Part shown: one piece after another, positions 1 to 64,000 of the stretch
Numbering within the stretch: position 1 is the first letter of the stretch
How the letters are laid out: each line of letters starts with the position of its first letter
Source of the DNA: Lentisphaera profundi
Lineage (GTDB): Bacteria; Verrucomicrobiota; Lentisphaeria; Lentisphaerales; Lentisphaeraceae
DNA: 64,000 nucleotides
Direction of reading: 5' to 3'
NCBI RefSeq assembly: GCF_028728065.1
Contig: NZ_CP117812.1
Coordinates: 868,001-932,000 of the forward strand
Position numbers and translations under genes: made by a program
Notes under the pieces: model-generated
Databases searched by the model: none
Seen by the model: only the letters and a program-made list of their open reading frames with translations
Told to the model about the DNA's origin: nothing

Positions 1-226
1 GTATACGCTTAGACCATTGTTCTTATCTTTTTAGAACATCGTAATTTATTTATTACCTTGGAAATGCTCACACTTAAAGCCATTGGGCTATTTATATTCC
101 TCAAGGTAAGGAGCATATTGTTCTTCAGTTCCCAAGCTTCTTATAAACTCTAGAAAACTAACTCCGATTTGAGATTGAACTTTATTTTTAGCTATAATAC
201 ATCTCCTTTTTAGATTAAAAGTAAGC

Positions 227-260
227 TATCCAAATTATTGATTGTGTAATAATTTGGATA
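227..260. repeat. 13-bp perfect inverted repeat (hairpin)
   Basis: TATCCAAATTATT at 227-239 is matched exactly by its reverse complement at 248-260, leaving an 8-base loop. No run of T follows on either side, so a classical intrinsic terminator is not clear. It may be a weak bidirectional terminator of an off-window gene or a regulator site. Confidence 0.6.
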
Positions 261-956
261 TACAAGGCGGCTTTCAGCCGTTATGTAGATCGTTGCGTAC
301 TTCTAGGCCAAGCTGGATTTTTTTATTGATTGTCCCGAGTGTGTGTGGCTAATTTTCAGTTATTAGTTAATTGATTCTAAGGGCCACTGTTGGTGGATTT
401 CTTATGGTGGTATGTGTATTCACTGTGAATGCCAAATAGATAACTAAATGACGAGTCTTTTAGAAGAAATATATTATCAGTAACGGGAGTGTGCCTTTGT
501 TGGGTCGAGATAAGACGTTTTTTATAAATGAATTCAAAATCAACTATAGTATCTGTATTCCGCAACAGGTGAACATACCTAACGATTTGCTAAAGATGTA
601 CAAATTGAACTCTATTTATTAATGTAATTTAGATAATAAGAAAGTCTGCCAAAAGGGAGGGGGTTTGTTAGTAGTCTAGACGACTTTGTTGAGTCCTCAG
701 GTGTTGGTTTTTATGTGTAAACACAGTTTATATGTGAGTTTGATGCTTAGGCGGATTTTCGGTTTGTCTGTCGATAGCAGTAATAGTTGCAGGTTTCGAT
801 AGTAATGGATGAAAGACGGTAACTAGCCAGTGTTTTTAGTGGATATATTTATTATATGCAGGTCGTTAGAGTATGGTTATGTGTTTTTTATGTGATAGAC
901 GGTAGTTGATTAAGGATTTTATTTTTAATAAAAGGATTACTTTTCACTTACTAAAA

Positions 957-984
957 TTGTAAGCTTTTTAGCCAGTGCTATACT
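957..984 (+). promoter_or_regulatory. Probable sigma70 promoter of the type I secretion operon
   Basis: A TTGTAA -35 element (957-962) lies 16 bases before a TATACT -10 element (979-984). A TG one base upstream of the -10 gives an extended -10. Transcription would begin near 991, leaving a short A-rich leader before the ATG at 1013. Confidence 0.5.
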
Positions 985-1012
985 TTCGCATAAAAAAAAA
1001 AGAGATTGATTA

Positions 1013-3103
1013 ATGAGTGTTAATGACTTTGATTACTTGGCATCGTGTTTATCTTTATTAGCTAAACGACGATCTAGGTTGTATTCTGAAAGTGCCCTTA
1101 AGGATGGCTTGCCTCTTGAAAATGGCCAGTTAAATGTGGTAAGTTTTAAAAGAGCGGCGATACGTGCCGGTTTTAAATCCGAAGTGGTTAGAAGGGGTGT
1201 CGAATCACTCTCGACCTCACTGTTTCCTCTCATTGTAATATGCAAGGATAAATCGGCAATCGTCATCGACAGTTTTGAAGATGGTCAGTACACGACTTAC
1301 GATGTGCAGTATAAGTGTGAACGAGTTTTAAGTACAGATGAGCTTAATGAGCTTTCGTCGGGCTTTGCTATCCTACTCCAGGATCTTCAGGAAAGTGAAT
1401 TGAGAACAGAAAAAGAAAACTGGTTTTTTGCCACTTTACTCCGCTACAAAAAAATGTATTTTTGGGCTTTAGTTGCCTCAGTTTTTATTAACTTATTTGC
1501 CTTGAATTCCTCCATTTTTATCATGACGGTTTACGATAGAGTGTTGCCGAATAATGCAGAGTCCACTTTATGGATGTTGAGTGCGGTCGTCATTGGAGCC
1601 TTCTTCTTTGACTTTGTATTCAAAACTGTACGCTCTGCAACACTAGACCGGATTACCCAAAGAGTCGAAGTGATTCTCTCCTCAAAAATTCACGAGAAGC
1701 TGATGAGAGTTAATATGACTCATAAGCCACCTTCAGCCGGTCATTTCGCCTCGATTGTCAAAGATTTCGAATCCATTAGAGATTTCATGACTTCAATGAC
1801 GCTTACGGCACTTATAGATATGCCATTTGCACTTTGTATTTTGTTTTTCATTTACTTGATCGCAGGGAAACTTACTTTTGTATTGGTAGCTTGTGCACTG
1901 GTCTTGTTACTAATCAATGTCTTAGCTCAGCCTCTACAGAAGATGCTCGTAGGTAAATCGATGGATGAAGGCGCGAGGCGTCAAGGTCGCTTAGTGGAAG
2001 TCGTCAATAACCTAGATATTATTCGCATGATGAATGCTCAATCGCTTTTTCAGTACAAATGGGAACAGGATACGGGTGTTTTATCCGAAACTTCGAGGAA
2101 AAGTAAATTTGCGAGCTCGGTGACTTTATCAATTTCATCCATTATTCAAAATATGGTTTCCATTTTTGTTGTTATAGGTGGTTTTTATCTGATTCGCGAT
2201 GAAAATATGACCATGGGACAATTGGTGGCGGTTGTGATTTTAGGTGGTCGTGCCTTAGGTCCATTAGTGACTGGGATTAATTTACTCGTGCGTTATCAGT
2301 ACGTACGTAAAGCTTATAAGAATGTGGATAATTTTATGCGTTTACCAGAAGAGCGCGACCCCGACACCTCACTTTTAAGTCGTCCGGAGGTCAGCGGTGA
2401 AGTGGTTCTCGAAAAAGTAGGTTTTTCCTATCCCAATCAAATCTTTAGAGCTTTGGATAATGTAAGTTTTAAAATTAATAAAGGTGAGAAAGTCGGTATT
2501 ATCGGCAATGTCAGTTCGGGTAAAAGTACACTCTTGCGCTTGATTTTAGGTCTCTATTCTCCAACTGAAGGTAAGATTTTAGTGGATGGAACGGATTCGC
2601 GCCAAGTGGATGCCTCTGATTTGCGTCAGGCCATGTCCTGTATTTCCCAAGAAGCAAAATTATTTGATGGCTCAGTTCGCGATAATCTATTTTATGCCAA
2701 TCCGCATTTATCACATGAAGACTTGGATGAAGTTGTGCGTATTTCTGGCCTAGATAAATTGCTGAACTCACAACCCATGGGCTTAGATCTTCCTGTAGGT
2801 GAAGGTGGCTCACAGCTTTCTGGCGGCCAGCGCCAATTAGTGGCCATTGCTCAAGCGGTAGCAAAAAACCCTCCAATTATTCTTATGGATGAACCAACTT
2901 CATCTTTAGATACTGGTGCGGAGGCGGAATTCCTAGCGAAAATGAAAGAATTCACTAAAGATAAAACTTTGATTTTAAGTACTCACAAAATGAGAGAGCT
3001 TCAATTAGTCGATAGAATTATCGTCTTGGATAAGGGTCTCATGATTGCTGATGGCCCACGAGATAAAGTTTTAGAGCTTTTGCAGAATAAGGGGAAAAAG
3101 TAA
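1013..3103 (+). CDS. Type I secretion ABC transporter (permease/ATPase, LapB/LssB type)
   Basis: This inner-membrane ABC exporter energises one-step secretion of an unfolded protein through a HlyD adaptor and a TolC-like channel. The N-terminal ~125 residues look like a C39-peptidase-like domain without the catalytic cysteine, as in RTX/adhesin exporters that do not cleave their substrate. A membrane domain follows at roughly 145-420. The ATPase domain has a Walker A GNVSSGKST near residue 497, the ABC signature LSGGQRQ near 600, and Walker B ILMDEP near 622. The length (696 aa) is normal for the family. Its stop codon overlaps the next start (TAATG), so the adaptor gene is translationally coupled. 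The secreted substrate is not in the window; large RTX adhesins are typical cargo for this subtype, which is an inference. Confidence 0.93.
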   Translation: MSVNDFDYLASCLSLLAKRRSRLYSESALKDGLPLENGQLNVVSFKRAAIRAGFKSEVVRRGVESLSTSLFPLIVICKDKSAIVIDSFEDGQYTTYDVQYKCERVLSTDELNELSSGFAILLQDLQESELRTEKENWFFATLLRYKKMYFWALVASVFINLFALNSSIFIMTVYDRVLPNNAESTLWMLSAVVIGAFFFDFVFKTVRSATLDRITQRVEVILSSKIHEKLMRVNMTHKPPSAGHFASIVKDFESIRDFMTSMTLTALIDMPFALCILFFIYLIAGKLTFVLVACALVLLLINVLAQPLQKMLVGKSMDEGARRQGRLVEVVNNLDIIRMMNAQSLFQYKWEQDTGVLSETSRKSKFASSVTLSISSIIQNMVSIFVVIGGFYLIRDENMTMGQLVAVVILGGRALGPLVTGINLLVRYQYVRKAYKNVDNFMRLPEERDPDTSLLSRPEVSGEVVLEKVGFSYPNQIFRALDNVSFKINKGEKVGIIGNVSSGKSTLLRLILGLYSPTEGKILVDGTDSRQVDASDLRQAMSCISQEAKLFDGSVRDNLFYANPHLSHEDLDEVVRISGLDKLLNSQPMGLDLPVGEGGSQLSGGQRQLVAIAQAVAKNPPIILMDEPTSSLDTGAEAEFLAKMKEFTKDKTLILSTHKMRELQLVDRIIVLDKGLMIADGPRDKVLELLQNKGKK

Positions 3104-4611
3104 TGGATAAAAAAGAAATGAACAAGCTGCAGACAGGAGATGAACAATTCATTTCCGATCTCAATGCAGCCGTTATGCATAGGAACAGAAAGTTACCTTA
3201 TTTCATTCTGACCGCCATGGGTTCTTTTGTTGTATTTTTAATTCTCTGGGCACATTTTTCAGAAATTGAAATTATCACCAGAGGAATGGGAAAAGCTGTT
3301 CCATCTAAAGAAATTCAAGTGATTCAAAACTTGGAAGGTGGAATTATTTCAAAAATGAATGCGAAAGAAGGCCAGAGTGTAAAAGAGGGTGACCTCCTAG
3401 TCAAACTCGATAATAGTAAGTACTTATCAGCCTTTAAGGAAATGGAGGCAGATCATAGATCTATTAAGTGTAATCTGACTCGTTTATATGCTGAATATTC
3501 AAAGTCTCCTAAAGTAAGCTTTAGCGAAGAACTGCAAGTAGATAAGCGCTTGTGTGCGACTCAAGGCAATTTATTTAAGTCCAGAAATAATCAATATGCC
3601 TCACTAAAAAGCGGCTATAATGTAAAAATTAAGCACTTAAAAGTTGAGATATTGGAGCAGCATTTATCTCTAGTTCGTTTAAGAGCTGAAATGAATCAAG
3701 TGGAAGCCGATTTTTCTGTTATCGAAACAGCCAATAAAGAAATGATTGCCTTAGAGCAACGTTTATTTACGACTCGTAAAAAGATTTATCAAGCACAAAA
3801 AACTTCTTTGACTTCGAATCAAAATATTTTGCGTAAAGAGTGGCAGCAAACTAAAGACTTAGAAAAAGATGGTGCCGCTTCTATGGTTGAGGTCTTGCGT
3901 CTTGAGCGTCAAGTTATGGATATAGAGGGATCCTTACAATCACTAGAATCAAATCGCTTGGGAGATATTACCAGAAGTATTGAGAGTAGAAAACAAAGTA
4001 AAGTGAAACTAGAAGGTCTCTTAGTCGATAGTGAATCAGCCTTAAATCAATTCGATGCTAATTGGTTTAATGAAATCATCACTAGTATTGCAGATTATGA
4101 AGGAAAGTTGAACGCTGTTAGAGAAAAAATTTCTTCTCTCGATGACACTGTTAAACGTACGCGTATTACCTCGCCAGTTGATGGTGTGATTAATGAAGTT
4201 TTTCAAAGGAATGAAGGAGGAGTTGTTAGTCCTGGTCAGCCTATTTTAGAAATCATCCCCGATGATGATAAATTAGTGGTAGAAGGTATGGTATCACCAC
4301 AAGAAGTTGCTTTTTTAAGAATGGGAATGCATGTGATTGTGAAAATTTCGGCTTATGATTATTCTGTATATGGTGGCTTGGATGGTACTTTGACTCATAT
4401 TTCAGCCGATACTCATACTGACGAAGCCACGGGTGCACCTTTCTATAAAGTCTTAGTAGAGACCGATCAGAACTTCTTAATGAATGAAAATAACAAAGTT
4501 ATTCCAGGAATGACCGCTCAATTGGACATTTTAACAGGAAAACGTTCAGTATTGAACTATTTTATTTCCCCTATTTATAACGCACAAAGCACGGTATTTA
4601 CTGAACGATGA
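3103..4611 (+). CDS. HlyD-family membrane fusion protein of the type I secretion system
   Basis: This periplasmic adaptor links the ABC transporter to the outer-membrane channel. A short cytoplasmic N-terminus is followed by one transmembrane helix at about residues 30-52. After that comes a biotinyl-lipoyl-like half (IQNLEGGIISKM near 77), a long coiled-coil hairpin (about 110-350), and a second lipoyl half with the HlyD signature region TRITSPVDGVINEV. A beta-barrel C-terminal part completes the protein. 502 aa is slightly longer than E. coli HlyD, which suggests a long hairpin. It shares one base with the upstream gene, and its ATGA stop/start overlaps the TolC-like gene by four bases, so the three form one translationally coupled unit. 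Confidence 0.92.
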   Translation: MDKKEMNKLQTGDEQFISDLNAAVMHRNRKLPYFILTAMGSFVVFLILWAHFSEIEIITRGMGKAVPSKEIQVIQNLEGGIISKMNAKEGQSVKEGDLLVKLDNSKYLSAFKEMEADHRSIKCNLTRLYAEYSKSPKVSFSEELQVDKRLCATQGNLFKSRNNQYASLKSGYNVKIKHLKVEILEQHLSLVRLRAEMNQVEADFSVIETANKEMIALEQRLFTTRKKIYQAQKTSLTSNQNILRKEWQQTKDLEKDGAASMVEVLRLERQVMDIEGSLQSLESNRLGDITRSIESRKQSKVKLEGLLVDSESALNQFDANWFNEIITSIADYEGKLNAVREKISSLDDTVKRTRITSPVDGVINEVFQRNEGGVVSPGQPILEIIPDDDKLVVEGMVSPQEVAFLRMGMHVIVKISAYDYSVYGGLDGTLTHISADTHTDEATGAPFYKVLVETDQNFLMNENNKVIPGMTAQLDILTGKRSVLNYFISPIYNAQSTVFTER

Positions 4612-5966
4612 AAATTTGTTACTCGCTATTACTACTCAGCGCAATTTCTGGATTAGCTCAGGAAGAGAGTATTGAGAAAAAAGCTTATGAGAAAAACACC
4701 CTGCAGTATGCTTTGTATAAAGCGCATACAACTCACCCAGAACTACAGAGTCAGAAGTATACTGTAGATGCTTCAAAGTTTTCTTACGAATCATCCAAAG
4801 GAGCCTGGCTTCCTACCCTAGACGTTAGTGCTAATGTCGGCCCAGAAAAGAGTGTAGACCGTATTTCTACTGCTAATGGTAGAGCCAAGAATACTGAGAA
4901 TGAGATTCTGGAAGTGTATAATGCTCGGCTTAGGCAAGTACTCTTTGATGGGGGGTTACGAGGTAGTATTATTGATCAAAATCATGAACAGTTATCTCAG
5001 TCTCGCAACACCTTTGATGAAACGCGAGAAGGGATTAGTTTTTCTGTTATATCTGCCTATGTAGAGATTTTGAAACAACAAAAATTGTTATTGCTCTCAG
5101 AAGATAACTATGATAGACATAAAGATCTTTACGACAAAGTGAAAAAGAGATTTAATTCAAAAAGAGAAACAAAAGTTTCTTTATATCAGGCAGAATCACG
5201 TTTGTTACGAGCTGAAAATGGAATTGTGCAATCAAAAAATCATTTAAAGCAAGCGAAGGTTAGTTATCGCCAATTAGTTGGTGAATCACCAGTCTTAGGC
5301 CTTTTAGATGTGACTCTTAAAGATTTTAAGATAGAAAAGACACTTTTTGAAGCTTTTAGCATTTCAGAAAAGCATCCGGCTTTATTAAGAGCCAATAGTC
5401 AGATAACACAGGCAAGAGCCGGCGTTCAAGGAGCTAAGTCGAGATTTTCTCCAGAGATTGCTGTAGAGGGTGGGGCGTCCTATGATCGTTACGCCAATGG
5501 CATAGATGCAGAAAATGAAGAATATAATTTATTACTTACGGCTAATTGGAATTTATTTAATGGTTTTCAGGATAAGAAGAATTATCAAGCAAGCATAAGT
5601 CGTTTGTATGCCTCAAGTAGTTTAAAGGATTCAGTGAGACGGACTATTTTTGAGAATGTGGAAGACTCGTGGATCGAACTATCTAAACTTAAACGTAATG
5701 TAGAAATTCTAGATAAACAGAAAGATCTGTCTCAGTTTACTGCAGATGGTTACGTAGAACAGTATGATAAATCTAGTAGAAGTTTGTTTGATGTATTAAA
5801 TACACAGGCAGATGCATATAGCTCTGAAACGGCATATATATCAGCCTTATATGATGAAGTGGTAGCTTTTGCACGACTCGGTTTTTTTATGGGTGACCTA
5901 TCTCGACGTGTGGTGGGTTACCACTTAGGCAAAAATTCAGAAACAACAAATAATAATAACAAATAA
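4608..5966 (+). CDS. TolC-family outer-membrane channel protein of the type I secretion system
   Basis: This outer-membrane trimeric channel subunit completes the secretion conduit. A signal peptide is visible (MKICYSLLLLSAISGLAQ). Two OEP repeats follow: the first includes WLPTLDVSANVG, and the second includes FSPEIAVEGGASYDRY and the typical ANWNLFNGFQD. Long amphipathic helices lie between them. 452 aa is typical. The start overlaps the adaptor stop by four bases. The C-terminus is asparagine-rich (NNNNK) and followed 18 bases later by a further small gene with a strong ribosome binding site. Confidence 0.92.
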   Translation: MKICYSLLLLSAISGLAQEESIEKKAYEKNTLQYALYKAHTTHPELQSQKYTVDASKFSYESSKGAWLPTLDVSANVGPEKSVDRISTANGRAKNTENEILEVYNARLRQVLFDGGLRGSIIDQNHEQLSQSRNTFDETREGISFSVISAYVEILKQQKLLLLSEDNYDRHKDLYDKVKKRFNSKRETKVSLYQAESRLLRAENGIVQSKNHLKQAKVSYRQLVGESPVLGLLDVTLKDFKIEKTLFEAFSISEKHPALLRANSQITQARAGVQGAKSRFSPEIAVEGGASYDRYANGIDAENEEYNLLLTANWNLFNGFQDKKNYQASISRLYASSSLKDSVRRTIFENVEDSWIELSKLKRNVEILDKQKDLSQFTADGYVEQYDKSSRSLFDVLNTQADAYSSETAYISALYDEVVAFARLGFFMGDLSRRVVGYHLGKNSETTNNNNK

Positions 5967-5984
5967 TAATTAGGAGAAATAATT

Positions 5985-6281
5985 ATGATCGTAAATTATG
6001 TAGACGGAATTTCCAATGTAGCTTCTATTTCTGGTAATGTCCGTATGGATTTATTTCGTTACGAATTGGACAAAGATGCTGAAGGCGGTAAAAAGCCTCA
6101 GGACGTTGAACAGCTGATCATGTCTCACGAAGGTTTTCTTGATAGCTATAAGAAAATGACTGTAATCTTTAACGCACTAGCAAATAAAGGTGTTTACAAA
6201 GTAAAACCTGCAGACGACGCTGAAGAGTCTGAAGAGAAAAAAGAAGATAAAAAAGAAGATAAAAAAGAAAAGAAAGCTTAA
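5985..6281 (+). CDS. Small conserved-looking protein of unknown function, last gene of the secretion operon
   Basis: This is a 98-residue protein I cannot assign. The first ~75 residues look globular (alternating strands in VRMDLFRYEL, then helices). The tail is a highly charged run built on EEKKEDKKEDKKEKKA, as in soluble linkers or nucleic-acid or membrane-surface binding tails. The middle vaguely recalls DUF3467-type small proteins, but this is weak. It has no signal peptide, transmembrane helix or cysteine. A strong AGGAG site (5972-5976) eight bases before the ATG and a terminator right behind it indicate a genuine, well-expressed gene in the operon. It could be a cytoplasmic accessory or chaperone for the secretion substrate. 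Confidence 0.75.
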   Translation: MIVNYVDGISNVASISGNVRMDLFRYELDKDAEGGKKPQDVEQLIMSHEGFLDSYKKMTVIFNALANKGVYKVKPADDAEESEEKKEDKKEDKKEKKA

Positions 6282-6307
6282 TCACTTAAGTATCTTTATA
6301 ATTTCTT

Positions 6308-6336
6308 GCCTCTGTATTTAATACAGAGGCTTTTTT
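6308..6336 (+). terminator. Rho-independent terminator of the secretion operon
   Basis: GCCTCTGTATT (6308-6318) pairs perfectly with AATACAGAGGC (6320-6330), followed by six T. It lies 27 bases after the 98-aa gene and closes the type I secretion operon. Confidence 0.93.
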
Positions 6337-6411
6337 GTGCCAAAGTACGGTTTGGAAAGTCAGTGGGCACGCTTATCTTTTGAGATGATATCTAATAAAT
6401 AGGAAATGTGT

Positions 6412-7530
6412 ATGCAAAAAAAAGCACTAATTACGGGTGTTACCGGACAAGATGGCTCTTATTTAGCTGAGTTTTTACTCGAGAAAGGTTATGAGGTGCA
6501 CGGTATTAAACGTCGTTCTTCATTGTTTAATACGGGTAGAATTGATCATATATATCAGGACCCTCATGTAGATAATCGCAATTTCATTTTACATTACGGG
6601 GATTTAACGGATTCCTCGAATTTGATTCGAATTATCAAAGATGTTGAGCCGGATGAAATTTATAATTTAGGGGCTCAATCTCATGTGGCAGTATCGTTTG
6701 AATCTCCTGAGTATACCGCGGACGTTGATGCCATGGGTACAATCCGTTTGTTAGAGGCGATACGTCTTCTTGGTTTAGAGAAAAAAACTAAGTTTTATCA
6801 AGCATCTACCTCTGAATTATTTGGAGATGTTCGTGAAAGTCCCCAAAAGGAAACAACGCCATTTTATCCTCGTTCACCCTATGCAGTAGCCAAGATGTAC
6901 GCCTATTGGATTTGCGTAAATTACCGTGAAGCCTACGGCATTTATGCCTGTAATGGAATTTTGTTTAATCATGAATCGCCACGCCGTGGTGAAACTTTTG
7001 TGACGCGTAAAATAACTCGAGCGATTGCGAATATCGCAATGGGCTTAGAAGACTGCTTATATCTCGGTAATATGAATGCTTTACGTGATTGGGGCCATGC
7101 CAAAGATTATGTGGAAATGCAATGGTTGATGCTTCAACAAGAAACTCCAGATGATTTTGTGATTGCTACTGGCGTCCAGTATTCAGTGCGCCAATTTGTT
7201 GATTTTGCTGCTAAAGAACTCGGTATTACTATTGAGTGGCAGGGAAAAGATGAACAAGAAATAGGTATAGTCATTAATATCGAAGGTGACAAAGCTCCGG
7301 GTCTCAGTCTCGGTCAAAAAATTGTCGCTGTAGATCCTAAGTATTATCGCCCTACAGAGGTGGAAACTCTGCTTGGTGATCCATCGAAAGCTAAAGAAAA
7401 GCTTGGATGGGAGCCCGTGATCACGCTACAGGAAATGGTAGCAGAGATGGTGCAAGTTGACTATCGTGAAGCTTGTAAGCATGCGATTTTAAAAGAGCAT
7501 GGTTACGCGATGAGTGTAGCTAAAGAATAA
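6412..7530 (+). CDS. gmd: GDP-mannose 4,6-dehydratase
   Basis: This enzyme converts GDP-D-mannose to GDP-4-keto-6-deoxy-D-mannose, the branch point to GDP-fucose, rhamnose, perosamine and related sugars. It is an extended SDR protein. It shows the NAD(P) motif GVTGQDG close to the start, the STSELFG strand, the catalytic YxxxK (YAVAK), and the Gmd hallmark [16 protein letters not shown]. An in-frame ATG at 6406 also exists, but AGGAA at 6401-6405 is spaced properly only for the ATG at 6412. Length is normal for the family. There is no fcl/wcaG or per gene in the window, so the final sugar must be made by genes elsewhere or by an unrecognised partner. Confidence 0.96.
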
Positions 7531-7734
7531 TATTCTTTTTTAAGTCAGGCGTTGCCTATTTCCCTCTCAAACTCCCCCTTTTTTAAACTTTAATCATTAG
7601 GTATTAAAGCTTAAACTTGGGAGATATTCATGAAGTTCACAAGCAGATCATCACCTGGGAGCGCGGGCGGCTCGCCCGCATTTACCATAAGAGTTTACTC
7701 CGAGGATATAAAGAAATTTAATAGCTTTGGGCAG

Positions 7735-7830
7735 TACCCGCCACCTTAATGATAAGGGACTTAAGAGATATTGACAGATATTTGAGCTCGAAGAGCTTAG
7801 GAATGTAGCCATGGACCTAAGTCCGTGGTA
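7735..7830 (-). repeat. Dispersed intergenic repeat, copy 1 (reverse orientation)
   Basis: Reverse-complemented, this stretch carries CTCTTCGAGCTCAAAT, then CTCTTAAGTCCC and a CATTA-containing tail. The same order occurs on the plus strand at 41008-41090. The copy here has about eight extra bases between the two blocks. Confidence 0.65.
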
Positions 7831-7991
7831 TTTGAATAATATCATCGTGCGTGCCGAAGCTACGCTGCAGGGCGTTTCCTTCATACCTTCGGCATGAATA
7901 TCATTGTTTTTAACAATACCCACCGGATAAATCCGATGGCTACCATACTACATAGCGTCGGCATGTGCTTAAGTTCCCACTCATTAGAACT

Positions 7992-8059
7992 CCCCTGCAA
8001 GATACTGCCGTATGAGCAAATGCTTTTTATCCGCCTGTCTGGCAAGACCCTGGACCAGG
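7992..8059 (-). repeat. Left arm of a 68-bp inverted repeat around the serine hydrolase gene
   Basis: Read on the minus strand this matches 9396-9463 with four mismatches over the first 63 bases (shared core GGCGGATAAAAAGCAT and CATACGGCAGTATCTTGC). A more diverged relative is at 15639-15699. Confidence 0.85.
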
Positions 8060-8108
8060 AAATTTGAGTGCTTCGCACTCTACTTACGGCCTTAGGTGCT
8101 TAATCGTA

Positions 8109-9281
8109 TTACTTTATAAAGGCAGGGATGACTCTTTTGGGAGCTTCAGAGAGCATTTTTCCCATGCCTTTATTATGAGCGGTGCTGATAATGATGAGCT
8201 CTATTTCTGGAAACATGAGGATGAACTGTCCTCCTGCGCCACGACCTGATTTACATAGGTAAGTATTGTTGCCAATTTGGACATCATGACCCCACCAAAA
8301 ATAACCGTAGCTTCTCTGCTCGTTCACATCAATAGCACTTGTAGCCACTTTGATGAACTCCGTAGGGATAAGTTGCTTTCCTTGCCATTGTCCCTCTTGA
8401 AGAATCAGCATTCCCATTTTTAGCATATCTCTAGAGCGGAAAGATGAGCCAGCAGCAGATTTCGGGAGCCCGCTGATGTCGTCTTGCCAACCATAATTCT
8501 TGATCCCCATAGGGATGAGCAATTCACTTTTAATGAAACCTTTAGCGGAGCCGGGTACTACGGCTTCCAACACCTGCATGGCCATAGAGGGGTCTGATCC
8601 TTGGTATTTAAATGTTTTACTATCCTCTGTGATTGGAGCGGTAAGTTCCATATATGTTTGGATTTGTCCCTGACCTTTTAGTTTTTCAGGAGTATTTTTC
8701 ATGACCGTGCTGGCTTTGCTCTTGTCAACACGAATTCCTGAACGCATATGCATCGCCTCATGTAAGCTGATGCTTTCAGTTCCAGCGGCTAAGTTTTTTA
8801 GATCGATGTCTTTAAGGAAGCTAATGACGGGCTTATTAAGATCGCTCATTTTCAAATAACCCAGTTGAATGGCTCTGCCGATCGCTAGTGCAGTATAGGA
8901 CTTGGTGATTGACATTTGGTAATGGGGATAATTAGCTCGTCCGCGTTTGTAGTATGATTCAAACAAAAGCTGATTTTTGTAGTAAATGAGTAGGCTATCA
9001 GTATTGCTATGTTTATTTGATGCAATTTCTTTGGAAAATCCTAGGATTAACTGTGTATCCAATGTGTTTTTATTGAGATCGCCAACTTTGATGCCATCAT
9101 TTTTATCTTTGGGCTTTGTGCTAATAAAAGCTTTCTCTAAATAAGGGATTTTTTTTTCTAGTGTATAGGAAATGTCTTTTGCGTTAAGGTCGGTGACTTC
9201 AGGAGCGAGTCCGTTGTCCGCGAATAAAGTGATGCATGAGGCATAGCTCAGGAACTGTAAAAAAGTGTAGAATTTATTCAT
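8109..9281 (-). CDS. Beta-lactamase-family (class C-like) serine hydrolase, exported
   Basis: This is a 390-aa penicillin-binding-protein/class C beta-lactamase fold hydrolase, probably periplasmic. An N-terminal signal peptide is present (hydrophobic FLQFLSYASCITLF). The catalytic SxxK is SITK in the segment MSITKSYTALAIGRAIQLG, followed by helix-rich text typical of the family. A conserved YGYFWWGHD and a late GRGAGGQF segment correspond to the third motif region. Such proteins are esterases, D-amino-acid peptidases or amide hydrolases; true beta-lactamase activity cannot be inferred. AAGGAT six bases before the ATG supports the start. The gene stands alone on the minus strand between two arms of an inverted repeat, which suggests a cassette that was inserted or is invertible. 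Confidence 0.85.
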   Translation of the reverse strand: MNKFYTFLQFLSYASCITLFADNGLAPEVTDLNAKDISYTLEKKIPYLEKAFISTKPKDKNDGIKVGDLNKNTLDTQLILGFSKEIASNKHSNTDSLLIYYKNQLLFESYYKRGRANYPHYQMSITKSYTALAIGRAIQLGYLKMSDLNKPVISFLKDIDLKNLAAGTESISLHEAMHMRSGIRVDKSKASTVMKNTPEKLKGQGQIQTYMELTAPITEDSKTFKYQGSDPSMAMQVLEAVVPGSAKGFIKSELLIPMGIKNYGWQDDISGLPKSAAGSSFRSRDMLKMGMLILQEGQWQGKQLIPTEFIKVATSAIDVNEQRSYGYFWWGHDVQIGNNTYLCKSGRGAGGQFILMFPEIELIIISTAHNKGMGKMLSEAPKRVIPAFIK

Positions 9282-9395
9282 TTTAATCCTTAATTAATTA
9301 GCTTCATAACACTACGGGCTCAAATCATATTTTTTGACAAAAATTTGTTATTTAAAACGATTACCCATTAAACGGGGCCAAGCGACTCTTAGTCG

Positions 9396-9463
9396 CCTGG
9401 TCAAGGGTCTTGCCAGACCGGCGGATAAAAAGCATGTGCCCATACGGCAGTATCTTGCGGGGA
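9396..9463 (+). repeat. Right arm of the 68-bp inverted repeat around the serine hydrolase gene
   Basis: This is the near-identical inverted partner of 7992-8059. It lies 115 bases upstream of the serine hydrolase start, within a 360-base intergenic stretch (9282-9652) that has no credible gene. Confidence 0.85.
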
Positions 9464-9652
9464 GAGCTTGAGAGAGGCAGTGTCCCTCTGTAGGTAAAGC
9501 ATCATGCCCTTTATTGTGAGTAATCGTTTTAAGTGATGATAAATGAAATTTACGCAAACTTTTGGTAAGTGGATCTTTGCTTGCATCATGTAGTTGTTGT
9601 TTTTCTTAAGTAGCTTAGTTTTAAGACAATTTTATTTAGGGTGGCGCTGCAG

Positions 9653-12532
9653 ATGTTTGATGGATTAATAAAGAATTTTAATGGTGAGATTTTTCTTGAT
9701 GAAAAAATGCGCACTCTTTATTCGACGGATGCTTCTGCCTACAAAGAACTGCCCTTAGCGGTTTGTTACCCCAAGGATGAAGCTGACCTACAGCGGCTCA
9801 TTGCATTTGCACATAAAAACAAAATCAGTTTAATCCCTCGTACTGCAGGGACTTCTTTGGCTGGCCAAGTAGTGGGTGATGGTATTATTGTCGATGTCTC
9901 TAAGTATTTCACTGAAGTCCTAGAAATCAATAGTGAAGAAAACTTTGTGCGAGTTCAAGCGGGAGTCGTCCGTAATGAATTAAATCAACAATTAGAAAAA
10001 CACGGTAAACTTTTTGGGCCTATAACCTCAACAGCAAATAGAGCGATGATGGGTGGCATGCTAGGGAATAATTCCTGCGGACAAAATTCACTGCGGTATG
10101 GAAGTGTAAGGGATAAGTTGATTTCTGTCAAAGGTTTTTTAAGTGATGGTTTAGAAGTGGAATTCAAAAGCCTCTCTGAGTATGAGCTCGAAACTAAACT
10201 GAGCCTTGAAAGTCTAGAAGGGGATGTTTATCGCAAGCTGATTGATAGGTTAAGAGAGTCACATGCAGAGATAATTAAGGCCTATCCCCATCCCGAGATC
10301 CATCGCAGGAATACGGGTTATGGTTTAGATATTTTGGCTGCGATGAAGCCATTCTTTAAAGAAGGCGAAGATTTTAATCTAGCCAAGCTTATTGCCGGAT
10401 CAGAAGGGACTTTACTTTTTGTCACTGAAATGACGCTAGAGATAGAGCCTTTGCCTTCGAAGTTTCGTTTATTGCTCTGTCCGCATTTTGATGACATCAA
10501 CAAGGCTTTGGAAGCTAATATCCTTAGTTTAAAGTATGATCCGATGGCAGTGGAATTAATGGATCGCTATATCCTCGAGTGCACCGCAGGTAATCGCATG
10601 TATAAGGATATGCGTTTTTTTGTTCAAGGGGATCCAGAAGCTTTATTGTTGATAGAACTGGATGCCGAGACTGAAGAAGACTTAAAGAGGAAGTCGGATG
10701 AGCTCAGTGAGGAGCTCGATTTGTCAGGCTTATGCTCGACTTACTCTATTGTCGAAGCGAAAGATATTGCCAAAGTTTGGGCTTTGAGAAGTGCTGGTTT
10801 GGGTTTGCTTTCCAATGTTCCTGGTGATGCCAAGGCCGTGCCAGTGATAGAGGATACCTGTGTAAGAGTAGCAGACTTACCTGAATATATTAAAGAATTT
10901 AATGTAATTCTCGATGCTCAAAATTTGTACTGTGTTCACTATGCTCATGCCGGCTCAGGGGAGCTGCATTTACGGCCGATTATTGATTTAAAAACAGTAG
11001 CGGGGCATCGTCAATTTCGTGAGATTGCCGAGGCAATTGTGCATTTGGTAAAAAAATATCGTGGTTCTCTTAGTGGTGAGCATGGCGATGGCCGTTTGAG
11101 AGGCGAATTCATTGAATCTATTTTGGGTAAAAAGGTCTATTCTTTCTTACTCGAAGTCAAGCAAGTTTTTGATCCCAATAATATTTATAATAAGGGCAAG
11201 ATAGTTAATACTCCAGCGATGGATCAAGATTTGCGTTATCAAGCTGGTGAGCTAACGCCTGAATTTGAGAATCTCTATGACTTTTCTCACGAGCAGGGTT
11301 ACTTACCTGCGGCAGAATTCTGTAATGGTTCTGGTGATTGTCGTAAATCTGCTTTGATGGGCGGTACGATGTGTCCTTCTTTCATGGCTGAAAAAGCAGA
11401 GCAATACACGACGAGAGCGCGTGCCAATATTCTACGGGAGTATTTGAGAAAACCATTTGTGAAGAGTCCTTTTGAGCACCCCGAGATAGCGGATGTGATG
11501 GATAGTTGCCTATCATGTAAGGCCTGTAAGTCCGAGTGCCCTTCCAATGTGGATATGGCAAAATTGAAATCTGAATTTCTCTATCAAAAAAGTAAACATC
11601 AGGGTTTTTCTTTGCGATCCTTAATAATTGCGCACTCGCATCAAATTGTGAGTGTAGGGGCCTATTTTCCTAGGCTGTTTAATTTCTTAAATAAACAAAA
11701 ATTTGTTAAGAGCTTTTTGCGTTTGTCGCAAAAAAGAGATTTGCCGACTTTGAGTCAAAAATCATTTAGGTCGTGGTTTCGTACACATGTTCAAGAGGGC
11801 TTTACAAAGAAAGTCTACTTTTTCGTAGATGAAGTAAGTGATTATTATGAGAGTGACCTTGCCATTAAGGCAGTGAAACTCCTCAATCATTTGGGCTATG
11901 CAGTTTTGTGCCCCGAGCATGCAGAGAGTGGACGTGCAGCTTTTTCCAAAGGTGTCTTAGATCATGGCAAGCGTTGTGCGGAGAGGAATGTTCAGGTGTT
12001 CTCTCGCCTAGTGAGTAGTGAGACACCCTTGATAGGCTTGGAGCCATCGACGCTGCTTTGTTTCAGAGATGAATATATAGATATTTTGCGAGGAGCGCAA
12101 AAACAAGAGGCGAAAGAAATGGCTCAGCATAGCTATTTATTGGATGAATTTTTATCAACTATCTCTAGCGAGATAGCAGAGGGCTTATTTACCGATGAAG
12201 TCAAAAGTATAGAGATTCATGCCCATTGTTTTCAAAAATCTTTAGCCAAGCCGGAGACTTTGACCCGAGCATTGAGCATTCCAAAGAACTTTAATGTGAA
12301 ATTAATTAGTTCGGGCTGTTGTGGAATGGCGGGTTCTTTTGGCTATGAAGATGAGCATGAAGTAATGTCAGAAAAAATAGCCAATTTGACACTAATTCCC
12401 CACGTAAAACAAATGCATGAGCAGGTCATCTTAGTTGCTTCAGGCACAAGCTGCCGTCATCAAGTAAAGGACCTCGCTGATAGGGAAGCCTTGCATCCAG
12501 TAGAAGTTCTATTTGATGCGATGAGGAATTGA
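9653..12532 (+). CDS. FAD-binding oxidoreductase fused to a 4Fe-4S/CCG domain (YdiJ / D-2-hydroxyacid dehydrogenase type)
   Basis: This large dehydrogenase (about 959 aa) should oxidise a D-2-hydroxyacid such as D-lactate or D-2-hydroxyglutarate and pass electrons on through Fe-S clusters. The N-terminal FAD_binding_4 domain shows RTAGTSLAGQVVGDGIIVDV, GGMLGNNSCGQNSLRYG and GSEGTLLFVTE. The FAD-oxidase C-terminal domain ends with SGEHGDGRLRG. Next come DCRKSALMGGTMCPS and a ferredoxin-like CLSCKACKSECP, then a C-terminal region with a CCG motif (SSGCCGMAGSFGYE). The domain order matches E. coli YdiJ. A GTG at 9641 is also in frame, but AGGGTGG at 9638-9644 is well placed for the ATG at 9653. 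No partner genes lie nearby, as is usual for YdiJ-type proteins. Confidence 0.9.
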   Translation: MFDGLIKNFNGEIFLDEKMRTLYSTDASAYKELPLAVCYPKDEADLQRLIAFAHKNKISLIPRTAGTSLAGQVVGDGIIVDVSKYFTEVLEINSEENFVRVQAGVVRNELNQQLEKHGKLFGPITSTANRAMMGGMLGNNSCGQNSLRYGSVRDKLISVKGFLSDGLEVEFKSLSEYELETKLSLESLEGDVYRKLIDRLRESHAEIIKAYPHPEIHRRNTGYGLDILAAMKPFFKEGEDFNLAKLIAGSEGTLLFVTEMTLEIEPLPSKFRLLLCPHFDDINKALEANILSLKYDPMAVELMDRYILECTAGNRMYKDMRFFVQGDPEALLLIELDAETEEDLKRKSDELSEELDLSGLCSTYSIVEAKDIAKVWALRSAGLGLLSNVPGDAKAVPVIEDTCVRVADLPEYIKEFNVILDAQNLYCVHYAHAGSGELHLRPIIDLKTVAGHRQFREIAEAIVHLVKKYRGSLSGEHGDGRLRGEFIESILGKKVYSFLLEVKQVFDPNNIYNKGKIVNTPAMDQDLRYQAGELTPEFENLYDFSHEQGYLPAAEFCNGSGDCRKSALMGGTMCPSFMAEKAEQYTTRARANILREYLRKPFVKSPFEHPEIADVMDSCLSCKACKSECPSNVDMAKLKSEFLYQKSKHQGFSLRSLIIAHSHQIVSVGAYFPRLFNFLNKQKFVKSFLRLSQKRDLPTLSQKSFRSWFRTHVQEGFTKKVYFFVDEVSDYYESDLAIKAVKLLNHLGYAVLCPEHAESGRAAFSKGVLDHGKRCAERNVQVFSRLVSSETPLIGLEPSTLLCFRDEYIDILRGAQKQEAKEMAQHSYLLDEFLSTISSEIAEGLFTDEVKSIEIHAHCFQKSLAKPETLTRALSIPKNFNVKLISSGCCGMAGSFGYEDEHEVMSEKIANLTLIPHVKQMHEQVILVASGTSCRHQVKDLADREALHPVEVLFDAMRN

Positions 12533-13181
12533 AAATTTCAGGGCTTAGGTCAAGGATGACGGGGCTCACATTCGGAGTAGCTAGCAATAAAATACTAATG
12601 GTATTGGACTTGTTTTTTGCAAAGTTCGCAATCCCTAAGGACAGGGGATGAGTCAAAGACTACTGAAGAAAACAATAAGCCTTGAGGACCTTATTTGTTT
12701 ACATTGTTTGTAAGTAGATTTCTCCCTAGCTTTATCCAGAAATCAGCTTTGATCAAGAAAAAAAAATGGATGCTTAGATCATGTTAGATAAAGATTATGA
12801 GTAATTCCGTTTAGTACCCCCCTCTCTCTATATATATACCGGTCTGCTTTATGTTGTTTCGCTCAGAGATCTATAAGGGAATCGAAACTTTTGAGGATTT
12901 TTTTGTGTGTATTCAGAGAATCCGATAGTACTCGCCGTTGCCGTAAAAATTCTAATGTGTCTTTTTTCCACAAGCGAAAATTATCCACAAGTGGAGTAGG
13001 GCATCCCATCAATCACTTAAACTCACATGGATATCGATTAAATCCGCGGTGATTTATTTTAAAAAATGGAGCTTTAAGGCAAGCTCCAATTGATTAAGTA
13101 TTAATTTGAGTCAATTTTATGTAGAGAATTAAATCTACCTTGGAAAACTTATTATACCTAAGGTGTAAATGGACGATGACG
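12533..13181. other. Long intergenic region with two DnaA-box-like sites
   Basis: No gene is apparent in about 650 bases. The region contains a CT/TA-rich tract (near 12822-12838) and two matches to the DnaA box in the same orientation, TTTTCCACA at 12964-12972 and TTATCCACA at 12981-12989. It also serves as the promoter region for the uxs-ugd pair. Confidence 0.5.
12964..12989 (+). promoter_or_regulatory. Pair of DnaA-box-like nonamers
   Basis: TTTTCCACA and TTATCCACA both fit the consensus TTWTNCACA and are 17 bases apart start to start. Two boxes are too few to call an origin, and no dnaA, dnaN or gidA gene is present. Confidence 0.35.
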
Positions 13182-14132
13182 ATGGACCAGAAAAAGAAAA
13201 ATATAATCGTAACGGGTGGCGCTGGTTTTTTAGGCTCACATTTATGCGAAAGACTTTTAGACCAAGGGCATAATGTTATCTGTCTAGATAACTTACAGAC
13301 GGGCTACAAAGAGAATATTTACAAATTCCTTGATAATCCTCGCTTTGAATTTATCCGCCATGATATTTGCGACCCTATTCGTTTAGAAGCGGATGAAATA
13401 TATAATCTAGCTTGTCCTGCTTCCCCACCTCAATATCAGGCAAATCCAGTGAGCACCACGAAAACCTGTGTTTTGGGTAGTATCAATATGCTCGGTTTGG
13501 CCAAAAGAAATCATGCCAAAATTTTACAGGCTTCTACTTCCGAGGTTTATGGTGATCCCAAAGTTCACCCTCAGCCCGAATCCTATCACGGAGATGTCAA
13601 TCCCATTGGCATACGAGCCTGCTATGATGAAGGAAAACGGTGTGCAGAAACTTTATTTTTTGACTACTACCGTCAACACAAAGTGAAAATAAAGGTAATG
13701 AGAATTTTTAATACCTACGGGCCAAATATGGATCCCTATGATGGTCGAGTTGTCAGTAATTTTATTGTTCAGGCTTTGAAGGGTGAAGATATAACTATAT
13801 ATGGTGATGGATCACAAACCCGCTCATTCTGTTACGTCGATGACCTCATAACTGGTATGATAACTTTGATGAATTCAGATGATAGTATTACGGGACCTAT
13901 TAATATCGGCAACCCAGGGGAATTTACCATCAAGCAATTAGCCCAAGAAGTACTCACCCAAATCAATAGTAAAAGCACTTTAGTTTTTAGAGAATTACCC
14001 GCGGATGACCCCAATCGACGTAGACCTGATAATACATTCGCCAAAAAACACTTAAACTGGGAGCCGAAAATCACTTTAAGTGAAGGCTTGAAACCCACTA
14101 TTGAATATTTTAGACAGATAATAGAGAGCTAA
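13182..14132 (+). CDS. uxs: UDP-glucuronate decarboxylase (UDP-xylose synthase)
   Basis: This extended SDR enzyme converts UDP-glucuronate to UDP-xylose with tightly held NAD+. The Rossmann motif [10 protein letters not shown] is next to the N-terminus. The signature [27 protein letters not shown], catalytic YxxxK (YDEGK) and [10 protein letters not shown] are all present and distinguish UXS from ArnA and from UDP-glucose epimerases. Longer starts (TTG at 13140, ATG at 13176) are possible; GGA nine bases before the ATG at 13182 and the usual distance to the Rossmann motif favour this one. ugd follows after six bases and supplies its substrate, so the two genes form a UDP-glucose to UDP-xylose unit. 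Confidence 0.93.
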
Positions 14133-14138
14133 GAAATT

Positions 14139-15503
14139 ATGAGTATTAAAGAAATTGTTTGTATTGGTGCCGGTTATGTCGGCGGGCCTACCATGTCAGT
14201 GATTGCTGAAAAATGCCCCCATATCAATGTTACGGTGGTGGACCTCAATGAAGATCGTATCAAAGCTTGGCAAACAGATGATTTACCCATCTATGAACCT
14301 GAATTACTTGATGTGGTTAAAGTTGCAAGAGGCCGTAATTTATTTTTCTCGACTGAAATCGAAAAAAATATAGCGAAAGCCGATGTGGTCTTTGTTTCAG
14401 TGAATACGCCGACAAAGACTTTTGGCAAAGGAGCTGGAGTAGCGGCTAATCTCGAGTTCATAGGTAAATGCGCACGCTCTATAAGGAAGTATGCCAAGCG
14501 CGACCTCATTGTGGTTGAAAAATCGACCCTCCCCGTAAGAACTGCAGAAGCGCTAGAGAAAATCTTACATTCAGGTGAAAGTGACTACCATTTTGAAGTC
14601 TTATCAAACCCCGAATTTTTAGCCGAAGGTACAGCCATTAACGATCTCCAGAACCCGGATCGCGTTTTAATTGGTGGCAGAGAAAATGAAACGGGGCAAA
14701 AAGCCATTGCTGACTTAGTGGAGATCTATTCGAATTGGGTGAGTCCCGAAAAAATTCTAACGACAAATACCTGGTCATCGGAACTCTCTAAATTAGTCGC
14801 CAATGCCTTTTTAGCTCAACGAGTGAGTTCCATCAATAGTATTTCAGCACTCTGTGAAAAAACGGAGGCAGATATCACTGAGGTCTCAAAAGCAATCTCA
14901 ATGGATTCTCGTATAGGTGCAAAATTCCTCAATGCCTCGGTTGGTTTTGGTGGCTCATGCTTTAAAAAAGATATCTTAAACTTGGTCTATATTTGTCGTC
15001 ATTATGGTTTAAACGAAGTCGCCGATTACTGGGACCAAGTCGTCATTATGAATGACTATCAGCAAACGCGCTTTGTCGATAAAATTATTGCCACCATGTT
15101 TAACACTGTCTCAGACAAAAAAATCACTGCTTTGGGTTTTGCTTTTAAAGCTAATACGGGGGATACCCGTGAGAGCCCCGCCATAATAATTGTGAAGCAG
15201 CTCGTAGAAGAACGAGCGCGGGTTTATGTCTCGGATCCAAAAGCTTTAAAGCAAGCCAAGCATGATCTTGATGGTTTAGATGTAGTTTTAGAAGAAGATC
15301 CCTACGAGGCCTGTAAAGGGGCTGATGCGGTCTGTATCCTAACTGAATGGCAAGCCTATAAGGATTTGGATTATAAGAAAATTTATGCGAATATGAATAA
15401 GCCCGCCTTCATTTTTGATGGTAGGAATATTATTAACCCTCAAGAGCTTTACGAGATCGGCTTTAATGTTTACCCCATAGGTAAAGCAGCTTTAGAAAGA
15501 TAG
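14139..15503 (+). CDS. ugd: UDP-glucose 6-dehydrogenase, animal-like subfamily
   Basis: This enzyme oxidises UDP-glucose to UDP-glucuronate with two NAD+. The N-terminal Rossmann motif is [16 protein letters not shown], the substrate region reads [13 protein letters not shown], and the catalytic cysteine sits in [10 protein letters not shown]. Several stretches ([63 protein letters not shown]) closely resemble the human and plant enzyme, not the shorter bacterial TuaD/Ugd type. The protein is 454 aa and lacks the C-terminal tail of the animal protein. It lies directly after uxs. A second, distinct UDP-sugar dehydrogenase (33319-34596) serves an amino-sugar pathway. Confidence 0.95.
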
Positions 15504-15886
15504 TTGTTCCCTAAAGTATATACGGGGCGCCGCCCCCGATCGCCAGGTGAAGGATTGCTCACTCCTTGACCAGGCAGATGAATTGAATATAGCACTCTGT
15601 TCAACTAAGCATAGGAGCGCAGCGACTAGTGTTGGGATGGTTAAGGGGGTGTTGCCACACAGGTGGATAAAAATTATTGGCCCGTACGGCAGTACCTCGA
15701 GAGGGACGGCGTCCTTCTCGTATGCAAAGCATATTACCCATAAAGCGGGACGGCGTTCTTCTCGTATGCAAAGCATAATATCCTTTATTATGGGTTATTT
15801 ATAAATGTGCTCATCTTTGATAGGTGGACATACATAGATTTAATTTTCTAACAAAGAGTTGATGTACAATCAAGGAGTTTAGCGAC
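15504..15886. repeat. Intergenic repeat region between ugd and rfbA
   Basis: No credible gene is seen. The stretch 15639-15699 is a diverged copy of the 68-bp repeat flanking the serine hydrolase, sharing GGATAAAAA and the block TACGGCAGTA. It is followed by a 31-bp direct repeat, 15703-15733 and 15747-15777 (one mismatch, period 44), beginning GGGACGGCGT and ending GCAAAGCATA. AAGGAG nine bases before the rfbA ATG lies at the end of the region. Confidence 0.7.
15703..15777 (+). repeat. Tandem 31-bp direct repeat (two copies, 44-bp period)
   Basis: The two 31-base units at 15703-15733 and 15747-15777 differ by a single base (C/T) and are separated by 13 bases. This suggests a recent local duplication within the dispersed repeat. 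Confidence 0.8.
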
Positions 15887-16777
15887 ATGAAAGGAATAAT
15901 TTTAGCTGGTGGATCAGGTACTCGTTTACATCCTGTCACTCTAGGTGTATCTAAGCAGTTATTACCGGTCTATGATAAACCGATGATTTATTATCCCTTA
16001 TCAGTTTTAATGCTAGCGGGGGTTAGAGATATTCTAATCATTACCACGCCAGAAGATCAGCTGAGCTTTAAGCGATTACTGGGTGATGGTTCAAATTTTG
16101 GCATACAATTGACTTATGAAGTTCAGCCGTCTCCAGATGGCTTGGCTCAAGCCTTTATCATCGGCGAAGACTTTATTGGAAAAGACTCTGTCGCTTTAGT
16201 GCTTGGAGATAATATTTTCTATGGTTCAGACTTACCGAAAAAACTAGCGAAGGCAATTCAACAAAAGCAAGGAGCTACAATTTTTGGTTATTGGGTGAAT
16301 GATGAAGTCGCAAAAGAGTTTGGAATTGTAGATTTTGATGACAAGGGCACCGCCATTTCCATTGAAGAAAAACCAAGTCAACCAAAATCCAACTATGCCG
16401 TTACAGGACTCTATTTCTATGATAATGATGTCATTGGAATTGCTAAGAATATCAAGCCCTCGTCGCGTGGCGAATTAGAAATAACGAGTATCAATCAAGA
16501 ATACCTCAAAAGAGGCGATTTAAACGTGGACTTATTAGGTCGTGGTTATGCCTGGTTAGATACAGGGACTCATGATAGCCTTTTACAGGCGAGTCAATTT
16601 GTACAAACTCTCGAGCACCGTCAAGGTCTAAAAATTGCTTGCTTAGAGGAAATTGCCTTGGAACGTAAGTGGCTTAGTGCAAATAAAGTCAATGAGATAG
16701 CGGATAGCTTAAGTAAAACAACTTATGGTCAGTACTTAAAAAAGTTATTAAAGTCTGTCAATAAAACATCTCTTTGA
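15887..16777 (+). CDS. rfbA: Glucose-1-phosphate thymidylyltransferase
   Basis: RmlA makes dTDP-glucose from glucose-1-phosphate and dTTP, the first step of dTDP-deoxysugar synthesis. The nucleotidyltransferase signature [11 protein letters not shown] is at the N-terminus, followed by [29 protein letters not shown] and [21 protein letters not shown]. 296 aa is the standard size. AAGGAG lies nine bases upstream of the ATG. It is separated from rfbB (38787-39938) by the long minus-strand polysaccharide run. rfbC and rfbD are absent from the window. Confidence 0.96.
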
Positions 16778-16808
16778 GTACTAAGGGAGCTTTATCATAT
16801 GATGACTT

Positions 16809-16828
16809 AGCTCAAGATCCCTTGAGCT
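16809..16828. terminator. Possible bidirectional terminator between rfbA and the convergent polysaccharide run
   Basis: AGCTCAAG (16809-16816) pairs with CTTGAGCT (16821-16828) around a four-base loop. It lies between two convergent genes, where a shared terminator is expected, but a T-run is missing on both sides. Confidence 0.4.
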
Positions 16829-16861
16829 TACTCTTGCCCACTATGCCCTTGGATTTTTGAA

Positions 16862-18721
16862 TTACTTAATTGTATTCTCAGGTACATATTCATGTATCAA
16901 ATTTTTGAACTCTTGAAGATCATTAATAGAAATCAATTCTTTAATTCTATTTAAGTCAATACTCTGTCCACGTTGTTTATTTTGATCTTTTTGCATTAAC
17001 CAGATTCGATCATATTCCGTTTCGATAACATTTTCATCTTCAGTGAGAATTTCTTCGTATTCCTTTTCTCCTGGTCGCAAGCCACAAAACTCTATTTTGA
17101 TATCTTCATGCGGTGTTAAACCAGAGAGTTCGATTAAACGAACTGCAAGATCATATATCTTGACGGCTTCGCCCATTTCGAGAACCATGATTTGTGAGGG
17201 TTGAGCAATAGCCCCAGACATGAGTACTAAATCTACTGCCTCAGGAATGGTCATGAAAAAGCGTCTCATTTCAGGAGAAGTTACAGTTATAGACTTGCCT
17301 TCTTTAATTTGCTTCTTAAATAGTGGAATAACTGAGCCAGATGAACCTAAAACATTGCCAAAGCGAACAGCGACAAATTCTGTTCCTTTAAATTCTCGCT
17401 CTTGTAATATTCGTTCAGCAATTCGTTTAGTGGAACCCATAATATTTGAGGGACGAACCGCCTTGTCGGATGATATCATAACAAAACGCTTCACTTTCAT
17501 TTCTTCTGCAATGTTTGCTAAATTGGAAGTCCCAATGACATTATTTCTAAAGGCAGCACTGGGGTTAGATTCCATTAAGGGGACGTGTTTATAAGCTGCA
17601 GCATGATAGATGAGGTCGATACCATTCACTTTGTTAATAGCCGCTTTAATTTCTTCCTTATAACGGATATCACCTGCAATGGGGACAATAATGGCCTTAG
17701 GATATTGGCCTCTTAATTCTTTTTCAATGGTATATAAGGCAATTTCGGAGGACTCAAATAGCACAATCAGTTTAGGTTCATAGGATAAAATTTGACGACA
17801 AAGTTCAGATCCGATACTGCCGCCTGCACCAGTAATCAGGATTTTATGACCTTTAATTAATACAGAGGTTTTTGTACGATCTAATTGAGCTTCATCACGT
17901 CCGAGTAGATCAATTACATCAACATCTCGAATCATTGAGGTGCTAATTTCACCACTCGCTAGATCTTTTAATGAAGGGATAGTTCTGAATTTCGGCGATA
18001 TACCTGCTTTAGCAGCGAGATCTAACAAATCGTTAATTGCTTGTGGTTTATTATAAGGATCTAAGAGGTGTAAATCAGTTATATCCCAATTTTTGACTTT
18101 TTGAATGAGGCTTTCGTAAGTACCGGTATAAATGGGTACACCATGAATACTGCGACCTGCTAAATCAGTTTCTTCAGTGAAAACACCACAAAATAGACCA
18201 TTAAAATGTTTCGAACAACTACGAATTAATGTGTCAGCTTCTAAGCTTGATCCACAAATCATAACACGAGAAATGTATTCTCGGCGTTTGAGTATATAGG
18301 ATCGACGTTTTTCTCGAAAAGCTCGTATAAAGGCACGACTCCCGGTACACCAACCCGTTAATAGAATAAACTCTGCAATCAGTACCGTTCTTGAAAATGA
18401 GCCTTTATAAAAAACTTCTCCTTTAATAAGTACAGAAAATATAAGAATGGCAATAAAACAAGCTAGAACAGTTTTCCATACGTCATGAATACTGTAATAA
18501 CGCCACATTCCCGATAATTGACGCATGGGGATAAATGTGCCAAAGACAATAGCAATAAGAAAAGGTAATGTTTTAAAATATATATGAATGTATTCAGGTA
18601 GTTTTTCATCGAATCGAATGATAAAGGCGATATAAAAAGTAAAACACACCCCTATTAAATTCCATAATAAAACAACACTTTTTCTGAAGGGCCATTTTTT
18701 AAAAAGAGAGGATGGTATCAT
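16862..18721 (-). CDS. pglF: UDP-N-acetylglucosamine 4,6-dehydratase, membrane-bound (PglF/WbpM/CapD type)
   Basis: This enzyme removes water from UDP-GlcNAc to give UDP-4-keto-6-deoxy-GlcNAc, the first step to bacillosamine- or QuiNAc-type sugars. About four transmembrane helices occupy the first ~125 residues, followed by a CoA-binding-like Rossmann part and the SDR domain with GAGGSIGSELCRQI. The usual catalytic YxxxK is replaced by MGSTK, as in WbpM/PglF proteins; SSDKAVRP precedes it. 619 aa matches the long membrane form. Its ATG overlaps the aminotransferase stop by four bases (ATGA), and with that gene, the acetyltransferase and the sugar-phosphate transferase upstream it forms a complete bacillosamine-type set. 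Confidence 0.9.
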   Translation of the reverse strand: MIPSSLFKKWPFRKSVVLLWNLIGVCFTFYIAFIIRFDEKLPEYIHIYFKTLPFLIAIVFGTFIPMRQLSGMWRYYSIHDVWKTVLACFIAILIFSVLIKGEVFYKGSFSRTVLIAEFILLTGWCTGSRAFIRAFREKRRSYILKRREYISRVMICGSSLEADTLIRSCSKHFNGLFCGVFTEETDLAGRSIHGVPIYTGTYESLIQKVKNWDITDLHLLDPYNKPQAINDLLDLAAKAGISPKFRTIPSLKDLASGEISTSMIRDVDVIDLLGRDEAQLDRTKTSVLIKGHKILITGAGGSIGSELCRQILSYEPKLIVLFESSEIALYTIEKELRGQYPKAIIVPIAGDIRYKEEIKAAINKVNGIDLIYHAAAYKHVPLMESNPSAAFRNNVIGTSNLANIAEEMKVKRFVMISSDKAVRPSNIMGSTKRIAERILQEREFKGTEFVAVRFGNVLGSSGSVIPLFKKQIKEGKSITVTSPEMRRFFMTIPEAVDLVLMSGAIAQPSQIMVLEMGEAVKIYDLAVRLIELSGLTPHEDIKIEFCGLRPGEKEYEEILTEDENVIETEYDRIWLMQKDQNKQRGQSIDLNRIKELISINDLQEFKNLIHEYVPENTIK

Positions 18722-19995
18722 TTAATAGCTTGCTTCATTACATTATTTACGACAGAGATAGTTTGATGAATATTTTGCTCACTTAAAGTAGGGTGAACTT
18801 GGAACATAATCACAGATGAGCCAATAGCTAGGTCATTTGGTAAATCTTGAGTAACTTGTAAATTGAGTGTGTCACGATTGGGCATCTGAACATCTTTCCA
18901 TGCATCTTCTTTACCAATAGCCCAAGTGCTCCCAAATTGGCACACGATGCCTTCCTTAGCAATAGCTTGAATGACAGCATTACGATCCCAATTGTCTTTA
19001 AGCTTAGATATTTCGAGAAAAACGTAATATTTGTAATAAGCATGAACAATATGTGTCGGAGCTTCTTCTACTCGTAGACCAGGACTAGTTTTGAAGGCTG
19101 TATTGAGTATTTGCGCATACTTTTTACGGGCGGCTAAATTCCATGAGTCGAGTTTAGCTAATGCAATTCTTCCTATGGCGGCTTGAATCTCGGTCATACG
19201 CCAATTTGTTCCGATTGAACTGTAGTATGATGATGAATGAGCTTTATCTAAATCAACAAGTGGGTGGTTTAAAGTAGTATTATATTTATCAAAGTCTTTA
19301 CCGTGGTCTTTAAAGCTCCAAGCGCGGCGATAAGCATCTTTATCTTTGAGAAGGAGCATGCCACCTTCACCGCCAGTAGTGATGATTTTATCTTGGCAAA
19401 AGGAAAAGCATCCAGCATCACCAATGGTGCCCAGTTTTTGGCCTTTATATTCTCCACCGAGACATTGGGCACAATCTTCAATAAGATAGATCTTATGACC
19501 AAATTCATGTTCTTTTGCATCAAGTAATTTTTTTATTTCATCGAGTTCACAGGCCCATCCACCTAGATGTACAGCAATAACTGCCCGAGTATTTTTAGTA
19601 ATAAGGGGAGCAATCGTTTGAGCAGATATGTTCTGACTGTTTAATTCTACATCAGCAAAGACGGGCTTTGCACCCCGCATGATACAGGCAGAAGCCGAGG
19701 CTATAAAAGTTCTTGTTGTTGTAATGACTTCATCACCACTTCCGATATTAAAAGCTTGTAGAGCAAGCTCGAGTGCTAGAGTCCCGTTGGCTAGTGCAAT
19801 AGAGTAGGGAGCTTTATGATATTGAGCAAATTCATATTCAAAGAGTCCATTCTCACCACGAACTGTAGTTCCATCATCAAGCGTATGGATATCACCCGTC
19901 CAGTAGTTAACTTTACCCGATTTCAAGATTTTCGCAGTGGCTTCGATCATTTCCTCATCGAAGTAGGGCCAAGCTGACCTATTATTATTTTTCAT
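18718..19995 (-). CDS. pglE: PLP-dependent sugar aminotransferase (DegT/DnrJ/EryC1/StrS, PglE-like)
   Basis: The predicted role is transfer of an amino group from glutamate to the 4-keto group of the dehydratase product. The fold is the DegT family: LANGTLALELALQAF for phosphate binding, the aspartate in LIEDCAQCLGG, and the PLP lysine K203 in FCQDKIITTGGEGG. 425 aa is a little longer than Campylobacter PglE, with an extra loop around residues 35-50 (HTLDDGTTVRGENG). It overlaps the acetyltransferase gene by 11 bases and the dehydratase gene by four. The substrate assignment rests on the neighbours; the family alone does not fix it. Confidence 0.85.
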   Translation of the reverse strand: MKNNNRSAWPYFDEEMIEATAKILKSGKVNYWTGDIHTLDDGTTVRGENGLFEYEFAQYHKAPYSIALANGTLALELALQAFNIGSGDEVITTTRTFIASASACIMRGAKPVFADVELNSQNISAQTIAPLITKNTRAVIAVHLGGWACELDEIKKLLDAKEHEFGHKIYLIEDCAQCLGGEYKGQKLGTIGDAGCFSFCQDKIITTGGEGGMLLLKDKDAYRRAWSFKDHGKDFDKYNTTLNHPLVDLDKAHSSSYYSSIGTNWRMTEIQAAIGRIALAKLDSWNLAARKKYAQILNTAFKTSPGLRVEEAPTHIVHAYYKYYVFLEISKLKDNWDRNAVIQAIAKEGIVCQFGSTWAIGKEDAWKDVQMPNRDTLNLQVTQDLPNDLAIGSSVIMFQVHPTLSEQNIHQTISVVNNVMKQAIK

Positions 19996-20626
19996 TTTTC
20001 ACTCTGTTTAGGATTTTTCCAGGATTACCTATTACAGTACAGTTATCTGGGATATCATTAAGAATTATAGACCCTGCACCAATGATACAATTTTTACCTA
20101 TTTGAACACCAGGGATGATAGTCGAACCAGCGCCAATTATCGTACCTTCCGCAACTGAAACAGAGCCACAGATCGTAACACCAGGAGCAATGTGTACAAA
20201 ATTGTCAATAATACAATCGTGATCTATGCTTGCTTGAGTATTTATTATGCAATGACGGCCAATGAGAACATCTGAATTTATAACTGTACCAGCCATAACT
20301 ACAGTACCTTCTTTGATAGTTACTGTGGGAGAAAAAGTCGATTCTGGATGAATGAGTGTTGCAAAGGAATGCCCGTGATTCTTTAATAGAGTATCAAACT
20401 TCATACGCATTAAATTTGATCCAATAGAAATTATAAATGAGGCATCTTTTGCGATTGTATTAACGAATTCCGATCCACCCAGTACTTCTTGTCGGTAAAA
20501 TTGAGTCCCCCATAAAGTTTGATTATCATCTAATAAACCAAGAATATGTTTATCGAGTCGATTCGCGATGTCTATAATGACTTTTGCATGACCACCAGAT
20601 CCGAAAAAATAAATTGCTTCACTCAT
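19985..20626 (-). CDS. pglD: Sugar O/N-acetyltransferase, left-handed beta-helix (PglD/NeuD family)
   Basis: A small N-terminal Rossmann-like domain (YFFGSGGHAKVIIDIA) is followed by a hexapeptide-repeat beta-helix (IGRHCIINTQASIDHDCIID, then GTIIGAGSTIIPGVQIGKNC). This is the two-domain layout of PglD and NeuD. The conserved histidine is in IDHDCI. It should acetylate the new 4-amino group using acetyl-CoA, giving a diacetamido sugar nucleotide. The longest frame begins with GTG at 20635, but the ATG at 20626, preceded by GGTGAT, fits the family N-terminus better. The end overlaps the aminotransferase start. Confidence 0.87.
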   Translation of the reverse strand: MSEAIYFFGSGGHAKVIIDIANRLDKHILGLLDDNQTLWGTQFYRQEVLGGSEFVNTIAKDASFIISIGSNLMRMKFDTLLKNHGHSFATLIHPESTFSPTVTIKEGTVVMAGTVINSDVLIGRHCIINTQASIDHDCIIDNFVHIAPGVTICGSVSVAEGTIIGAGSTIIPGVQIGKNCIIGAGSIILNDIPDNCTVIGNPGKILNRVKNEK

Positions 20627-21215
20627 TTGTATCACCGGTAAACTTTTCCATGGTCACACTGGAGGCAGATGATATATCTGATTTTTTGATTACTTTTCCT
20701 ACCGTCATAAAAAGAATTTTTATATCCAGCCAGAAACTCTGATTTTCAACATACCATACATCTAAGTTAAATTTTTCTTCCCAACTTATGGCATTACGTC
20801 CATTGACTTGAGCCCAACCGGTAATTCCTGGCTTTACATTATGTCGCCGAGCTTGTTGGGAACTGTATAGTGGTAGATATTCAATAAGAAGAGGTCTGGG
20901 CCCAACTAGGCTCATATCACCTTTGAGGACATTGAATAGGCCTGGTAATTCATCGAGACTTGCTTTACGTAAAAAACTACCAAAGGGAGTTAATCGTTGG
21001 GCATCAGGCAGCGGTTCTCCATGTTTGTCAACTGAATCGAGCATCGTACGAAATTTGAACATTTTAAATATTTTGCCATTCAGTCCAGGCCTTTTCTGAA
21101 CGAAGAAAATGGGGGCTCCTAGGTTTATTCGTATAAATATGCTTAAGACAAGGAGTAAGGGTGCAAAAATAAATACACAAAGACTTGAGATGACTATATC
21201 AAAAAATCGTTTCAT
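20619..21215 (-). CDS. pglC: Undecaprenyl-phosphate sugar-1-phosphate transferase (PglC-like initiating enzyme)
   Basis: This monotopic phosphoglycosyl transferase starts repeat-unit synthesis by placing a sugar-1-phosphate on undecaprenyl phosphate. One membrane-inserted N-terminal helix (residues ~1-28) is followed by the family motifs KMFKFRTM, LRKASLDELPGLFNV and GDMSLVGPRPLL, with the catalytic Asp-Glu pair in LDELP. 198 aa is the short PglC-type form, lacking the extra helices of WbaP. Position directly before the acetyltransferase, aminotransferase and dehydratase genes supports a bacillosamine-type substrate. The start overlaps the upstream glycosyltransferase stop by four bases. Confidence 0.93.
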   Translation of the reverse strand: MKRFFDIVISSLCVFIFAPLLLVLSIFIRINLGAPIFFVQKRPGLNGKIFKMFKFRTMLDSVDKHGEPLPDAQRLTPFGSFLRKASLDELPGLFNVLKGDMSLVGPRPLLIEYLPLYSSQQARRHNVKPGITGWAQVNGRNAISWEEKFNLDVWYVENQSFWLDIKILFMTVGKVIKKSDISSASSVTMEKFTGDTNE

Positions 21216-22441
21216 TTCTCTATGACCTCTATAAAGTTTTGTGCTAGTTTAGCATAGTCATGATTTTTTTTAATATACTCTAAGCCTTTAAGTCCCATGT
21301 TTTTTAATTCATTTTGAGGCATCAATGCGAAGTTCTCTAAAGCATCTGCAATGACTTCTGGATTCATGGCTTCAATACATTGACCACATTGCGCCAGTTC
21401 TACAGGATTATTAGGAGAATTAATTGATTGTAAAATAGGTTTTTCACCCAGCATATATTCAAATATTTTATTTGCACTTACACCGTAACGGTAAAGTGTT
21501 GTGTTTTGCCAACCTAGGTAACAAATATTTGCTGCTTTCAAGTAAGAACTTACTTCGTTTTTTGGTACAGCAGAGAGAAATGTGACATTTGTTAATGAAT
21601 TTTCAGTTGCCAAGTTTATTAAGTGTTCCTTTTTCTCTCCTTTACCAAGAAGAACAAAATGGATTTTAGTATTTTGTTTTTGATCTAAAAGGATAGCGGC
21701 TTGGATTAAGGGTTCCAAGGCATTTGGTATACCATGAGTACCACAATAAAATACAATGAATTTACCTTCTTTTTGTAAATCTTTCATCAAAACGTGGGGA
21801 GTTACAATTTTTTGTTCATCAGGTATTTCAATTCCATTAGGTATATGAAAGTATTTTTTTTCATCAAGACCCTGTTTTTTCATGTGCTCAAAACCGTTAG
21901 GAAGAACTGAGATCACTTTATTTGCATGTTTATAAGCATGTTTTTCTAAGTGAGCTAACCAGATATAAAGCGGATGGTATTTGGACATCTTCAGAAGATT
22001 ATTAAGAGTTAAAGGCCATATATCACGTACTTCAAAAATTAATTGAGCATCATATATTTTAGCCCATTTTTTCATAGCTTTAAAATGAAACATGTGAACA
22101 GAGGAAACGACAATAACATCAGGTTTTTTGAGCACTCCCATGTGGACTAAATTAGTGCGTTTGAGAAAAGCAGAATAGGCGAGCATATTCTGAATTCTAG
22201 CGACGCCATTACCTTTATAATAAGGAGTTTTTATCCATAAATAATTGACTCCATTAACCTTTTTAAGGCAATAATCACCTTTGAACTGAATTGTATCTTT
22301 ATGCAAATGGTGAAAAGAGGCGGCGATAATAGTAACTTTCTCTCCCATTGCGCTTAATTGACTTGAAAGAAAGTAAGGCCGATAATTCTTGAATTTAGGA
22401 TCTAGAGCGTAGTGATTGCAGTACCATATATTCTTAGACAT
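21212..22441 (-). CDS. GT4-family glycosyltransferase (WbuB-like)
   Basis: This retaining, GT-B fold glycosyltransferase probably adds the second sugar of the repeat unit to the lipid-linked acceptor at the inner leaflet. The N-terminus (WYCNHYALDPKFKNYRPYFL) and the inserted region are like WbuB/fucosamine transferases. The C-terminal nucleotide-sugar site has the family pattern YGVSANKIFEYMLGEKPIL. 409 aa is typical. It sits immediately upstream of the initiating transferase and overlaps the gene before it by eight bases. Donor and linkage cannot be read from the sequence. Confidence 0.87.
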   Translation of the reverse strand: MSKNIWYCNHYALDPKFKNYRPYFLSSQLSAMGEKVTIIAASFHHLHKDTIQFKGDYCLKKVNGVNYLWIKTPYYKGNGVARIQNMLAYSAFLKRTNLVHMGVLKKPDVIVVSSVHMFHFKAMKKWAKIYDAQLIFEVRDIWPLTLNNLLKMSKYHPLYIWLAHLEKHAYKHANKVISVLPNGFEHMKKQGLDEKKYFHIPNGIEIPDEQKIVTPHVLMKDLQKEGKFIVFYCGTHGIPNALEPLIQAAILLDQKQNTKIHFVLLGKGEKKEHLINLATENSLTNVTFLSAVPKNEVSSYLKAANICYLGWQNTTLYRYGVSANKIFEYMLGEKPILQSINSPNNPVELAQCGQCIEAMNPEVIADALENFALMPQNELKNMGLKGLEYIKKNHDYAKLAQNFIEVIEK

Positions 22442-23549
22442 TAGTTAGCTCTTTGTAGAGTTGAATTAATTTTTTTTCTTCTGCGATCCAACTAAAATAC
22501 TCATTTGCTGCAAGTTTAGCACGTTTACCCATTTCTTCCGACGTTTTGTTATCATCTAGTAACTTGTCAATTGCTTCAGCAATTTCTTGAGGTTTGTAGG
22601 GGTCGACAAAAAGGGCACAGTCATAAGGCTCAAGGACTTTGTGCCAATAAGGAAAGTCGGAAGCAATGATTGGGATGCCCGCAGCCATGTACTCAAACAT
22701 TTTTATGGGTAGAGAGTCGAGATAATTGATGATTGGGTGAAGTGTAACTATTCCTATTTTTGACTGAGCTAAGATTAAACTCACTTCTTTTCTACTGACA
22801 ATGCCATGATAGTTTACCTTTTGCCAATTTTCATGACGGAACATTTCTTCTTCAAGGAGAGATGAAGTGAAATTACCCGCCAGGTTCAATTTTGCCGTTG
22901 TCGAAGAGAGTGAGTTGACAAGTTCTTTAATACCTCGTACTTCAGTAATCCCCCCAACATAGCAGACTTCATCATGTTTTTCACACCAAGGAGTAGAAGA
23001 ATCGAATTCACCAAGAATTGGATAGTTATTAATGTCAATAGAATTTGGATTGATTTTTAAGTAACGATCTCTGATAAAGGGAGTGGCACAGATGACTGCC
23101 GAGAGTTTTTTTGCAATGTGGTTCTCATAGCGTTCAAAACAAAAAGAAATTGATTTTCGAAGATGAGTAGGAATCCATTGTTTGGAGAGGATTTGCCGTG
23201 GGACATCTTCATGAACATCATAAATGACTTGCTTTTTAAGCTTTTTAAGCTTGAGGCCAATACGTAAAAGTTCAGGATCATGAAAGTGATAAATATCGGC
23301 ATCAATTTCGAGGCATTTTGCATAGACGCTGTTAACTGTTTGAGTCATCCTTTTAATACGACTAAGTCCCTTCTGGGTGCCTGTGTCGAGTATTTTAACT
23401 CCTTTACTGACTTCATCACCAAGGCCATCGGCGACAATTAAAGCCACATCAAAGCCTGCGCTAGCTAAACTACTACACTCCTTCAAAAATATACGAGTAT
23501 CATAGCGAGGATGAACCGAGGTTAAATGACATATTTTCAGTTTTTTCAT
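22434..23549 (-). CDS. GT4-family glycosyltransferase
   Basis: This 371-aa GT-B glycosyltransferase starts with CHLTSVHPRYDTRIFLKECS. That opening is typical of a GT4 clade whose first domain binds lipid-linked acceptors. The donor site includes SLPIKMFEYMAAGIPIIASDFP, with the conserved glutamate of the E-x7-E motif in this stretch. It lies inside the polysaccharide run and overlaps the next gene by eight bases. A 166-base gap upstream (23550-23715) has no gene and could hold an internal promoter. Specificity is unknown. Confidence 0.87.
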   Translation of the reverse strand: MKKLKICHLTSVHPRYDTRIFLKECSSLASAGFDVALIVADGLGDEVSKGVKILDTGTQKGLSRIKRMTQTVNSVYAKCLEIDADIYHFHDPELLRIGLKLKKLKKQVIYDVHEDVPRQILSKQWIPTHLRKSISFCFERYENHIAKKLSAVICATPFIRDRYLKINPNSIDINNYPILGEFDSSTPWCEKHDEVCYVGGITEVRGIKELVNSLSSTTAKLNLAGNFTSSLLEEEMFRHENWQKVNYHGIVSRKEVSLILAQSKIGIVTLHPIINYLDSLPIKMFEYMAAGIPIIASDFPYWHKVLEPYDCALFVDPYKPQEIAEAIDKLLDDNKTSEEMGKRAKLAANEYFSWIAEEKKLIQLYKELTNV

Positions 23550-23715
23550 AAAATTTTAGTGGAGTAAATAAGGTGTTGAGATGAATAATTCGAAGTGTTT
23601 TTTATAATGAAGGAGTATTTTAATACTTTTCATAAAATATACATATTTTTTGATTTTTATCTAGATGATAATGGAGGTTAAAGCTGATTGATACTAGAGT
23701 GTATATAATACGTTA

Positions 23716-24849
23716 TCAGTTTAAAAGAGAATTATATGTATCAATTAAAGTTTTCTCTTGTTTTTCCCAACAAAATTCTCGTCTGACATTTGCCAAGTTT
23801 TTCGTTATATGAGAATACTCTAAATCAAGAGTAGCCTCAACAGCTTTTTGAAAAGAATTTTTTGTATTTTGTTCTGCTATAATTCCAATATTATGATCTT
23901 CTACAATCTTTTTCATCTCTGGAAGGTTAGATGAAATGATGGGTAAACCCGCCATTATGTATTCAAAAAATTTATTGGGTAGGCAGTAACGGTAACTCAA
24001 GCAAATATCATCAATAAGTGAAATGCCGTAATCTGCTGAACTTGTATAACGGAGTAAAACATCTGGGCTTACAGCCTTATGAAAAAAAATAGCACGGTGG
24101 TTTTGACTGTGCTCAAGAATGGTCTCTTCTAAAGTACCATACCCCATAAAAACAATCACATTTTTATTATCAGAAAGGTTGGAAAAGCTTTTTAGGAGTA
24201 ACTCAATTCCTCGACCTTTAAAAAGCCCGCCCTGATAAAGGAATATTTTCTGATTTTCTCTGATCCCCAACTCTTCTCGGAAAAGATTATCTTCTCTTAA
24301 CTCACAAAAATAAGGGCAATTCAAAACCAAAGAAGGTTTCTTTATATTGTAAAGACGTTTATATTCATCGGCAATTGAATTGCTGACAGTGATTACTTCA
24401 TCCGAATACTTTATCAAAAAGCGCTCCAATAAAAACGTTACTTTTCTTCCTTTGTTCGAGAGGCCATTTCTTTCCGTTTCATATTCATGGGCATCATAAA
24501 TAACTTTTAGTTTTTTATTTAAAATCTTTTTGATGAACACACCAAATGGAAGGGTGTTCAAGTCATTGCAGTGAATGATGTCGGCATTTCGGAAACGTTT
24601 GACAAAAATAAGAAAAAATTCAAAATATTTCAAAAGTTGAATGGGTTTAGATTTTGACCAGTTTCTTGTTTTTAGTTTAAGGCGACTTATGGGGAATAAA
24701 GATGTGTTTTCTGATTCTTTAAGGCCTTTTTCATGGAGGGCTACAACTTCTACGTCATAGTTATTTTGCGCGAGGCTTGTGGCTTCTTTAAGTACGCGAC
24801 TGTCATTTGTGAAATTATTTAAGACGACACAGACAACTTTTGTTTTCAT
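23716..24849 (-). CDS. GT4-family glycosyltransferase
   Basis: This is a 377-aa GT-B enzyme. The first domain begins VVCVVLNNFTNDSRVLKEATSL, the common 'DsRvlkea' opening of GT4 capsule and exopolysaccharide transferases. The acceptor domain includes DIIHCNDLNTLPFG, and the donor site reads RYCLPNKFFEYIMAGLPIIS. It follows the Wzy-like gene after ten bases, so the two are probably co-transcribed. It likely adds one sugar of the repeat unit; donor and linkage are not readable. Confidence 0.87.
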   Translation of the reverse strand: MKTKVVCVVLNNFTNDSRVLKEATSLAQNNYDVEVVALHEKGLKESENTSLFPISRLKLKTRNWSKSKPIQLLKYFEFFLIFVKRFRNADIIHCNDLNTLPFGVFIKKILNKKLKVIYDAHEYETERNGLSNKGRKVTFLLERFLIKYSDEVITVSNSIADEYKRLYNIKKPSLVLNCPYFCELREDNLFREELGIRENQKIFLYQGGLFKGRGIELLLKSFSNLSDNKNVIVFMGYGTLEETILEHSQNHRAIFFHKAVSPDVLLRYTSSADYGISLIDDICLSYRYCLPNKFFEYIMAGLPIISSNLPEMKKIVEDHNIGIIAEQNTKNSFQKAVEATLDLEYSHITKNLANVRREFCWEKQEKTLIDTYNSLLN

Positions 24850-24859
24850 ATGATTACGG

Positions 24860-26131
24860 TTATTTGTTTTTATTGAGTTTGAAAAAAATGCCTATGAAAC
24901 AAAAATTTACAAGTACTTTGCTTGAGTAAAACTGATCTCCACTTGTGGAGACAAAGAAAAGCAACGACATGAAATACAACAATATGTAGGGATGTGAATG
25001 GTATCGTAAAAAGTTAATAAACATATTAAATATAAATGCTGAAAAAAGTGTCAAGCCCAATAAGCCACTTGATAATAAGATTGAAATGAAAACATTGTGA
25101 GGATAGTCAAGTCCCCCTGAATGGAAGTTATTCTTATAATCATAGTGATATTGAAAGCCTCTGCCAAGAATTAGCTCATGAAATTCATACTCTTTTAGTA
25201 TTGCTAGACCATACGTTAGCCTATTTGTTCTAGAGCTAATGAGTTTACTGTCATTATTTGATGAAATGTCCATAGTGTTTAGTCTAAACTCTAGTTTATC
25301 TAATTCCCGTTGTGATGTTAGCTCGTGGTTAGAAAAAAAGTCAATATGAAATGCTGAAGACAAGATTATGGCTAAGAGTGTGATTACATAAAAACTTATT
25401 CGGAAAATTTTTAAGGATATTTTCTTAGTTGTGATTGTGCGAAGGAGCTTATGTATAGAGCAAATGAAAATGATAATGAAAAGTATGATAAATATCCTTC
25501 TTGATCCAGAGAGCATCATGGCACTGAAAATCAGCAGGCTAGCTGAAAGGAATGAAAAAGTACGAAGTCTAGCCCTTTCTTTTCTTAAAAAATCTATAAT
25601 ACAGAGGAAAGGAAATAGGAGTCCTAGAGAAAAAGAGTTATAATCTTTTCTTAGAGAGGTCCCCCATGGATATTGTGATCCTGGAGTTTCAAAAAAAGAG
25701 ATATGGTGCCCCTTTAGTAGTAAAGCAAATTTTATTAATGCAATAATCGAAACGATAATACCTATAGATATAGACATAGATTTAAATTTGTTAAGAAAAT
25801 ATTTTAAATTTTCTCGATTTTTCAATATAGACAGACCTATTAGGAGAGAAAGACTACAGCTTATTAGGTTGTTGATACTGGTTTTGTTTAACAAATCTAT
25901 TTCGCCAGAAATTGTGATTGAAAAAATAAAAGTGATTGCAAGACTAAGATATAGTTTTATATCAAAATTCCATGTATACTTAGTCTTTAGTATTATAGGA
26001 AATGATAATAGACCTATGGACCCAACAGATATAGCATACAGAGGGAAGCCATAAGGGAATATCAGACCTAATATGAGTATGACATAAGTTGACGAGTATA
26101 GGTGGATTAAGGAATTGTGTGAAATTTTCAT
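24860..26131 (-). CDS. O-antigen/capsule polymerase (Wzy-like), polytopic membrane protein
   Basis: This 423-aa protein is dominated by hydrophobic helices (about ten to twelve) with one large loop at roughly residues 255-345. The pair SGSRRIFIILFIIIF after a helix and the loop end YPHNVFISILLSSGLLGL match the O-antigen ligase/polymerase superfamily pattern, where the conserved PHN/H in the large periplasmic loop is functionally important. In a locus with Wzx and Wzz the likely role is joining repeat units on the periplasmic face. A second member of the superfamily (36063-37607) is better placed as a ligase or alternative polymerase. Confidence 0.82.
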   Translation of the reverse strand: MKISHNSLIHLYSSTYVILILGLIFPYGFPLYAISVGSIGLLSFPIILKTKYTWNFDIKLYLSLAITFIFSITISGEIDLLNKTSINNLISCSLSLLIGLSILKNRENLKYFLNKFKSMSISIGIIVSIIALIKFALLLKGHHISFFETPGSQYPWGTSLRKDYNSFSLGLLFPFLCIIDFLRKERARLRTFSFLSASLLIFSAMMLSGSRRIFIILFIIIFICSIHKLLRTITTKKISLKIFRISFYVITLLAIILSSAFHIDFFSNHELTSQRELDKLEFRLNTMDISSNNDSKLISSRTNRLTYGLAILKEYEFHELILGRGFQYHYDYKNNFHSGGLDYPHNVFISILLSSGLLGLTLFSAFIFNMFINFLRYHSHPYILLYFMSLLFFVSTSGDQFYSSKVLVNFCFIGIFFKLNKNK

Positions 26132-26215
26132 TTATATAGAGCCGTGTACATTTTTCGGGTATCGCTCATGTAAATGAGTTCAGCACAGTTTTTTAGTAAA
26201 ATACATTTAGACCGA

Positions 26216-27598
26216 TTAATCATTAGGATGTTGTGTTAGTATATCGATAAATATTTGTTTATGGACGTCGGTTGTTAATGATGAATTGTGCCAAAGAAGA
26301 GTAAAGGTTCCGTTGAATTTATAACAAGTGTTCTTCAAGGTTGCGGCCAAATGACTTGTGTTGTTGTAATCATTATAAATGCCAGAGAGTGTGCTAGCTT
26401 CCATGAAAATTAGTGGTCTTTGGATGAGTTTGAGTGGAGATCTGCTACTGAGGTCGTACATCGTGAATTCGTAACAAATACCACAACGAAAGCCGGGTTT
26501 TTCTGCGTAGTAAAGGCTTGAATCATAAGTCATGCCAGAGTTTTCCAGAATGGCTGGAGTTTTCATGATATTATATCTCAAATAATGTTGTCGGCCCCCA
26601 ATATTTATAGTATTAATGCCTTCGCGTTTTGTGATTTTTTGAAGCTTATCAAATTCAAACTTGTGTTGTGAGAGTGTTTGATAAGTATTGTAACTGCCAT
26701 GTAAGCCTATTTCATGTCCCCTTGCGGAAATGCTTTGAAGTAAACCTGTTATCGGGGATTCATCTATATTATATTTACCATCGTAATTTAAATTTGTTTT
26801 ATCACAGAGGAAATAAAAAGCACACTTTAAATTATTTTCTTCACATGATTTCATCATCCAATCAAAAGTATAAAAGGGGTCTAAGCTATAATCACCTTTC
26901 CTCATTGCAGCGAAGTTTCGATAACGTTTCCATGCAAGTTTAAGAGATTTTCGTTTTAGGAGATCGCTGGCGATTTGCCTTAATTCTTTTTTTAGAAAGC
27001 CTGAATTGGGGTTATATGGTGTGTCGACATCACAACTAATTAATTCTTTGTATTGCCTGGTTTTTCGTCGGAGTTTGGGGGATAAAGTACTAAGACAAAA
27101 CCATAATATTTCGAGGTATTCATTAATAATCGGTCTAGCCAGAAAGTCTTCTTGGTAAGCAAGTGAAGCAGTGACAGGAAAACGATCATGTTTATCTCTA
27201 TCTGTTTTTATAGCCTCTTCATAACGAGATAGCATAAAAAAAGAGGAACCAAAAATATCGATATCAAGTTGTATGTGATTTTCGGATATTTCTAAATTTG
27301 GCTTACCATAAATTATAGGTAGTGATGTAGATGGGAGGTCGACTGTTTTACTTAAACCACTTATGTCCAAATGTGCCAGAGGTTGTTCAGGTAGTGATTG
27401 AAGTTGCATCCATTTTTTGTCGGCGATGGTAAAAAAGTCATCGTTTATCTTGAGAGTTTTATTTTCATAGAGAATGGCTATGTCAGAACGGCTTTCATAT
27501 ATGACGGTGAATTCTAGTCCTAAAAAATCCCACAAAATGACTTTGAAAATATATTTGCGTTCATTAATGCAGTTATGAGGACATTTTATAGTGATCAT
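26216..27598 (-). CDS. Polysaccharide deacetylase-family protein with an N-terminal extension
   Basis: The C-terminal half has the NodB-like fold: the metal-site aspartates in SCDVDTPYNP, the HxxxH-like segment GHEIGLHGSYNTY, and a late LLWHNSS motif. The first ~180 residues form a separate alpha/beta extension (DUF7033-like arrangement) found in capsule-locus deacetylases. Predicted function is removal of acetyl groups from an amino sugar of the polymer or its lipid-linked precursor. No signal peptide is visible, so a cytoplasmic precursor is the more likely substrate. It lies between the FemAB-like gene and the polymerase gene in the same direction. Confidence 0.8.
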   Translation of the reverse strand: MITIKCPHNCINERKYIFKVILWDFLGLEFTVIYESRSDIAILYENKTLKINDDFFTIADKKWMQLQSLPEQPLAHLDISGLSKTVDLPSTSLPIIYGKPNLEISENHIQLDIDIFGSSFFMLSRYEEAIKTDRDKHDRFPVTASLAYQEDFLARPIINEYLEILWFCLSTLSPKLRRKTRQYKELISCDVDTPYNPNSGFLKKELRQIASDLLKRKSLKLAWKRYRNFAAMRKGDYSLDPFYTFDWMMKSCEENNLKCAFYFLCDKTNLNYDGKYNIDESPITGLLQSISARGHEIGLHGSYNTYQTLSQHKFEFDKLQKITKREGINTINIGGRQHYLRYNIMKTPAILENSGMTYDSSLYYAEKPGFRCGICYEFTMYDLSSRSPLKLIQRPLIFMEASTLSGIYNDYNNTSHLAATLKNTCYKFNGTFTLLWHNSSLTTDVHKQIFIDILTQHPND

Positions 27599-27605
27599 TA
27601 CTAAA

Positions 27606-28049
27606 CTACCTAAGAAGAGATTTTGTTAATTGAGCTATTTTTAAGAGTTTAGAATTAGTTTTGGTAATGTTGAAATATGGTTTCTGAATGGCGCCAAATG
27701 CACGGAAAAAGCTTTCGATCGGCTCGATCATAGAACCCTCAAAATTAAAAGACGTTGACACAGTTGAGGCAAATTTAATAGCTTCCCACATACATAAACT
27801 TGTAGCTCCGCTATTGCGTAGCTCAGGGTCTCCGCCACCCATGATATAATAAGCTGATTCTTTATCCCAAATTAAGTAAACTCCAGCATGATGACGACCC
27901 TCAGGGTCTACTGCAATAAAAATTTTAGATGATTGATGATCTTGACAGGCTTTATGTAGTTTTTTAACATAACTTTCCGTGTAAGGAAGGTTTTTACTCT
28001 GGCGTGTAAAGATCATTTTATTTAAGTGAAGAAAATCTTTAAGGTCCAA
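27606..28049 (-). pseudogene. C-terminal half of a frameshifted FemAB/BioF2-like acyltransferase
   Basis: This 147-codon frame (opening with TTG, not a true start) contains the C-terminal GNAT-like half of a FemAB/BioF2-like protein: GVYLIWDKESAYYIMGGGDP, then FNFEGSMIEPIESFFRAFGA, the typical end of the family. It continues upstream without a stop in its own frame through codons reading ASGKYALTVEQN. This directly joins the end of the preceding frame if one base is restored. It is therefore one broken gene with 28064-28564. No ribosome binding site precedes it. Confidence 0.8.
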
Positions 28050-28063
28050 ATTTTGTTCAACTG

Positions 28064-28564
28064 TTAAGGCGTATTTTCCGGATGCTTTTTAATATCTGTT
28101 CTAATTTTACTTTGAAATTTTTCATAGGTTTTATCTAGATTCGAGAGGTCTTCAATAAGGTATGTATATTTTGTGGTTTGCTGAAAGCCTTTCCAGTAAA
28201 ATGGTAACCAATTTTGATAGTTATAATGCCAGCTTTGTGAAAATTGGCTAAATGGGGGCAATTGGTCAATAAGTTCAGTCATCATTTTTTTTTCTTGTGA
28301 AAGACGTTTTGTATAATTGCATTTAGCTGGAGCTAACCATGGCCCCCAAATCTGGGTGAGCGGTGGCATGGTACAATAAGAAATGAAACCCTTTCTTTTA
28401 ATAATTTGATAAGGCATTGAAGCTATGATTTCTTTACCTTTTACAACTAATGCTACGTCCCAATTATCGAAACCACAGGCTAAGTCTAACCACCATGATT
28501 GGCTGTAAATGGGGATGTCATTGTTAGAATTGCAATATTCACGGTAACGTCTTTTTTTTGTCAT
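28064..28564 (-). pseudogene. N-terminal half of a frameshifted FemAB/BioF2-like acyltransferase
   Basis: The 166-aa frame has the N-terminal half of a FemAB/BioF2-like aminoacyl- or acyltransferase (IYSQSWWLDLACG near the start, PLTQIWGPWLAP, and FQSKIRTDIKK at the break). It then runs into a stop eight codons after a run of five A (minus strand; 28086-28090). Adding one A restores the frame into 27606-28049, giving a protein of about 325 aa, normal for the family. Either a real loss of function, a slippery-site variant, or a sequencing error in the homopolymer would explain it. Intact relatives in polysaccharide clusters are thought to attach amino-acid or acyl groups. Confidence 0.82.
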
Positions 28565-28566
28565 GA

Positions 28567-29148
28567 TTAATTATACTCTTTAATAAAAACTTGTCCCATC
28601 AAGATTATCACTCTAAACTTATTTGTTTCTTTGAAACCTGATTTTTCTATTCCTTTTATCGATGCTGTATTAGTTTGGTCGGTGCTTATGTATAACTTAT
28701 TTTTTGTGGCTTTAGCAATATAAGATAATGTTGACGGATAAGCTTTTTGCCCTCTAAATTGTTTCGCTGTTTCGCAGTTGTGTATATAGCTGGCTCCTTG
28801 GGGAAGTGTGTAGTTGAATTTGTATGTAAAGGTGACTGCATGCTTATGATTACTTACCATAGAGCGATGAATGCATTGGCCACCTAAGAATGTTAAATAA
28901 AGATCAATACCTGTTAAAGCTTGTTTTCGTATCCATTGATATTTTTGCTCACTTTCAAAATGTAAGAGATTAATGATTGAATCATGGTCAGCTTTTATCA
29001 CGCGTAATTTATTGTTCACTGAAGATCTTTCTTCTTGATAAGAAAATAATATTATAGTTTTGTAGCTAAAAAGGTTTAGTTTCAAGTGTTTTATCATTTT
29101 CAATATTTTATTCATAGCGGGATTTAGTTTAAATAGTTTTTCATTCAT
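28567..29148 (-). CDS. GNAT-family N-acetyltransferase-like protein
   Basis: This 193-aa protein has a GNAT-like C-terminal part: an acceptor region with the cysteine-containing IHNCETAKQFRGQKAYP, resembling the R/Q-x-x-G-x-G/A acetyl-CoA loop, and NTASIKGIEKSGFKE, the classical final helix-strand of GNAT enzymes. The first ~45 residues are basic and hydrophobic (HLKLNLFSYKTIILFSYQEE) and may touch the membrane. It lies two bases upstream of the FemAB-like frames, suggesting a joint role in modifying a sugar of the repeat unit. Substrate is unknown. Confidence 0.7.
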   Translation of the reverse strand: MNEKLFKLNPAMNKILKMIKHLKLNLFSYKTIILFSYQEERSSVNNKLRVIKADHDSIINLLHFESEQKYQWIRKQALTGIDLYLTFLGGQCIHRSMVSNHKHAVTFTYKFNYTLPQGASYIHNCETAKQFRGQKAYPSTLSYIAKATKNKLYISTDQTNTASIKGIEKSGFKETNKFRVIILMGQVFIKEYN

Positions 29149-29209
29149 TATTCACATCTTCGGTGAATCGAATATATTGTTATAATAATCGAATATAGAT
29201 ATTTTAATG

Positions 29210-30475
29210 TTATATGTTTTTGCCTTTAGAGAATTTCCAAGTCATTAAACCGTTAATTATAAACATGACAGAATAAGAACCGGAAATAGCTTTAAGAGAA
29301 AAGAGTAAATCTTTAAAATAATGACCAAAAATAAAAGATATTATTATTAAAGAAAATAATATGGTTTGCCACAGTAGATCTTGTTTTTGCTTTTCCGCAA
29401 TCATAAACATGGTGCTTAAGGGGCTTAGATTAAAACGTAAATAAAACATTGGTGTAAGGATTTGTGCATAGTGGCCTGAGATTTTCCAGTGAGAACCGAA
29501 GATGAATTCAAAAAGAGTAGGAGCAGTATAATAGAAGACAATAAATGGAACGGTAGAGATATAAAATAATTTTTTTAATGTTTTTATATAAACTTTTTGA
29601 CAGTTTCCGTTGTGAGTATAGGCATGACTAGCCTCCTGCCTAAATACATCTCCGATAGATTTTGCGATTATACTTGCAGGAGTAGATATTACTCTTTGTG
29701 TCAGAGCAAAAAAACCCGCTGAAGCTGAAGAGAAAAGTACATTCATAAGAATGATAGTACTTTGTGCTGCGGCACTGTTAAGCATATGAGAGAGTATTAA
29801 AAATTTTGGAAAATCACTAAACCTTTTGGCAAGAGCAATTTTGTTTAAACGGTGGGTTTTTTTAAAAGTGTCATGGTCTTCTTTCCATACTGTAGTAGTG
29901 AGGCTAATCAGAGAGATAAGTTGGCCAATTAAACTTCCTCCAATTAAACCAATTGCCGATAACCCGCTGACACCACAAAGTAATTGTGTAGATGAAGTTG
30001 TTCCAGTTTGGTATATTCTGTTGCGAGCAATGGATTTATAGTCTCGTTTTCTGTTGCACCAATAATAGAGACTTTGATAAATCCCGGTGATTAGTACAGA
30101 AAATGGAATTAAATATAGCCATGTTTTAATTTCAGGATTACCCAATAATCGAGATATAGTGCCATTTAAGAAAAATACCGATATCATTAGAGCTAAGCTG
30201 CTATATGCAGTTATACTTATAGAAAGAATCGTTATATTAGCCGCATCAATATCTTTTCGAGGTATCATAATTGCTAATTCATATCTGCCTGTTGCAATTA
30301 TAGAAATTATTGATATTAAAGATATATATAAAGCAAACAGGCCAAACTGTTCAGGAGTATAGATTCTGGTTAATATAGGACTTATCGCAATTGGAATTGC
30401 TTGAGCAATGGAAGTTCCGGTTATAAGTGTAAGTATACTTTTGCTAGTCTGGTTGCTAGGTTCGGTTCTATTCAT
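29210..30475 (-). CDS. Oligosaccharide flippase (Wzx-like, MOP superfamily)
   Basis: A 421-aa polytopic membrane protein with about twelve hydrophobic helices throughout. The start SILTLITGTSIAQAIPIAISPILTRIY resembles the first helix and loop of Wzx/RfbX flippases (xPILTRxYTPExFG). It should move the undecaprenyl-linked repeat unit across the inner membrane before polymerisation. It sits between wbpE and the acyltransferase-like genes in the same direction. Confidence 0.9.
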   Translation of the reverse strand: MNRTEPSNQTSKSILTLITGTSIAQAIPIAISPILTRIYTPEQFGLFALYISLISIISIIATGRYELAIMIPRKDIDAANITILSISITAYSSLALMISVFFLNGTISRLLGNPEIKTWLYLIPFSVLITGIYQSLYYWCNRKRDYKSIARNRIYQTGTTSSTQLLCGVSGLSAIGLIGGSLIGQLISLISLTTTVWKEDHDTFKKTHRLNKIALAKRFSDFPKFLILSHMLNSAAAQSTIILMNVLFSSASAGFFALTQRVISTPASIIAKSIGDVFRQEASHAYTHNGNCQKVYIKTLKKLFYISTVPFIVFYYTAPTLFEFIFGSHWKISGHYAQILTPMFYLRFNLSPLSTMFMIAEKQKQDLLWQTILFSLIIISFIFGHYFKDLLFSLKAISGSYSVMFIINGLMTWKFSKGKNI

Positions 30476-30505
30476 GAATTAAGTTATTAGTAGATCTCGT
30501 CTTAT

Positions 30506-31642
30506 TTAAGACTGTGAATTGTTGGATTTATTGACTTTTTTAATGACCAAAGATGCAGTGTCTTTACTTATATATCCCGACATGGGGATACTAAAGACTC
30601 TTGTTGATATTTTTTCAGCAATAGGGAAATCACCTTCTATATAAGTTAAGTACTTAAAGGCCGTTTGCAGATGTAAACATTTTGCATAATAAATGACGGA
30701 AGGTATCTCTTCATTTTTTAAATTCTGCATGATTTCCTGTCGAGTAGTAGAGTTTTCTGCACGTAAAGAATACTGTGCCCAGGAACTAATAAAGCCAGTG
30801 GGTGTTTTTGGTGTTAGCAAAAAATTATTTAATAAGGAGGAGTTATAATGTCTTGCCACGTCATTACGATTACTTAACTCTTGCGGGAAGTCTGTAAGTT
30901 TTTCCAGGAGAATCGCAGCTTGGATTGTGTCGAGGCGACTGTTCATGCCAATGCGCACATTATCGTATTTGTCTGAGCCTTTACCATGGACTCTGTAGGA
31001 GCGTAAGAGTTCGGCTATATCATCATCATTGGTAAACAAGGCCCCGCCATCACCATAGCAACCCAATGGCTTAGCAGGGAAAAAGCTCGTTGTGGCAATG
31101 TCGCCAAAACTACCCGCTTTTTGTCCATCGATTTCGCCACCAAAGCCTTGCGCGGCATCTTCGATGACCAGCATATTATATTCTTTGGCAATTTTATTTA
31201 ATTTCGGATAATCAGCAGGTAATCCGAAAAGGTCGACAGGCATTATAGCTTTGAGCTTTAATTTCCCTTCATCCTTGATTTTTATAATGCGCTTCCTGAG
31301 ATCTTTTGGACAAATGTTAAATGTCTCTTCATCTGAGTCAACAAAAACTGGTGTCGCACCGACAAAAGAAATGGCTTCGGCAGTAGCAAAAAAGGTGAAA
31401 GTAGGGCAGAAGACGGCATCACCGGGACCAATATTGAGAGCCATTAGAGCCAATTGTAAAGCATCAGTCCCATTTGCACAAGTAATGACGTGTTTAACTC
31501 CGACATATTCAGCAAGTTTTTGTTCTAACTCAAGTACTTCCGGACCCATGATATATTTCCCATGATCTAGAACCGTATGGATTCGTTCATCAATACGACT
31601 TTTAAGGTGCTTGTATTGGCTTTTAAGATCTATAAATTGCAT
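30506..31642 (-). CDS. wbpE: UDP-2-acetamido-2-deoxy-3-oxo-glucuronate aminotransferase (WbpE/WlbC-like)
   Basis: This PLP enzyme should place an amino group on C3 of the UDP-3-keto-GlcNAc-uronate made by the adjacent oxidoreductase. It opens MQFIDLKSQY and shows TCANGTDALQLALMALNIGPGD, the PLP-binding aspartate in VIEDAAQGFGGE, and the PLP lysine K191 in FFPAKPLGCYGDGGAL. 378 aa and the sequence feel match WbpE of Pseudomonas and WlbC of Bordetella. It follows wbpD and wbpB in the same operon, which strongly supports the assignment over other DegT-family members. Confidence 0.9.
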   Translation of the reverse strand: MQFIDLKSQYKHLKSRIDERIHTVLDHGKYIMGPEVLELEQKLAEYVGVKHVITCANGTDALQLALMALNIGPGDAVFCPTFTFFATAEAISFVGATPVFVDSDEETFNICPKDLRKRIIKIKDEGKLKLKAIMPVDLFGLPADYPKLNKIAKEYNMLVIEDAAQGFGGEIDGQKAGSFGDIATTSFFPAKPLGCYGDGGALFTNDDDIAELLRSYRVHGKGSDKYDNVRIGMNSRLDTIQAAILLEKLTDFPQELSNRNDVARHYNSSLLNNFLLTPKTPTGFISSWAQYSLRAENSTTRQEIMQNLKNEEIPSVIYYAKCLHLQTAFKYLTYIEGDFPIAEKISTRVFSIPMSGYISKDTASLVIKKVNKSNNSQS

Positions 31643-31665
31643 AATTTCTACTTAATTTGTGAGAT

Positions 31666-32235
31666 TTAATATTCTCTGGTTACCGTGCCAGACTTGAGCT
31701 GGTATATATCACCTGTGTGCGGACAAGTACATTGTCCACTACCCGTCAATGGAAGATCTAGTCGTTCCCCATAAGCGGACATCCAAGCTATTTGTTTTGC
31801 AGGTACGCCAACCATTAGAGCATACGCAGGAACATCTTTATTCACAACTGTACCTGCACCAATAAAAGCATTTTCTCCAATTGTTACTCCACACACAATG
31901 GTGCAGTTTGCGCCTAGTGTGGTGCCCCGCTTTACAAGCGTATTGCGATACTCATCTTTTCGACTAACGGCCGAGCGTGGGTTATACACATTGGTAAAGA
32001 CCATTGATGGGCCGCAAAAAACATCGTCTTCTATAGTGACGTTGTCATATACTGAGACATTATTCTGGACTTTAACATTATTTCCAATCGATACTTTATT
32101 GCCGACGAAGACATTTTGTCCAAGAGAGCAAGCCTCTCCTATATTCGCTCCGGAGCATATATGTACCCAATGCCAAATTGAGGTGTCTTTGCCAATCTGA
32201 GCACCAGGGTCAATTATTGCAGTATTGTGAATCAT
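31666..32235 (-). CDS. wbpD: UDP-GlcNAc3N-uronate N-acetyltransferase (WbpD/WlbB-like)
   Basis: This 189-aa left-handed beta-helix acetyltransferase consists of hexapeptide repeats nearly throughout ([20 protein letters not shown], then [20 protein letters not shown]). It has the typical loop [18 protein letters not shown] and an end with [11 protein letters not shown]. It should acetylate the C3 amino group, giving UDP-2,3-diacetamido-2,3-dideoxyglucuronate. A C-terminal pair of cysteines (CTCPHTG) is an addition seen in some members. It lies between wbpB and wbpE. Confidence 0.92.
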
Positions 32236-32244
32236 CGATTCTCC

Positions 32245-33303
32245 TTAATAATGCAATGGAAAATTAACAGTTTTACCATCTCGAGCCGAAATGTACGCTC
32301 CAATAAGAAGTTCGAGAGATTTTAGGCCTTCGCGACCATCGGTTTCAGGTTCAGCTGTACCACGAAGGACATCTACGATATTTTTATAGTAAAGAGGATG
32401 GCCAAAACCATATACTGAAGTCGTTTCATAATTTGCATTCTCGACTTCGGCGTCGTAATCTTTGGCCTCGGCAAAATTCCATTCCTGGATTTCATTTACA
32501 GCTAAACCACCAATACGAACGGTACCTTCTGATCCTAGGATGGTGATACTTCCTTCGAGATTTTTTGGATATGTACACATGGTTACGGCCATGGAGCCTA
32601 GAGCACCATTGCGCCATCTTATATTCAATACGCCAGTGTCTTCTACTTCAATATCTCTTTCTCTTGTTGCCATCATTGCTTGTACTGATTCTACGGGGCC
32701 AATAAGCCAGTCAACAAGATCTACGTAATGAGATGCTTGATTCATAAAAGCACCACCATCTAATTCCCAAGTACCACGCCATTTTGCTTGATCATAGTAC
32801 TCTTGAGGTCGAGTCCAAAAAACATTAAGATGAACCATGTTAATACGACCAAATCTTTTTTCTTCAACCGCTCTCTTTAAAAGTTGGAGTGTTGAGTTAC
32901 GACGGTTTTGTTTGACAACAAAGAGGTGTACAGATGCTTTGTCGCATGCTTTGACCATATCGAGGCCATCTTGCCAGCGAGTCGCCATTGGCTTTTCTGA
33001 AATAACATGAACTCCCGCTTGAGCAATAAGAACGGCCTGGTGGGGGTGAATTCCACTTGGAGTACAAATACTAACGGCATCAAGCTGTTCATCTCTAAGC
33101 ATGTTTTCTAACTTATCATAGGAATTTACGTGATAGGTTTCTTTTGCAAGAGTCAAAGCTTTTTCATCATTGTCACATATAGCAACGAGTTCAAAATCTT
33201 CTTTATGTGCGTCAATTGAGCCAAAGTGATTTTTAGCAATGCGTCCACAGCCAAGAACAGCTATACGGATTTTTCGACCAATAATTTCATCTGTATTTAA
33301 CAT
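32245..33303 (-). CDS. wbpB: UDP-GlcNAc-uronate 3-dehydrogenase (WbpB/WlbA-like Gfo/Idh/MocA oxidoreductase)
   Basis: The enzyme oxidises C3 of UDP-GlcNAc-uronate using bound NAD+, which homologues regenerate with 2-oxoglutarate. The N-terminal Rossmann motif is LGCGRIAKNHFGSI. The Gfo/Idh/MocA signature EKPMATRWQDG and the catalytic region GGAFMNQASHYVDLVDWLIG follow, with a tryptophan-rich NVFWTRPQEYYDQAKWRGTW segment typical of WlbA. 352 aa fits. It is flanked by wbpA and wbpD, in the same order as the pathway steps. Confidence 0.92.
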   Translation of the reverse strand: MLNTDEIIGRKIRIAVLGCGRIAKNHFGSIDAHKEDFELVAICDNDEKALTLAKETYHVNSYDKLENMLRDEQLDAVSICTPSGIHPHQAVLIAQAGVHVISEKPMATRWQDGLDMVKACDKASVHLFVVKQNRRNSTLQLLKRAVEEKRFGRINMVHLNVFWTRPQEYYDQAKWRGTWELDGGAFMNQASHYVDLVDWLIGPVESVQAMMATRERDIEVEDTGVLNIRWRNGALGSMAVTMCTYPKNLEGSITILGSEGTVRIGGLAVNEIQEWNFAEAKDYDAEVENANYETTSVYGFGHPLYYKNIVDVLRGTAEPETDGREGLKSLELLIGAYISARDGKTVNFPLHY

Positions 33304-33318
33304 TATATTTATCCTTTC

Positions 33319-34596
33319 TTAAAGTCTATCTGTAATAATATTTTTAGGCAAAGCAGATTTGATATCGTAAACCACCGAATTTTCATGTGTCAATTCCGCA
33401 AAATCGTACTCAAGGAATTCTTTGTGATTGACGGCTAAGACAATCGCATCATAATCAGTAGCAAAAATCATTTCTCTGTTAACTAAATCAAAGCCATATT
33501 CATGTCTCACTTCATCTGTATCGGCCCATGGGTCAAATACATCTACAGCACAGCCAAATTGTTTTAGCTCTTCAATAACATCCACAGCACCTGAATTACG
33601 GATGTCAGGACAGTTTTCTTTGAATGTCACTCCTAGTACAAGTGTTTTTGCTCCGGAGACGCGGTGGTTTCGATGAATCATTAATTTGACTACTTTTTGG
33701 GCTACGAAATTGGCCATGTTATCATTCAGGCGACGTCCCGCTAAAATGATTTCAGGATGATAATCAAGCTCTTCAGCTTTATGAGTTAAGTAGTAGGGGT
33801 CAACACTAATACAGTGTCCTCCAACCAAGCCAGGTCTAAATGGAAGAAAGTTCCATTTAGTTCCTGCAGCTTCTAAGACATCTAAAGTATCGACGCCTAC
33901 TCTATCGAAAATCAATGCTAATTCATTCACCAAAGCAATATTTAAATCGCGTTGAGTATTTTCAATCACCTTTGCCGCTTCGGCAACTTTAATAGATGTT
34001 GCCTTGTGAGTGCCTGCGGTAATTATGGATTTGTAAAGAGCGTCAACAAAGTCTGCTGTTTCAGAAGTTGAACCTGAAGTTACTTTCATGATATCGGGTA
34101 GACGATGTTGCTTGTCGCCTGGATTGATACGTTCAGGGCTATAGCCTGCAAAAAAGTCTGTATTAAATTTTAAGCCGGATATTTTCTCTAATATCGGTAC
34201 GCAAACTTCTTCTGTTGCACCTGGGTAAACGGTAGATTCATATATGACTACATCTCCAGCTGCAATCACTTCTCCTAACATTGCAGAGGCTTTTTCAAGT
34301 GGAGATAAGTCGGGACGTTTATAGGCGTCTATCGGTGTGGGTACCGTGACGATATAGACATTGGCTTTTTTTAGAGATTCTGTATCGTTACTAAAAGATA
34401 ATTTTGTAGCGGCTTCTAACTCTGCCTTAGATACTTCTAAAGTAGAATCGTTGCCTGAAGATAGCTCATTTACTCTATCCTTACTGATATCAAAACCTAG
34501 TGTGTTATGTATTTTACTAAATTCTACAGCGAGGGGTAAGCCGACGTAGCCTAGGCCAAGTACCGCAATGCCCCTAATTTCAACTCCTTCAATCAT
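33319..34596 (-). CDS. wbpA: UDP-N-acetyl-D-glucosamine 6-dehydrogenase (WbpA/TviB type)
   Basis: This NAD-dependent dehydrogenase makes UDP-GlcNAc-uronate. The Rossmann motif GLGYVGLPLAVEFS is near the N-terminus, then PTPIDAYKRPDLSPLEKAS, ESTVYPGATEEVC, GYSPERINPGD and the catalytic cysteine in LVGGHCISVDPYYLTHKAEE. The HCISVDPYYL pattern separates the WbpA/TviB/WecC group from UDP-glucose dehydrogenases with SCFKKD, such as the one at 14139-15503. The start overlaps the Wzz-like gene by four bases (ATGA), so expression of the pathway is coupled to the chain-length regulator. Confidence 0.94.
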   Translation of the reverse strand: MIEGVEIRGIAVLGLGYVGLPLAVEFSKIHNTLGFDISKDRVNELSSGNDSTLEVSKAELEAATKLSFSNDTESLKKANVYIVTVPTPIDAYKRPDLSPLEKASAMLGEVIAAGDVVIYESTVYPGATEEVCVPILEKISGLKFNTDFFAGYSPERINPGDKQHRLPDIMKVTSGSTSETADFVDALYKSIITAGTHKATSIKVAEAAKVIENTQRDLNIALVNELALIFDRVGVDTLDVLEAAGTKWNFLPFRPGLVGGHCISVDPYYLTHKAEELDYHPEIILAGRRLNDNMANFVAQKVVKLMIHRNHRVSGAKTLVLGVTFKENCPDIRNSGAVDVIEELKQFGCAVDVFDPWADTDEVRHEYGFDLVNREMIFATDYDAIVLAVNHKEFLEYDFAELTHENSVVYDIKSALPKNIITDRL

Positions 34597-35933
34597 TTTA
34601 ACTCCCCTTCATTCTTGCAATTGATATAATTACGCTCTTTAAGAGCATTTAAAAAAATGGCTAGCATACCGCTGAAGATGAAAGCTAGGAAGTTAACAGC
34701 AGTAAATATCAATAATTTTTTTGACATCGCTTTTTGTCCATCGAGTGTTGCTTTTTTAAACACACTGTAACTACTGAATGTAGGAAGGTCCTTATTTAAG
34801 GATGCAAGCTTTTCTTTCTCTATAAGAATTTGTGGAAGTTGTTTAATAAATGGGGTGTCATCTTTTCGGTTTTTGAGAGCTATTAGAGACTGGTCGTTTT
34901 GGATTAGATGAATTTGTTTATCGATGGAGCTTAAAGAATCAAGATAGGCAGCATCATCTTTACGTGAAGATAAAATATCTATTTGGGTCGAAAGGTAATC
35001 GGATCCTTTAAGATATAGAGTATCGGGGTTTTGTTGGAGCTGGATGGATCTGTCGCTGGTGTCGCTGGTGTCGCTGGTGTCGCTGGTGTCGCTGGTGTCG
35101 CTGGTGTCGCTGGTGTCGCTGGTGTCGCTGGTGTCGCTATATTTTTTTATTTGTAGTTTCTGTGCAATGTTTAAAGCGTCTTTATAGCGGTTGATTTTTG
35201 TTTCACGTTTGGCTTTGGCCTCATCAAGTAGAGCTTTTTTTTCTTGTTCTAAGGTTTTAATTTTTTCACTATTTAGAGATTCTTTCCTAGTGATTTCAAA
35301 CATTCTTTCCGATTTAGCGTTGATTTTTAAAAGCTCAATTTTTTCATCTAGGTCTACAAGGCTTGCGCTCTTTAAATTCACGTACATTGAGCTTAGAGTA
35401 GAAGTTACTATTTTATTGGTGTGAAATGTATAGTTGTTGAGTAAGTTGACGGCATTAGCTTGACTGTGAGAGTTGTAAGTTAATCTAACTCTTTGAGGAG
35501 GTAAGGGAGCTCCCTTAGTTTTGCCTGCTACAGGCAGGATGACCTCGAATTTCAAGAGTTTAGCAGCTTCTGTGAGTAATTCTTCTTCAGTGCGGGAGTC
35601 ATCTGTGAAAAGTTTTTCTAAGTAGTTATTTTCTTTGATGAAGTCTTTGAAGTTATCGGGTGATATTAATTCTTTATAGTAGGTTTGAAAAAGATATTCT
35701 GGGCTTATTTTAATAATGCTATTCCGGGTGATTTTCGCAAAATCATTTTCTTTCGGTGAGTTAACGATTAGACTTGTGGTGAATAGTTTTGGTTGAGATT
35801 TTAAAATAAAGTAAGTCGATATTCCCACTATAAGTACTATCCCAAAGATTAGTTTCCATGATTTCACCAAAGTTATTATTACGTCAATAAGATCGATTTC
35901 ATTTGAGAGGCTAGTTTGCTTTACTTCGGTCAT
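34593..35933 (-). CDS. Wzz-family chain-length regulator with a variable tandem-repeat segment
   Basis: This polysaccharide co-polymerase-like inner-membrane protein controls chain length of the polymer. An N-terminal Wzz domain is followed by a transmembrane helix (about 33-52), a long periplasmic coiled-coil part, and a second helix near the C-terminus (about 412-432). There is no ATP-binding tyrosine-kinase domain. Around residues 265-293 lies a perfect repeat, SD followed by nine TSD units, encoded by identical 9-base repeats. Homologues have ordinary helix there, so the insert would lengthen or kink the coiled coil. It is the first gene of the leftward run and overlaps wbpA. Confidence 0.87.
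   Translation of the reverse strand: MTEVKQTSLSNEIDLIDVIITLVKSWKLIFGIVLIVGISTYFILKSQPKLFTTSLIVNSPKENDFAKITRNSIIKISPEYLFQTYYKELISPDNFKDFIKENNYLEKLFTDDSRTEEELLTEAAKLLKFEVILPVAGKTKGAPLPPQRVRLTYNSHSQANAVNLLNNYTFHTNKIVTSTLSSMYVNLKSASLVDLDEKIELLKINAKSERMFEITRKESLNSEKIKTLEQEKKALLDEAKAKRETKINRYKDALNIAQKLQIKKYSDTSDTSDTSDTSDTSDTSDTSDTSDTSDRSIQLQQNPDTLYLKGSDYLSTQIDILSSRKDDAAYLDSLSSIDKQIHLIQNDQSLIALKNRKDDTPFIKQLPQILIEKEKLASLNKDLPTFSSYSVFKKATLDGQKAMSKKLLIFTAVNFLAFIFSGMLAIFLNALKERNYINCKNEGELK
35052..35138. repeat. Perfect 9-bp tandem repeat (nine full copies plus a partial) inside the Wzz-like gene
   Basis: The unit GTCGCTGGT is repeated nine times without a mismatch (35052-35132), followed by six more bases of a tenth unit. 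Because the period is a multiple of three, copy-number change would alter protein length by three residues per unit without frameshift. Complete identity suggests recent expansion or contraction. Confidence 0.97.
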
Positions 35934-35966
35934 AGTTATGGGCTTGTTTAAAGTTTAATGATTTTG

Positions 35967-35994
35967 AATCTAGTTTTATAGAAACAGAAGTCAA
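35967..35994 (-). promoter_or_regulatory. Probable sigma70 promoter of the wzz-wbp-pgl polysaccharide run
   Basis: On the minus strand TTGACT (35989-35994) and TAGATT (35967-35972) are separated by 16 bases, close to the consensus. It lies just upstream of the Wzz-like gene and no other equally good promoter is evident within the following genes. Confidence 0.5.
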
Positions 35995-36062
35995 TATACT
36001 CGTTCGTTTTTTATGTATATGTATATGTTTATGGGAGGGGCAAGAGAGCATTTTTGATCTAG

Positions 36063-37607
36063 TTAAGTTGGAGAAGTGCGGTTAGTTTTTTTTAGTGAGA
36101 CTGTAACGAAGAGGGGGAGGATGAGGTATATCCAAAAGGGGCGTAGTTTAAATAGGAGAAGGTGGTCGTCGAGGTTCACAAAAATAAACAAGCAGATCAT
36201 AATGGTTCTCATCGATGGGGGGCTTATATAAATTATGTGTATAAATAATAATAGATATAGGATTAAGGCTATGAAGCCGCCTTTATAAAGTAAGCCAAAA
36301 GCGAGGGAGTGGCTATCATGAAGGCCGCTAGGGGTTTGAAAGTGGTGTGTTTTTATTTCGTTGCCTCTGCCAAATGAAGGGTTTTCTTGCCATTGCCGAA
36401 TGAGCTCTTTCCAGATTGTTGTTCGACCACCTAAGCTGGAGTCGAAATAGAAAGCCCTAGGAGTTTTTTTACTTAAGATTATGGTATGGCTACTTTCATC
36501 TTTCATGCGCTCCGTGAAGTAAACTAGATAGTCTTTTAGTGGGTTTTTTGACTGACTGATAGATGTGAAGCGTATGTTTAGGTTCTGGGGCTTATCGAGG
36601 CGAATGACAAGTATTTCATATCTCTGTAGTGTGTAACTATCGGTTGTTTTTTTTACTGTAGATTTAGTGCTACTATTATATATACTTGCATTGAGTCGGC
36701 TTTTTTGTTGTAGGTTTTTGATTTTTAAATTTTTAATATGTACCGGTTGTGAACCGGTGTTTTTTATGCGAAAAATTGAAAGAGATGAGTTTTTATGGGG
36801 ACTTATGTCGTAGTTGTGTGAAATGTTAGTGCGGCTAATTATTTGAAATAGGGCGTGCTTTTTAAGGGTGTATAATGTGCTGGCAGAGATGGCGATAAAA
36901 AGAGCGAATAATAGTGTGAGTTGCATCTTGTTGTGTCTGACTTTTAAGAAAGCCAGGATCGGGCAGCTAACTAAAAAGGCGGCGAGTGGTCCGCGTGATT
37001 GAGATAAGATTAAACAATAAACACAAAGAATTGTTGCTGATAGGGCCCATTTTTTAGCGACAGAGCTGTGTGTAGCAATAGATAGGTTTGTTATGCTTAG
37101 GAAAGCAAAAATTTTCCCGGTTACAACGGCTTGGTGATCGAGCTGGGTGTAACCAGTAAGTCGAGTATAGGTATCGGTTTTGAAAAAATGCCACTGGATG
37201 ATTAAGGAGAGAGCGTAGAGGATGGAGATGAAAGGAATGAGGCGGATGAGTGGAGTAAAGTCATGTTCGTGTAGTTTTACAGACCAATAGATGAGATTAA
37301 AAAAACAAAAGGTATAAAAGAGGTACTTGAACTGGTCGGTGTCGGCTTCGCCGTCGCTAGGAAATTGTGAACGTATGACGAGGAAGAGTGAAAGGGTCCA
37401 GAATAGGATAAAACCTTTGTTTTTTATTAAATTTTTCCAGGGTAGGAGTGTAATATTAAATAATGTTAATGGTATGGCAGTCAAATAAAAAATATTATTT
37501 CTTAATTTATTGCTAGGGCTAAAGCAACAGAATAGAATTAGTAAGACGAGCATCGTAGATGAATGCTGTCTTAGATATTGAGCAATGCAATTGACGCACT
37601 TTTTCAT
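36063..37607 (-). CDS. O-antigen ligase/polymerase-superfamily membrane protein with a large soluble insert
   Basis: This 514-aa polytopic protein has about ten hydrophobic helices. The motif LILSQSRGPLAAFLVSCPIL is the RGP pattern of the WaaL/O-antigen ligase superfamily, and LGGRTTIWKELIRQWQENP with GLHDSHSLAFGLLYKGGF matches its large-loop and following helix. Unusually, about 130 residues (roughly 245-380) between them are polar and strand-rich and resemble a small extracytoplasmic beta domain. Two such superfamily proteins in one locus suggest one polymerase and one ligase; this one stands outside the main run behind its own upstream region. It is followed by the promoter of the Wzz-led run. 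Confidence 0.75.
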   Translation of the reverse strand: MKKCVNCIAQYLRQHSSTMLVLLILFCCFSPSNKLRNNIFYLTAIPLTLFNITLLPWKNLIKNKGFILFWTLSLFLVIRSQFPSDGEADTDQFKYLFYTFCFFNLIYWSVKLHEHDFTPLIRLIPFISILYALSLIIQWHFFKTDTYTRLTGYTQLDHQAVVTGKIFAFLSITNLSIATHSSVAKKWALSATILCVYCLILSQSRGPLAAFLVSCPILAFLKVRHNKMQLTLLFALFIAISASTLYTLKKHALFQIISRTNISHNYDISPHKNSSLSIFRIKNTGSQPVHIKNLKIKNLQQKSRLNASIYNSSTKSTVKKTTDSYTLQRYEILVIRLDKPQNLNIRFTSISQSKNPLKDYLVYFTERMKDESSHTIILSKKTPRAFYFDSSLGGRTTIWKELIRQWQENPSFGRGNEIKTHHFQTPSGLHDSHSLAFGLLYKGGFIALILYLLLFIHIIYISPPSMRTIMICLFIFVNLDDHLLLFKLRPFWIYLILPLFVTVSLKKTNRTSPT

Positions 37608-37901
37608 AATTGTATTTTCGACGAATTCTATGGCTAAGATAGAATAGGGCTCCCTCTCCTTGTTTTCTACTATAAAGTATAGAGGGGATATTTTTTTAGG
37701 AAAGTTATTTGTAGTGATTGTTGCTTTTTTTTTGTGACATATATTTGTGGGTGTGCCGATTTATGATATTTAGGAAGCTTATGCTTGTTACATGATTCAA
37801 TAGCGCACTGGAAATTATATTTATAAGTGATGTATTTGTCTAGACAGCTTCAGGGATGAAAGGTATATGTGTCACTCGAGAATATTATATAATGAGATCT
37901 T

Positions 37902-38657
37902 ATGATTAAAACTTACGTTCTTTCAATGGAGAAAGAAATTGAGCGCAGAGCGAGCTTAGTGTGTAGCTTGAAGGACTTGGGCGTAGATTATGAGCTGTTT
38001 GATGCAGTGGATGGTAAGCAGATTGGGGAAGACCATCCAGAATATCATTTAGTAAATGATTCTAGTCGACCTGATTTATATAAACGTATACTAAATGCAG
38101 GTGAAAAGGGGTGTTTTATCTCACATTACCGTTTATGGAAAAAACTTATTGATAGTGATGACGAATGGATGTGTGTACTGGAGTCAGATGCCCAGCCTAT
38201 GTCTAGTTTTAAACAAGTATTAAAGTCTTTGTCAGAATCAGGTCAAAATACCGAGTATGTAATGTTAAATTACAGTAAGTGTTGGCCATCTCATTTTGGC
38301 AGGCATGAGCTTGTTGATAACTATAATCTGGTCAGATTCGCTAATAAACGTACATACTTTACTTCTGCTTATCTTTTGCGTCGCTCGGGGGCACAAAAGT
38401 TGCTAGATTTAGTGAAAGAATATAAGGTGTGTATGCCAGTTGACGACTTCATTACTGGAGGTAGGCTTCCAAAAACATTAAATACTTGGGCGGTATATCC
38501 AAGGGTGGTAGAATTATCTGCTCTTGCTAAAATTTCAAACATCTACTTAGAGGGCGAAAAAGAGATTAAATATGAGAAGAAGCGTGGCTTGATCGCACGA
38601 AACTCCAGGAAAATCCGAATCTTTTTTACGAAATTTACTCAGCGTCATTCGCTTTAG
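37902..38657 (+). CDS. Glycosyltransferase family 25 protein (LPS-type beta-glycosyltransferase)
   Basis: This 251-aa GT25 enzyme is typical of lipopolysaccharide or lipooligosaccharide galactosyl/glucosyltransferases. The start IKTYVLSMEKEIERRASLVCSL, the segment FDAVDGKQIG, GCFISHYRLWKKLI, and the DxD-like LESDAQP are diagnostic. The ribosome binding site is weak. It lies alone on the plus strand between the divergent ligase-like gene and rfbB. Donor sugar cannot be read from the sequence. Confidence 0.9.
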   Translation: MIKTYVLSMEKEIERRASLVCSLKDLGVDYELFDAVDGKQIGEDHPEYHLVNDSSRPDLYKRILNAGEKGCFISHYRLWKKLIDSDDEWMCVLESDAQPMSSFKQVLKSLSESGQNTEYVMLNYSKCWPSHFGRHELVDNYNLVRFANKRTYFTSAYLLRRSGAQKLLDLVKEYKVCMPVDDFITGGRLPKTLNTWAVYPRVVELSALAKISNIYLEGEKEIKYEKKRGLIARNSRKIRIFFTKFTQRHSL

Positions 38658-38786
38658 TGTTTAATATTAAGAGCTAAGCGATAGGTATATTAGTACTCAA
38701 GTATTAATTGATAGCTCTGTTACAGAGTGAGATGAGACGGGGGTCATTCTTTTGTCCCCGAAAAATTATTAATTAGGAATTTATTA

Positions 38787-39938
38787 ATGCGAATTATTGT
38801 CACAGGTGGTGCGGGCTTCATTGGTTCTGCAGTTATCAGAAATCTTATTGAAAACACCAATGACGAAGTACTCAATTTAGATAAGTTGACTTACGCAGGG
38901 AATTTAGAATCGTTGACTTCTGTTGAGAACTCTGAGCGTTATCATTTTGCGCAAGTGGATATTTGTGATCAGACTGCTGTAGAGAAAGTATTTGAGGCTT
39001 TTCAGCCAGATATCGTGATGCACTTGGCGGCGGAGTCCCATGTGGATCGTTCCATCGATGGTCCAGGTGAATTTATGCAGACGAATATTATCGGAACTTA
39101 TACGCTTTTAGAAGTGGCTCGCAAGTATTGGAGTTCTTTGCCTGAGGGCCTAGGACAAGCAGGAGACAGGAAACAGGAGTCAGGAAGTGGCAATGGGGGA
39201 AATATATCCGGCCCTACAAAAACAAGCTTCCGCTTCCACCATATATCCACAGATGAAGTCTATGGCGATTTAGATGGCCCCGAGGATCTTTTTAAGGAGG
39301 ATACGCCTTATGCGCCGAGTTCACCTTACTCAGCCTCTAAAGCCTCGTCTGACCACTTAGTACGTGCTTGGAATAGAACTTATGGTTTACCGATTGTGAT
39401 CACTAATTGCTCCAATAATTATGGCCCCTTTCACTTTCCTGAAAAATTGATTCCTTTAGTGACGCTCAATGCATTAGCTCAAAAAGATTTACCTGTATAT
39501 GGTGACGGCAAGCAAATTCGTGATTGGCTCTATGTCGATGACCATGCGCGTGCTTTATGCTTAGTTGCAAAAGAGGGCGTGAATGGTGAGACTTACAATA
39601 TTGGTGGGCATAACGAAAAACAGAATATTGAAGTAGTAAAAACCATTTGCTCTATTCTTGATGAACTCGCCCCGATTGCGGAGAGTTCCCTCATTCAAAA
39701 TTCAAAATCAAACATTAAAAATTACGAAGACTTAATTATCTTCGTTAATGACCGTCCAGGTCATGATTTGCGTTATGCGATTGATGCAAGTAAAATCGAA
39801 AAAGATCTTGGCTGGGTACCTCAAGAAACTTTTGAGTCAGGAATTAGAAAGACAATCGAATGGTATTTAGCCAATAAAGAAACTTGGTGTAAAAATGTCC
39901 TTGATGGATCTTACCAAATGGAACGCTTGGGGAATTAG
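38787..39938 (+). CDS. rfbB: dTDP-glucose 4,6-dehydratase with two in-frame inserts
   Basis: RmlB turns dTDP-glucose into dTDP-4-keto-6-deoxyglucose. The NAD motif [14 protein letters not shown], the site [23 protein letters not shown] and the catalytic YSASK are all present, then [15 protein letters not shown]. At 383 aa it is about 25-30 longer than typical, because of a glycine/glutamine-rich insert near residues 125-145 ([15 protein letters not shown]) and a second near 303-315 ([12 protein letters not shown]). The DNA of the second insert resembles the AT-rich part of the repeat lying just after this gene. Partner rfbA is 22 kb away; rfbC and rfbD are absent. AGGA lies eight bases before the ATG. 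Confidence 0.94.
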
Positions 39939-39947
39939 ACGCGCTAA

Positions 39948-40006
39948 CGCTGAAAGACCGCGCTTTGCGCCAATTTTTAATTTTAAATGCTTAATTTTGA
40001 ATTGAA
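39948..40006 (+). repeat. Dispersed repeat, GC-hairpin plus AT-rich block, copy 1
   Basis: CGCTGAAAGACCGCG, then CTTTGCGCC, then an AT block (AATTTTAAATGCTTAATT). It begins ten bases after the rfbB stop codon. Related copies lie at 40743-40841 and 40893-40917. Such patterns are typical of small non-coding repeats carried between genes. Confidence 0.8.
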
Positions 40007-40093
40007 GCCCTGAAGCCCTGAACCGTCTTTGAGTTGCGTTGAATTTTAAGAGGGCTATACTGTACTATTCATTAAATGTAATGGTTTTTGATT

Positions 40094-40291
40094 ATGGAAA
40101 AACGTATACGAGTTGGAAAAGTTGAAGATCAAGATGATTTCAGGCGTTCTGATCTATCCCAGTTAAGTGGAGATCAACGTTTGGCGATGTTAATTCAAAT
40201 GCAGTCGCGTTATTTGCGATGGGATCTTCATTCCAATATGGAGCGAGTGGGACGTTTGAAAAGAAAGAGTTTCCGCGATGTTCCCGAGTAG
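40094..40291 (+). CDS. Small basic protein of unknown function paired with a nucleotidyltransferase
   Basis: This 65-aa, charge-rich protein (MEKRIRVGKVEDQDDFRRSD at the start) has a predicted helical middle (RLAMLIQMQSRYLRWDLHSN). I do not recognise its family. A TTG at 40088 is also in frame, but the ATG at 40094 is the better start. Its stop overlaps the following nucleotidyltransferase start by 14 bases, so the two are translationally coupled. A small partner before an MNT-like nucleotidyltransferase recalls toxin-antitoxin layouts, but this is inference. Confidence 0.7.
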   Translation: MEKRIRVGKVEDQDDFRRSDLSQLSGDQRLAMLIQMQSRYLRWDLHSNMERVGRLKRKSFRDVPE

Positions 40292-40742
40292 TTTATCTGA
40301 AGATATGTTGGATTTTTTGCGACTTCTGCAAAAAAATGAAGTCGAGTTCCTCATTTGCGGTGGTCATGCTGTTTGTTTTTATGGTTTTCCAAGGATGACA
40401 ATGGATTTTGATATTCTTGTAAAACCCAACGAAACTAATGCTGAACGTCTTATGCAAAGTTTATTAGAGTTCGGCTTTGGTGGAGTGAAAGAATTAAAGA
40501 AAGAATTGTTTTGTCAGAGAGGGACAGTGTTTACTCTCGGAGCTCAACCCAATCAAATTGATTTATTGACATCAGTCAGTAGTCAGAGTGAGGAAGAGAT
40601 TTTTTCTCACCAAGTACTAGGACAGATGGAGGGATTAAGTTTAAATTTCATTTCTTATGATGATTTAATTCGAGCCAAAAAAGAAGCAGGAAGACTCAAA
40701 GATCAGTTGGATGTGGAGGAGTTGGAAAAACTTCAGAGTTGA
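40278..40742 (+). CDS. Nucleotidyltransferase-like protein (AbiEii/MNT-type fold)
   Basis: This 154-aa protein has the minimal nucleotidyltransferase core: GG at residues 28-29 in FLICGGHAVCFYG, followed by TMDFDILV with the metal-binding D43-x-D45. A further acidic residue probably comes from NQIDLLTS (Asp near residue 95). The C-terminal helix KKEAGRLKDQLDVEELEKL is typical of the short DUF1814/MNT-like proteins found as mobile cargo. It may transfer NMP groups to a protein or RNA. The gene pair is bracketed by copies of the same intergenic repeat, which fits horizontal acquisition. Confidence 0.8.
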   Translation: MFPSSLSEDMLDFLRLLQKNEVEFLICGGHAVCFYGFPRMTMDFDILVKPNETNAERLMQSLLEFGFGGVKELKKELFCQRGTVFTLGAQPNQIDLLTSVSSQSEEEIFSHQVLGQMEGLSLNFISYDDLIRAKKEAGRLKDQLDVEELEKLQS

Positions 40743-40841
40743 GCGCTGAAAGACCGCGCTACGCGCACTGCGCACTGAGTGGAGCTTGGAGAGAAACGCT
40801 TCGCGCCAATTTTAAATTTTAAATACTTAATTTTGAATTGA
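40743..40841 (+). repeat. Dispersed repeat, GC-hairpin plus AT-rich block, copy 2
   Basis: This copy starts two bases after the nucleotidyltransferase stop codon with GCGCTGAAAGACCGCGCT. Its AT block at 40796-40841 repeats that of copy 1 with few changes; about 30 extra bases separate the two blocks. Together with 39948-40006 it brackets the 40094-40742 gene pair in direct orientation. Confidence 0.8.
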
Positions 40842-40851
40842 TAAAGCCATA

Positions 40852-40896
40852 GATCCGCAAGAAACTTTCGAGTCGGGAATTAGGCGCGCTTTGCGC
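40852..40896 (+). pseudogene. Fossil of the 3' part of rfbB
   Basis: Codons reading [12 protein letters not shown] match the rfbB segment [12 protein letters not shown] at 39820-39855, with several silent changes (TTT/TTC, TCA/TCG). The match runs directly into another copy of the intergenic repeat (40893-40917) and the frame then stops. It is a remnant of a duplicated or recombined rfbB end, not a gene. Confidence 0.75.
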
Positions 40897-40917
40897 TGAA
40901 AGACCGCGATTTGCGCT
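40893..40917 (+). repeat. Dispersed repeat, GC-hairpin block, copy 3
   Basis: GCGCTGAAAGACCGCG followed by ATTTGCGCT repeats the GC-rich half of copies 1 and 2. The bases just before it (GGGAATTAG, then GCGCGCT) also match those between the rfbB end and copy 1. Confidence 0.8.
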
Positions 40918-41007
40918 GGTGGAAGGCGGGGAAGTAGATGTAGCTCCAAAACTGCTTGAAATTATTTTAGCGAAGCTAATAAGCCCGCGGTGAGCCCTCA
41001 ATGAATG

Positions 41008-41090
41008 GGGACTACATTTCTGCGCTCTTCGAGCTCAAATGTCTCTTAAGTCCCCAGTCATTAGTGGCTATCTTCCCACCGGAGGCATTT
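41008..41090 (+). repeat. Dispersed intergenic repeat, copy 2 (forward orientation)
   Basis: GCTCTTCGAGCTCAAAT, CTCTTAAGTCCCC and a GTCATTAGTGG tail occur in the same order as on the minus strand at 7735-7830. It lies in the gene-free stretch 40918-41215 between the repeats and pyrB, which otherwise shows only a short TA microsatellite (about 41099-41114). Confidence 0.65.
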
Positions 41091-41215
41091 ATAGCTTTTG
41101 ATATATATATATATATCGCTCGGTGAAGGGCAATTTGAACCATATTATCGAGGATAGGTACTTGGATTTGACTCTTGGCTAAGCCCGGGAGATAGAATGT
41201 TTTAAGATTAGTTGA

Positions 41216-42319
41216 TTAAATATCGGCGGTGTGGTTGGCTTGCTTGCAGATATCAGCCCAGTAGCACATGATTTTTTGGTCGTAGCCAGTGATGTGGCTC
41301 ATGAGTGCGGCTCGAGCCCACATGCCATTTCGCTCTTGGCGCCAATATTTAGCGCGGGGATCATTGTCAATCGCACTGTCTAATTCTTCCCGTCTTGGAA
41401 GAGGGTGCATGATGGCGCAGTGCTCTTTGAGAATGGGCAGGTGTTCAGCTCTAAGTGAAAATTCAGGGAAGGATTTTTCGCTTTTATCATTGCCAGTATC
41501 GTGCTCATCTTGAACTCGAGTCATATAAATAGCATCGGCATCGGGGAGGTGTTTAACGAATTCGTGACTGACGGTGTAGTGAACCTTTTTTTCTTTTAAG
41601 AAGGAAATGACATCTTCAGACATTTTGAATTTTTCTGGTGAGGACAGGATGAGCTTTGTTCCAGGGAAGAAACTGATGAGTTTACTGAGTGAGCGTACGG
41701 TACGTCCACGGAGCAGGTCACCGGCTAAGATTATAGTTTTGCCTTCTAGCCCACCATGATGTTCGAATGAACGTATGAGTGTATAGATATCCAAGATGGC
41801 TTGTGTGGGGTGTTGGTCCTTTCCTGAGCCTGCGTTGAGTATTGGAATAGGGCGCTCAGAGTTGTTGAGGCAATAAGCTGCTTGTTCTGCATAGCCTTCT
41901 TTAGGATGGCGCATAATGATAAAATTAAAGTAAGATGAGAAGGTCCGGATCGTGTCTTCAAAAGTCTCGCCTTTGACTTCGGAGCTGATGCTCGCATCCC
42001 GAACGTCACTGGTTTGAATTCCCAGGATTTGACAAGCCGTACGAAAACTTAAATAAGTACGGGTCGAAGGCTGCATGAAGTAGAGCATGGCCTTGTAATG
42101 AGGCATGAGTCCTTGTAAGAAAAGGGCGCCTTTTTTTGATTTGCTGATAGAGCGGATGACATTTGTTAATTTATAGATGTGATCAATAAATTCGCGGTCA
42201 AATTGTTGAGAATGGAGGCAGTGGAAAATTTTCCCATTTTCATTAAAATATGGTTTTTTTTCTTCTGGACTTAAAGCCTGAAATTCAGGCCAGGTAAGGT
42301 TTTTTGTTTCGCTGAGCAT
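41216..42319 (-). CDS. pyrB: Aspartate carbamoyltransferase catalytic chain
   Basis: PyrB condenses carbamoyl phosphate with aspartate in pyrimidine synthesis. The carbamoyl-phosphate signature is QPSTRTYLSFRTA; HPTQAILDIYTL and the ATCase-like YMTRVQDEHD are present, and the C-terminal HPLPRREELD is as expected. 367 aa is longer than the E. coli chain (about 310), mainly through an N-terminal extension of about 40 residues. No pyrI regulatory chain is adjacent. GAGG stands before the ATG. It is divergent from the TPR gene, so the 170 bases between them must hold both promoters. Confidence 0.92.
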   Translation of the reverse strand: MLSETKNLTWPEFQALSPEEKKPYFNENGKIFHCLHSQQFDREFIDHIYKLTNVIRSISKSKKGALFLQGLMPHYKAMLYFMQPSTRTYLSFRTACQILGIQTSDVRDASISSEVKGETFEDTIRTFSSYFNFIIMRHPKEGYAEQAAYCLNNSERPIPILNAGSGKDQHPTQAILDIYTLIRSFEHHGGLEGKTIILAGDLLRGRTVRSLSKLISFFPGTKLILSSPEKFKMSEDVISFLKEKKVHYTVSHEFVKHLPDADAIYMTRVQDEHDTGNDKSEKSFPEFSLRAEHLPILKEHCAIMHPLPRREELDSAIDNDPRAKYWRQERNGMWARAALMSHITGYDQKIMCYWADICKQANHTADI

Positions 42320-42489
42320 GGGGCATCCTCGTTAAAAAAATTAAGATTGATCGAATGATAGCTTCGGCTGTAAATAAAGTCAAGTTTTTGCTTCTTTTAA
42401 GTTTGTGAATTACGAGGCGTGAATTGTCAGTGTTAGCTAGGAGGTTTAGATTAGCGGGATATTAAAAATTGAACTAATCCGGAGACTAT

Positions 42490-43878
42490 ATGCAGCCAAA
42501 AACTGTAAAAGAAGTTGATGAACGCACGCGTGAATTATACACAAGAGCAGAAGAAGCATTACAGCAAAAAAATTATGACTATGCAATAGATTTATTCCAA
42601 AATTGTTTAAAGCAAGTGCCGGCATTAAAAGAAGCGCGTACATCATTGAGACAGGCGACCTTATTGAAGTTCGGCGGTAAGCCTAGCTCTGCGAAACAAG
42701 CCATGGTAGCCATGAAATTTTCGGTGACTCTTACAGTGAAAATTCCCGGTTTAATTCGTAAGGGTGAGTACTTTAAAGCCATGCGTCTTTGTGAAGAGGT
42801 TCTAGCTAGTGACCCGAGTAATTTGTCGGCAAGTCGTTTACTTGCGGAAGCAGCAACCGAAGCAGAGATGAATTGGGTCGCAATAGATGTGATGGAGTTG
42901 GCATCACGTTATAATCCGACTGATGCAGATGTGAACCTATACCTGGCACAAATATATAATGAAAACGGACTTGGGATTAAGGCGGTAGAGCTTTGTGAAA
43001 AGCTTCGCAAGTATCACCCCAAAGATGAGAGAATTGTGACAATGCATAACTCATCGCAAGCAAGAATGGCGATGGATGATGGTGGTCTTGATGGCAATAA
43101 AGAAGAGAAAGTAGAAGGCGAAGAAGTGAAATTTGATGCCTATGAAACTCAGACCATGCAGAGTACTCGTAATACGACAATTATCACCAAGGGCTCAGAT
43201 CACTACGTGCAGGAATTAATGCAAGGCAATGATACGGTGGATACTCGTAAGCGTCTGGCACGTGAGTTCATCCGGGAAGGCGAGTATGATCAAGCCGTTG
43301 AGATTTTGCAAGAAGCGCTCGATATGGAGCATGCAGTAGATGTGCAGCTTCAAAAATTAGTCTTTACTGCAGTAGAAGGGCGTATTGATAATGCACTAGA
43401 CTCATGGAAAGACCATTTAGAGGAATCAAGTACGGAGCTCGAAAGAGAAGAAGCGATTGCGGAGATCGCAAATCTTGAGCAAACCAAGAAAGATATCCTT
43501 TTAGATCGTGCGCGTGAACAGGTGGGGCATTTCCCGAATGATCCTAAAAACAATATGGCATTTGCCGAGATATTGGTTGAACGTGGAATGTTTGAAGAGG
43601 CATTAGATCCACTAACTAAAGCAGCGACAAGTCCACGTTTCACCACGAGAGCATACATGCTCCGAGGACAATGTCGTATTGGTTTAGAGCTTTTTGATAA
43701 GGCAAAAATTGACCTTAGTAAAGCCTTAGAGTCGCTGCGTCCTCGCGATAGAAATGAAGCGGAATTAAATCATTTATTAGGAATGTCTCTAAAAGCCTTA
43801 GGCGAAAGCGATGCAGCAGAAAAATATTTTTCTAAAGCTCAAGAACTTGGTTTTAGCGAAAATTCAGGAAAGGAATAA
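42490..43878 (+). CDS. Tetratricopeptide-repeat protein
   Basis: This 462-aa soluble helical-repeat protein has TPR-like motifs at the N-terminus (AEEALQQKNYDYAIDLFQNC), in the middle (AREFIREGEYDQAVEILQEA) and at the end (ELNHLLGMSLKALGESDAAE). No signal peptide or membrane helix is seen. It probably scaffolds protein interactions. GGAGA lies six bases before the ATG. The kinase gene starts 13 bases after its stop and a membrane zinc-ribbon gene overlaps that, forming a three-gene operon likely to act together in signalling. Confidence 0.85.
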   Translation: MQPKTVKEVDERTRELYTRAEEALQQKNYDYAIDLFQNCLKQVPALKEARTSLRQATLLKFGGKPSSAKQAMVAMKFSVTLTVKIPGLIRKGEYFKAMRLCEEVLASDPSNLSASRLLAEAATEAEMNWVAIDVMELASRYNPTDADVNLYLAQIYNENGLGIKAVELCEKLRKYHPKDERIVTMHNSSQARMAMDDGGLDGNKEEKVEGEEVKFDAYETQTMQSTRNTTIITKGSDHYVQELMQGNDTVDTRKRLAREFIREGEYDQAVEILQEALDMEHAVDVQLQKLVFTAVEGRIDNALDSWKDHLEESSTELEREEAIAEIANLEQTKKDILLDRAREQVGHFPNDPKNNMAFAEILVERGMFEEALDPLTKAATSPRFTTRAYMLRGQCRIGLELFDKAKIDLSKALESLRPRDRNEAELNHLLGMSLKALGESDAAEKYFSKAQELGFSENSGKE

Positions 43879-43891
43879 TTAAGGAAAATTT

Positions 43892-45244
43892 ATGTCTTCT
43901 GAAAACAAACCTTCTTTTCCCAAGAGGTTGTTATCGTTATTAGGAGCGCCCTTTTCTAAATCAAAGGGCCCAAATGATACGATTGCTTTTAATCTTGAAT
44001 CTCAAGAAATGAGCTCGACGAAGTTGCCTAGTCACTTACAGGATCGGTACACGGTGATGCGTGCACTAGGTCAGGGTGGATATGGTGTTGTATATCTCGT
44101 GCAAGATATGATGATAGGACGTTTGGCGGCAATGAAGTTACTCAAAAGAGCTTCATCAGAAGGTGATGCAGTCTTTGATCACTTTAAGCAAGAGGCTAGA
44201 ATTGCAGGGCAATTGGATCATGAAAATATCGTTGTGATTTTCAATGCTGAGTACCAAGAGAAATATGCTTTTATTATTATGGAGTATCTATCGGAAGGTA
44301 ACTTAGCGTCGATGATCAAAGAGAAGGGTAAATTCTCTGCTCATGAAGCAGTCCAAATTATGAAAGGAATTTTGGATGGTTTATCTGCGGCTCATCGCAT
44401 GAGGGTTGTGCACCGTGATGTGAAGCCTGAGAATATACTTTTTGACCCAAAAGGACGTCCTAAAATTAGTGATTTTGGTATTGCTCACCTTCCGAAAGAA
44501 GAGGGTGGTGTTTTAAGTGATGAAGAATTCATGCCAGTAGGGACACCTTGTTATATGTCCCCCGAGCAATTAGCTGGTAAAGAAGATATAGATAGTCGCG
44601 CAGATCTCTATTCTTGTGGAGCGATTCTCTATGAGATGTTAACAGGGCAGAAGCTCTACGATATTCCGAGAGATATGCGTTTGGATGATATTTATTCAAT
44701 GGTGAAATCTGAGAACTATAAAAAACTGCAAGATTTTAAAATCGACTGTCCAAAGGATGTGGAAAATTTCGTCGAAAAATTATTATGTGTTGATCGTGAT
44801 CAGCGTTATCAGTCTTCTATGGCAGCTTTAAAAGATTTGAATGAGCTACTTGAGAAATTAGATCAAGAAAAAGAAACAAGAACTTTCCCAGATCGTATAG
44901 TTACTAGCCCAATAGACTTGCTTGAAGACGTTATGCGTATTTTATTACAGGACGGGATCATGGCTCCAGCCGAAAGGCGTGAAATAGATAAGCGCGCAGA
45001 GCGTTTACGTGTTTCGAAAGACTTGACCCGTGAAATTGAAGAAAAAATCCGTAAAGAGATGGGTTTGCCGTCTCTTGATTCTTTGGAAGCTTATGAATCG
45101 ACCTATCAACTCATGGGAGGAGATTGGGATTCGATGAGTCACCAAGAGAAAGAATTTTTAAAAAAGACATCAGAGAGTTTAGGTTTGCAAGATATTGAAC
45201 GACAGATGATAGAGAAAGATTCTGCAGAAAGTAGAGACCTGTGA
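43892..45244 (+). CDS. Serine/threonine protein kinase (Hanks type), cytosolic
   Basis: A complete eukaryote-like kinase domain spans about residues 52-320: glycine loop GQGGYG, the ATP lysine K82 in AAMKLL, catalytic loop HRDVKPEN (174-181) and DFG (194-196), then [13 protein letters not shown]. Unlike PknB-type kinases it has no transmembrane helix or PASTA domain. The C-terminal ~110 residues are helical ([33 protein letters not shown]) and look like two TerB/EF-like helical repeats, an inference. AAGGA lies seven bases before the ATG. It is coupled to the TPR gene upstream and the zinc-ribbon gene downstream. Confidence 0.95.
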
Positions 45245-45969
45245 AGTTTGCTTGTAAGCATTGCGGGTTCGAGCATGAAGTACGTCCCTCTGCGATTGAT
45301 CAGCAAATGAATTGCAATAGTTGTGGCCGTTTAAATATTATTCCTTCTCATAATCCAAAAGTAGTCGAAAAGAGTCGAACAAAAACCTTAGTCTATTTTG
45401 AGCCAGGCCTACTTTTCACGAGCTTGATTATTTTTGGTCATTGTGTGCACCCTACGCTTAGTTTGTCATTTACACTTTTGTCTACTGCTATAATGCTTTT
45501 TCTATTGCGTAATCCAGTAAATTCACTTCCCTTTTTTACTCAATATACAGCCTTGCAAATCCGTAAATTTAGCTCAGATCAATATTTGATTCCACTTTGG
45601 TTATTGATGTTGTTAAGCAGGATACCAGAGAGTAATATTTTATTTGGCTTGCTAGCGGCGCTATCGATTATATACGCAGGGATTTCATCTGTGGCTCTTC
45701 ATTTCAACGTAGATAATAATATTGGAAATCAAGAATGTAAGCCGATGCCAAATCTAAGAGAGATCTTGTATCCGTTTTACCGACGTGAATTAATCGGTGT
45801 GGATGAAGAAAAAGAAGAGGTCTTAGTACAGACACCTCAGTCTCATACACAATTAAAAATCAAAAACAAACGCATGAAGAAGATGGATGTGCAGATTCAG
45901 GTCGACAAACGCTTTAATGAGTGGCTTGAAGATGAGGTAGAGCGTTTTACGGATTATCCATCCTTGTAA
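45241..45969 (+). CDS. Zinc-ribbon membrane protein of unknown function
   Basis: The N-terminus holds a zinc ribbon, CKHCGFEHE and CNSCGRLN (two CxxC pairs). Several hydrophobic segments at about 60-155 (likely three to four transmembrane helices) and a charged cytoplasmic C-terminal part of about 80 residues follow. The start is GTG, overlapping the kinase stop as GTGA. I do not recognise the family; a membrane-bound partner or substrate of the kinase is plausible. It ends 23 bases inside the convergent recD2 gene. Confidence 0.7.
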
Positions 45970-48157
45970 TCTGTAGCTTATATTTAAGTAAAGTGAAGCG
46001 TCTGCGTGTGCCTTTGTTGGCAATACATTGTGAGATTGCTTGTCTACTAGAGCAGAGGATTAAGAGGCTTTTGGCTCGAGTTATAGCTGTGTAGAGAAGG
46101 TTTTTCTTCAGCATTATATAATGACTATTATTCATGGGTACGATAACCGCAGGGAATTCTGAGCCCTGTGACTTGTGGATTGTAATAGCATAAGCTAGGC
46201 GAATTTGCTCGGCTTCTTCAAAGTCATAGGCGGTCTGCAATCCATCAAAATCAATAATGAAATTTTTGTCTTCATTTGAGATGTCTACGATATAACCCAT
46301 GTCACCATTAAAAACTTTTTTGGTGTAGTTATTGACAGTTTGGATCACACGATCACCTAAAATAAAGCGGCTTTTCCCGAAATTAAATTGCTTTTTATGG
46401 ATGTTGTTTAAATCTTCTTGTAGGTAGAGATTGAGTGCTTCGCAACCACATTTACCACGATTCATGGGCATGAGGACTTGGATGTCTTTGGCTTCGATAT
46501 CAAATTTTTTGGGTATGCGTTCTTTAATCATAGAGGCAATTATAGGAAAGAGCTTTTCTGGATTATCCTGATGAATAAAATAGAAATCGTCTAAGTCTTG
46601 ATTTTTTGATTGACTTAGATCAGGGGGGTGCCCGGCGTTGATTCGGTGAGCATTGGTAATAATTCGACTTGAAGCTGCCTGGCGAAAGACTTGGTGTAAG
46701 GCCGTGACAGGAATGAGTTGTGATTGGATAAGATCATTTAAAATAAAGCCGGGTCCAACTGAAGGGAGTTGATCGGGGTCGCCTACTAAAACGAGGTGTG
46801 TTTCGTTTTGATCAATGGCGGCAAATAGCTTTCTTGCTAAACTTAAATCGAGCATGGAGACTTCATCAACTACGAGGATATCGCATTTTAGTTTTTTTGA
46901 TTCATTATAAATAAACTCCCCGTCACTTTCCCCGTCGCTCATTAATAAGCGATGGATAGTAAGGGCTTTTGCTCCAGAAGCCTCGCCTAGGCGTTGTGCG
47001 GCTCGTCCTGTGGGAGCGGCTAAGCGAATTCTTTTTCCGTTTTTTCGTGCTTGCTTAACGATTTCTTTTACCGTGGTTGTCTTGCCTACGCCGGGGCCAC
47101 CAGTGATGATACTGATGCGTTTGTCAAAGCTTGTTTGCACGGCCTGTTTTTGTTCTGCGTTGAGTTCGCCATTGGCTAAATCGAACTGCGAAGGAGTCAG
47201 TGCGTATTGTTTATCAAGTTTAATGAAGGCGGCTAAATGTTCAATAAGTTTTTCTTCATCTTTATGAAGATAGCGCTCGTAGAGGTAGTCTATTTCTTGG
47301 TGAGTTTCGGAGATAATTGTGCCGTCACTCAGGGCGCGTTCTAGTCCTTCTAAGATATATTTTGTCTCAACTTTTAAGATTTCCTGAGCTTTACCTAGCA
47401 GGAACTCTTTCGGCATACAGGTGTGACCATCGAGGCTTTGGGTTTTGATGGTGTGTACTATTCCAGAGGCCGTTCTAAAGGGATTTGTGGGCTCGATGCC
47501 GAGTGTTTGAGCAAGCTTATCTGCTTGAATGAAGCCAATACCGCGGATGTTTTCCGCTAAGAGGTAAGGGTTGTCTTTAATTACGGCAGCACTTCGATCG
47601 CCGTATTGTTCCATGATCAGGCAGCATTGGCGTGCGCTGAGGCCTAGGCCTTGAAGGAAGACTTTTAAATTTCTTTCTTGATTGCCATATTCCCATGTAC
47701 GCGAGATTTCTTCGATGCGCTTTTTTCCAAGGCCAGGGACTTCCTTGAGGCGCGCGGTGTAGTTGTCAAGGATGTCAAAAGTTTTTGCGCCAAAATGTTT
47801 AACAATACTTTCGGCAGTTTTTTTTCCAATACCAGGTAGGTTTTCTGATAAGTAACGGATCATGCCAATTTCAGAGCTGGGTAATTTTATCGTGAAGGAG
47901 TCGATTTTAAATTGACGTCCATATTGCTTATGCTTTATCCAAGTTCCCGTAGCTTCGATTTCCTGTCCGGGAGTCGCAGTGGAGAGCATTTCTCCCACAG
48001 CAGTAATTTCGCCTAATTCATCGGCGAAGAATTTTGAAACGCAATAGGCGTTATCGTCCGAGACAAAAAGATGACGTAAGACTGAGGCAAATATAGTATG
48101 TTTGCCTAAAGGCATTTCTTCAGGCTCTTCGTTTTTATAGGAGAAGAGATCGCTCAT
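45947..48157 (-). CDS. recD2: ATP-dependent RecD-like DNA helicase (RecD2)
   Basis: This SF1B 5'-3' DNA helicase works outside RecBCD in recombination and repair. The N-terminal part shows helix-hairpin-helix repeats (YLSENLPGIGKKTAESIVKH and LKEVPGLGKKRIEEIS) typical of RecD2. The motor follows, with Walker A GGPGVGKTTTVKEI at about residue 352, VDEVSMLDL (Walker B), GDPDQLPSVGPG, and late YAITIHKSQGSEFPAVI. 736 aa matches the family. Its start overlaps the methyltransferase gene by four bases; its 3' end overlaps a convergent gene by 23 bases. Confidence 0.95.
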   Translation of the reverse strand: MSDLFSYKNEEPEEMPLGKHTIFASVLRHLFVSDDNAYCVSKFFADELGEITAVGEMLSTATPGQEIEATGTWIKHKQYGRQFKIDSFTIKLPSSEIGMIRYLSENLPGIGKKTAESIVKHFGAKTFDILDNYTARLKEVPGLGKKRIEEISRTWEYGNQERNLKVFLQGLGLSARQCCLIMEQYGDRSAAVIKDNPYLLAENIRGIGFIQADKLAQTLGIEPTNPFRTASGIVHTIKTQSLDGHTCMPKEFLLGKAQEILKVETKYILEGLERALSDGTIISETHQEIDYLYERYLHKDEEKLIEHLAAFIKLDKQYALTPSQFDLANGELNAEQKQAVQTSFDKRISIITGGPGVGKTTTVKEIVKQARKNGKRIRLAAPTGRAAQRLGEASGAKALTIHRLLMSDGESDGEFIYNESKKLKCDILVVDEVSMLDLSLARKLFAAIDQNETHLVLVGDPDQLPSVGPGFILNDLIQSQLIPVTALHQVFRQAASSRIITNAHRINAGHPPDLSQSKNQDLDDFYFIHQDNPEKLFPIIASMIKERIPKKFDIEAKDIQVLMPMNRGKCGCEALNLYLQEDLNNIHKKQFNFGKSRFILGDRVIQTVNNYTKKVFNGDMGYIVDISNEDKNFIIDFDGLQTAYDFEEAEQIRLAYAITIHKSQGSEFPAVIVPMNNSHYIMLKKNLLYTAITRAKSLLILCSSRQAISQCIANKGTRRRFTLLKYKLQITRMDNP

Positions 48158-48951
48158 TGCTGACGTTGACGTACTGCCTCATAGAGTAAGAGCGTGGTGG
48201 CGGTGGCCACATTTAAAGAGTCAGCTTTGCCTAGCATGGGTATTTTGACATTGATGCTGGATTGCTCCATCCATTCTTCTGTTAAGCCATATTGTTCAGC
48301 GCCCACAATAATCGCAATAGGCCCGGTCATATCAACTTCGGTGTAGAGCTTATCGGCATGAGGGGTGGCCGAAATGATGGTGATCTTATTTTCTTTGAGG
48401 TAGTTGATGGCGTCTTGACTGCTGTCTTCGGCAATAGGTAGAGAGAAGCACATGCCTGTGGATGCAGTAATAACATTGGGATTAAAGAGGTCAGTACATT
48501 TATCACATAAGATTAAACCATCAGCACCGGTGCCATCAGCCGAGCGTATGATCGTGCCTAGGTTTCCGGGTTTTTCGATTGATTGAGCCACAACGAGTAA
48601 GGGCGAATCACTGAGTTGGAGATCATTAACTTGCTTGCGGAAGTAGGAGGTGAGTCCTAGCAATCCTTCGGGGCGATCGCGGTAGGAGATTTTTTTAAAA
48701 ACACTTTTTTCAGTCTCAAAGATTTGGGTATTGCCTTCTTTTTGAAGTTTGGCAATGAGTTCATCTTCGTTTTTTCCTAAGAAGTAATCACGACAGATAT
48801 AAAGCTCTTTGGGAAATATTCCGTTGTCGGCAGCGCGGTAGATACTGCGAAATCCCTCGATAATCATCGTTTGTTCTTTGTCGCGGTAGCGACGTTCGCG
48901 AAGTTTAACAATGTGTTTAATGCGAGGGTTAGTGGGACTAGAAATGTACAT
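48154..48951 (-). CDS. TrmH/SpoU-family RNA 2'-O-methyltransferase
   Basis: This SPOUT enzyme should 2'-O-methylate rRNA or tRNA with S-adenosylmethionine. The N-terminal SpoU substrate-binding part (IKHIVKLRERRYRDKEQTMI) is typical of the RlmB/TsnR-like group. Motif 1 is KPGNLGTIIRSADGTGADG, motif 2 VGAEQYGLTEEW, and motif 3 IPMLGKADSLNVATA, which together build the knot. 265 aa is normal. Target base cannot be read from the sequence. It is the second of three leftward genes (rnd, this gene, recD2) with short spacing. Confidence 0.93.
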   Translation of the reverse strand: MYISSPTNPRIKHIVKLRERRYRDKEQTMIIEGFRSIYRAADNGIFPKELYICRDYFLGKNEDELIAKLQKEGNTQIFETEKSVFKKISYRDRPEGLLGLTSYFRKQVNDLQLSDSPLLVVAQSIEKPGNLGTIIRSADGTGADGLILCDKCTDLFNPNVITASTGMCFSLPIAEDSSQDAINYLKENKITIISATPHADKLYTEVDMTGPIAIIVGAEQYGLTEEWMEQSSINVKIPMLGKADSLNVATATTLLLYEAVRQRQQ

Positions 48952-48966
48952 GAGTTTTAGTTCGGC

Positions 48967-50076
48967 CTATTTATTGATAATTTTCTCAAATGTATCCCCT
49001 AAAACTTCCTTTCGCCAACCATGGATATTTAAGTTTAAGGGATTTTTTTCAGCCTTAAGGATGATCTTTTTAATATGATTGCGGGCATAAATGAGTCCGG
49101 GATCTAGGTCGTGTTGTTCTGCGACCTTGTCCATTGCCGAGGCACATTCTTTGATGAGTGCTTTTTCGCTAGCGCTTGGTTCTTTAGCGAGCATATTTCG
49201 AGGGAGATCTTCATCTTTGATTGCCTGCACAGATTTGGCGATGGCCTGCAGATTTTTGTAATGTTTTTCTAGTTGCCTTTCGTTAAAGCCATTGCGGATA
49301 AACTGTCCGTGATCACTGGAGGTGTGTAGGGCAGCTTTAAATAAGAGGTTCTGATGAAAGATAAAGTTGGGTGTGATATTGCGTTTGTGAGCCAGTTCAT
49401 GGCGGTAAGCAGCCATTTTCTGGAGGTAAACGAGGGAGCGTATGGGCAGGCGTCCGAATTGTTTGACTCTTTTGTAAGCGAGTTCGGCAGTGGTCTCTTC
49501 GTAAATAGCGGGGTTTTCAGTACAAACTTGATTTTCTTCAATAAACCAATCATAACGATTTAAGTCTTTGAGCTGATTGCGTAAGATATCGGCGATTTCT
49601 ATGAGGTAACGCACGTCTTCGGCAGCGTAAATGAGTTGAGATTCAGTCAGTGGGCGTTTGGTCCAGTCAGAGACTTGCTGAGTTTTGGAGATTTCCACAT
49701 CGACTAAATGAGCACAGAGTTTGGCTAAGCTGACTTGCTTCAAGGCGCCAGTGAAAGCGTAGGCGAGTTGTGTATCAAAGATGTTTTTAGCTTCGGCACC
49801 ACAAAACAATTTAAATAATTTAAGGTCTTGATCAGGGGAGTGTAAAATTTTACAAACGGATTTATCTTCAAGAACTTGCTTGAGGATGGCCGTAGGGAAG
49901 TCTTCGATTAAAAGATCAATAAGATGAATTTCGCCTGCAGATTTAATTTGCAGTAAGCCTGGAATAGGGTAAAAAGTTTTTGTCCATACAAATTCAGTAT
50001 CTAAGGCAATGTTTTCTTCTTCTAGAGCCCTGGTCAAAACTCGTTCAATTTCGCTGCTTTGATCTAAAAAAGTCAT
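48967..50076 (-). CDS. rnd: Ribonuclease D
   Basis: This 3'-5' exoribonuclease trims tRNA and other stable RNA ends. The DEDD exonuclease domain has D26 and E28 in ALDTEFVWTKTF, the second aspartate in HSPDQDLKLF, and the final YAAEDVRYLIEI. An HRDC domain follows at about 210-290 (KRVKQFGRLPIRSLVYLQKM onward). 369 aa is standard. GGGAG stands before the ATG. The rpoZ terminator sits only 16 bases upstream of the start codon, so rnd is transcribed either by read-through or from a promoter inside or beyond rpoZ. It starts a leftward trio with the methyltransferase and recD2. Confidence 0.93.
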   Translation of the reverse strand: MTFLDQSSEIERVLTRALEEENIALDTEFVWTKTFYPIPGLLQIKSAGEIHLIDLLIEDFPTAILKQVLEDKSVCKILHSPDQDLKLFKLFCGAEAKNIFDTQLAYAFTGALKQVSLAKLCAHLVDVEISKTQQVSDWTKRPLTESQLIYAAEDVRYLIEIADILRNQLKDLNRYDWFIEENQVCTENPAIYEETTAELAYKRVKQFGRLPIRSLVYLQKMAAYRHELAHKRNITPNFIFHQNLLFKAALHTSSDHGQFIRNGFNERQLEKHYKNLQAIAKSVQAIKDEDLPRNMLAKEPSASEKALIKECASAMDKVAEQHDLDPGLIYARNHIKKIILKAEKNPLNLNIHGWRKEVLGDTFEKIINK

Positions 50077-50091
50077 CTTTGCTCCCTGGGT

Positions 50092-50118
50092 AAAAAAAAA
50101 CCGCCGATAGGCGGTTTT
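50092..50118 (-). terminator. Rho-independent terminator of rpoZ
   Basis: On the minus strand AAAACCGCC and GGCGGTTTT pair around TATC, followed by a run of nine T. It lies 20 bases after rpoZ and directly before the ribosome binding site of rnd. Confidence 0.93.
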
Positions 50119-50138
50119 AGAAAATTATGTGGTCTATC

Positions 50139-50360
50139 TTAAGCGTCGATTTTCTCGAATGTAACTTTTCCTTCAGCAATTTCTACTAGAGCAATTTCTA
50201 AAGTGGAGAGGACTAAGGGACGGTTATTAGCGTCACGTGGTGTGTCGATTAAGGGACGGTCACCTTTGTTAATTTGACTTGCACGCTTAGCGGCTAGGTT
50301 AACAAGAATGTTTTTGTCGCCGATTACTTCTAATGCATTAGCAATGTAACTATTTTCCAA
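50139..50360 (-). CDS. rpoZ: RNA polymerase omega subunit
   Basis: This 73-aa protein stabilises the beta-prime subunit of RNA polymerase. It has the RpoZ pattern LVNLAAKRASQINKGDRPL, including the invariant AAKRARQI-like core, and the ending ALVEIAEGKVTFE. GGAGA lies upstream of the ATG. A tRNA-Lys gene stands 42 bases upstream in the same direction, so both may share a transcript that ends at the terminator at 50092-50118. Confidence 0.92.
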   Translation of the reverse strand: MENSYIANALEVIGDKNILVNLAAKRASQINKGDRPLIDTPRDANNRPLVLSTLEIALVEIAEGKVTFEKIDA

Positions 50361-50402
50361 TTTTAATCTCCAGCGATTTATGATTCATAACAGTGACGAA
50401 AG

Positions 50403-50478
50403 TGGTGAGTTGTCTGGGGCTCGAACCCAGGACCCACGCCTTAAAAGGGCGTTGCTCTACCGACTGAGCTAACAACTC
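50403..50478 (-). tRNA. tRNA-Lys (anticodon TTT), CCA encoded
   Basis: Read on the minus strand, a 7-bp acceptor stem (GAGTTGT with ACAACTC) encloses a D arm with AGTCGGTAGA, an anticodon stem ACGCC/GGCGT and loop CTTTTAA (anticodon TTT), and a T arm with TTCGAGC. The CCA end is encoded (50403-50405). Length is 76 bases with CCA. All stems pair. It is just upstream of rpoZ. Confidence 0.97.
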
Positions 50479-50976
50479 ACGTCTGTCAGTTAGTGACGGC
50501 TTGAAAGTATCCATCTTCACGTATTCTTCAAGCGCAGAAATGTCTTTTTTCGATATTTTTCGATATTTTTTTCTGGCCTCTCTTTTTTTGATCGTATGAT
50601 GCTTGTAGAGAAGGGCTTTTTCTGTGATTTCATGAGCAGTTGTAATCGCTTGAAGGCTAAATATTAATACGTGATTAAGCTGATTTTAACTCACATTAAT
50701 CTATGGGAGGAGCCTAAGAAGCCTTGAGTGAATTTTTTCAAGTATTTTCATAGAGTACTTACTTTTAAGGGCAGTTCACTAGCTCTTTTTCCTGAGTACT
50801 GTGCATAGCAGCTATAATTTGTGTTGACTGGAAGGCTAAATTAGTAGGTCTTAGTGTCTTCTTGTATGGGGCTTGCTAAAGCAAGAGATGAGGCATTTTT
50901 TGGTAAGTAGCAATAAATTTTGATAAAAGACTATTACCTGAATCCATGAGATATCTGAATAATGCTTCTGTCTATT
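50479..50976. other. Gene-free intergenic region between tRNA-Lys and the iron transporter genes
   Basis: I find no gene. It contains the promoter region of the tRNA-Lys/rpoZ unit (low-quality -35/-10 candidates just upstream of 50480) and a small direct repeat TTTTTCGATA (near 50548-50570). Nothing else stands out. Confidence 0.6.
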
Positions 50977-51993
50977 TTAAAATGCGGGACAGGCTTCGAT
51001 GGGAGTGATTTTTACTTTGTCGCCAATTTTGATTTGCGTGCGTGAGCTGACGTTGGCAAAGATTTGGGTGTCGGGAACTTGGATAGTGAGTTCTTTGCGG
51101 GCACCAAGAAAGCGAATGTCTTTAATTATAGAGCTACTTTCATCAGATAGATCAATACGAAGATTTTCTGGACGTAAGAGGATCTCGCACTTGCCGCTGA
51201 TATTTTTTTGAAGAAGAATCTCACCAATACTTGTCGTGGCAGTATGGCCTTGAGCTTTGCCAGAAATAATTTGGCAGTGGCCAAAAAATGAAGCGATTTG
51301 GCTTGTGTGCGGTTGCTGATAGAGTTCTTCGGGAGTACCAATTTGGAGGATCTGACCTTTTTCCATGACGGCTAATCTATCGGCAAAATCAAAGGCTTCT
51401 TCTTGGTTGTGTGTGACTAAAATGGAGCTGATGCCCTCAGCTTTAAAAATCCCACGGATTTCATTGCGAAGGCGTCGAGCGAGAGTGGCATCAAGATTGG
51501 AGAAAGGTTCATCCATGAGTACGAGGCTGGGTTTGATGGCAAGTGTACGAGCAATGGCAACTCGTTGTAGTTGGCCGCCTGAGACTTGATGAGGCATCTT
51601 TTTTGCATGTTCTTCTAAACCTAAGAGTGTGAGCATGCGCTCAAGAATATTCTTTTTTTCACTTTTATCTTTAATTCCAAAAGTAATGTTTTCCTGAATA
51701 CTTAAATGGGGAAAGATGGCGTAGTCCTGGAAGATGAAGCCAGTATTGCGAAGATTAGCTAATAGGTTTGTCTTGGCATCAAAAAAAGTCTGATCGCGGT
51801 GATGAATAGATCCTCCGCTAGGTGTCTCTAATCCTGCAATAGCTCTGAGCGCAGTGGTTTTTCCACAGCCACTGGCACCTAATAAAGCGAAGCACTCGCC
51901 AGGCATAAGTTCGAAGGAGATTTTATCTACGGCACAGAATTTAGCAAAGTGGCAGCTGAGATCTTTAATGGAAAGGAGTGGCTTAGTCATCAC
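50977..51993 (-). CDS. fbpC: Ferric iron ABC transporter ATPase (FbpC-like)
   Basis: This is the ATP-hydrolysing subunit of an iron(III) importer. Walker A GASGCGKTTALRAI, signature VSGGQLQRVAIARTL and Walker B LVLMDEPFSNLDA are clear, followed by an H-loop (SSILVTHNQEE). The C-terminal ~100 residues form a TOBE-like domain (LLRPENLRIDLSDESS), normal for FbpC/PotA-type ATPases. The protein is 338 aa. Its start overlaps the permease stop by about 11 bases. It is the last of a three-gene leftward operon with the binding protein first. Confidence 0.92.
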   Translation of the reverse strand: MMTKPLLSIKDLSCHFAKFCAVDKISFELMPGECFALLGASGCGKTTALRAIAGLETPSGGSIHHRDQTFFDAKTNLLANLRNTGFIFQDYAIFPHLSIQENITFGIKDKSEKKNILERMLTLLGLEEHAKKMPHQVSGGQLQRVAIARTLAIKPSLVLMDEPFSNLDATLARRLRNEIRGIFKAEGISSILVTHNQEEAFDFADRLAVMEKGQILQIGTPEELYQQPHTSQIASFFGHCQIISGKAQGHTATTSIGEILLQKNISGKCEILLRPENLRIDLSDESSSIIKDIRFLGARKELTIQVPDTQIFANVSSRTQIKIGDKVKITPIEACPAF

Positions 51994-53554
51994 TATTAAT
52001 CAATTTTTGGTTGAGGATAAAGTAGAGAGATATACAACTAATTCCCAATAATAAAAGTGCGGGTGCCGCAACTCGGGAGTATTCGGCATCATCGATCAAG
52101 TTCCAGATGTTTTGGGTAAGATAAAACTTACCGGGCTCGGCCAGGAGTAGGGTGATGGGCAATTCTTTAAGAGTGGAGATGAAGACGAGGGCAAAGCCAG
52201 CTAGAACACCTGGTCGCAAGAGAGGGGCGGTGATTTTGAGCTTAGTATGAAAATCACTGTGGCCTAAGACTTGTGAGGCTTCTTCTAGGCGCGGGTTAAT
52301 TTGGACTAAGCTCGTTTTTACGGAGCTCACCGCTTGGGGTAGGAAACGAATGGCACAGCCGAGTATGGGCAGCCATAGGGTTTGGTAGAAGGAGTAGCCA
52401 AAAATATTAAAGGAGACAAAAAAACTAACGAAGGCAAGGCCGATGACCAGGCCGGGGAACATATTGCCAAGAAAACTGATGCGATCGGCAAATTTACCAA
52501 AGAGGCCTTTTTTACGAATCGCACACCAAGCAGTGGGGATGGCAAATAAGGTGGCGATGATGGCTGCGGCAACGGCGAGTATACTAGAATTGCTTGCGGC
52601 ACTAAAGAGTTCTTTATTAAACATCAGTTCTGATTTTCCTTTGGAAAACCAGTAGAGGATAGTGGCGAGAGGTAGCAGGCAAGAAAGAAAAACTGATGCG
52701 GAAAAAAAACTTAGGATTACAGTGGTTTTTAATGGACTACAGTAGTGGCTGATATGGCGCGATTTATTATCTGTAATCAGACTCCGGCGACGGGTCATAT
52801 AGACCTCTAATTGCAGAAAAAAGAAAGCTATTACAATAAGGATGAGAGCGAAAAAAGAGGCTCGATCAAAACTGCCACGGTCTAAATGCTGAAAAATGTA
52901 GTAGGTCAGGGTTTTGTAATTGAGGATGGAGGGAGTACCGAAATCACTTAGGGTGTAGAGGCATACCAGGAGCATGCCTGATGCAATGGGGATTTTTAAA
53001 CTGGGAAGAGTGATGCGTGTAAAGATTTGAAAGGAGTTGGAACCAAGGAGTCGCGCACTTTCTTCGCATGAGGGAGATTGGCGTTGGAGGGCGGCGTAGG
53101 TCATGAGGAAAATAAGTGGCGAGTTGACTAAAGTCATGCTCATCCATGTCCCAAAAAGACTTCCGCTAATTTTGAAGGGGAATTTCCAGCCAGTGATATT
53201 TTCATAGAATCCCATGTTATCAAAAGCCGCCAAGTAGCTGTAGGCAGATATGTAAGAAGGGAAAACTAAGGGTAAGACGCAAAGGATTAACCATAGTTTT
53301 TTCATGGGAATTTTATAGCGAGAAAGGAAATAGGCTTGCGGGACAGCAATGAAGGCTCCACCAATAGCAGTGAGACTTGCTAAAAGTAAGCTTCGACCAA
53401 TTGTGGGGTAGAGATCACGGGTCTCAAAAAGTGCCCTTAAGTCATAGTTTGAATTAAGGACATCCTTTAGTGAAACGTATAAAGGTAGTAGCATAAAAAA
53501 TGCTACTAGCAAAATAATAAGTTTCAGAAATAAGTCTGAACTTTTTATCTTCAA
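51983..53554 (-). CDS. fbpB: Ferric iron ABC transporter permease (FbpB-like)
   Basis: This 523-aa fused permease contains two homologous halves of about six transmembrane helices each. Each half has an EAA-like loop: SCEESARLLGSNSFQIFTRI in the first and RLEEASQVLGHSDFHTKLKI in the second. This doubled layout is typical of FbpB/SfuB iron permeases and of thiamine/phosphonate relatives. It lies directly after the binding-protein gene (stop and start adjacent) and overlaps the ATPase gene. Confidence 0.92.
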   Translation of the reverse strand: MKIKSSDLFLKLIILLVAFFMLLPLYVSLKDVLNSNYDLRALFETRDLYPTIGRSLLLASLTAIGGAFIAVPQAYFLSRYKIPMKKLWLILCVLPLVFPSYISAYSYLAAFDNMGFYENITGWKFPFKISGSLFGTWMSMTLVNSPLIFLMTYAALQRQSPSCEESARLLGSNSFQIFTRITLPSLKIPIASGMLLVCLYTLSDFGTPSILNYKTLTYYIFQHLDRGSFDRASFFALILIVIAFFFLQLEVYMTRRRSLITDNKSRHISHYCSPLKTTVILSFFSASVFLSCLLPLATILYWFSKGKSELMFNKELFSAASNSSILAVAAAIIATLFAIPTAWCAIRKKGLFGKFADRISFLGNMFPGLVIGLAFVSFFVSFNIFGYSFYQTLWLPILGCAIRFLPQAVSSVKTSLVQINPRLEEASQVLGHSDFHTKLKITAPLLRPGVLAGFALVFISTLKELPITLLLAEPGKFYLTQNIWNLIDDAEYSRVAAPALLLLGISCISLYFILNQKLINSDD

Positions 53555-54601
53555 TTAGAGTGCGCCGTTCTCTTCAAGGATCTTTATCGTCTCGTCAACT
53601 TTATCGAGATCGCCAAGGTCAATCTCGACTGGATTGATTTGCTCAAGGGGCTTGAGTTCTGCAAAGGCACTGACGCCTGCGGCGAGAGGGTATTCGAAAT
53701 TAGAATTTTTGAAGAAGGTTTGGGCTTCTTCGCTCAGAATCCAATTAATGAATTTTTGAGCAGCGACTTGGTTTTTAGAGCTTTTGAGTAAAGCAATACC
53801 AGAGACATTGATGAACATGCCTGCATCGCCGTCTGCGAAGAAATGATTTTCAGCTACAAGTGCTTCTTTCATATCTTGGCGAACTTTGTAAAGGTAGTAA
53901 TGATTCACGAGGCCTGCAGCTACTTTGCCTTCTGCGACAGCAATCACAATGGGAGTATTTTTCGGGTAATCTTTAACTTCATTAGCTTTGAGGTCTTTGA
54001 CCCATGCAGCTGTTTTTTCTTTGCCAAGAACTTTCGTCATCGCTGTAAGGTGGGATTGAAATGAGCCATTTTTTGGAGCCCATCCTAAGCGACCTTTCCA
54101 TTTAGGATCAGTGAGTTCAGTAATGCTTTTGGGCAATTCTTCTGCTTTCACCATGTTTTTATTATAGACAAGAACTCGGGCACGGCCAGAAGTTCCGATC
54201 CAGTCTCCTTTGGGGCCTGCATAGCGGGCGTCAACTTTTTTTAATGTATCGATAGCAAGGACTTCAAGAACGCCAGCATTAGAGAGGGCACCGAGATTGG
54301 AAGAGTCTTGGGCAAAAAAGAGGTCAGCAGGAGAGTTTTTGCCTTCACGAAGAATTGTATTGGCTAACTGGGCTGTCTTGCCTTCTTTAACAGTAATTTT
54401 AATTCCTGTTTCTTTGGTGAAAAGATCAAAGAGGGGTTGTGCGTACTTTGCTTTACGGCCGGTATAGATCAGTAGAGACTGTTCTGCTTCAGGATTTTGT
54501 TGGATAGGTTTTGTTTCACTTATGTGTGAATTGTCATTTTGTGTTTTGTTATCGCAAGAAGCAAACAAAAGTGCCAGTGCGAGAATAAGTAATTTTTTCA
54601 T
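53555..54601 (-). CDS. fbpA: Ferric iron-binding periplasmic lipoprotein (FbpA/FutA-like)
   Basis: This 348-aa solute-binding protein captures Fe(III) for the FbpBC importer. The signal peptide ends in the lipobox LFASC, so C16 is lipidated and the protein is membrane-anchored, unlike soluble Neisseria FbpA. It opens the mature domain with LLIYTGRKAKYAQPLFDLF. Tyrosines that may bind iron are in LVNHYYLYKVR. The family also includes iron-deficiency A proteins of cyanobacteria. A Fur-like palindrome overlaps its promoter. Substrates other than iron cannot be excluded. Confidence 0.9.
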   Translation of the reverse strand: MKKLLILALALLFASCDNKTQNDNSHISETKPIQQNPEAEQSLLIYTGRKAKYAQPLFDLFTKETGIKITVKEGKTAQLANTILREGKNSPADLFFAQDSSNLGALSNAGVLEVLAIDTLKKVDARYAGPKGDWIGTSGRARVLVYNKNMVKAEELPKSITELTDPKWKGRLGWAPKNGSFQSHLTAMTKVLGKEKTAAWVKDLKANEVKDYPKNTPIVIAVAEGKVAAGLVNHYYLYKVRQDMKEALVAENHFFADGDAGMFINVSGIALLKSSKNQVAAQKFINWILSEEAQTFFKNSNFEYPLAAGVSAFAELKPLEQINPVEIDLGDLDKVDETIKILEENGAL

Positions 54602-54622
54602 TTTACATTCATTCCTAGTTAA

Positions 54623-54667
54623 TGAGATTATATCTCAGTATTTTACAGAGGGATTGTTTTAAGTCAA
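54623..54667 (-). promoter_or_regulatory. Promoter and Fur-like operator of the iron transporter operon
   Basis: On the minus strand TTGACT (54662-54667) and TAAAAT (54640-54645) are 16 bases apart. A perfect palindrome, TGAGAT-TAT-ATCTCA (54623-54637), covers the expected start site. It matches the TGATAATNATTATCA Fur core at most positions except symmetric changes. A repressor bound there would block transcription, as expected for Fur. Confidence 0.5.
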
Positions 54668-54714
54668 TCTATCGAGGCAAATAAATCAGATTAAACTAAG
54701 AGAAAAAGGCAAAT

Positions 54715-54740
54715 AAAAACCCGGCATTAATTATGCCGGG
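54715..54740 (-). terminator. Rho-independent terminator of the porin gene
   Basis: CCCGGCAT and ATGCCGGG form an 8-bp stem with a five-base loop (54720-54740). On the minus strand the stem is followed by TTTTTATTTG. It lies 28 bases after the porin gene. Confidence 0.88.
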
Positions 54741-54768
54741 CTTAAATGAGCTTGTGTATTAGGACTGT

Positions 54769-56037
54769 TTACTTAAAAATATCACTAATTTTTGAGCCTA
54801 TAGCATAATCTAAACGAAGCCAGACGTTCATGTCATCGTTAGCGTAAGCATCACCGCGATCATCATTACCAACAAAGTAAGCAGCTTTCACTGAGGCAGT
54901 GAGATTGTCAGTAAGTTTGCGAGCAATTAGAGCATTGTACTCCATGCCATAATCATCATTACCTGCGACATCATCAAAATAGTGGTAGGCAAGAACGACT
55001 TTATTGCCCATGAATTTACCTTTTACATCCAAGTAGTAATCTTGTAGGCCATCAGTGAGTGTACCGCCATTGGTTCCCAGAAAACGATCTGACCAACCAT
55101 TGAACTTGTGAGCCGTAGAGAAGAGCGTATCAAAACTTTTGCCATCAGATGAGGCATCATCAATGAACATATAACCAGCACCTGGAGTCCAGTCACCCAT
55201 TTTATAGCCACCATAAAGGTGAGCAAAGTGAGCTTCATGATCATCGGAATCTTGGTAATCAGTTTGGTAGGCATAAGTCACATCGTAAAGAATATCACCA
55301 AATTTACCATCGGCGCGAACACCATAAGTAGCAGAATCAAGTGTGGTAGCCCCTTTATGAGCATTCCCACCTTTCTTTTTAAGACCTTCATCGCCATCAA
55401 CAAAGTAAGAGAAACCAGTTATAGTATGATCATCATTAAGTTTATATTTGGCATTAAGCATGATGATTGAATCATATTCTACGCTATTGCCAAATATAGT
55501 GTTGACTTTGTCAGCGTAAGCGGCGAAAAGCTCGAGTTTATCGATAGATTTATTGGTGATACTCACTGCATCAAAAGTTTGAGCGGTTTGTCTCCAACCG
55601 ATATTACCTATAAAGCGTGCGTCATTTTGAATAATTTCTTGACGACCTACACGTACTTTTGTGTCAGGGATGAGCGTGAAATCGACATAGAGTTGCTGCC
55701 AACGAGTTACATCGGGATCAGCAACTTTTTCGTACTTACCACTATTATGACCTTCAGTATCATCATAATCACTGCCAACACGTTGATTCGAGTGATATTG
55801 GGCATAGAGGCTGATGCCAGCCATTTCCGCTGTTCTAAAACCAACATAATTTGAGAGAGTGAGTGCGTTAGCGTCATCCTTATCACTGCCCTGACCTTGT
55901 CCGCCTGCAAACTCATAGCCGAGGCGAGCTTTGAGATCGACTTCACCATTAGTGAAGATTTCGCCAAAATCATTGGCTTTTTCTGCTGCCGTTGCTGCAA
56001 GAGCAGACATTAAGAAGCAAGTTGCAAATTTTTTCAT
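54769..56037 (-). CDS. Outer-membrane beta-barrel porin (alginate-export/OprD-like)
   Basis: This 422-aa protein has a signal peptide (FATCFLMSALAATAAEKA) and alternating aromatic/polar strands throughout (FVGFRTAEMAGISLYAQYHS-like). It includes YVDFTLIPDTKVRVGRQEI and ARFIGNIGWRQTAQTFDA, as in the Alginate_exp family. The end is a terminal strand LRLDYAIGSKISDIFK. The last residue is not the usual Phe/Tyr (it is FK). It probably forms a substrate-selective porin; the substrate could be an uronate or another anionic solute. AGGATTAGGAA precedes the start. A palindrome upstream (56269-56284) is shared with the NarK gene region. Confidence 0.82.
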   Translation of the reverse strand: MKKFATCFLMSALAATAAEKANDFGEIFTNGEVDLKARLGYEFAGGQGQGSDKDDANALTLSNYVGFRTAEMAGISLYAQYHSNQRVGSDYDDTEGHNSGKYEKVADPDVTRWQQLYVDFTLIPDTKVRVGRQEIIQNDARFIGNIGWRQTAQTFDAVSITNKSIDKLELFAAYADKVNTIFGNSVEYDSIIMLNAKYKLNDDHTITGFSYFVDGDEGLKKKGGNAHKGATTLDSATYGVRADGKFGDILYDVTYAYQTDYQDSDDHEAHFAHLYGGYKMGDWTPGAGYMFIDDASSDGKSFDTLFSTAHKFNGWSDRFLGTNGGTLTDGLQDYYLDVKGKFMGNKVVLAYHYFDDVAGNDDYGMEYNALIARKLTDNLTASVKAAYFVGNDDRGDAYANDDMNVWLRLDYAIGSKISDIFK

Positions 56038-56268
56038 TTCCTAATCCTTGTTTGACTTAGAGTTATCCTTCTTCATTACTTAAGAATGATAGAGGTATTG
56101 TATAAAAACGTAAAGCGATATGTAATTTTTTTTTAGTTAAAATATTTTATTTAAATTAACATGATCAAATAATTGAGAAAGTTAATCTTCTCTATTATAG
56201 TCAAGTTTAGTGAAGCGTCAATATCATTTTATATAAAAAAGTACAAAAAAGTAATCATATATCGGTTA

Positions 56269-56284
56269 ATTACATAAGTGTAAT
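56269..56284. promoter_or_regulatory. Palindromic operator-like site ATTACA-N4-TGTAAT upstream of the porin gene
   Basis: The 16-base stretch is a perfect inverted repeat (arms ATTACA and TGTAAT). The same core TTACA-N4-TGTAA occurs at 57764-57777 upstream of the NarK-type gene, suggesting a shared regulator of the CRP/FNR or similar kind; the factor is unknown. Confidence 0.4.
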
Positions 56285-56306
56285 ATTATTTATATGCCAT
56301 AAAAAT

Positions 56307-56330
56307 CCCACTTATTTGAAAATAAGTGGG
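56307..56330 (-). terminator. Rho-independent terminator of the NarK-type gene
   Basis: CCCACTTATTT (56307-56317) pairs exactly with AAATAAGTGGG (56320-56330). On the minus strand the stem is followed by ATTTTTA. It lies 44 bases after the transporter gene. Confidence 0.85.
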
Positions 56331-56374
56331 AATAGTAAGTACTAAATAATAAGCAAATCTGTAGTTCTTCAGGC

Positions 56375-57733
56375 TTAAGCAGCTATGGGAACAGCACCAA
56401 CTAAAGCCTTTTTAGTTTCTGCCGCTGCTTTGGCTTCATCTTTCGCAGTGAAGCGGATTAAGGCGGTGCTAACACCGGCAAATACAATGATTCCACCGAG
56501 AATAAGGAAGCTGTTGGAGATACCAGCCGCTTCAGTTTCAGCTACTTTATTTTGACTTTTAAGAAGAATCCCAGCAAGAACTGCGCCTGCATTACCACCG
56601 GCACCGACGATACCAGAAACAGAGCCGACGCATTTTTTGTTAATAAAGGGAACGACCGTAAAGGTGGCACCTTCGGCCATTTGAACACTCAAACTAAAGA
56701 GAATAAGAACGACAATGGCGAGAGGAAAATAAGTGATTTGAGAAAAAGTAGCTAGAATCAGGCCTTCAATGATCAAAATCACCATAAGAAATTGAACACG
56801 ACCTTTAAGACCTTTTTTGATACCGAATTTGTCTCCACACATTCCGCCGAGTGTACGGGCAAAAATATTCATCAGGGCAAAGCAAGCGACTAAAGTACCA
56901 GCAGCACCACGAGTAAGTCCAAATTGTGCTTGGAGATAATCATCCATGATACCATAGACAGTGAGCTCTATACCGAAGCAACCTGCATAGACGAAGAATA
57001 GGATCCAACTTCTATAATCTTTAGCTGCCGTCATAAAACTGCCTTCTTTTTTAGATTGAGCATCAGTTTTGATTTTCCCAGAAGCTTTCAGTTCTTTGAA
57101 ATTCCCCTCAGGTGTGTCCTGTGTGAATTTGTAATAGACGATACCCATAAGGAAGCAAACAACACCAGCAATACCCATTGACCATCTCCATGCGTCAGCT
57201 TCAGCGACGCCACAGGCAATTACGATAGCCGCAATGATGGGCATGCCAAGGCGGTTAGCACCACCCCCGAGGTTGCCCCATCCTGCAGAAGTGGCATTAG
57301 CAGTACCGACGCAGTTAGGTGCAAACATGAGAGAAGTGTGAACTTGAGTGATTACGAAAGAGGCGCCAATAAAACCAATGAGAATACGGCAAAAAATAAA
57401 TTGTTCATAATTTTGAACAAAGGCAATGCCTATTACGGGAAGTGAGCCCAAAAGTAACATCCAGGTGTAGCAAAGGCGTGGACCATATTTATCGCAAAGT
57501 TTACCAAGCAGTAAGCGGGCAAAGATAGTTCCGGATACTGCAGCAATAATAGAGTTATATTTCTGCTGAGGTGTTAAGCCTAGATCCTTGATAACCGCTG
57601 GCATAAAAGGGACAATGCCGAACCATGCAAAGAAACACATGAAGAAGGCGATGGCTGTAATCCAAAAGGTTCTTATTTGTGGACTCTTAAGGTCCGTGAG
57701 AGTGAGTTTGCTTGCTTTGCCTGCGACTTCCAT
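56375..57733 (-). CDS. narK: Nitrate/nitrite transporter (NarK-type major facilitator)
   Basis: This 452-aa inner-membrane protein has about twelve transmembrane helices. Family hallmarks are FFAWFGIVPFMPAVIKDLGL in the first helices, a charged loop LLGKLCDKYGPRLCY, and the nitrate signature AGWGNLGGG. A second nitrate signature-like stretch lies late in the protein (GNAGAVLAGI). It would exchange or import nitrate or nitrite. A multiheme cytochrome fragment and a DUF3365 protein 5 kb upstream could be linked to nitrogen or other anaerobic respiration, but this is only an inference. Confidence 0.92.
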   Translation of the reverse strand: MEVAGKASKLTLTDLKSPQIRTFWITAIAFFMCFFAWFGIVPFMPAVIKDLGLTPQQKYNSIIAAVSGTIFARLLLGKLCDKYGPRLCYTWMLLLGSLPVIGIAFVQNYEQFIFCRILIGFIGASFVITQVHTSLMFAPNCVGTANATSAGWGNLGGGANRLGMPIIAAIVIACGVAEADAWRWSMGIAGVVCFLMGIVYYKFTQDTPEGNFKELKASGKIKTDAQSKKEGSFMTAAKDYRSWILFFVYAGCFGIELTVYGIMDDYLQAQFGLTRGAAGTLVACFALMNIFARTLGGMCGDKFGIKKGLKGRVQFLMVILIIEGLILATFSQITYFPLAIVVLILFSLSVQMAEGATFTVVPFINKKCVGSVSGIVGAGGNAGAVLAGILLKSQNKVAETEAAGISNSFLILGGIIVFAGVSTALIRFTAKDEAKAAAETKKALVGAVPIAA

Positions 57734-57763
57734 AATTGTTACACCTGCTAGTTATGATAATAA

Positions 57764-57809
57764 TTACATTTATGTAAACTTAAATAATTTAAATACGCCT
57801 GTCGTATTT
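57764..57809. promoter_or_regulatory. Two palindromes upstream of the NarK-type gene
   Basis: TTACA-TTTA-TGTAA (57764-57777) is a perfect palindrome like that before the porin gene. A second, AAATACG-N5-CGTATTT (57791-57809), is also perfect. Imperfect TTACA-type copies follow at 57872 and 57901. They lie 30-75 bases before the start codon and look like operators. Confidence 0.45.
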
Positions 57810-57972
57810 TTATCAAACTTAACGGGAGGATTTGTTTCTTCAAACGCAATCTGTGGAAAAGTACAATAAAATTACATTTAGCGAAAAATAAACAAAATAG
57901 TTACAATTACGTAATATATATCATATGTAGAGGTGGGTGTGCAAATATTTGACTTAGGGATAGTACTTGCTA

Positions 57973-60900
57973 TTAGGTTTTATTTGTGATCCATGCACAT
58001 TGGTAGGGTGCTAATTCAATCACAGTATTTAAATCGTGGTAAACATCCTCACTTAATAAATCATACCAAGTTTCTGTGCTAATTAGGTTGAGTTCTACTA
58101 AGGGGATCTTTTGAACCTGCTTACTAATATTGTGAATAGCAAAGACATTTTGGTGACGATCGAGGCTCTCTCTCCAGAAGGCAAATAGCGAAGACCCTAA
58201 ATGTAAGGTGTACTGTGTCGCATTTGGGTGAAAAGCAGCTTGTTTGCGACGAATTTTGATCAGTTTTTTAAGTCTATTAAAAACCGTCATGTGGTGGCTA
58301 GAGGGGTCTTGGAGTTGTTCATTAAGATCATTAATATCCCATTGACTACGATTAATAGAGCGTGCACGTCCCGTTTGTTTAGCGAGGTCGTGATTATTAT
58401 GCGTTCCAAGTAAACTGTGTATATATATGGCAGGAATACCTTCAAGGGCTAGCATGATTGTATGGGCGCAGATATAGCGTTCAATATGCCATTGATCGGA
58501 TTCAGAAGAAGCCGCATCAACCGTATTTTTAAGTGCATCGAATAATGAGATATTAACTTCATAAGGTTTATCTTGGCCATCAGGCATTCGTCGCATAGAA
58601 ATATGACCTCCAAAACTACTGAGAGTAGAAAGCATGTTACTTAACTCTTTGTCGTGTAATAAACCTTCTGCTGGACGCACGCCTATACCATCATGAGAAG
58701 CAATGAAGTTGAGGTAAGTACGACCTCGTTTTGCAGGAGGCATAGACATCATCCATGTTTTAAGATGTGAACAGTCACCAGTAAGTAAGCTATTAATCAG
58801 CAAGGGAGGTAAAGAAAAATTATAGATCATGTGAGCTTCATTATCATTGCCAAAATAACTCAGGTTTTCACGATTTGGAACATTGGTTTCTGTAATGATG
58901 AGCGCCGACGGTTCTATACTTTCGATCACTAAACGGATGAGTTTTATAATCTCATGTGTTTGATGTAAATGAACACACTCCGTGCCACTTTCTTTCCACA
59001 GGAAGGCAACCGCATCGAGGCGGAAAAGTCTGATTCCATGTTTAAGATAATCACATAGAATACGAATGACTTCAAAGAGCACTTCTGGATTAGCATAATT
59101 GAGATCGATTTGGTCAGCACTAAAGGTACACCAAACAGATTTCTCTCCTTTTTCAGTTTTAAATTCGCTTAACAAAGGAGTAGCGCGAGGTCTTATGACT
59201 TTACTCAGATCAGTCGAAGCCTTGGGAACAATAAAGTAGGATTTTCCAGGTGATTTGTCTTTAAGAAAATTCTTAAACCACTTTGATTGACTTGAGCAGT
59301 GATTGATGACTAAGTCAGCCATTAGCTTGAACTCGCTAGCAATAGCTTCGACTTCTTGCCAAGTTCCAAGTTCAGGGTTGATTGCATCGTAATCAATTAC
59401 CGAAAAGCCGTCATCGGAACTAAAAGGTGAAAAGGGTAAAATATGAACGGAATTGATGGTTTTGTTTAATTCACGATGAAGGAAGCGGTGAAGGGTGCGT
59501 AGTGGAGGTTCACTTTTATCCGACTTTTTGATAGTGTCACCATAAGTGATCAGGACCACATCATCTTCAGACCACTTATCCTGTTTTGTATTGGATAAAT
59601 GACTTGTAGAGAGATTTAATTGATCCATAAGCTTATCGCTCAAAGTGTCGGTACAGATATCTGTGTTTAATGATCCATATATTTCACTTAAGTGAAGTGA
59701 TATGCGCTCTTTTAGACGCTGTGTAGAAGGAGAAAGTACAGGTTTCTTCATTGTGGCGGCTGAAAAATCGCGATGATCTTTTTCAACGGCATCGACAAGT
59801 CTTTCAAAAATATCTGGTACCGCCGCCGTGACCCGTTTCCAGCTAGGCATAAAGGGACTTTCCATAGCTTTTTCTAAGAAATCTTGGCCAGCGTGGAGAA
59901 TGTTTTCGGCAAAGAGTTCAACCGCTTGGCCTTCTTTGTGGCGGTCATAAGATAGACCATTGATGAGCGCATCATTATTATAGCTATCAATGAGGTCAAG
60001 GGCAATGCGGTAGTAAGTTGCCTTGATGGTACGTATAGTTCCCGTTGAGAAGACCGTGCCTTGTGTGGCCATTTTTCTAAAGAGTGATTTGGCAATGTCC
60101 GCACTCATTTTAGACAGTCCTTTGGAGCGATCGCTTTCCGAGAGAATTTGATGTTTATGATCATAATTATCGGCGATATCAACTTGGCAAATTTGGTTGT
60201 TAGAGTAATTGCGTTGAAGTTCTGATAAAACTCCCATTTCGAGCCCCCAATCCGCGGGTATTCTGATGTCTTCTAAGACATCACTTTTCATAGAGAATTC
60301 ACCTGCCAAGGCATAGCGGAAGCTATCAAGATAATCGAGGTATTCATTGGGACCACAAACTTGTTTCATCGCACGGATCAACGGAGTGACAAGGAGTCTA
60401 CATGCGCGGCCATTGAGTTTTTCACTCGCAATGCGTGAGTAAAAACCTTTACAAAATTTATAACTGAAGTTGGGGTGCACAACTGGATAAATGAGGCGCG
60501 CTAATAAGTCGCGCTTGTACGTAAGGATATCACAATCGTGAAGAGCGACTGCTTTAGCTTTTTCCGTAGCTAAAATGTAGCCAAACATATACCAGACATT
60601 ACGTCCTTTTCCTGGGTGTGGAGGAGCTAAATCATAGGATTGGAGTAAGGCATCTATTGCGCGTAAACGCGGACCATCATGCCACATGATTTGAGGTTTC
60701 TGAGGTAGGCAATTAAAAAATTGTAGAGCGTTGCGGTATTGATCTTCATCGGCGCAATCGAGACCGACAACAATTTGGCTTAAATAATCGACATCTCGAA
60801 GTTCTTCGACAATATTGGCCAACGCGGGGCCTTCAAGTTCAGAATAGAGCGAGGGTAGTAATAAGGCCATCGGGTTTTTTTTACTGAAACTTCTTAATTC

Positions 60901-60978
60901 ATCTTCTAATTCATTTATCGGTCGTTGATTGAGACTGTGTAGAGTTGTTATGGTACCGTGTTGATGAAAATCGCCCAT
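57973..60978 (-). CDS. Fusion of glucosyl-3-phosphoglycerate synthase (GT81-like) and a GH13_18 phosphorylase
   Basis: The first ~400 residues resemble GpgS, which transfers glucose from an NDP-glucose to 3-phosphoglycerate. They contain the DxD motif D148-C-D150 in VALHDCDIL and the helix-rich WGLEMGVLSEL region. From about 465 onward a GH13_18 domain follows: DLVINHCSSQSKWF (555-568), nucleophile D655 in LFRLDAVAF, acid/base E697 in ITETNVPNREN, and D763 in ASHDGIG. The ETNVP form of the acid/base motif recalls glucosylglycerate phosphorylases more than sucrose phosphorylases, but substrate is not proven. At 1001 aa the length equals both enzymes. It follows the kinase/phosphatase fusion gene after 35 bases. 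Confidence 0.88.
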   Translation of the reverse strand: MGDFHQHGTITTLHSLNQRPINELEDELRSFSKKNPMALLLPSLYSELEGPALANIVEELRDVDYLSQIVVGLDCADEDQYRNALQFFNCLPQKPQIMWHDGPRLRAIDALLQSYDLAPPHPGKGRNVWYMFGYILATEKAKAVALHDCDILTYKRDLLARLIYPVVHPNFSYKFCKGFYSRIASEKLNGRACRLLVTPLIRAMKQVCGPNEYLDYLDSFRYALAGEFSMKSDVLEDIRIPADWGLEMGVLSELQRNYSNNQICQVDIADNYDHKHQILSESDRSKGLSKMSADIAKSLFRKMATQGTVFSTGTIRTIKATYYRIALDLIDSYNNDALINGLSYDRHKEGQAVELFAENILHAGQDFLEKAMESPFMPSWKRVTAAVPDIFERLVDAVEKDHRDFSAATMKKPVLSPSTQRLKERISLHLSEIYGSLNTDICTDTLSDKLMDQLNLSTSHLSNTKQDKWSEDDVVLITYGDTIKKSDKSEPPLRTLHRFLHRELNKTINSVHILPFSPFSSDDGFSVIDYDAINPELGTWQEVEAIASEFKLMADLVINHCSSQSKWFKNFLKDKSPGKSYFIVPKASTDLSKVIRPRATPLLSEFKTEKGEKSVWCTFSADQIDLNYANPEVLFEVIRILCDYLKHGIRLFRLDAVAFLWKESGTECVHLHQTHEIIKLIRLVIESIEPSALIITETNVPNRENLSYFGNDNEAHMIYNFSLPPLLINSLLTGDCSHLKTWMMSMPPAKRGRTYLNFIASHDGIGVRPAEGLLHDKELSNMLSTLSSFGGHISMRRMPDGQDKPYEVNISLFDALKNTVDAASSESDQWHIERYICAHTIMLALEGIPAIYIHSLLGTHNNHDLAKQTGRARSINRSQWDINDLNEQLQDPSSHHMTVFNRLKKLIKIRRKQAAFHPNATQYTLHLGSSLFAFWRESLDRHQNVFAIHNISKQVQKIPLVELNLISTETWYDLLSEDVYHDLNTVIELAPYQCAWITNKT

Positions 60979-61013
60979 GGTGTTCTCCTAGTGTTTGAAG
61001 ATCATTGTCTTCG

Positions 61014-62798
61014 TTAAAATTGAATTCCATAAAAGGATTGTAGAATTTCTCTTATGCCCTGCTGCCATCCGGCGGGGCCATATTCGGTACATTGGATAGA
61101 GTGTGTGGTGCTTAGATTAAATGGGGGACGCTTTTTGTTGGGGATTTGAATTCCTAAATCCGCTTTGTTAAGCATAATTTGATCATTTGGACTATCTCCA
61201 AGTGCGACAACAAGCCAATGATGAGATGGATGCTTTTTTATATAATAAGCTCTCAGTTGTTGAAGAGCATCAGCTTTGTCAGCTTGTCCCATGAGGTGGA
61301 TGAATTGACCTCCGAGGACAATTCTGATACCAGCGTCTTCAAGTGATTTTTTGAACTCGATCAATTTTTCTTGGCTATCATACCATAAAAGAGGTTCTGT
61401 AGCATTGCGTTGCTTGGCTAAGCTTGCAGCCTTGAGTTCGAGGCCAGTGGCAGAGCTTACTTCCTCGGGAGTCATGTCACTAAATCCCGTAAAGAGGTAA
61501 TTGTTTTTTCGACGTAATTCATGAGCAACTTTCAAGATCGCTTTTATATCAACTGAGCTCACAGAAATATTGTATTGCGCATCGTTTGGATAAGCAATAA
61601 GGCCTCCGTTTTCTGCGACAATAGCTGTGGGAGGGCTTTGAAATTGCTGCTGAATTTTCTCTGATAATGGGATCATTTCGGCAAGTGTTTTACTTGAATT
61701 GAAAATCACGGGGAAAGATAAAGCACGTAGCTGTGCAAGGCTTTGATTTGCGGCAGTCCAGCTATACTGCTCATCTAAGAGACTCGCATCGAGATCGGTG
61801 ACAAGCATGAGCTGACAAGATTTTATGTAATGCGTCCAATTCGCATTGTTGGTATCTTGTTTCACAATGGAATGATTATCGTTAAGATGAAAGGTGATAT
61901 CACTCTGCTGAGGCATTTCCTTGAGCATCCAACGCGTTAGGCGTTCATAATGCATGATAAAGCGCTTTAATTCAGTGCTGTTCATGATCTGTGATTTAGC
62001 CAATGTATCCGATTGTTGCTTGAGTAATTGTTCTTCTTGCTGACTCCGCCATAGGTGAATGACTTCAAAGTTTGGTGCCTTTAACATGGCTAAATAATCG
62101 AGTTTACTAAAGAGTACTTGGTATTCATCGGCGAGTTTTTGGTTGATGTAATGTCGCCAATCTCCTGGAAGATCTTCAGAGTTTTCTAGCTCATTCTCGG
62201 GTGTTTCTAAGAGTTCCAATGGTTGGGGCTTGGCTCCGATACACCAGCCTTCGAGTATAATGATATCAACAAACTGGTTAGGTAAGGCATCGCCATTATG
62301 AAAGCGATCATCTATAGCCTTATTAAATCGAGGTATTTTAAGACTTGAAATTTTTTCGTCACTAGGCAGTGCCGCCAAGCTATCTAAAATTTGATTGGCG
62401 AGCGGAAGATCATGAGTTCCTGGGACACCACGTGTTTTTAAAAGTGGGTGAGTAGAAGAGGCCAATTGATTACGTTCATTTTTAGTCAGATAGAAATCGT
62501 CAATCGAAAGTGTGACGACATTAAGGCCAAATTCGCATAATAATGATTTAAGTAATTGGGCTAAAGTTGATTTACCTGTTCCTTGTGCGCCATTGATGCC
62601 AAGGATAAAGCTCTTGCCGTCCTGAGTTCGTTTTTCTTGCGACCATTGCAGCAGATTGAGAGATAAAGGAAGGTAGTATTGCCAAGCCGTACTCAAAAAT
62701 GAAGAAGGGAGTTCGTTCTCCTGGATAAATTTTTTGATTAAATCTAAATGTAGAGCGGACTTTTCGCGCTGTAAATCAAGTTTAGAGAGATCTATCAT
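61014..62798 (-). CDS. Fusion of D-glycerate 3-kinase and a mannosyl/glucosyl-3-phosphoglycerate phosphatase-like HAD domain
   Basis: Residues ~1-315 are a P-loop kinase like plant and yeast D-glycerate 3-kinase: Walker A GAQGTGKST (70-78), SIDDFYLTKNERNQLA (98-113), the GVPGTHDLPL segment, KIPRFNKAIDDR and IILEGWCIGAKP. From about 328 a HAD phosphatase of the MpgP/YedP type begins: DLD (D335, D337) in LMLVTDLDASLLDE, AENGGLIAYP, and the acidic motif ALGDSPNDQIML. Glycerate would become 3-phosphoglycerate, and glucosyl-3-phosphoglycerate would be dephosphorylated. The two half-reactions sit on either side of the synthase encoded next in the operon. 594 aa equals the sum of both domains. It is the first gene of the pair. 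Confidence 0.88.
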   Translation of the reverse strand: MIDLSKLDLQREKSALHLDLIKKFIQENELPSSFLSTAWQYYLPLSLNLLQWSQEKRTQDGKSFILGINGAQGTGKSTLAQLLKSLLCEFGLNVVTLSIDDFYLTKNERNQLASSTHPLLKTRGVPGTHDLPLANQILDSLAALPSDEKISSLKIPRFNKAIDDRFHNGDALPNQFVDIIILEGWCIGAKPQPLELLETPENELENSEDLPGDWRHYINQKLADEYQVLFSKLDYLAMLKAPNFEVIHLWRSQQEEQLLKQQSDTLAKSQIMNSTELKRFIMHYERLTRWMLKEMPQQSDITFHLNDNHSIVKQDTNNANWTHYIKSCQLMLVTDLDASLLDEQYSWTAANQSLAQLRALSFPVIFNSSKTLAEMIPLSEKIQQQFQSPPTAIVAENGGLIAYPNDAQYNISVSSVDIKAILKVAHELRRKNNYLFTGFSDMTPEEVSSATGLELKAASLAKQRNATEPLLWYDSQEKLIEFKKSLEDAGIRIVLGGQFIHLMGQADKADALQQLRAYYIKKHPSHHWLVVALGDSPNDQIMLNKADLGIQIPNKKRPPFNLSTTHSIQCTEYGPAGWQQGIREILQSFYGIQF

Positions 62799-62867
62799 AT
62801 GTCACCTTCATTTAGGTTCGCAATAACTTCTAAGTAATTCATATACATGTTTATAGTTCTTGAAGAA

Positions 62868-62884
62868 AGCGGGCCGGGCCCGCT
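62868..62884 (-). terminator. GC-rich hairpin, probable terminator after the DUF3365 gene
   Basis: AGCGGGCC and GGCCCGCT form an almost loopless stem in an otherwise AT-rich stretch. On the minus strand TTTCTTC follows. It lies between the DUF3365 gene and the glycerate kinase fusion, in the same direction, so it could separate the two transcripts. Confidence 0.55.
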
Positions 62885-62937
62885 CCATTTAACGCTAAGG
62901 CAGTATGCAGTACTTTACTGGCTTAATCACAGTAATT

Positions 62938-63534
62938 TTAATTCATGGGGATACGAATGACAACGCCACCCATGACTTCTCCCATGATAAAATCTGTTCT
63001 GGGGGAATCTTTGTGATCATTATGGCAATCAATGCAAGCATCGGAAACCGCTACGTCAGGATAAACCGCGGTGTAGAATTTTTTGCCACCTAGATCTTCT
63101 GTACCATAAAAGTTTTTACCTGGGTTTGCACCGATAAACTTAAGACCGTCTTTTTCCATGGGGGTCTTTGGAGCATTTTGCTTATTGATGGGCCATTCAG
63201 ATTGCAGCGAGTAGGTAAAGCCGGGGTTCTGTTCCATGGCTAAATCACGACCATAGCGGAACATTTGAGCAGGGAGCATGACGCCATTTTCTTTATCTTC
63301 CCATTGTTCATGAGGTTTGAGTATTTTTTTAGTTTTGCCCAAGTACTTAATGACGTGTTTAGTGTAGGCTGTTCGAGTACCTTTCATGACGGCAAATAGT
63401 GCATCGGCCATTTTTTGAGGTTTAACACTAGCTTCGACTGTTGCCGGGGCAGCAGTTTCAGCGGGTTTATTACAAGAGCTAAAGAAGGCAGCAGCTAAAG
63501 CTAAAGTGAGACATGTCGTTTTGATGAATTTCAT
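62938..63534 (-). CDS. DUF3365 heme-binding lipoprotein (Tll0287-like)
   Basis: This 198-aa protein has a lipoprotein signal ending in the lipobox FFSSC, so it is membrane-anchored on the periplasmic side. The body matches DUF3365/Tll0287-type sensors or cytochromes: MLPAQMFRYGRDLA in the middle, FYTAVYPDVAVSDACIDCHN near the end with a single CxxCH heme site (CIDCH). The final MGEVMGGVVIRIPM is also typical. Such proteins often stand beside signalling or respiratory genes. It follows a multiheme cytochrome gene after about 96 bases and may act with it in electron transfer. Confidence 0.85.
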   Translation of the reverse strand: MKFIKTTCLTLALAAAFFSSCNKPAETAAPATVEASVKPQKMADALFAVMKGTRTAYTKHVIKYLGKTKKILKPHEQWEDKENGVMLPAQMFRYGRDLAMEQNPGFTYSLQSEWPINKQNAPKTPMEKDGLKFIGANPGKNFYGTEDLGGKKFYTAVYPDVAVSDACIDCHNDHKDSPRTDFIMGEVMGGVVIRIPMN

Positions 63535-63630
63535 AATATTTATTCCTTAAATTGTCTATAGTGATAATGCCTGCAAAATATATTTTGTGGTTTTGGAGAT
63601 GTAGATTTTTGTATATGTATGTGAACCTCC

Positions 63631-64000
63631 TTATTCTCTTTGTTTAGCCCATTCGAGGGATTTGATTTTTTTACTAGGAGCCTTATTGAAATTATGTTTG
63701 ATTAATTCAGGGTCGGCGAGGGCATTTATTGAGAATTCGAGTCCATGACATTTCATACAAGCACTACGGATCATTTTCTCATTAGGTCGAAGATTATTAT
63801 TTTGATTATGGTCTACGATGACTTTGCCATTTTTCTTTATGCGGGGCATGTGGCAGGTGGCACAGGAAACACCCTTGTTGAATTCTTGCATTTCTGAATC
63901 AATCCTCCAGTAGGTGTAATGAGGTGACTTTTTATAATTCAGTGAATGCGCATCATTATGGCACTTTAGGCAGGCATCCATTGCAGCGGTTCGAAGGTTA
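63631..64000 (-). CDS. Multiheme cytochrome c, C-terminal part (gene runs off the window)
   Basis: The visible part (about 122 codons) is open to the window edge; the first ATG in it (63981) is most likely internal because the frame continues upstream as NLRTAAM. It has three CxxCH sites (CLKCH, CATCH, CMKCH), with the sequence around YKKSPHYTYWRID and NLRPNEKMIRSACMKCHG typical of periplasmic multiheme cytochromes that reduce nitrite, hydroxylamine or other acceptors. Ligating histidines lie in HSLNYKKSPHY and VDHNQNNNLRP. The number of hemes and substrate cannot be judged from this end. Confidence 0.8.
   Translation of the reverse strand, partial: NLRTAAMDACLKCHNDAHSLNYKKSPHYTYWRIDSEMQEFNKGVSCATCHMPRIKKNGKVIVDHNQNNNLRPNEKMIRSACMKCHGLEFSINALADPELIKHNFNKAPSKKIKSLEWAKQRE

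Follow-up and report, generated by a model that had tools for sequence, protein, structure and literature searches.

A probably VimA-type transferase gene of a Wbp/Vim cassette in Lentisphaera profundi is read in two frames that change at a short adenine run

Within the window (64,000 nucleotides of Lentisphaera profundi contig NZ_CP117812.1), a gene that probably encodes the VimA-type aminoacyl transferase of a Wbp/Vim cassette is assembled as two open reading frames. We see an even chance that the gene is broken in the organism by a single net one-base shift in a run of five adenines (A5), as a very recent, ordinary loss-of-function mutation. A sequencing or assembly error, under which the organism would have an unbroken gene and make the VimA-like enzyme normally, is a serious possibility that falls short of even chances, and the two can be separated only with reads. 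The cassette lies in a bacterium that is apparently outside the groups in which this pathway was described or noted, and one of its key enzymes is apparently broken.

One gene in two frames

The features of the gene are as follows.

28064–28564, minus strand: N-terminal half of the VimA-like FemAB-fold transferase (ORF calling, tblastn of the read-through, relatives' profile)
27606–28049, minus strand: C-terminal half of the VimA-like transferase (PF13480 Acetyltransf_6 in Pfam, E = 6.9e-9)
28086–28090, minus strand: A5 run on the coding strand, site of the frame change (sequence, alignment of homologues)
28285–28293, minus strand: A9 run within the N-terminal half, in frame and longer than A5 (sequence)
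28552–28559, minus strand: A8 run near the start codon, in frame (sequence)

Judged from sequence, each ORF is one half of a single FemAB-fold acyltransferase. The first encodes 166 aa ending in an off-frame tail, with its frame closed by a TAA at 28064–28066; the second encodes 147 aa from a TTG, and its frame is closed by a TAA at 28089–28091 and hence open from 28088. Because these stops bound the stretch, the frame change is confined to 28064–28091, which agrees with an initial annotation that placed the break directly after the A5 (which reads TTTTT on the plus strand and AAAAA on the coding one). The restored reading quoted in that annotation, ASGKYALTVEQN, is the one that the C-terminal frame gives. 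The join falls on an (R/K)KA motif, the KA of which is present in all of the close homologues aligned (19/19).

For comparison with relatives, a protein-level read-through of 319 aa joining both halves was used as a tblastn query against the loci of 50 relatives, some of which start part-way, at contig ends. The read-through aligned as one segment, with no frame change across the join, in 49/50 relatives, which bears out the original proposal of one FemAB/BioF2-like gene in two pieces. The exception, a Flavobacteriales MAG (L048), has a frame change of its own near residue 250 of the VimA-like gene (L048 8212–8225). The read-through is 46–59% identical to its relatives L002–L020, and the halves match the relatives' profile separately and in the right order (positions 1–179 and 150–315 of 317). 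Of 54 columns that are invariant in 19 relatives, 52 are kept and 2 are changed in the broken gene, which is within the range of the intact relatives (0–5 changed, and 19 in the most distant). Beyond the join, no further stop or frame change was found in the gene. Because it carries no other lesion, the break is either very recent or not real.

The surrounding cassette and the probable identity of the gene

The neighbouring genes were assigned as follows.

33319–34596, minus strand: WbpA-type UDP-GlcNAc C-6 dehydrogenase (TviB model, 577 bits against a cut-off of 592; TIGR03026 over cut-off)
32245–33303, minus strand: WbpB-type dehydrogenase (3q2i, E = 1.6e-159; 3q2k, E = 3.3e-151)
31666–32235, minus strand: WbpD-type N-acetyltransferase (3mqg, E = 3.6e-94)
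30506–31642, minus strand: WbpE-type aminotransferase (4qgr, E = 4e-122; WbpE 3nu7, E = 1.6e-97)
29210–30475, minus strand: Wzx-type flippase (PF13440, PF01943)
26216–27598, minus strand: VimE-type deacetylase, uninterrupted (NF053580, E = 5.3e-46, below cut-off; DUF7033, PF23019)
24860–26131, minus strand: Wzy-type polymerase/ligase (PF04932)

We take 3q2i and 3q2k to be WlbA-type enzymes and 3mqg to be a WlbB-type enzyme. The broken gene co-occurs with Wbp genes A, B, D and E and sits between this set (30506–34596) and the VimE-type deacetylase gene (26216–27598); it is also homologous to single-frame VimA-like genes that precede a VimE-like deacetylase. A VimE-like match lies downstream on the same strand in 21/22 of the nearest relatives (in the remaining one, L009, the locus lies at the end of a contig), usually as the next gene, with another ORF between in L015. 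Because of this conserved downstream gene and the position between the Wbp set and the VimE-type gene, the broken gene is probably a VimA-type aminoacyl transferase of the Wbp/Vim pathway, a name given via relatives and neighbours. The VimE-like gene itself scores 157 bits against the curated NF053580 cut-off of 440; the downstream genes of all ten relatives scanned also match the VimE model, all below the cut-off (54–193 bits). The window's VimE-like protein is 39% identical to the neighbour in L011, and nine of the 50 loci have a WbpD homologue at 70% or more within their 8-kb flanks. The nearest bridge to the VimA of Porphyromonas gingivalis or Tannerella forsythia is a Parabacteroides MAG (L039), at 38% identity and with a VimE-like match downstream.

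The ORF upstream of the VimA-like gene (28567–29148, 193 aa) has by eye the look of a GNAT acetyltransferase; it gave no Pfam or NCBIfam match and no tblastn match in the 50 relatives' loci.

The reference system is VimA of the Wbp/Vim linking-sugar pathway in Porphyromonas gingivalis and Tannerella forsythia, for which the accessible text of PMC7468200 proposes that the acetyl group at C-2 is taken off by VimE and that Ser or Gly is then placed on the amine by VimA. The same text records that A-LPS is missing from a P. gingivalis vimA mutant and notes vimA-vimE-wbp clusters in Pseudomonas, Aeromonas and Vibrio. The likeness to that system, as far as this text describes it, lies in a FemAB/GNAT-type transferase adjoining a VimE deacetylase, with Wbp genes in the locus. 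The differences are that the gene here is frameshifted, that the host is outside Bacteroidota, with the likeness drawn via relatives and neighbours, and that the locus has its own Wzx- and Wzy-type genes, so that the sugar may serve as a building block of a polymer, not as a link to protein.

Searches in the genus and family suggest where the gene pair came from. No match in the same genus or family was found for the N-terminal half (58 other genomes), for the relatives' profile (38 other genomes, with two weak matches, both only from the same class) or for the VimE-like protein (18 other genomes). In a tree, the protein falls within an 18-row set made up of Pseudomonadota and one Parabacteroides MAG (support 95/87). 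Since none of these searches placed the VimA-VimE pair in another member of the genus or family, horizontal acquisition is probable.

Family and fold

The N-terminal half alone matches no Pfam or NCBIfam model; the C-terminal half reaches 12.6 bits against the Pfam FemAB cut-off of 24 and, among PDB sequences, matches only a designed protein (E = 0.69). The fold was taken from the AlphaFold model of a relative (L011, 58.7% identical to the read-through; 34-row alignment), not from the window protein. This model (pLDDT 95.4) has the double GNAT fold of FemX and FemA, and its best solved neighbours are FemX, FemA and aminoacyl-tRNA-dependent peptide synthases (6snr, E = 2.8e-16; 1ne9; 1lrz). The window gene would share fold and double GNAT architecture with the FemX/FemA/FemB aminoacyl-tRNA-dependent transferases; it differs in its low identity (13–16%), its score below the Pfam FemAB cut-off and its substrate, which is not expected to be peptidoglycan. 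Projected onto the modelled relative, the break falls inside helix 150–161, between the two GNAT halves.

Weak matches to TIGR03019 (FemAB family XrtA/PEP-CTERM system-associated protein) were seen in 26/34 relatives (best E = 1.8e-9), far under the family cut-off (29 bits against 260 for L011). With regard to a sortase link, rhombosortase model matches in the genome were below cut-off (best 41 bits of 84), and the model also matches 14/14 controls. Exosortase (EpsH) gave three matches over cut-off (G000:C2:251777-252499, G000:C2:101270-101704 and G000:C1:1321894-1322223), and the PEP-CTERM search gave none in the genome and none in the controls.

Predicted effect on the glycan

By analogy with the characterized pathway, WbpA, B, E and D would produce a 2,3-diacetamido uronic acid nucleotide sugar, from which VimE would then strip the 2-N-acetyl group and expose an amine. 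The VimA-like enzyme, with its FemX-like double-GNAT fold, would add an amino acid to this free amine (Ser or Gly in characterized relatives), probably from an aminoacyl-tRNA donor. The truncated product would keep the first GNAT half only and should be inactive, because the cut removes six of the seven residues that are invariant across 34 relatives. Loss of the enzyme would be expected to give either a polymer with a free amine or a failure of assembly. The initial annotation had suggested that a polymer decoration may be lost or switched: the loss can be sharpened to an amino acid on a 2,3-diamino-uronic acid sugar, which is the decoration most likely affected, and the switch is not upheld. 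A real lesion predicts that the isolate makes a polymer with a free amine or no polymer; if it is an error, the annotation is to be corrected, and the event is an ordinary one either way.

There is a precedent in P. gingivalis HG66, a wbpB mutant without A-LPS, in which, going by the accessible text of PMC4031482, a single point lesion in a gene of the pathway has cost the strain its Wbp-dependent polysaccharide. That case differs in the gene affected, in being a nonsense mutation rather than a frameshift and in that its phenotype was demonstrated.

Mutation or error

The initial annotation had cautioned that the break might be a sequencing error, and this caution holds: the gene is undamaged elsewhere, the distances to its neighbours in the operon are preserved (2 bases separate it from the ORF upstream, and the VimE-like gene starts 7 bases after the VimA-like stop), and the frame change lies within a homopolymer. 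Against gross homopolymer miscalling, though not against a single error, the A8 and A9 runs of the same gene are in frame, and in 24 other ORFs of the window (30,159 bases) all 28 A/T runs of at least 7 lie in open frames. Assembly completeness (96%) is equal to or above that of the congeners (94 and 96), which also counts against an error.

The background rate of frameshifts in the genome bears on both readings. Best hits of 323/920 queries from two congeners covered 330,140 bases of the genome; three events were seen in this comparison, of which one was a fault in the congener G002 and two were left. In an earlier comparison, which also gave three events, one (L076) was left out as its stretch had been picked for a broken-looking sulfatase, one was assigned to G002 by reverse comparison and one was left. 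The rate of 2 in 330 kb of matched genes is ordinary and counts against an error, being no higher than in the relatives (G001, 1 in 280 kb; G002, 1 in 74 kb). At the same time it would be enough for some 30 frameshifts genome-wide, which suits an error, as do two further points: the other frameshifts found in the genome are also in or near short A/T runs, and Antonov et al., in the accessible part of their paper (PMC3711429), expect sequencing errors behind frameshifts that are unclustered and spanned by a BLASTp alignment. Of the two readings, a real and very recent loss of function, at even chances, stays ahead of an error.

The sulfatases of this genome gave at least 151 matches (150 of 251 candidates scored), a richness that, together with the two-contig layout, would suit a Lentisphaera-like host. 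Among the matches listed, one has a single in-frame TAG (G000:C1:2648852-2649829) and another has a frameshift within a short T run (L076 ~8475–9922, G000:C1 1078475-1079922) relative to an intact copy in G002, to which it is 83% identical on one side of the shift and 73% on the other.

Switching, recoding and split-enzyme readings

A regulated origin of the frame change is very unlikely. In its general form it would have the A5 act as a switch, by slippage or low-level −1 frameshifting with VimE always on, and so set the share of the polymer that carries the amino acid rather than a free amine; if true, the charge of an acquired Wbp/Vim glycan would be switched in this way.

Slippage at the A5, turning the decoration on and off by phase variation, had been raised in the initial annotation, which also cautioned that an A5 is a short run for frequent slippage. 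The caution proved apt, and the switch itself is improbable. The lesion does lie in a homopolymer of a surface-polysaccharide gene, where one-base changes would toggle the frame; yet A/T runs of at least 5 are ubiquitous (533 in the 64-kb window), and the site lacks the unusually long simple repeat of a contingency gene, whereas the longer A8 and A9 are in frame. None of the relatives is broken at the A5 site, and an A run of at least 5 is present there in only 4/19 homologues (L004, L006, L008 and L020), with lysine and arginine codons varying freely. Phase variation was accordingly rejected as the main reading. No frameshifted or phase-variable vimA was found among literature titles on vimA, which is not proof of absence.

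Programmed −1 ribosomal frameshifting on A_AAG (at ATT AAA AAG), which would make the full protein, is slightly more doubtful still. The direction needed is −1 and the frame window is short, and the accessible text of PMC4066793 gives A_AAG as the most shift-prone tetramer in E. coli given a stimulator; without one, according to the same text, tetramers shift hardly more often than background (0.147% against 0.112%). Here, the 93-nt stretch that begins shortly before the run is no more stably folded than its shuffled versions (z = +0.44), the heptamer is T_AAA_AAG rather than of the X_XXZ_ZZN form, and 49/50 relatives need no shift. With no structure past the run, and no conserved pairing of a slippery heptamer and a downstream structure among the relatives, this reading was rejected. 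Two routes of rescue were likewise rejected: transcriptional slippage at the A9 is impossible, since the second frame is closed by the TAA at 28089–28091, and no second copy of the VimA-like gene was found in the genome with the relatives' profile.

The least credible reading is a split enzyme, with the C-terminal half made apart by a restart at the TTG (28049), a start candidate 14 nt past the stop of the first frame, and the halves complementing each other: by eye no Shine-Dalgarno-like sequence precedes the TTG, the break would fall within a helix of the modelled relative, and none of the relatives is split at this point.

A separate source of variation was noted in the gene of the Wzz-type chain-length regulator (ORF 34593–35933), which contains 9.8 perfect copies of a 9-base repeat at 35051–35138, read as in-frame Thr-Ser-Asp repeats. 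Changes in copy number could vary a protein spacer with the frame intact, and length variation is more plausibly sought in this repeat than in the A5.
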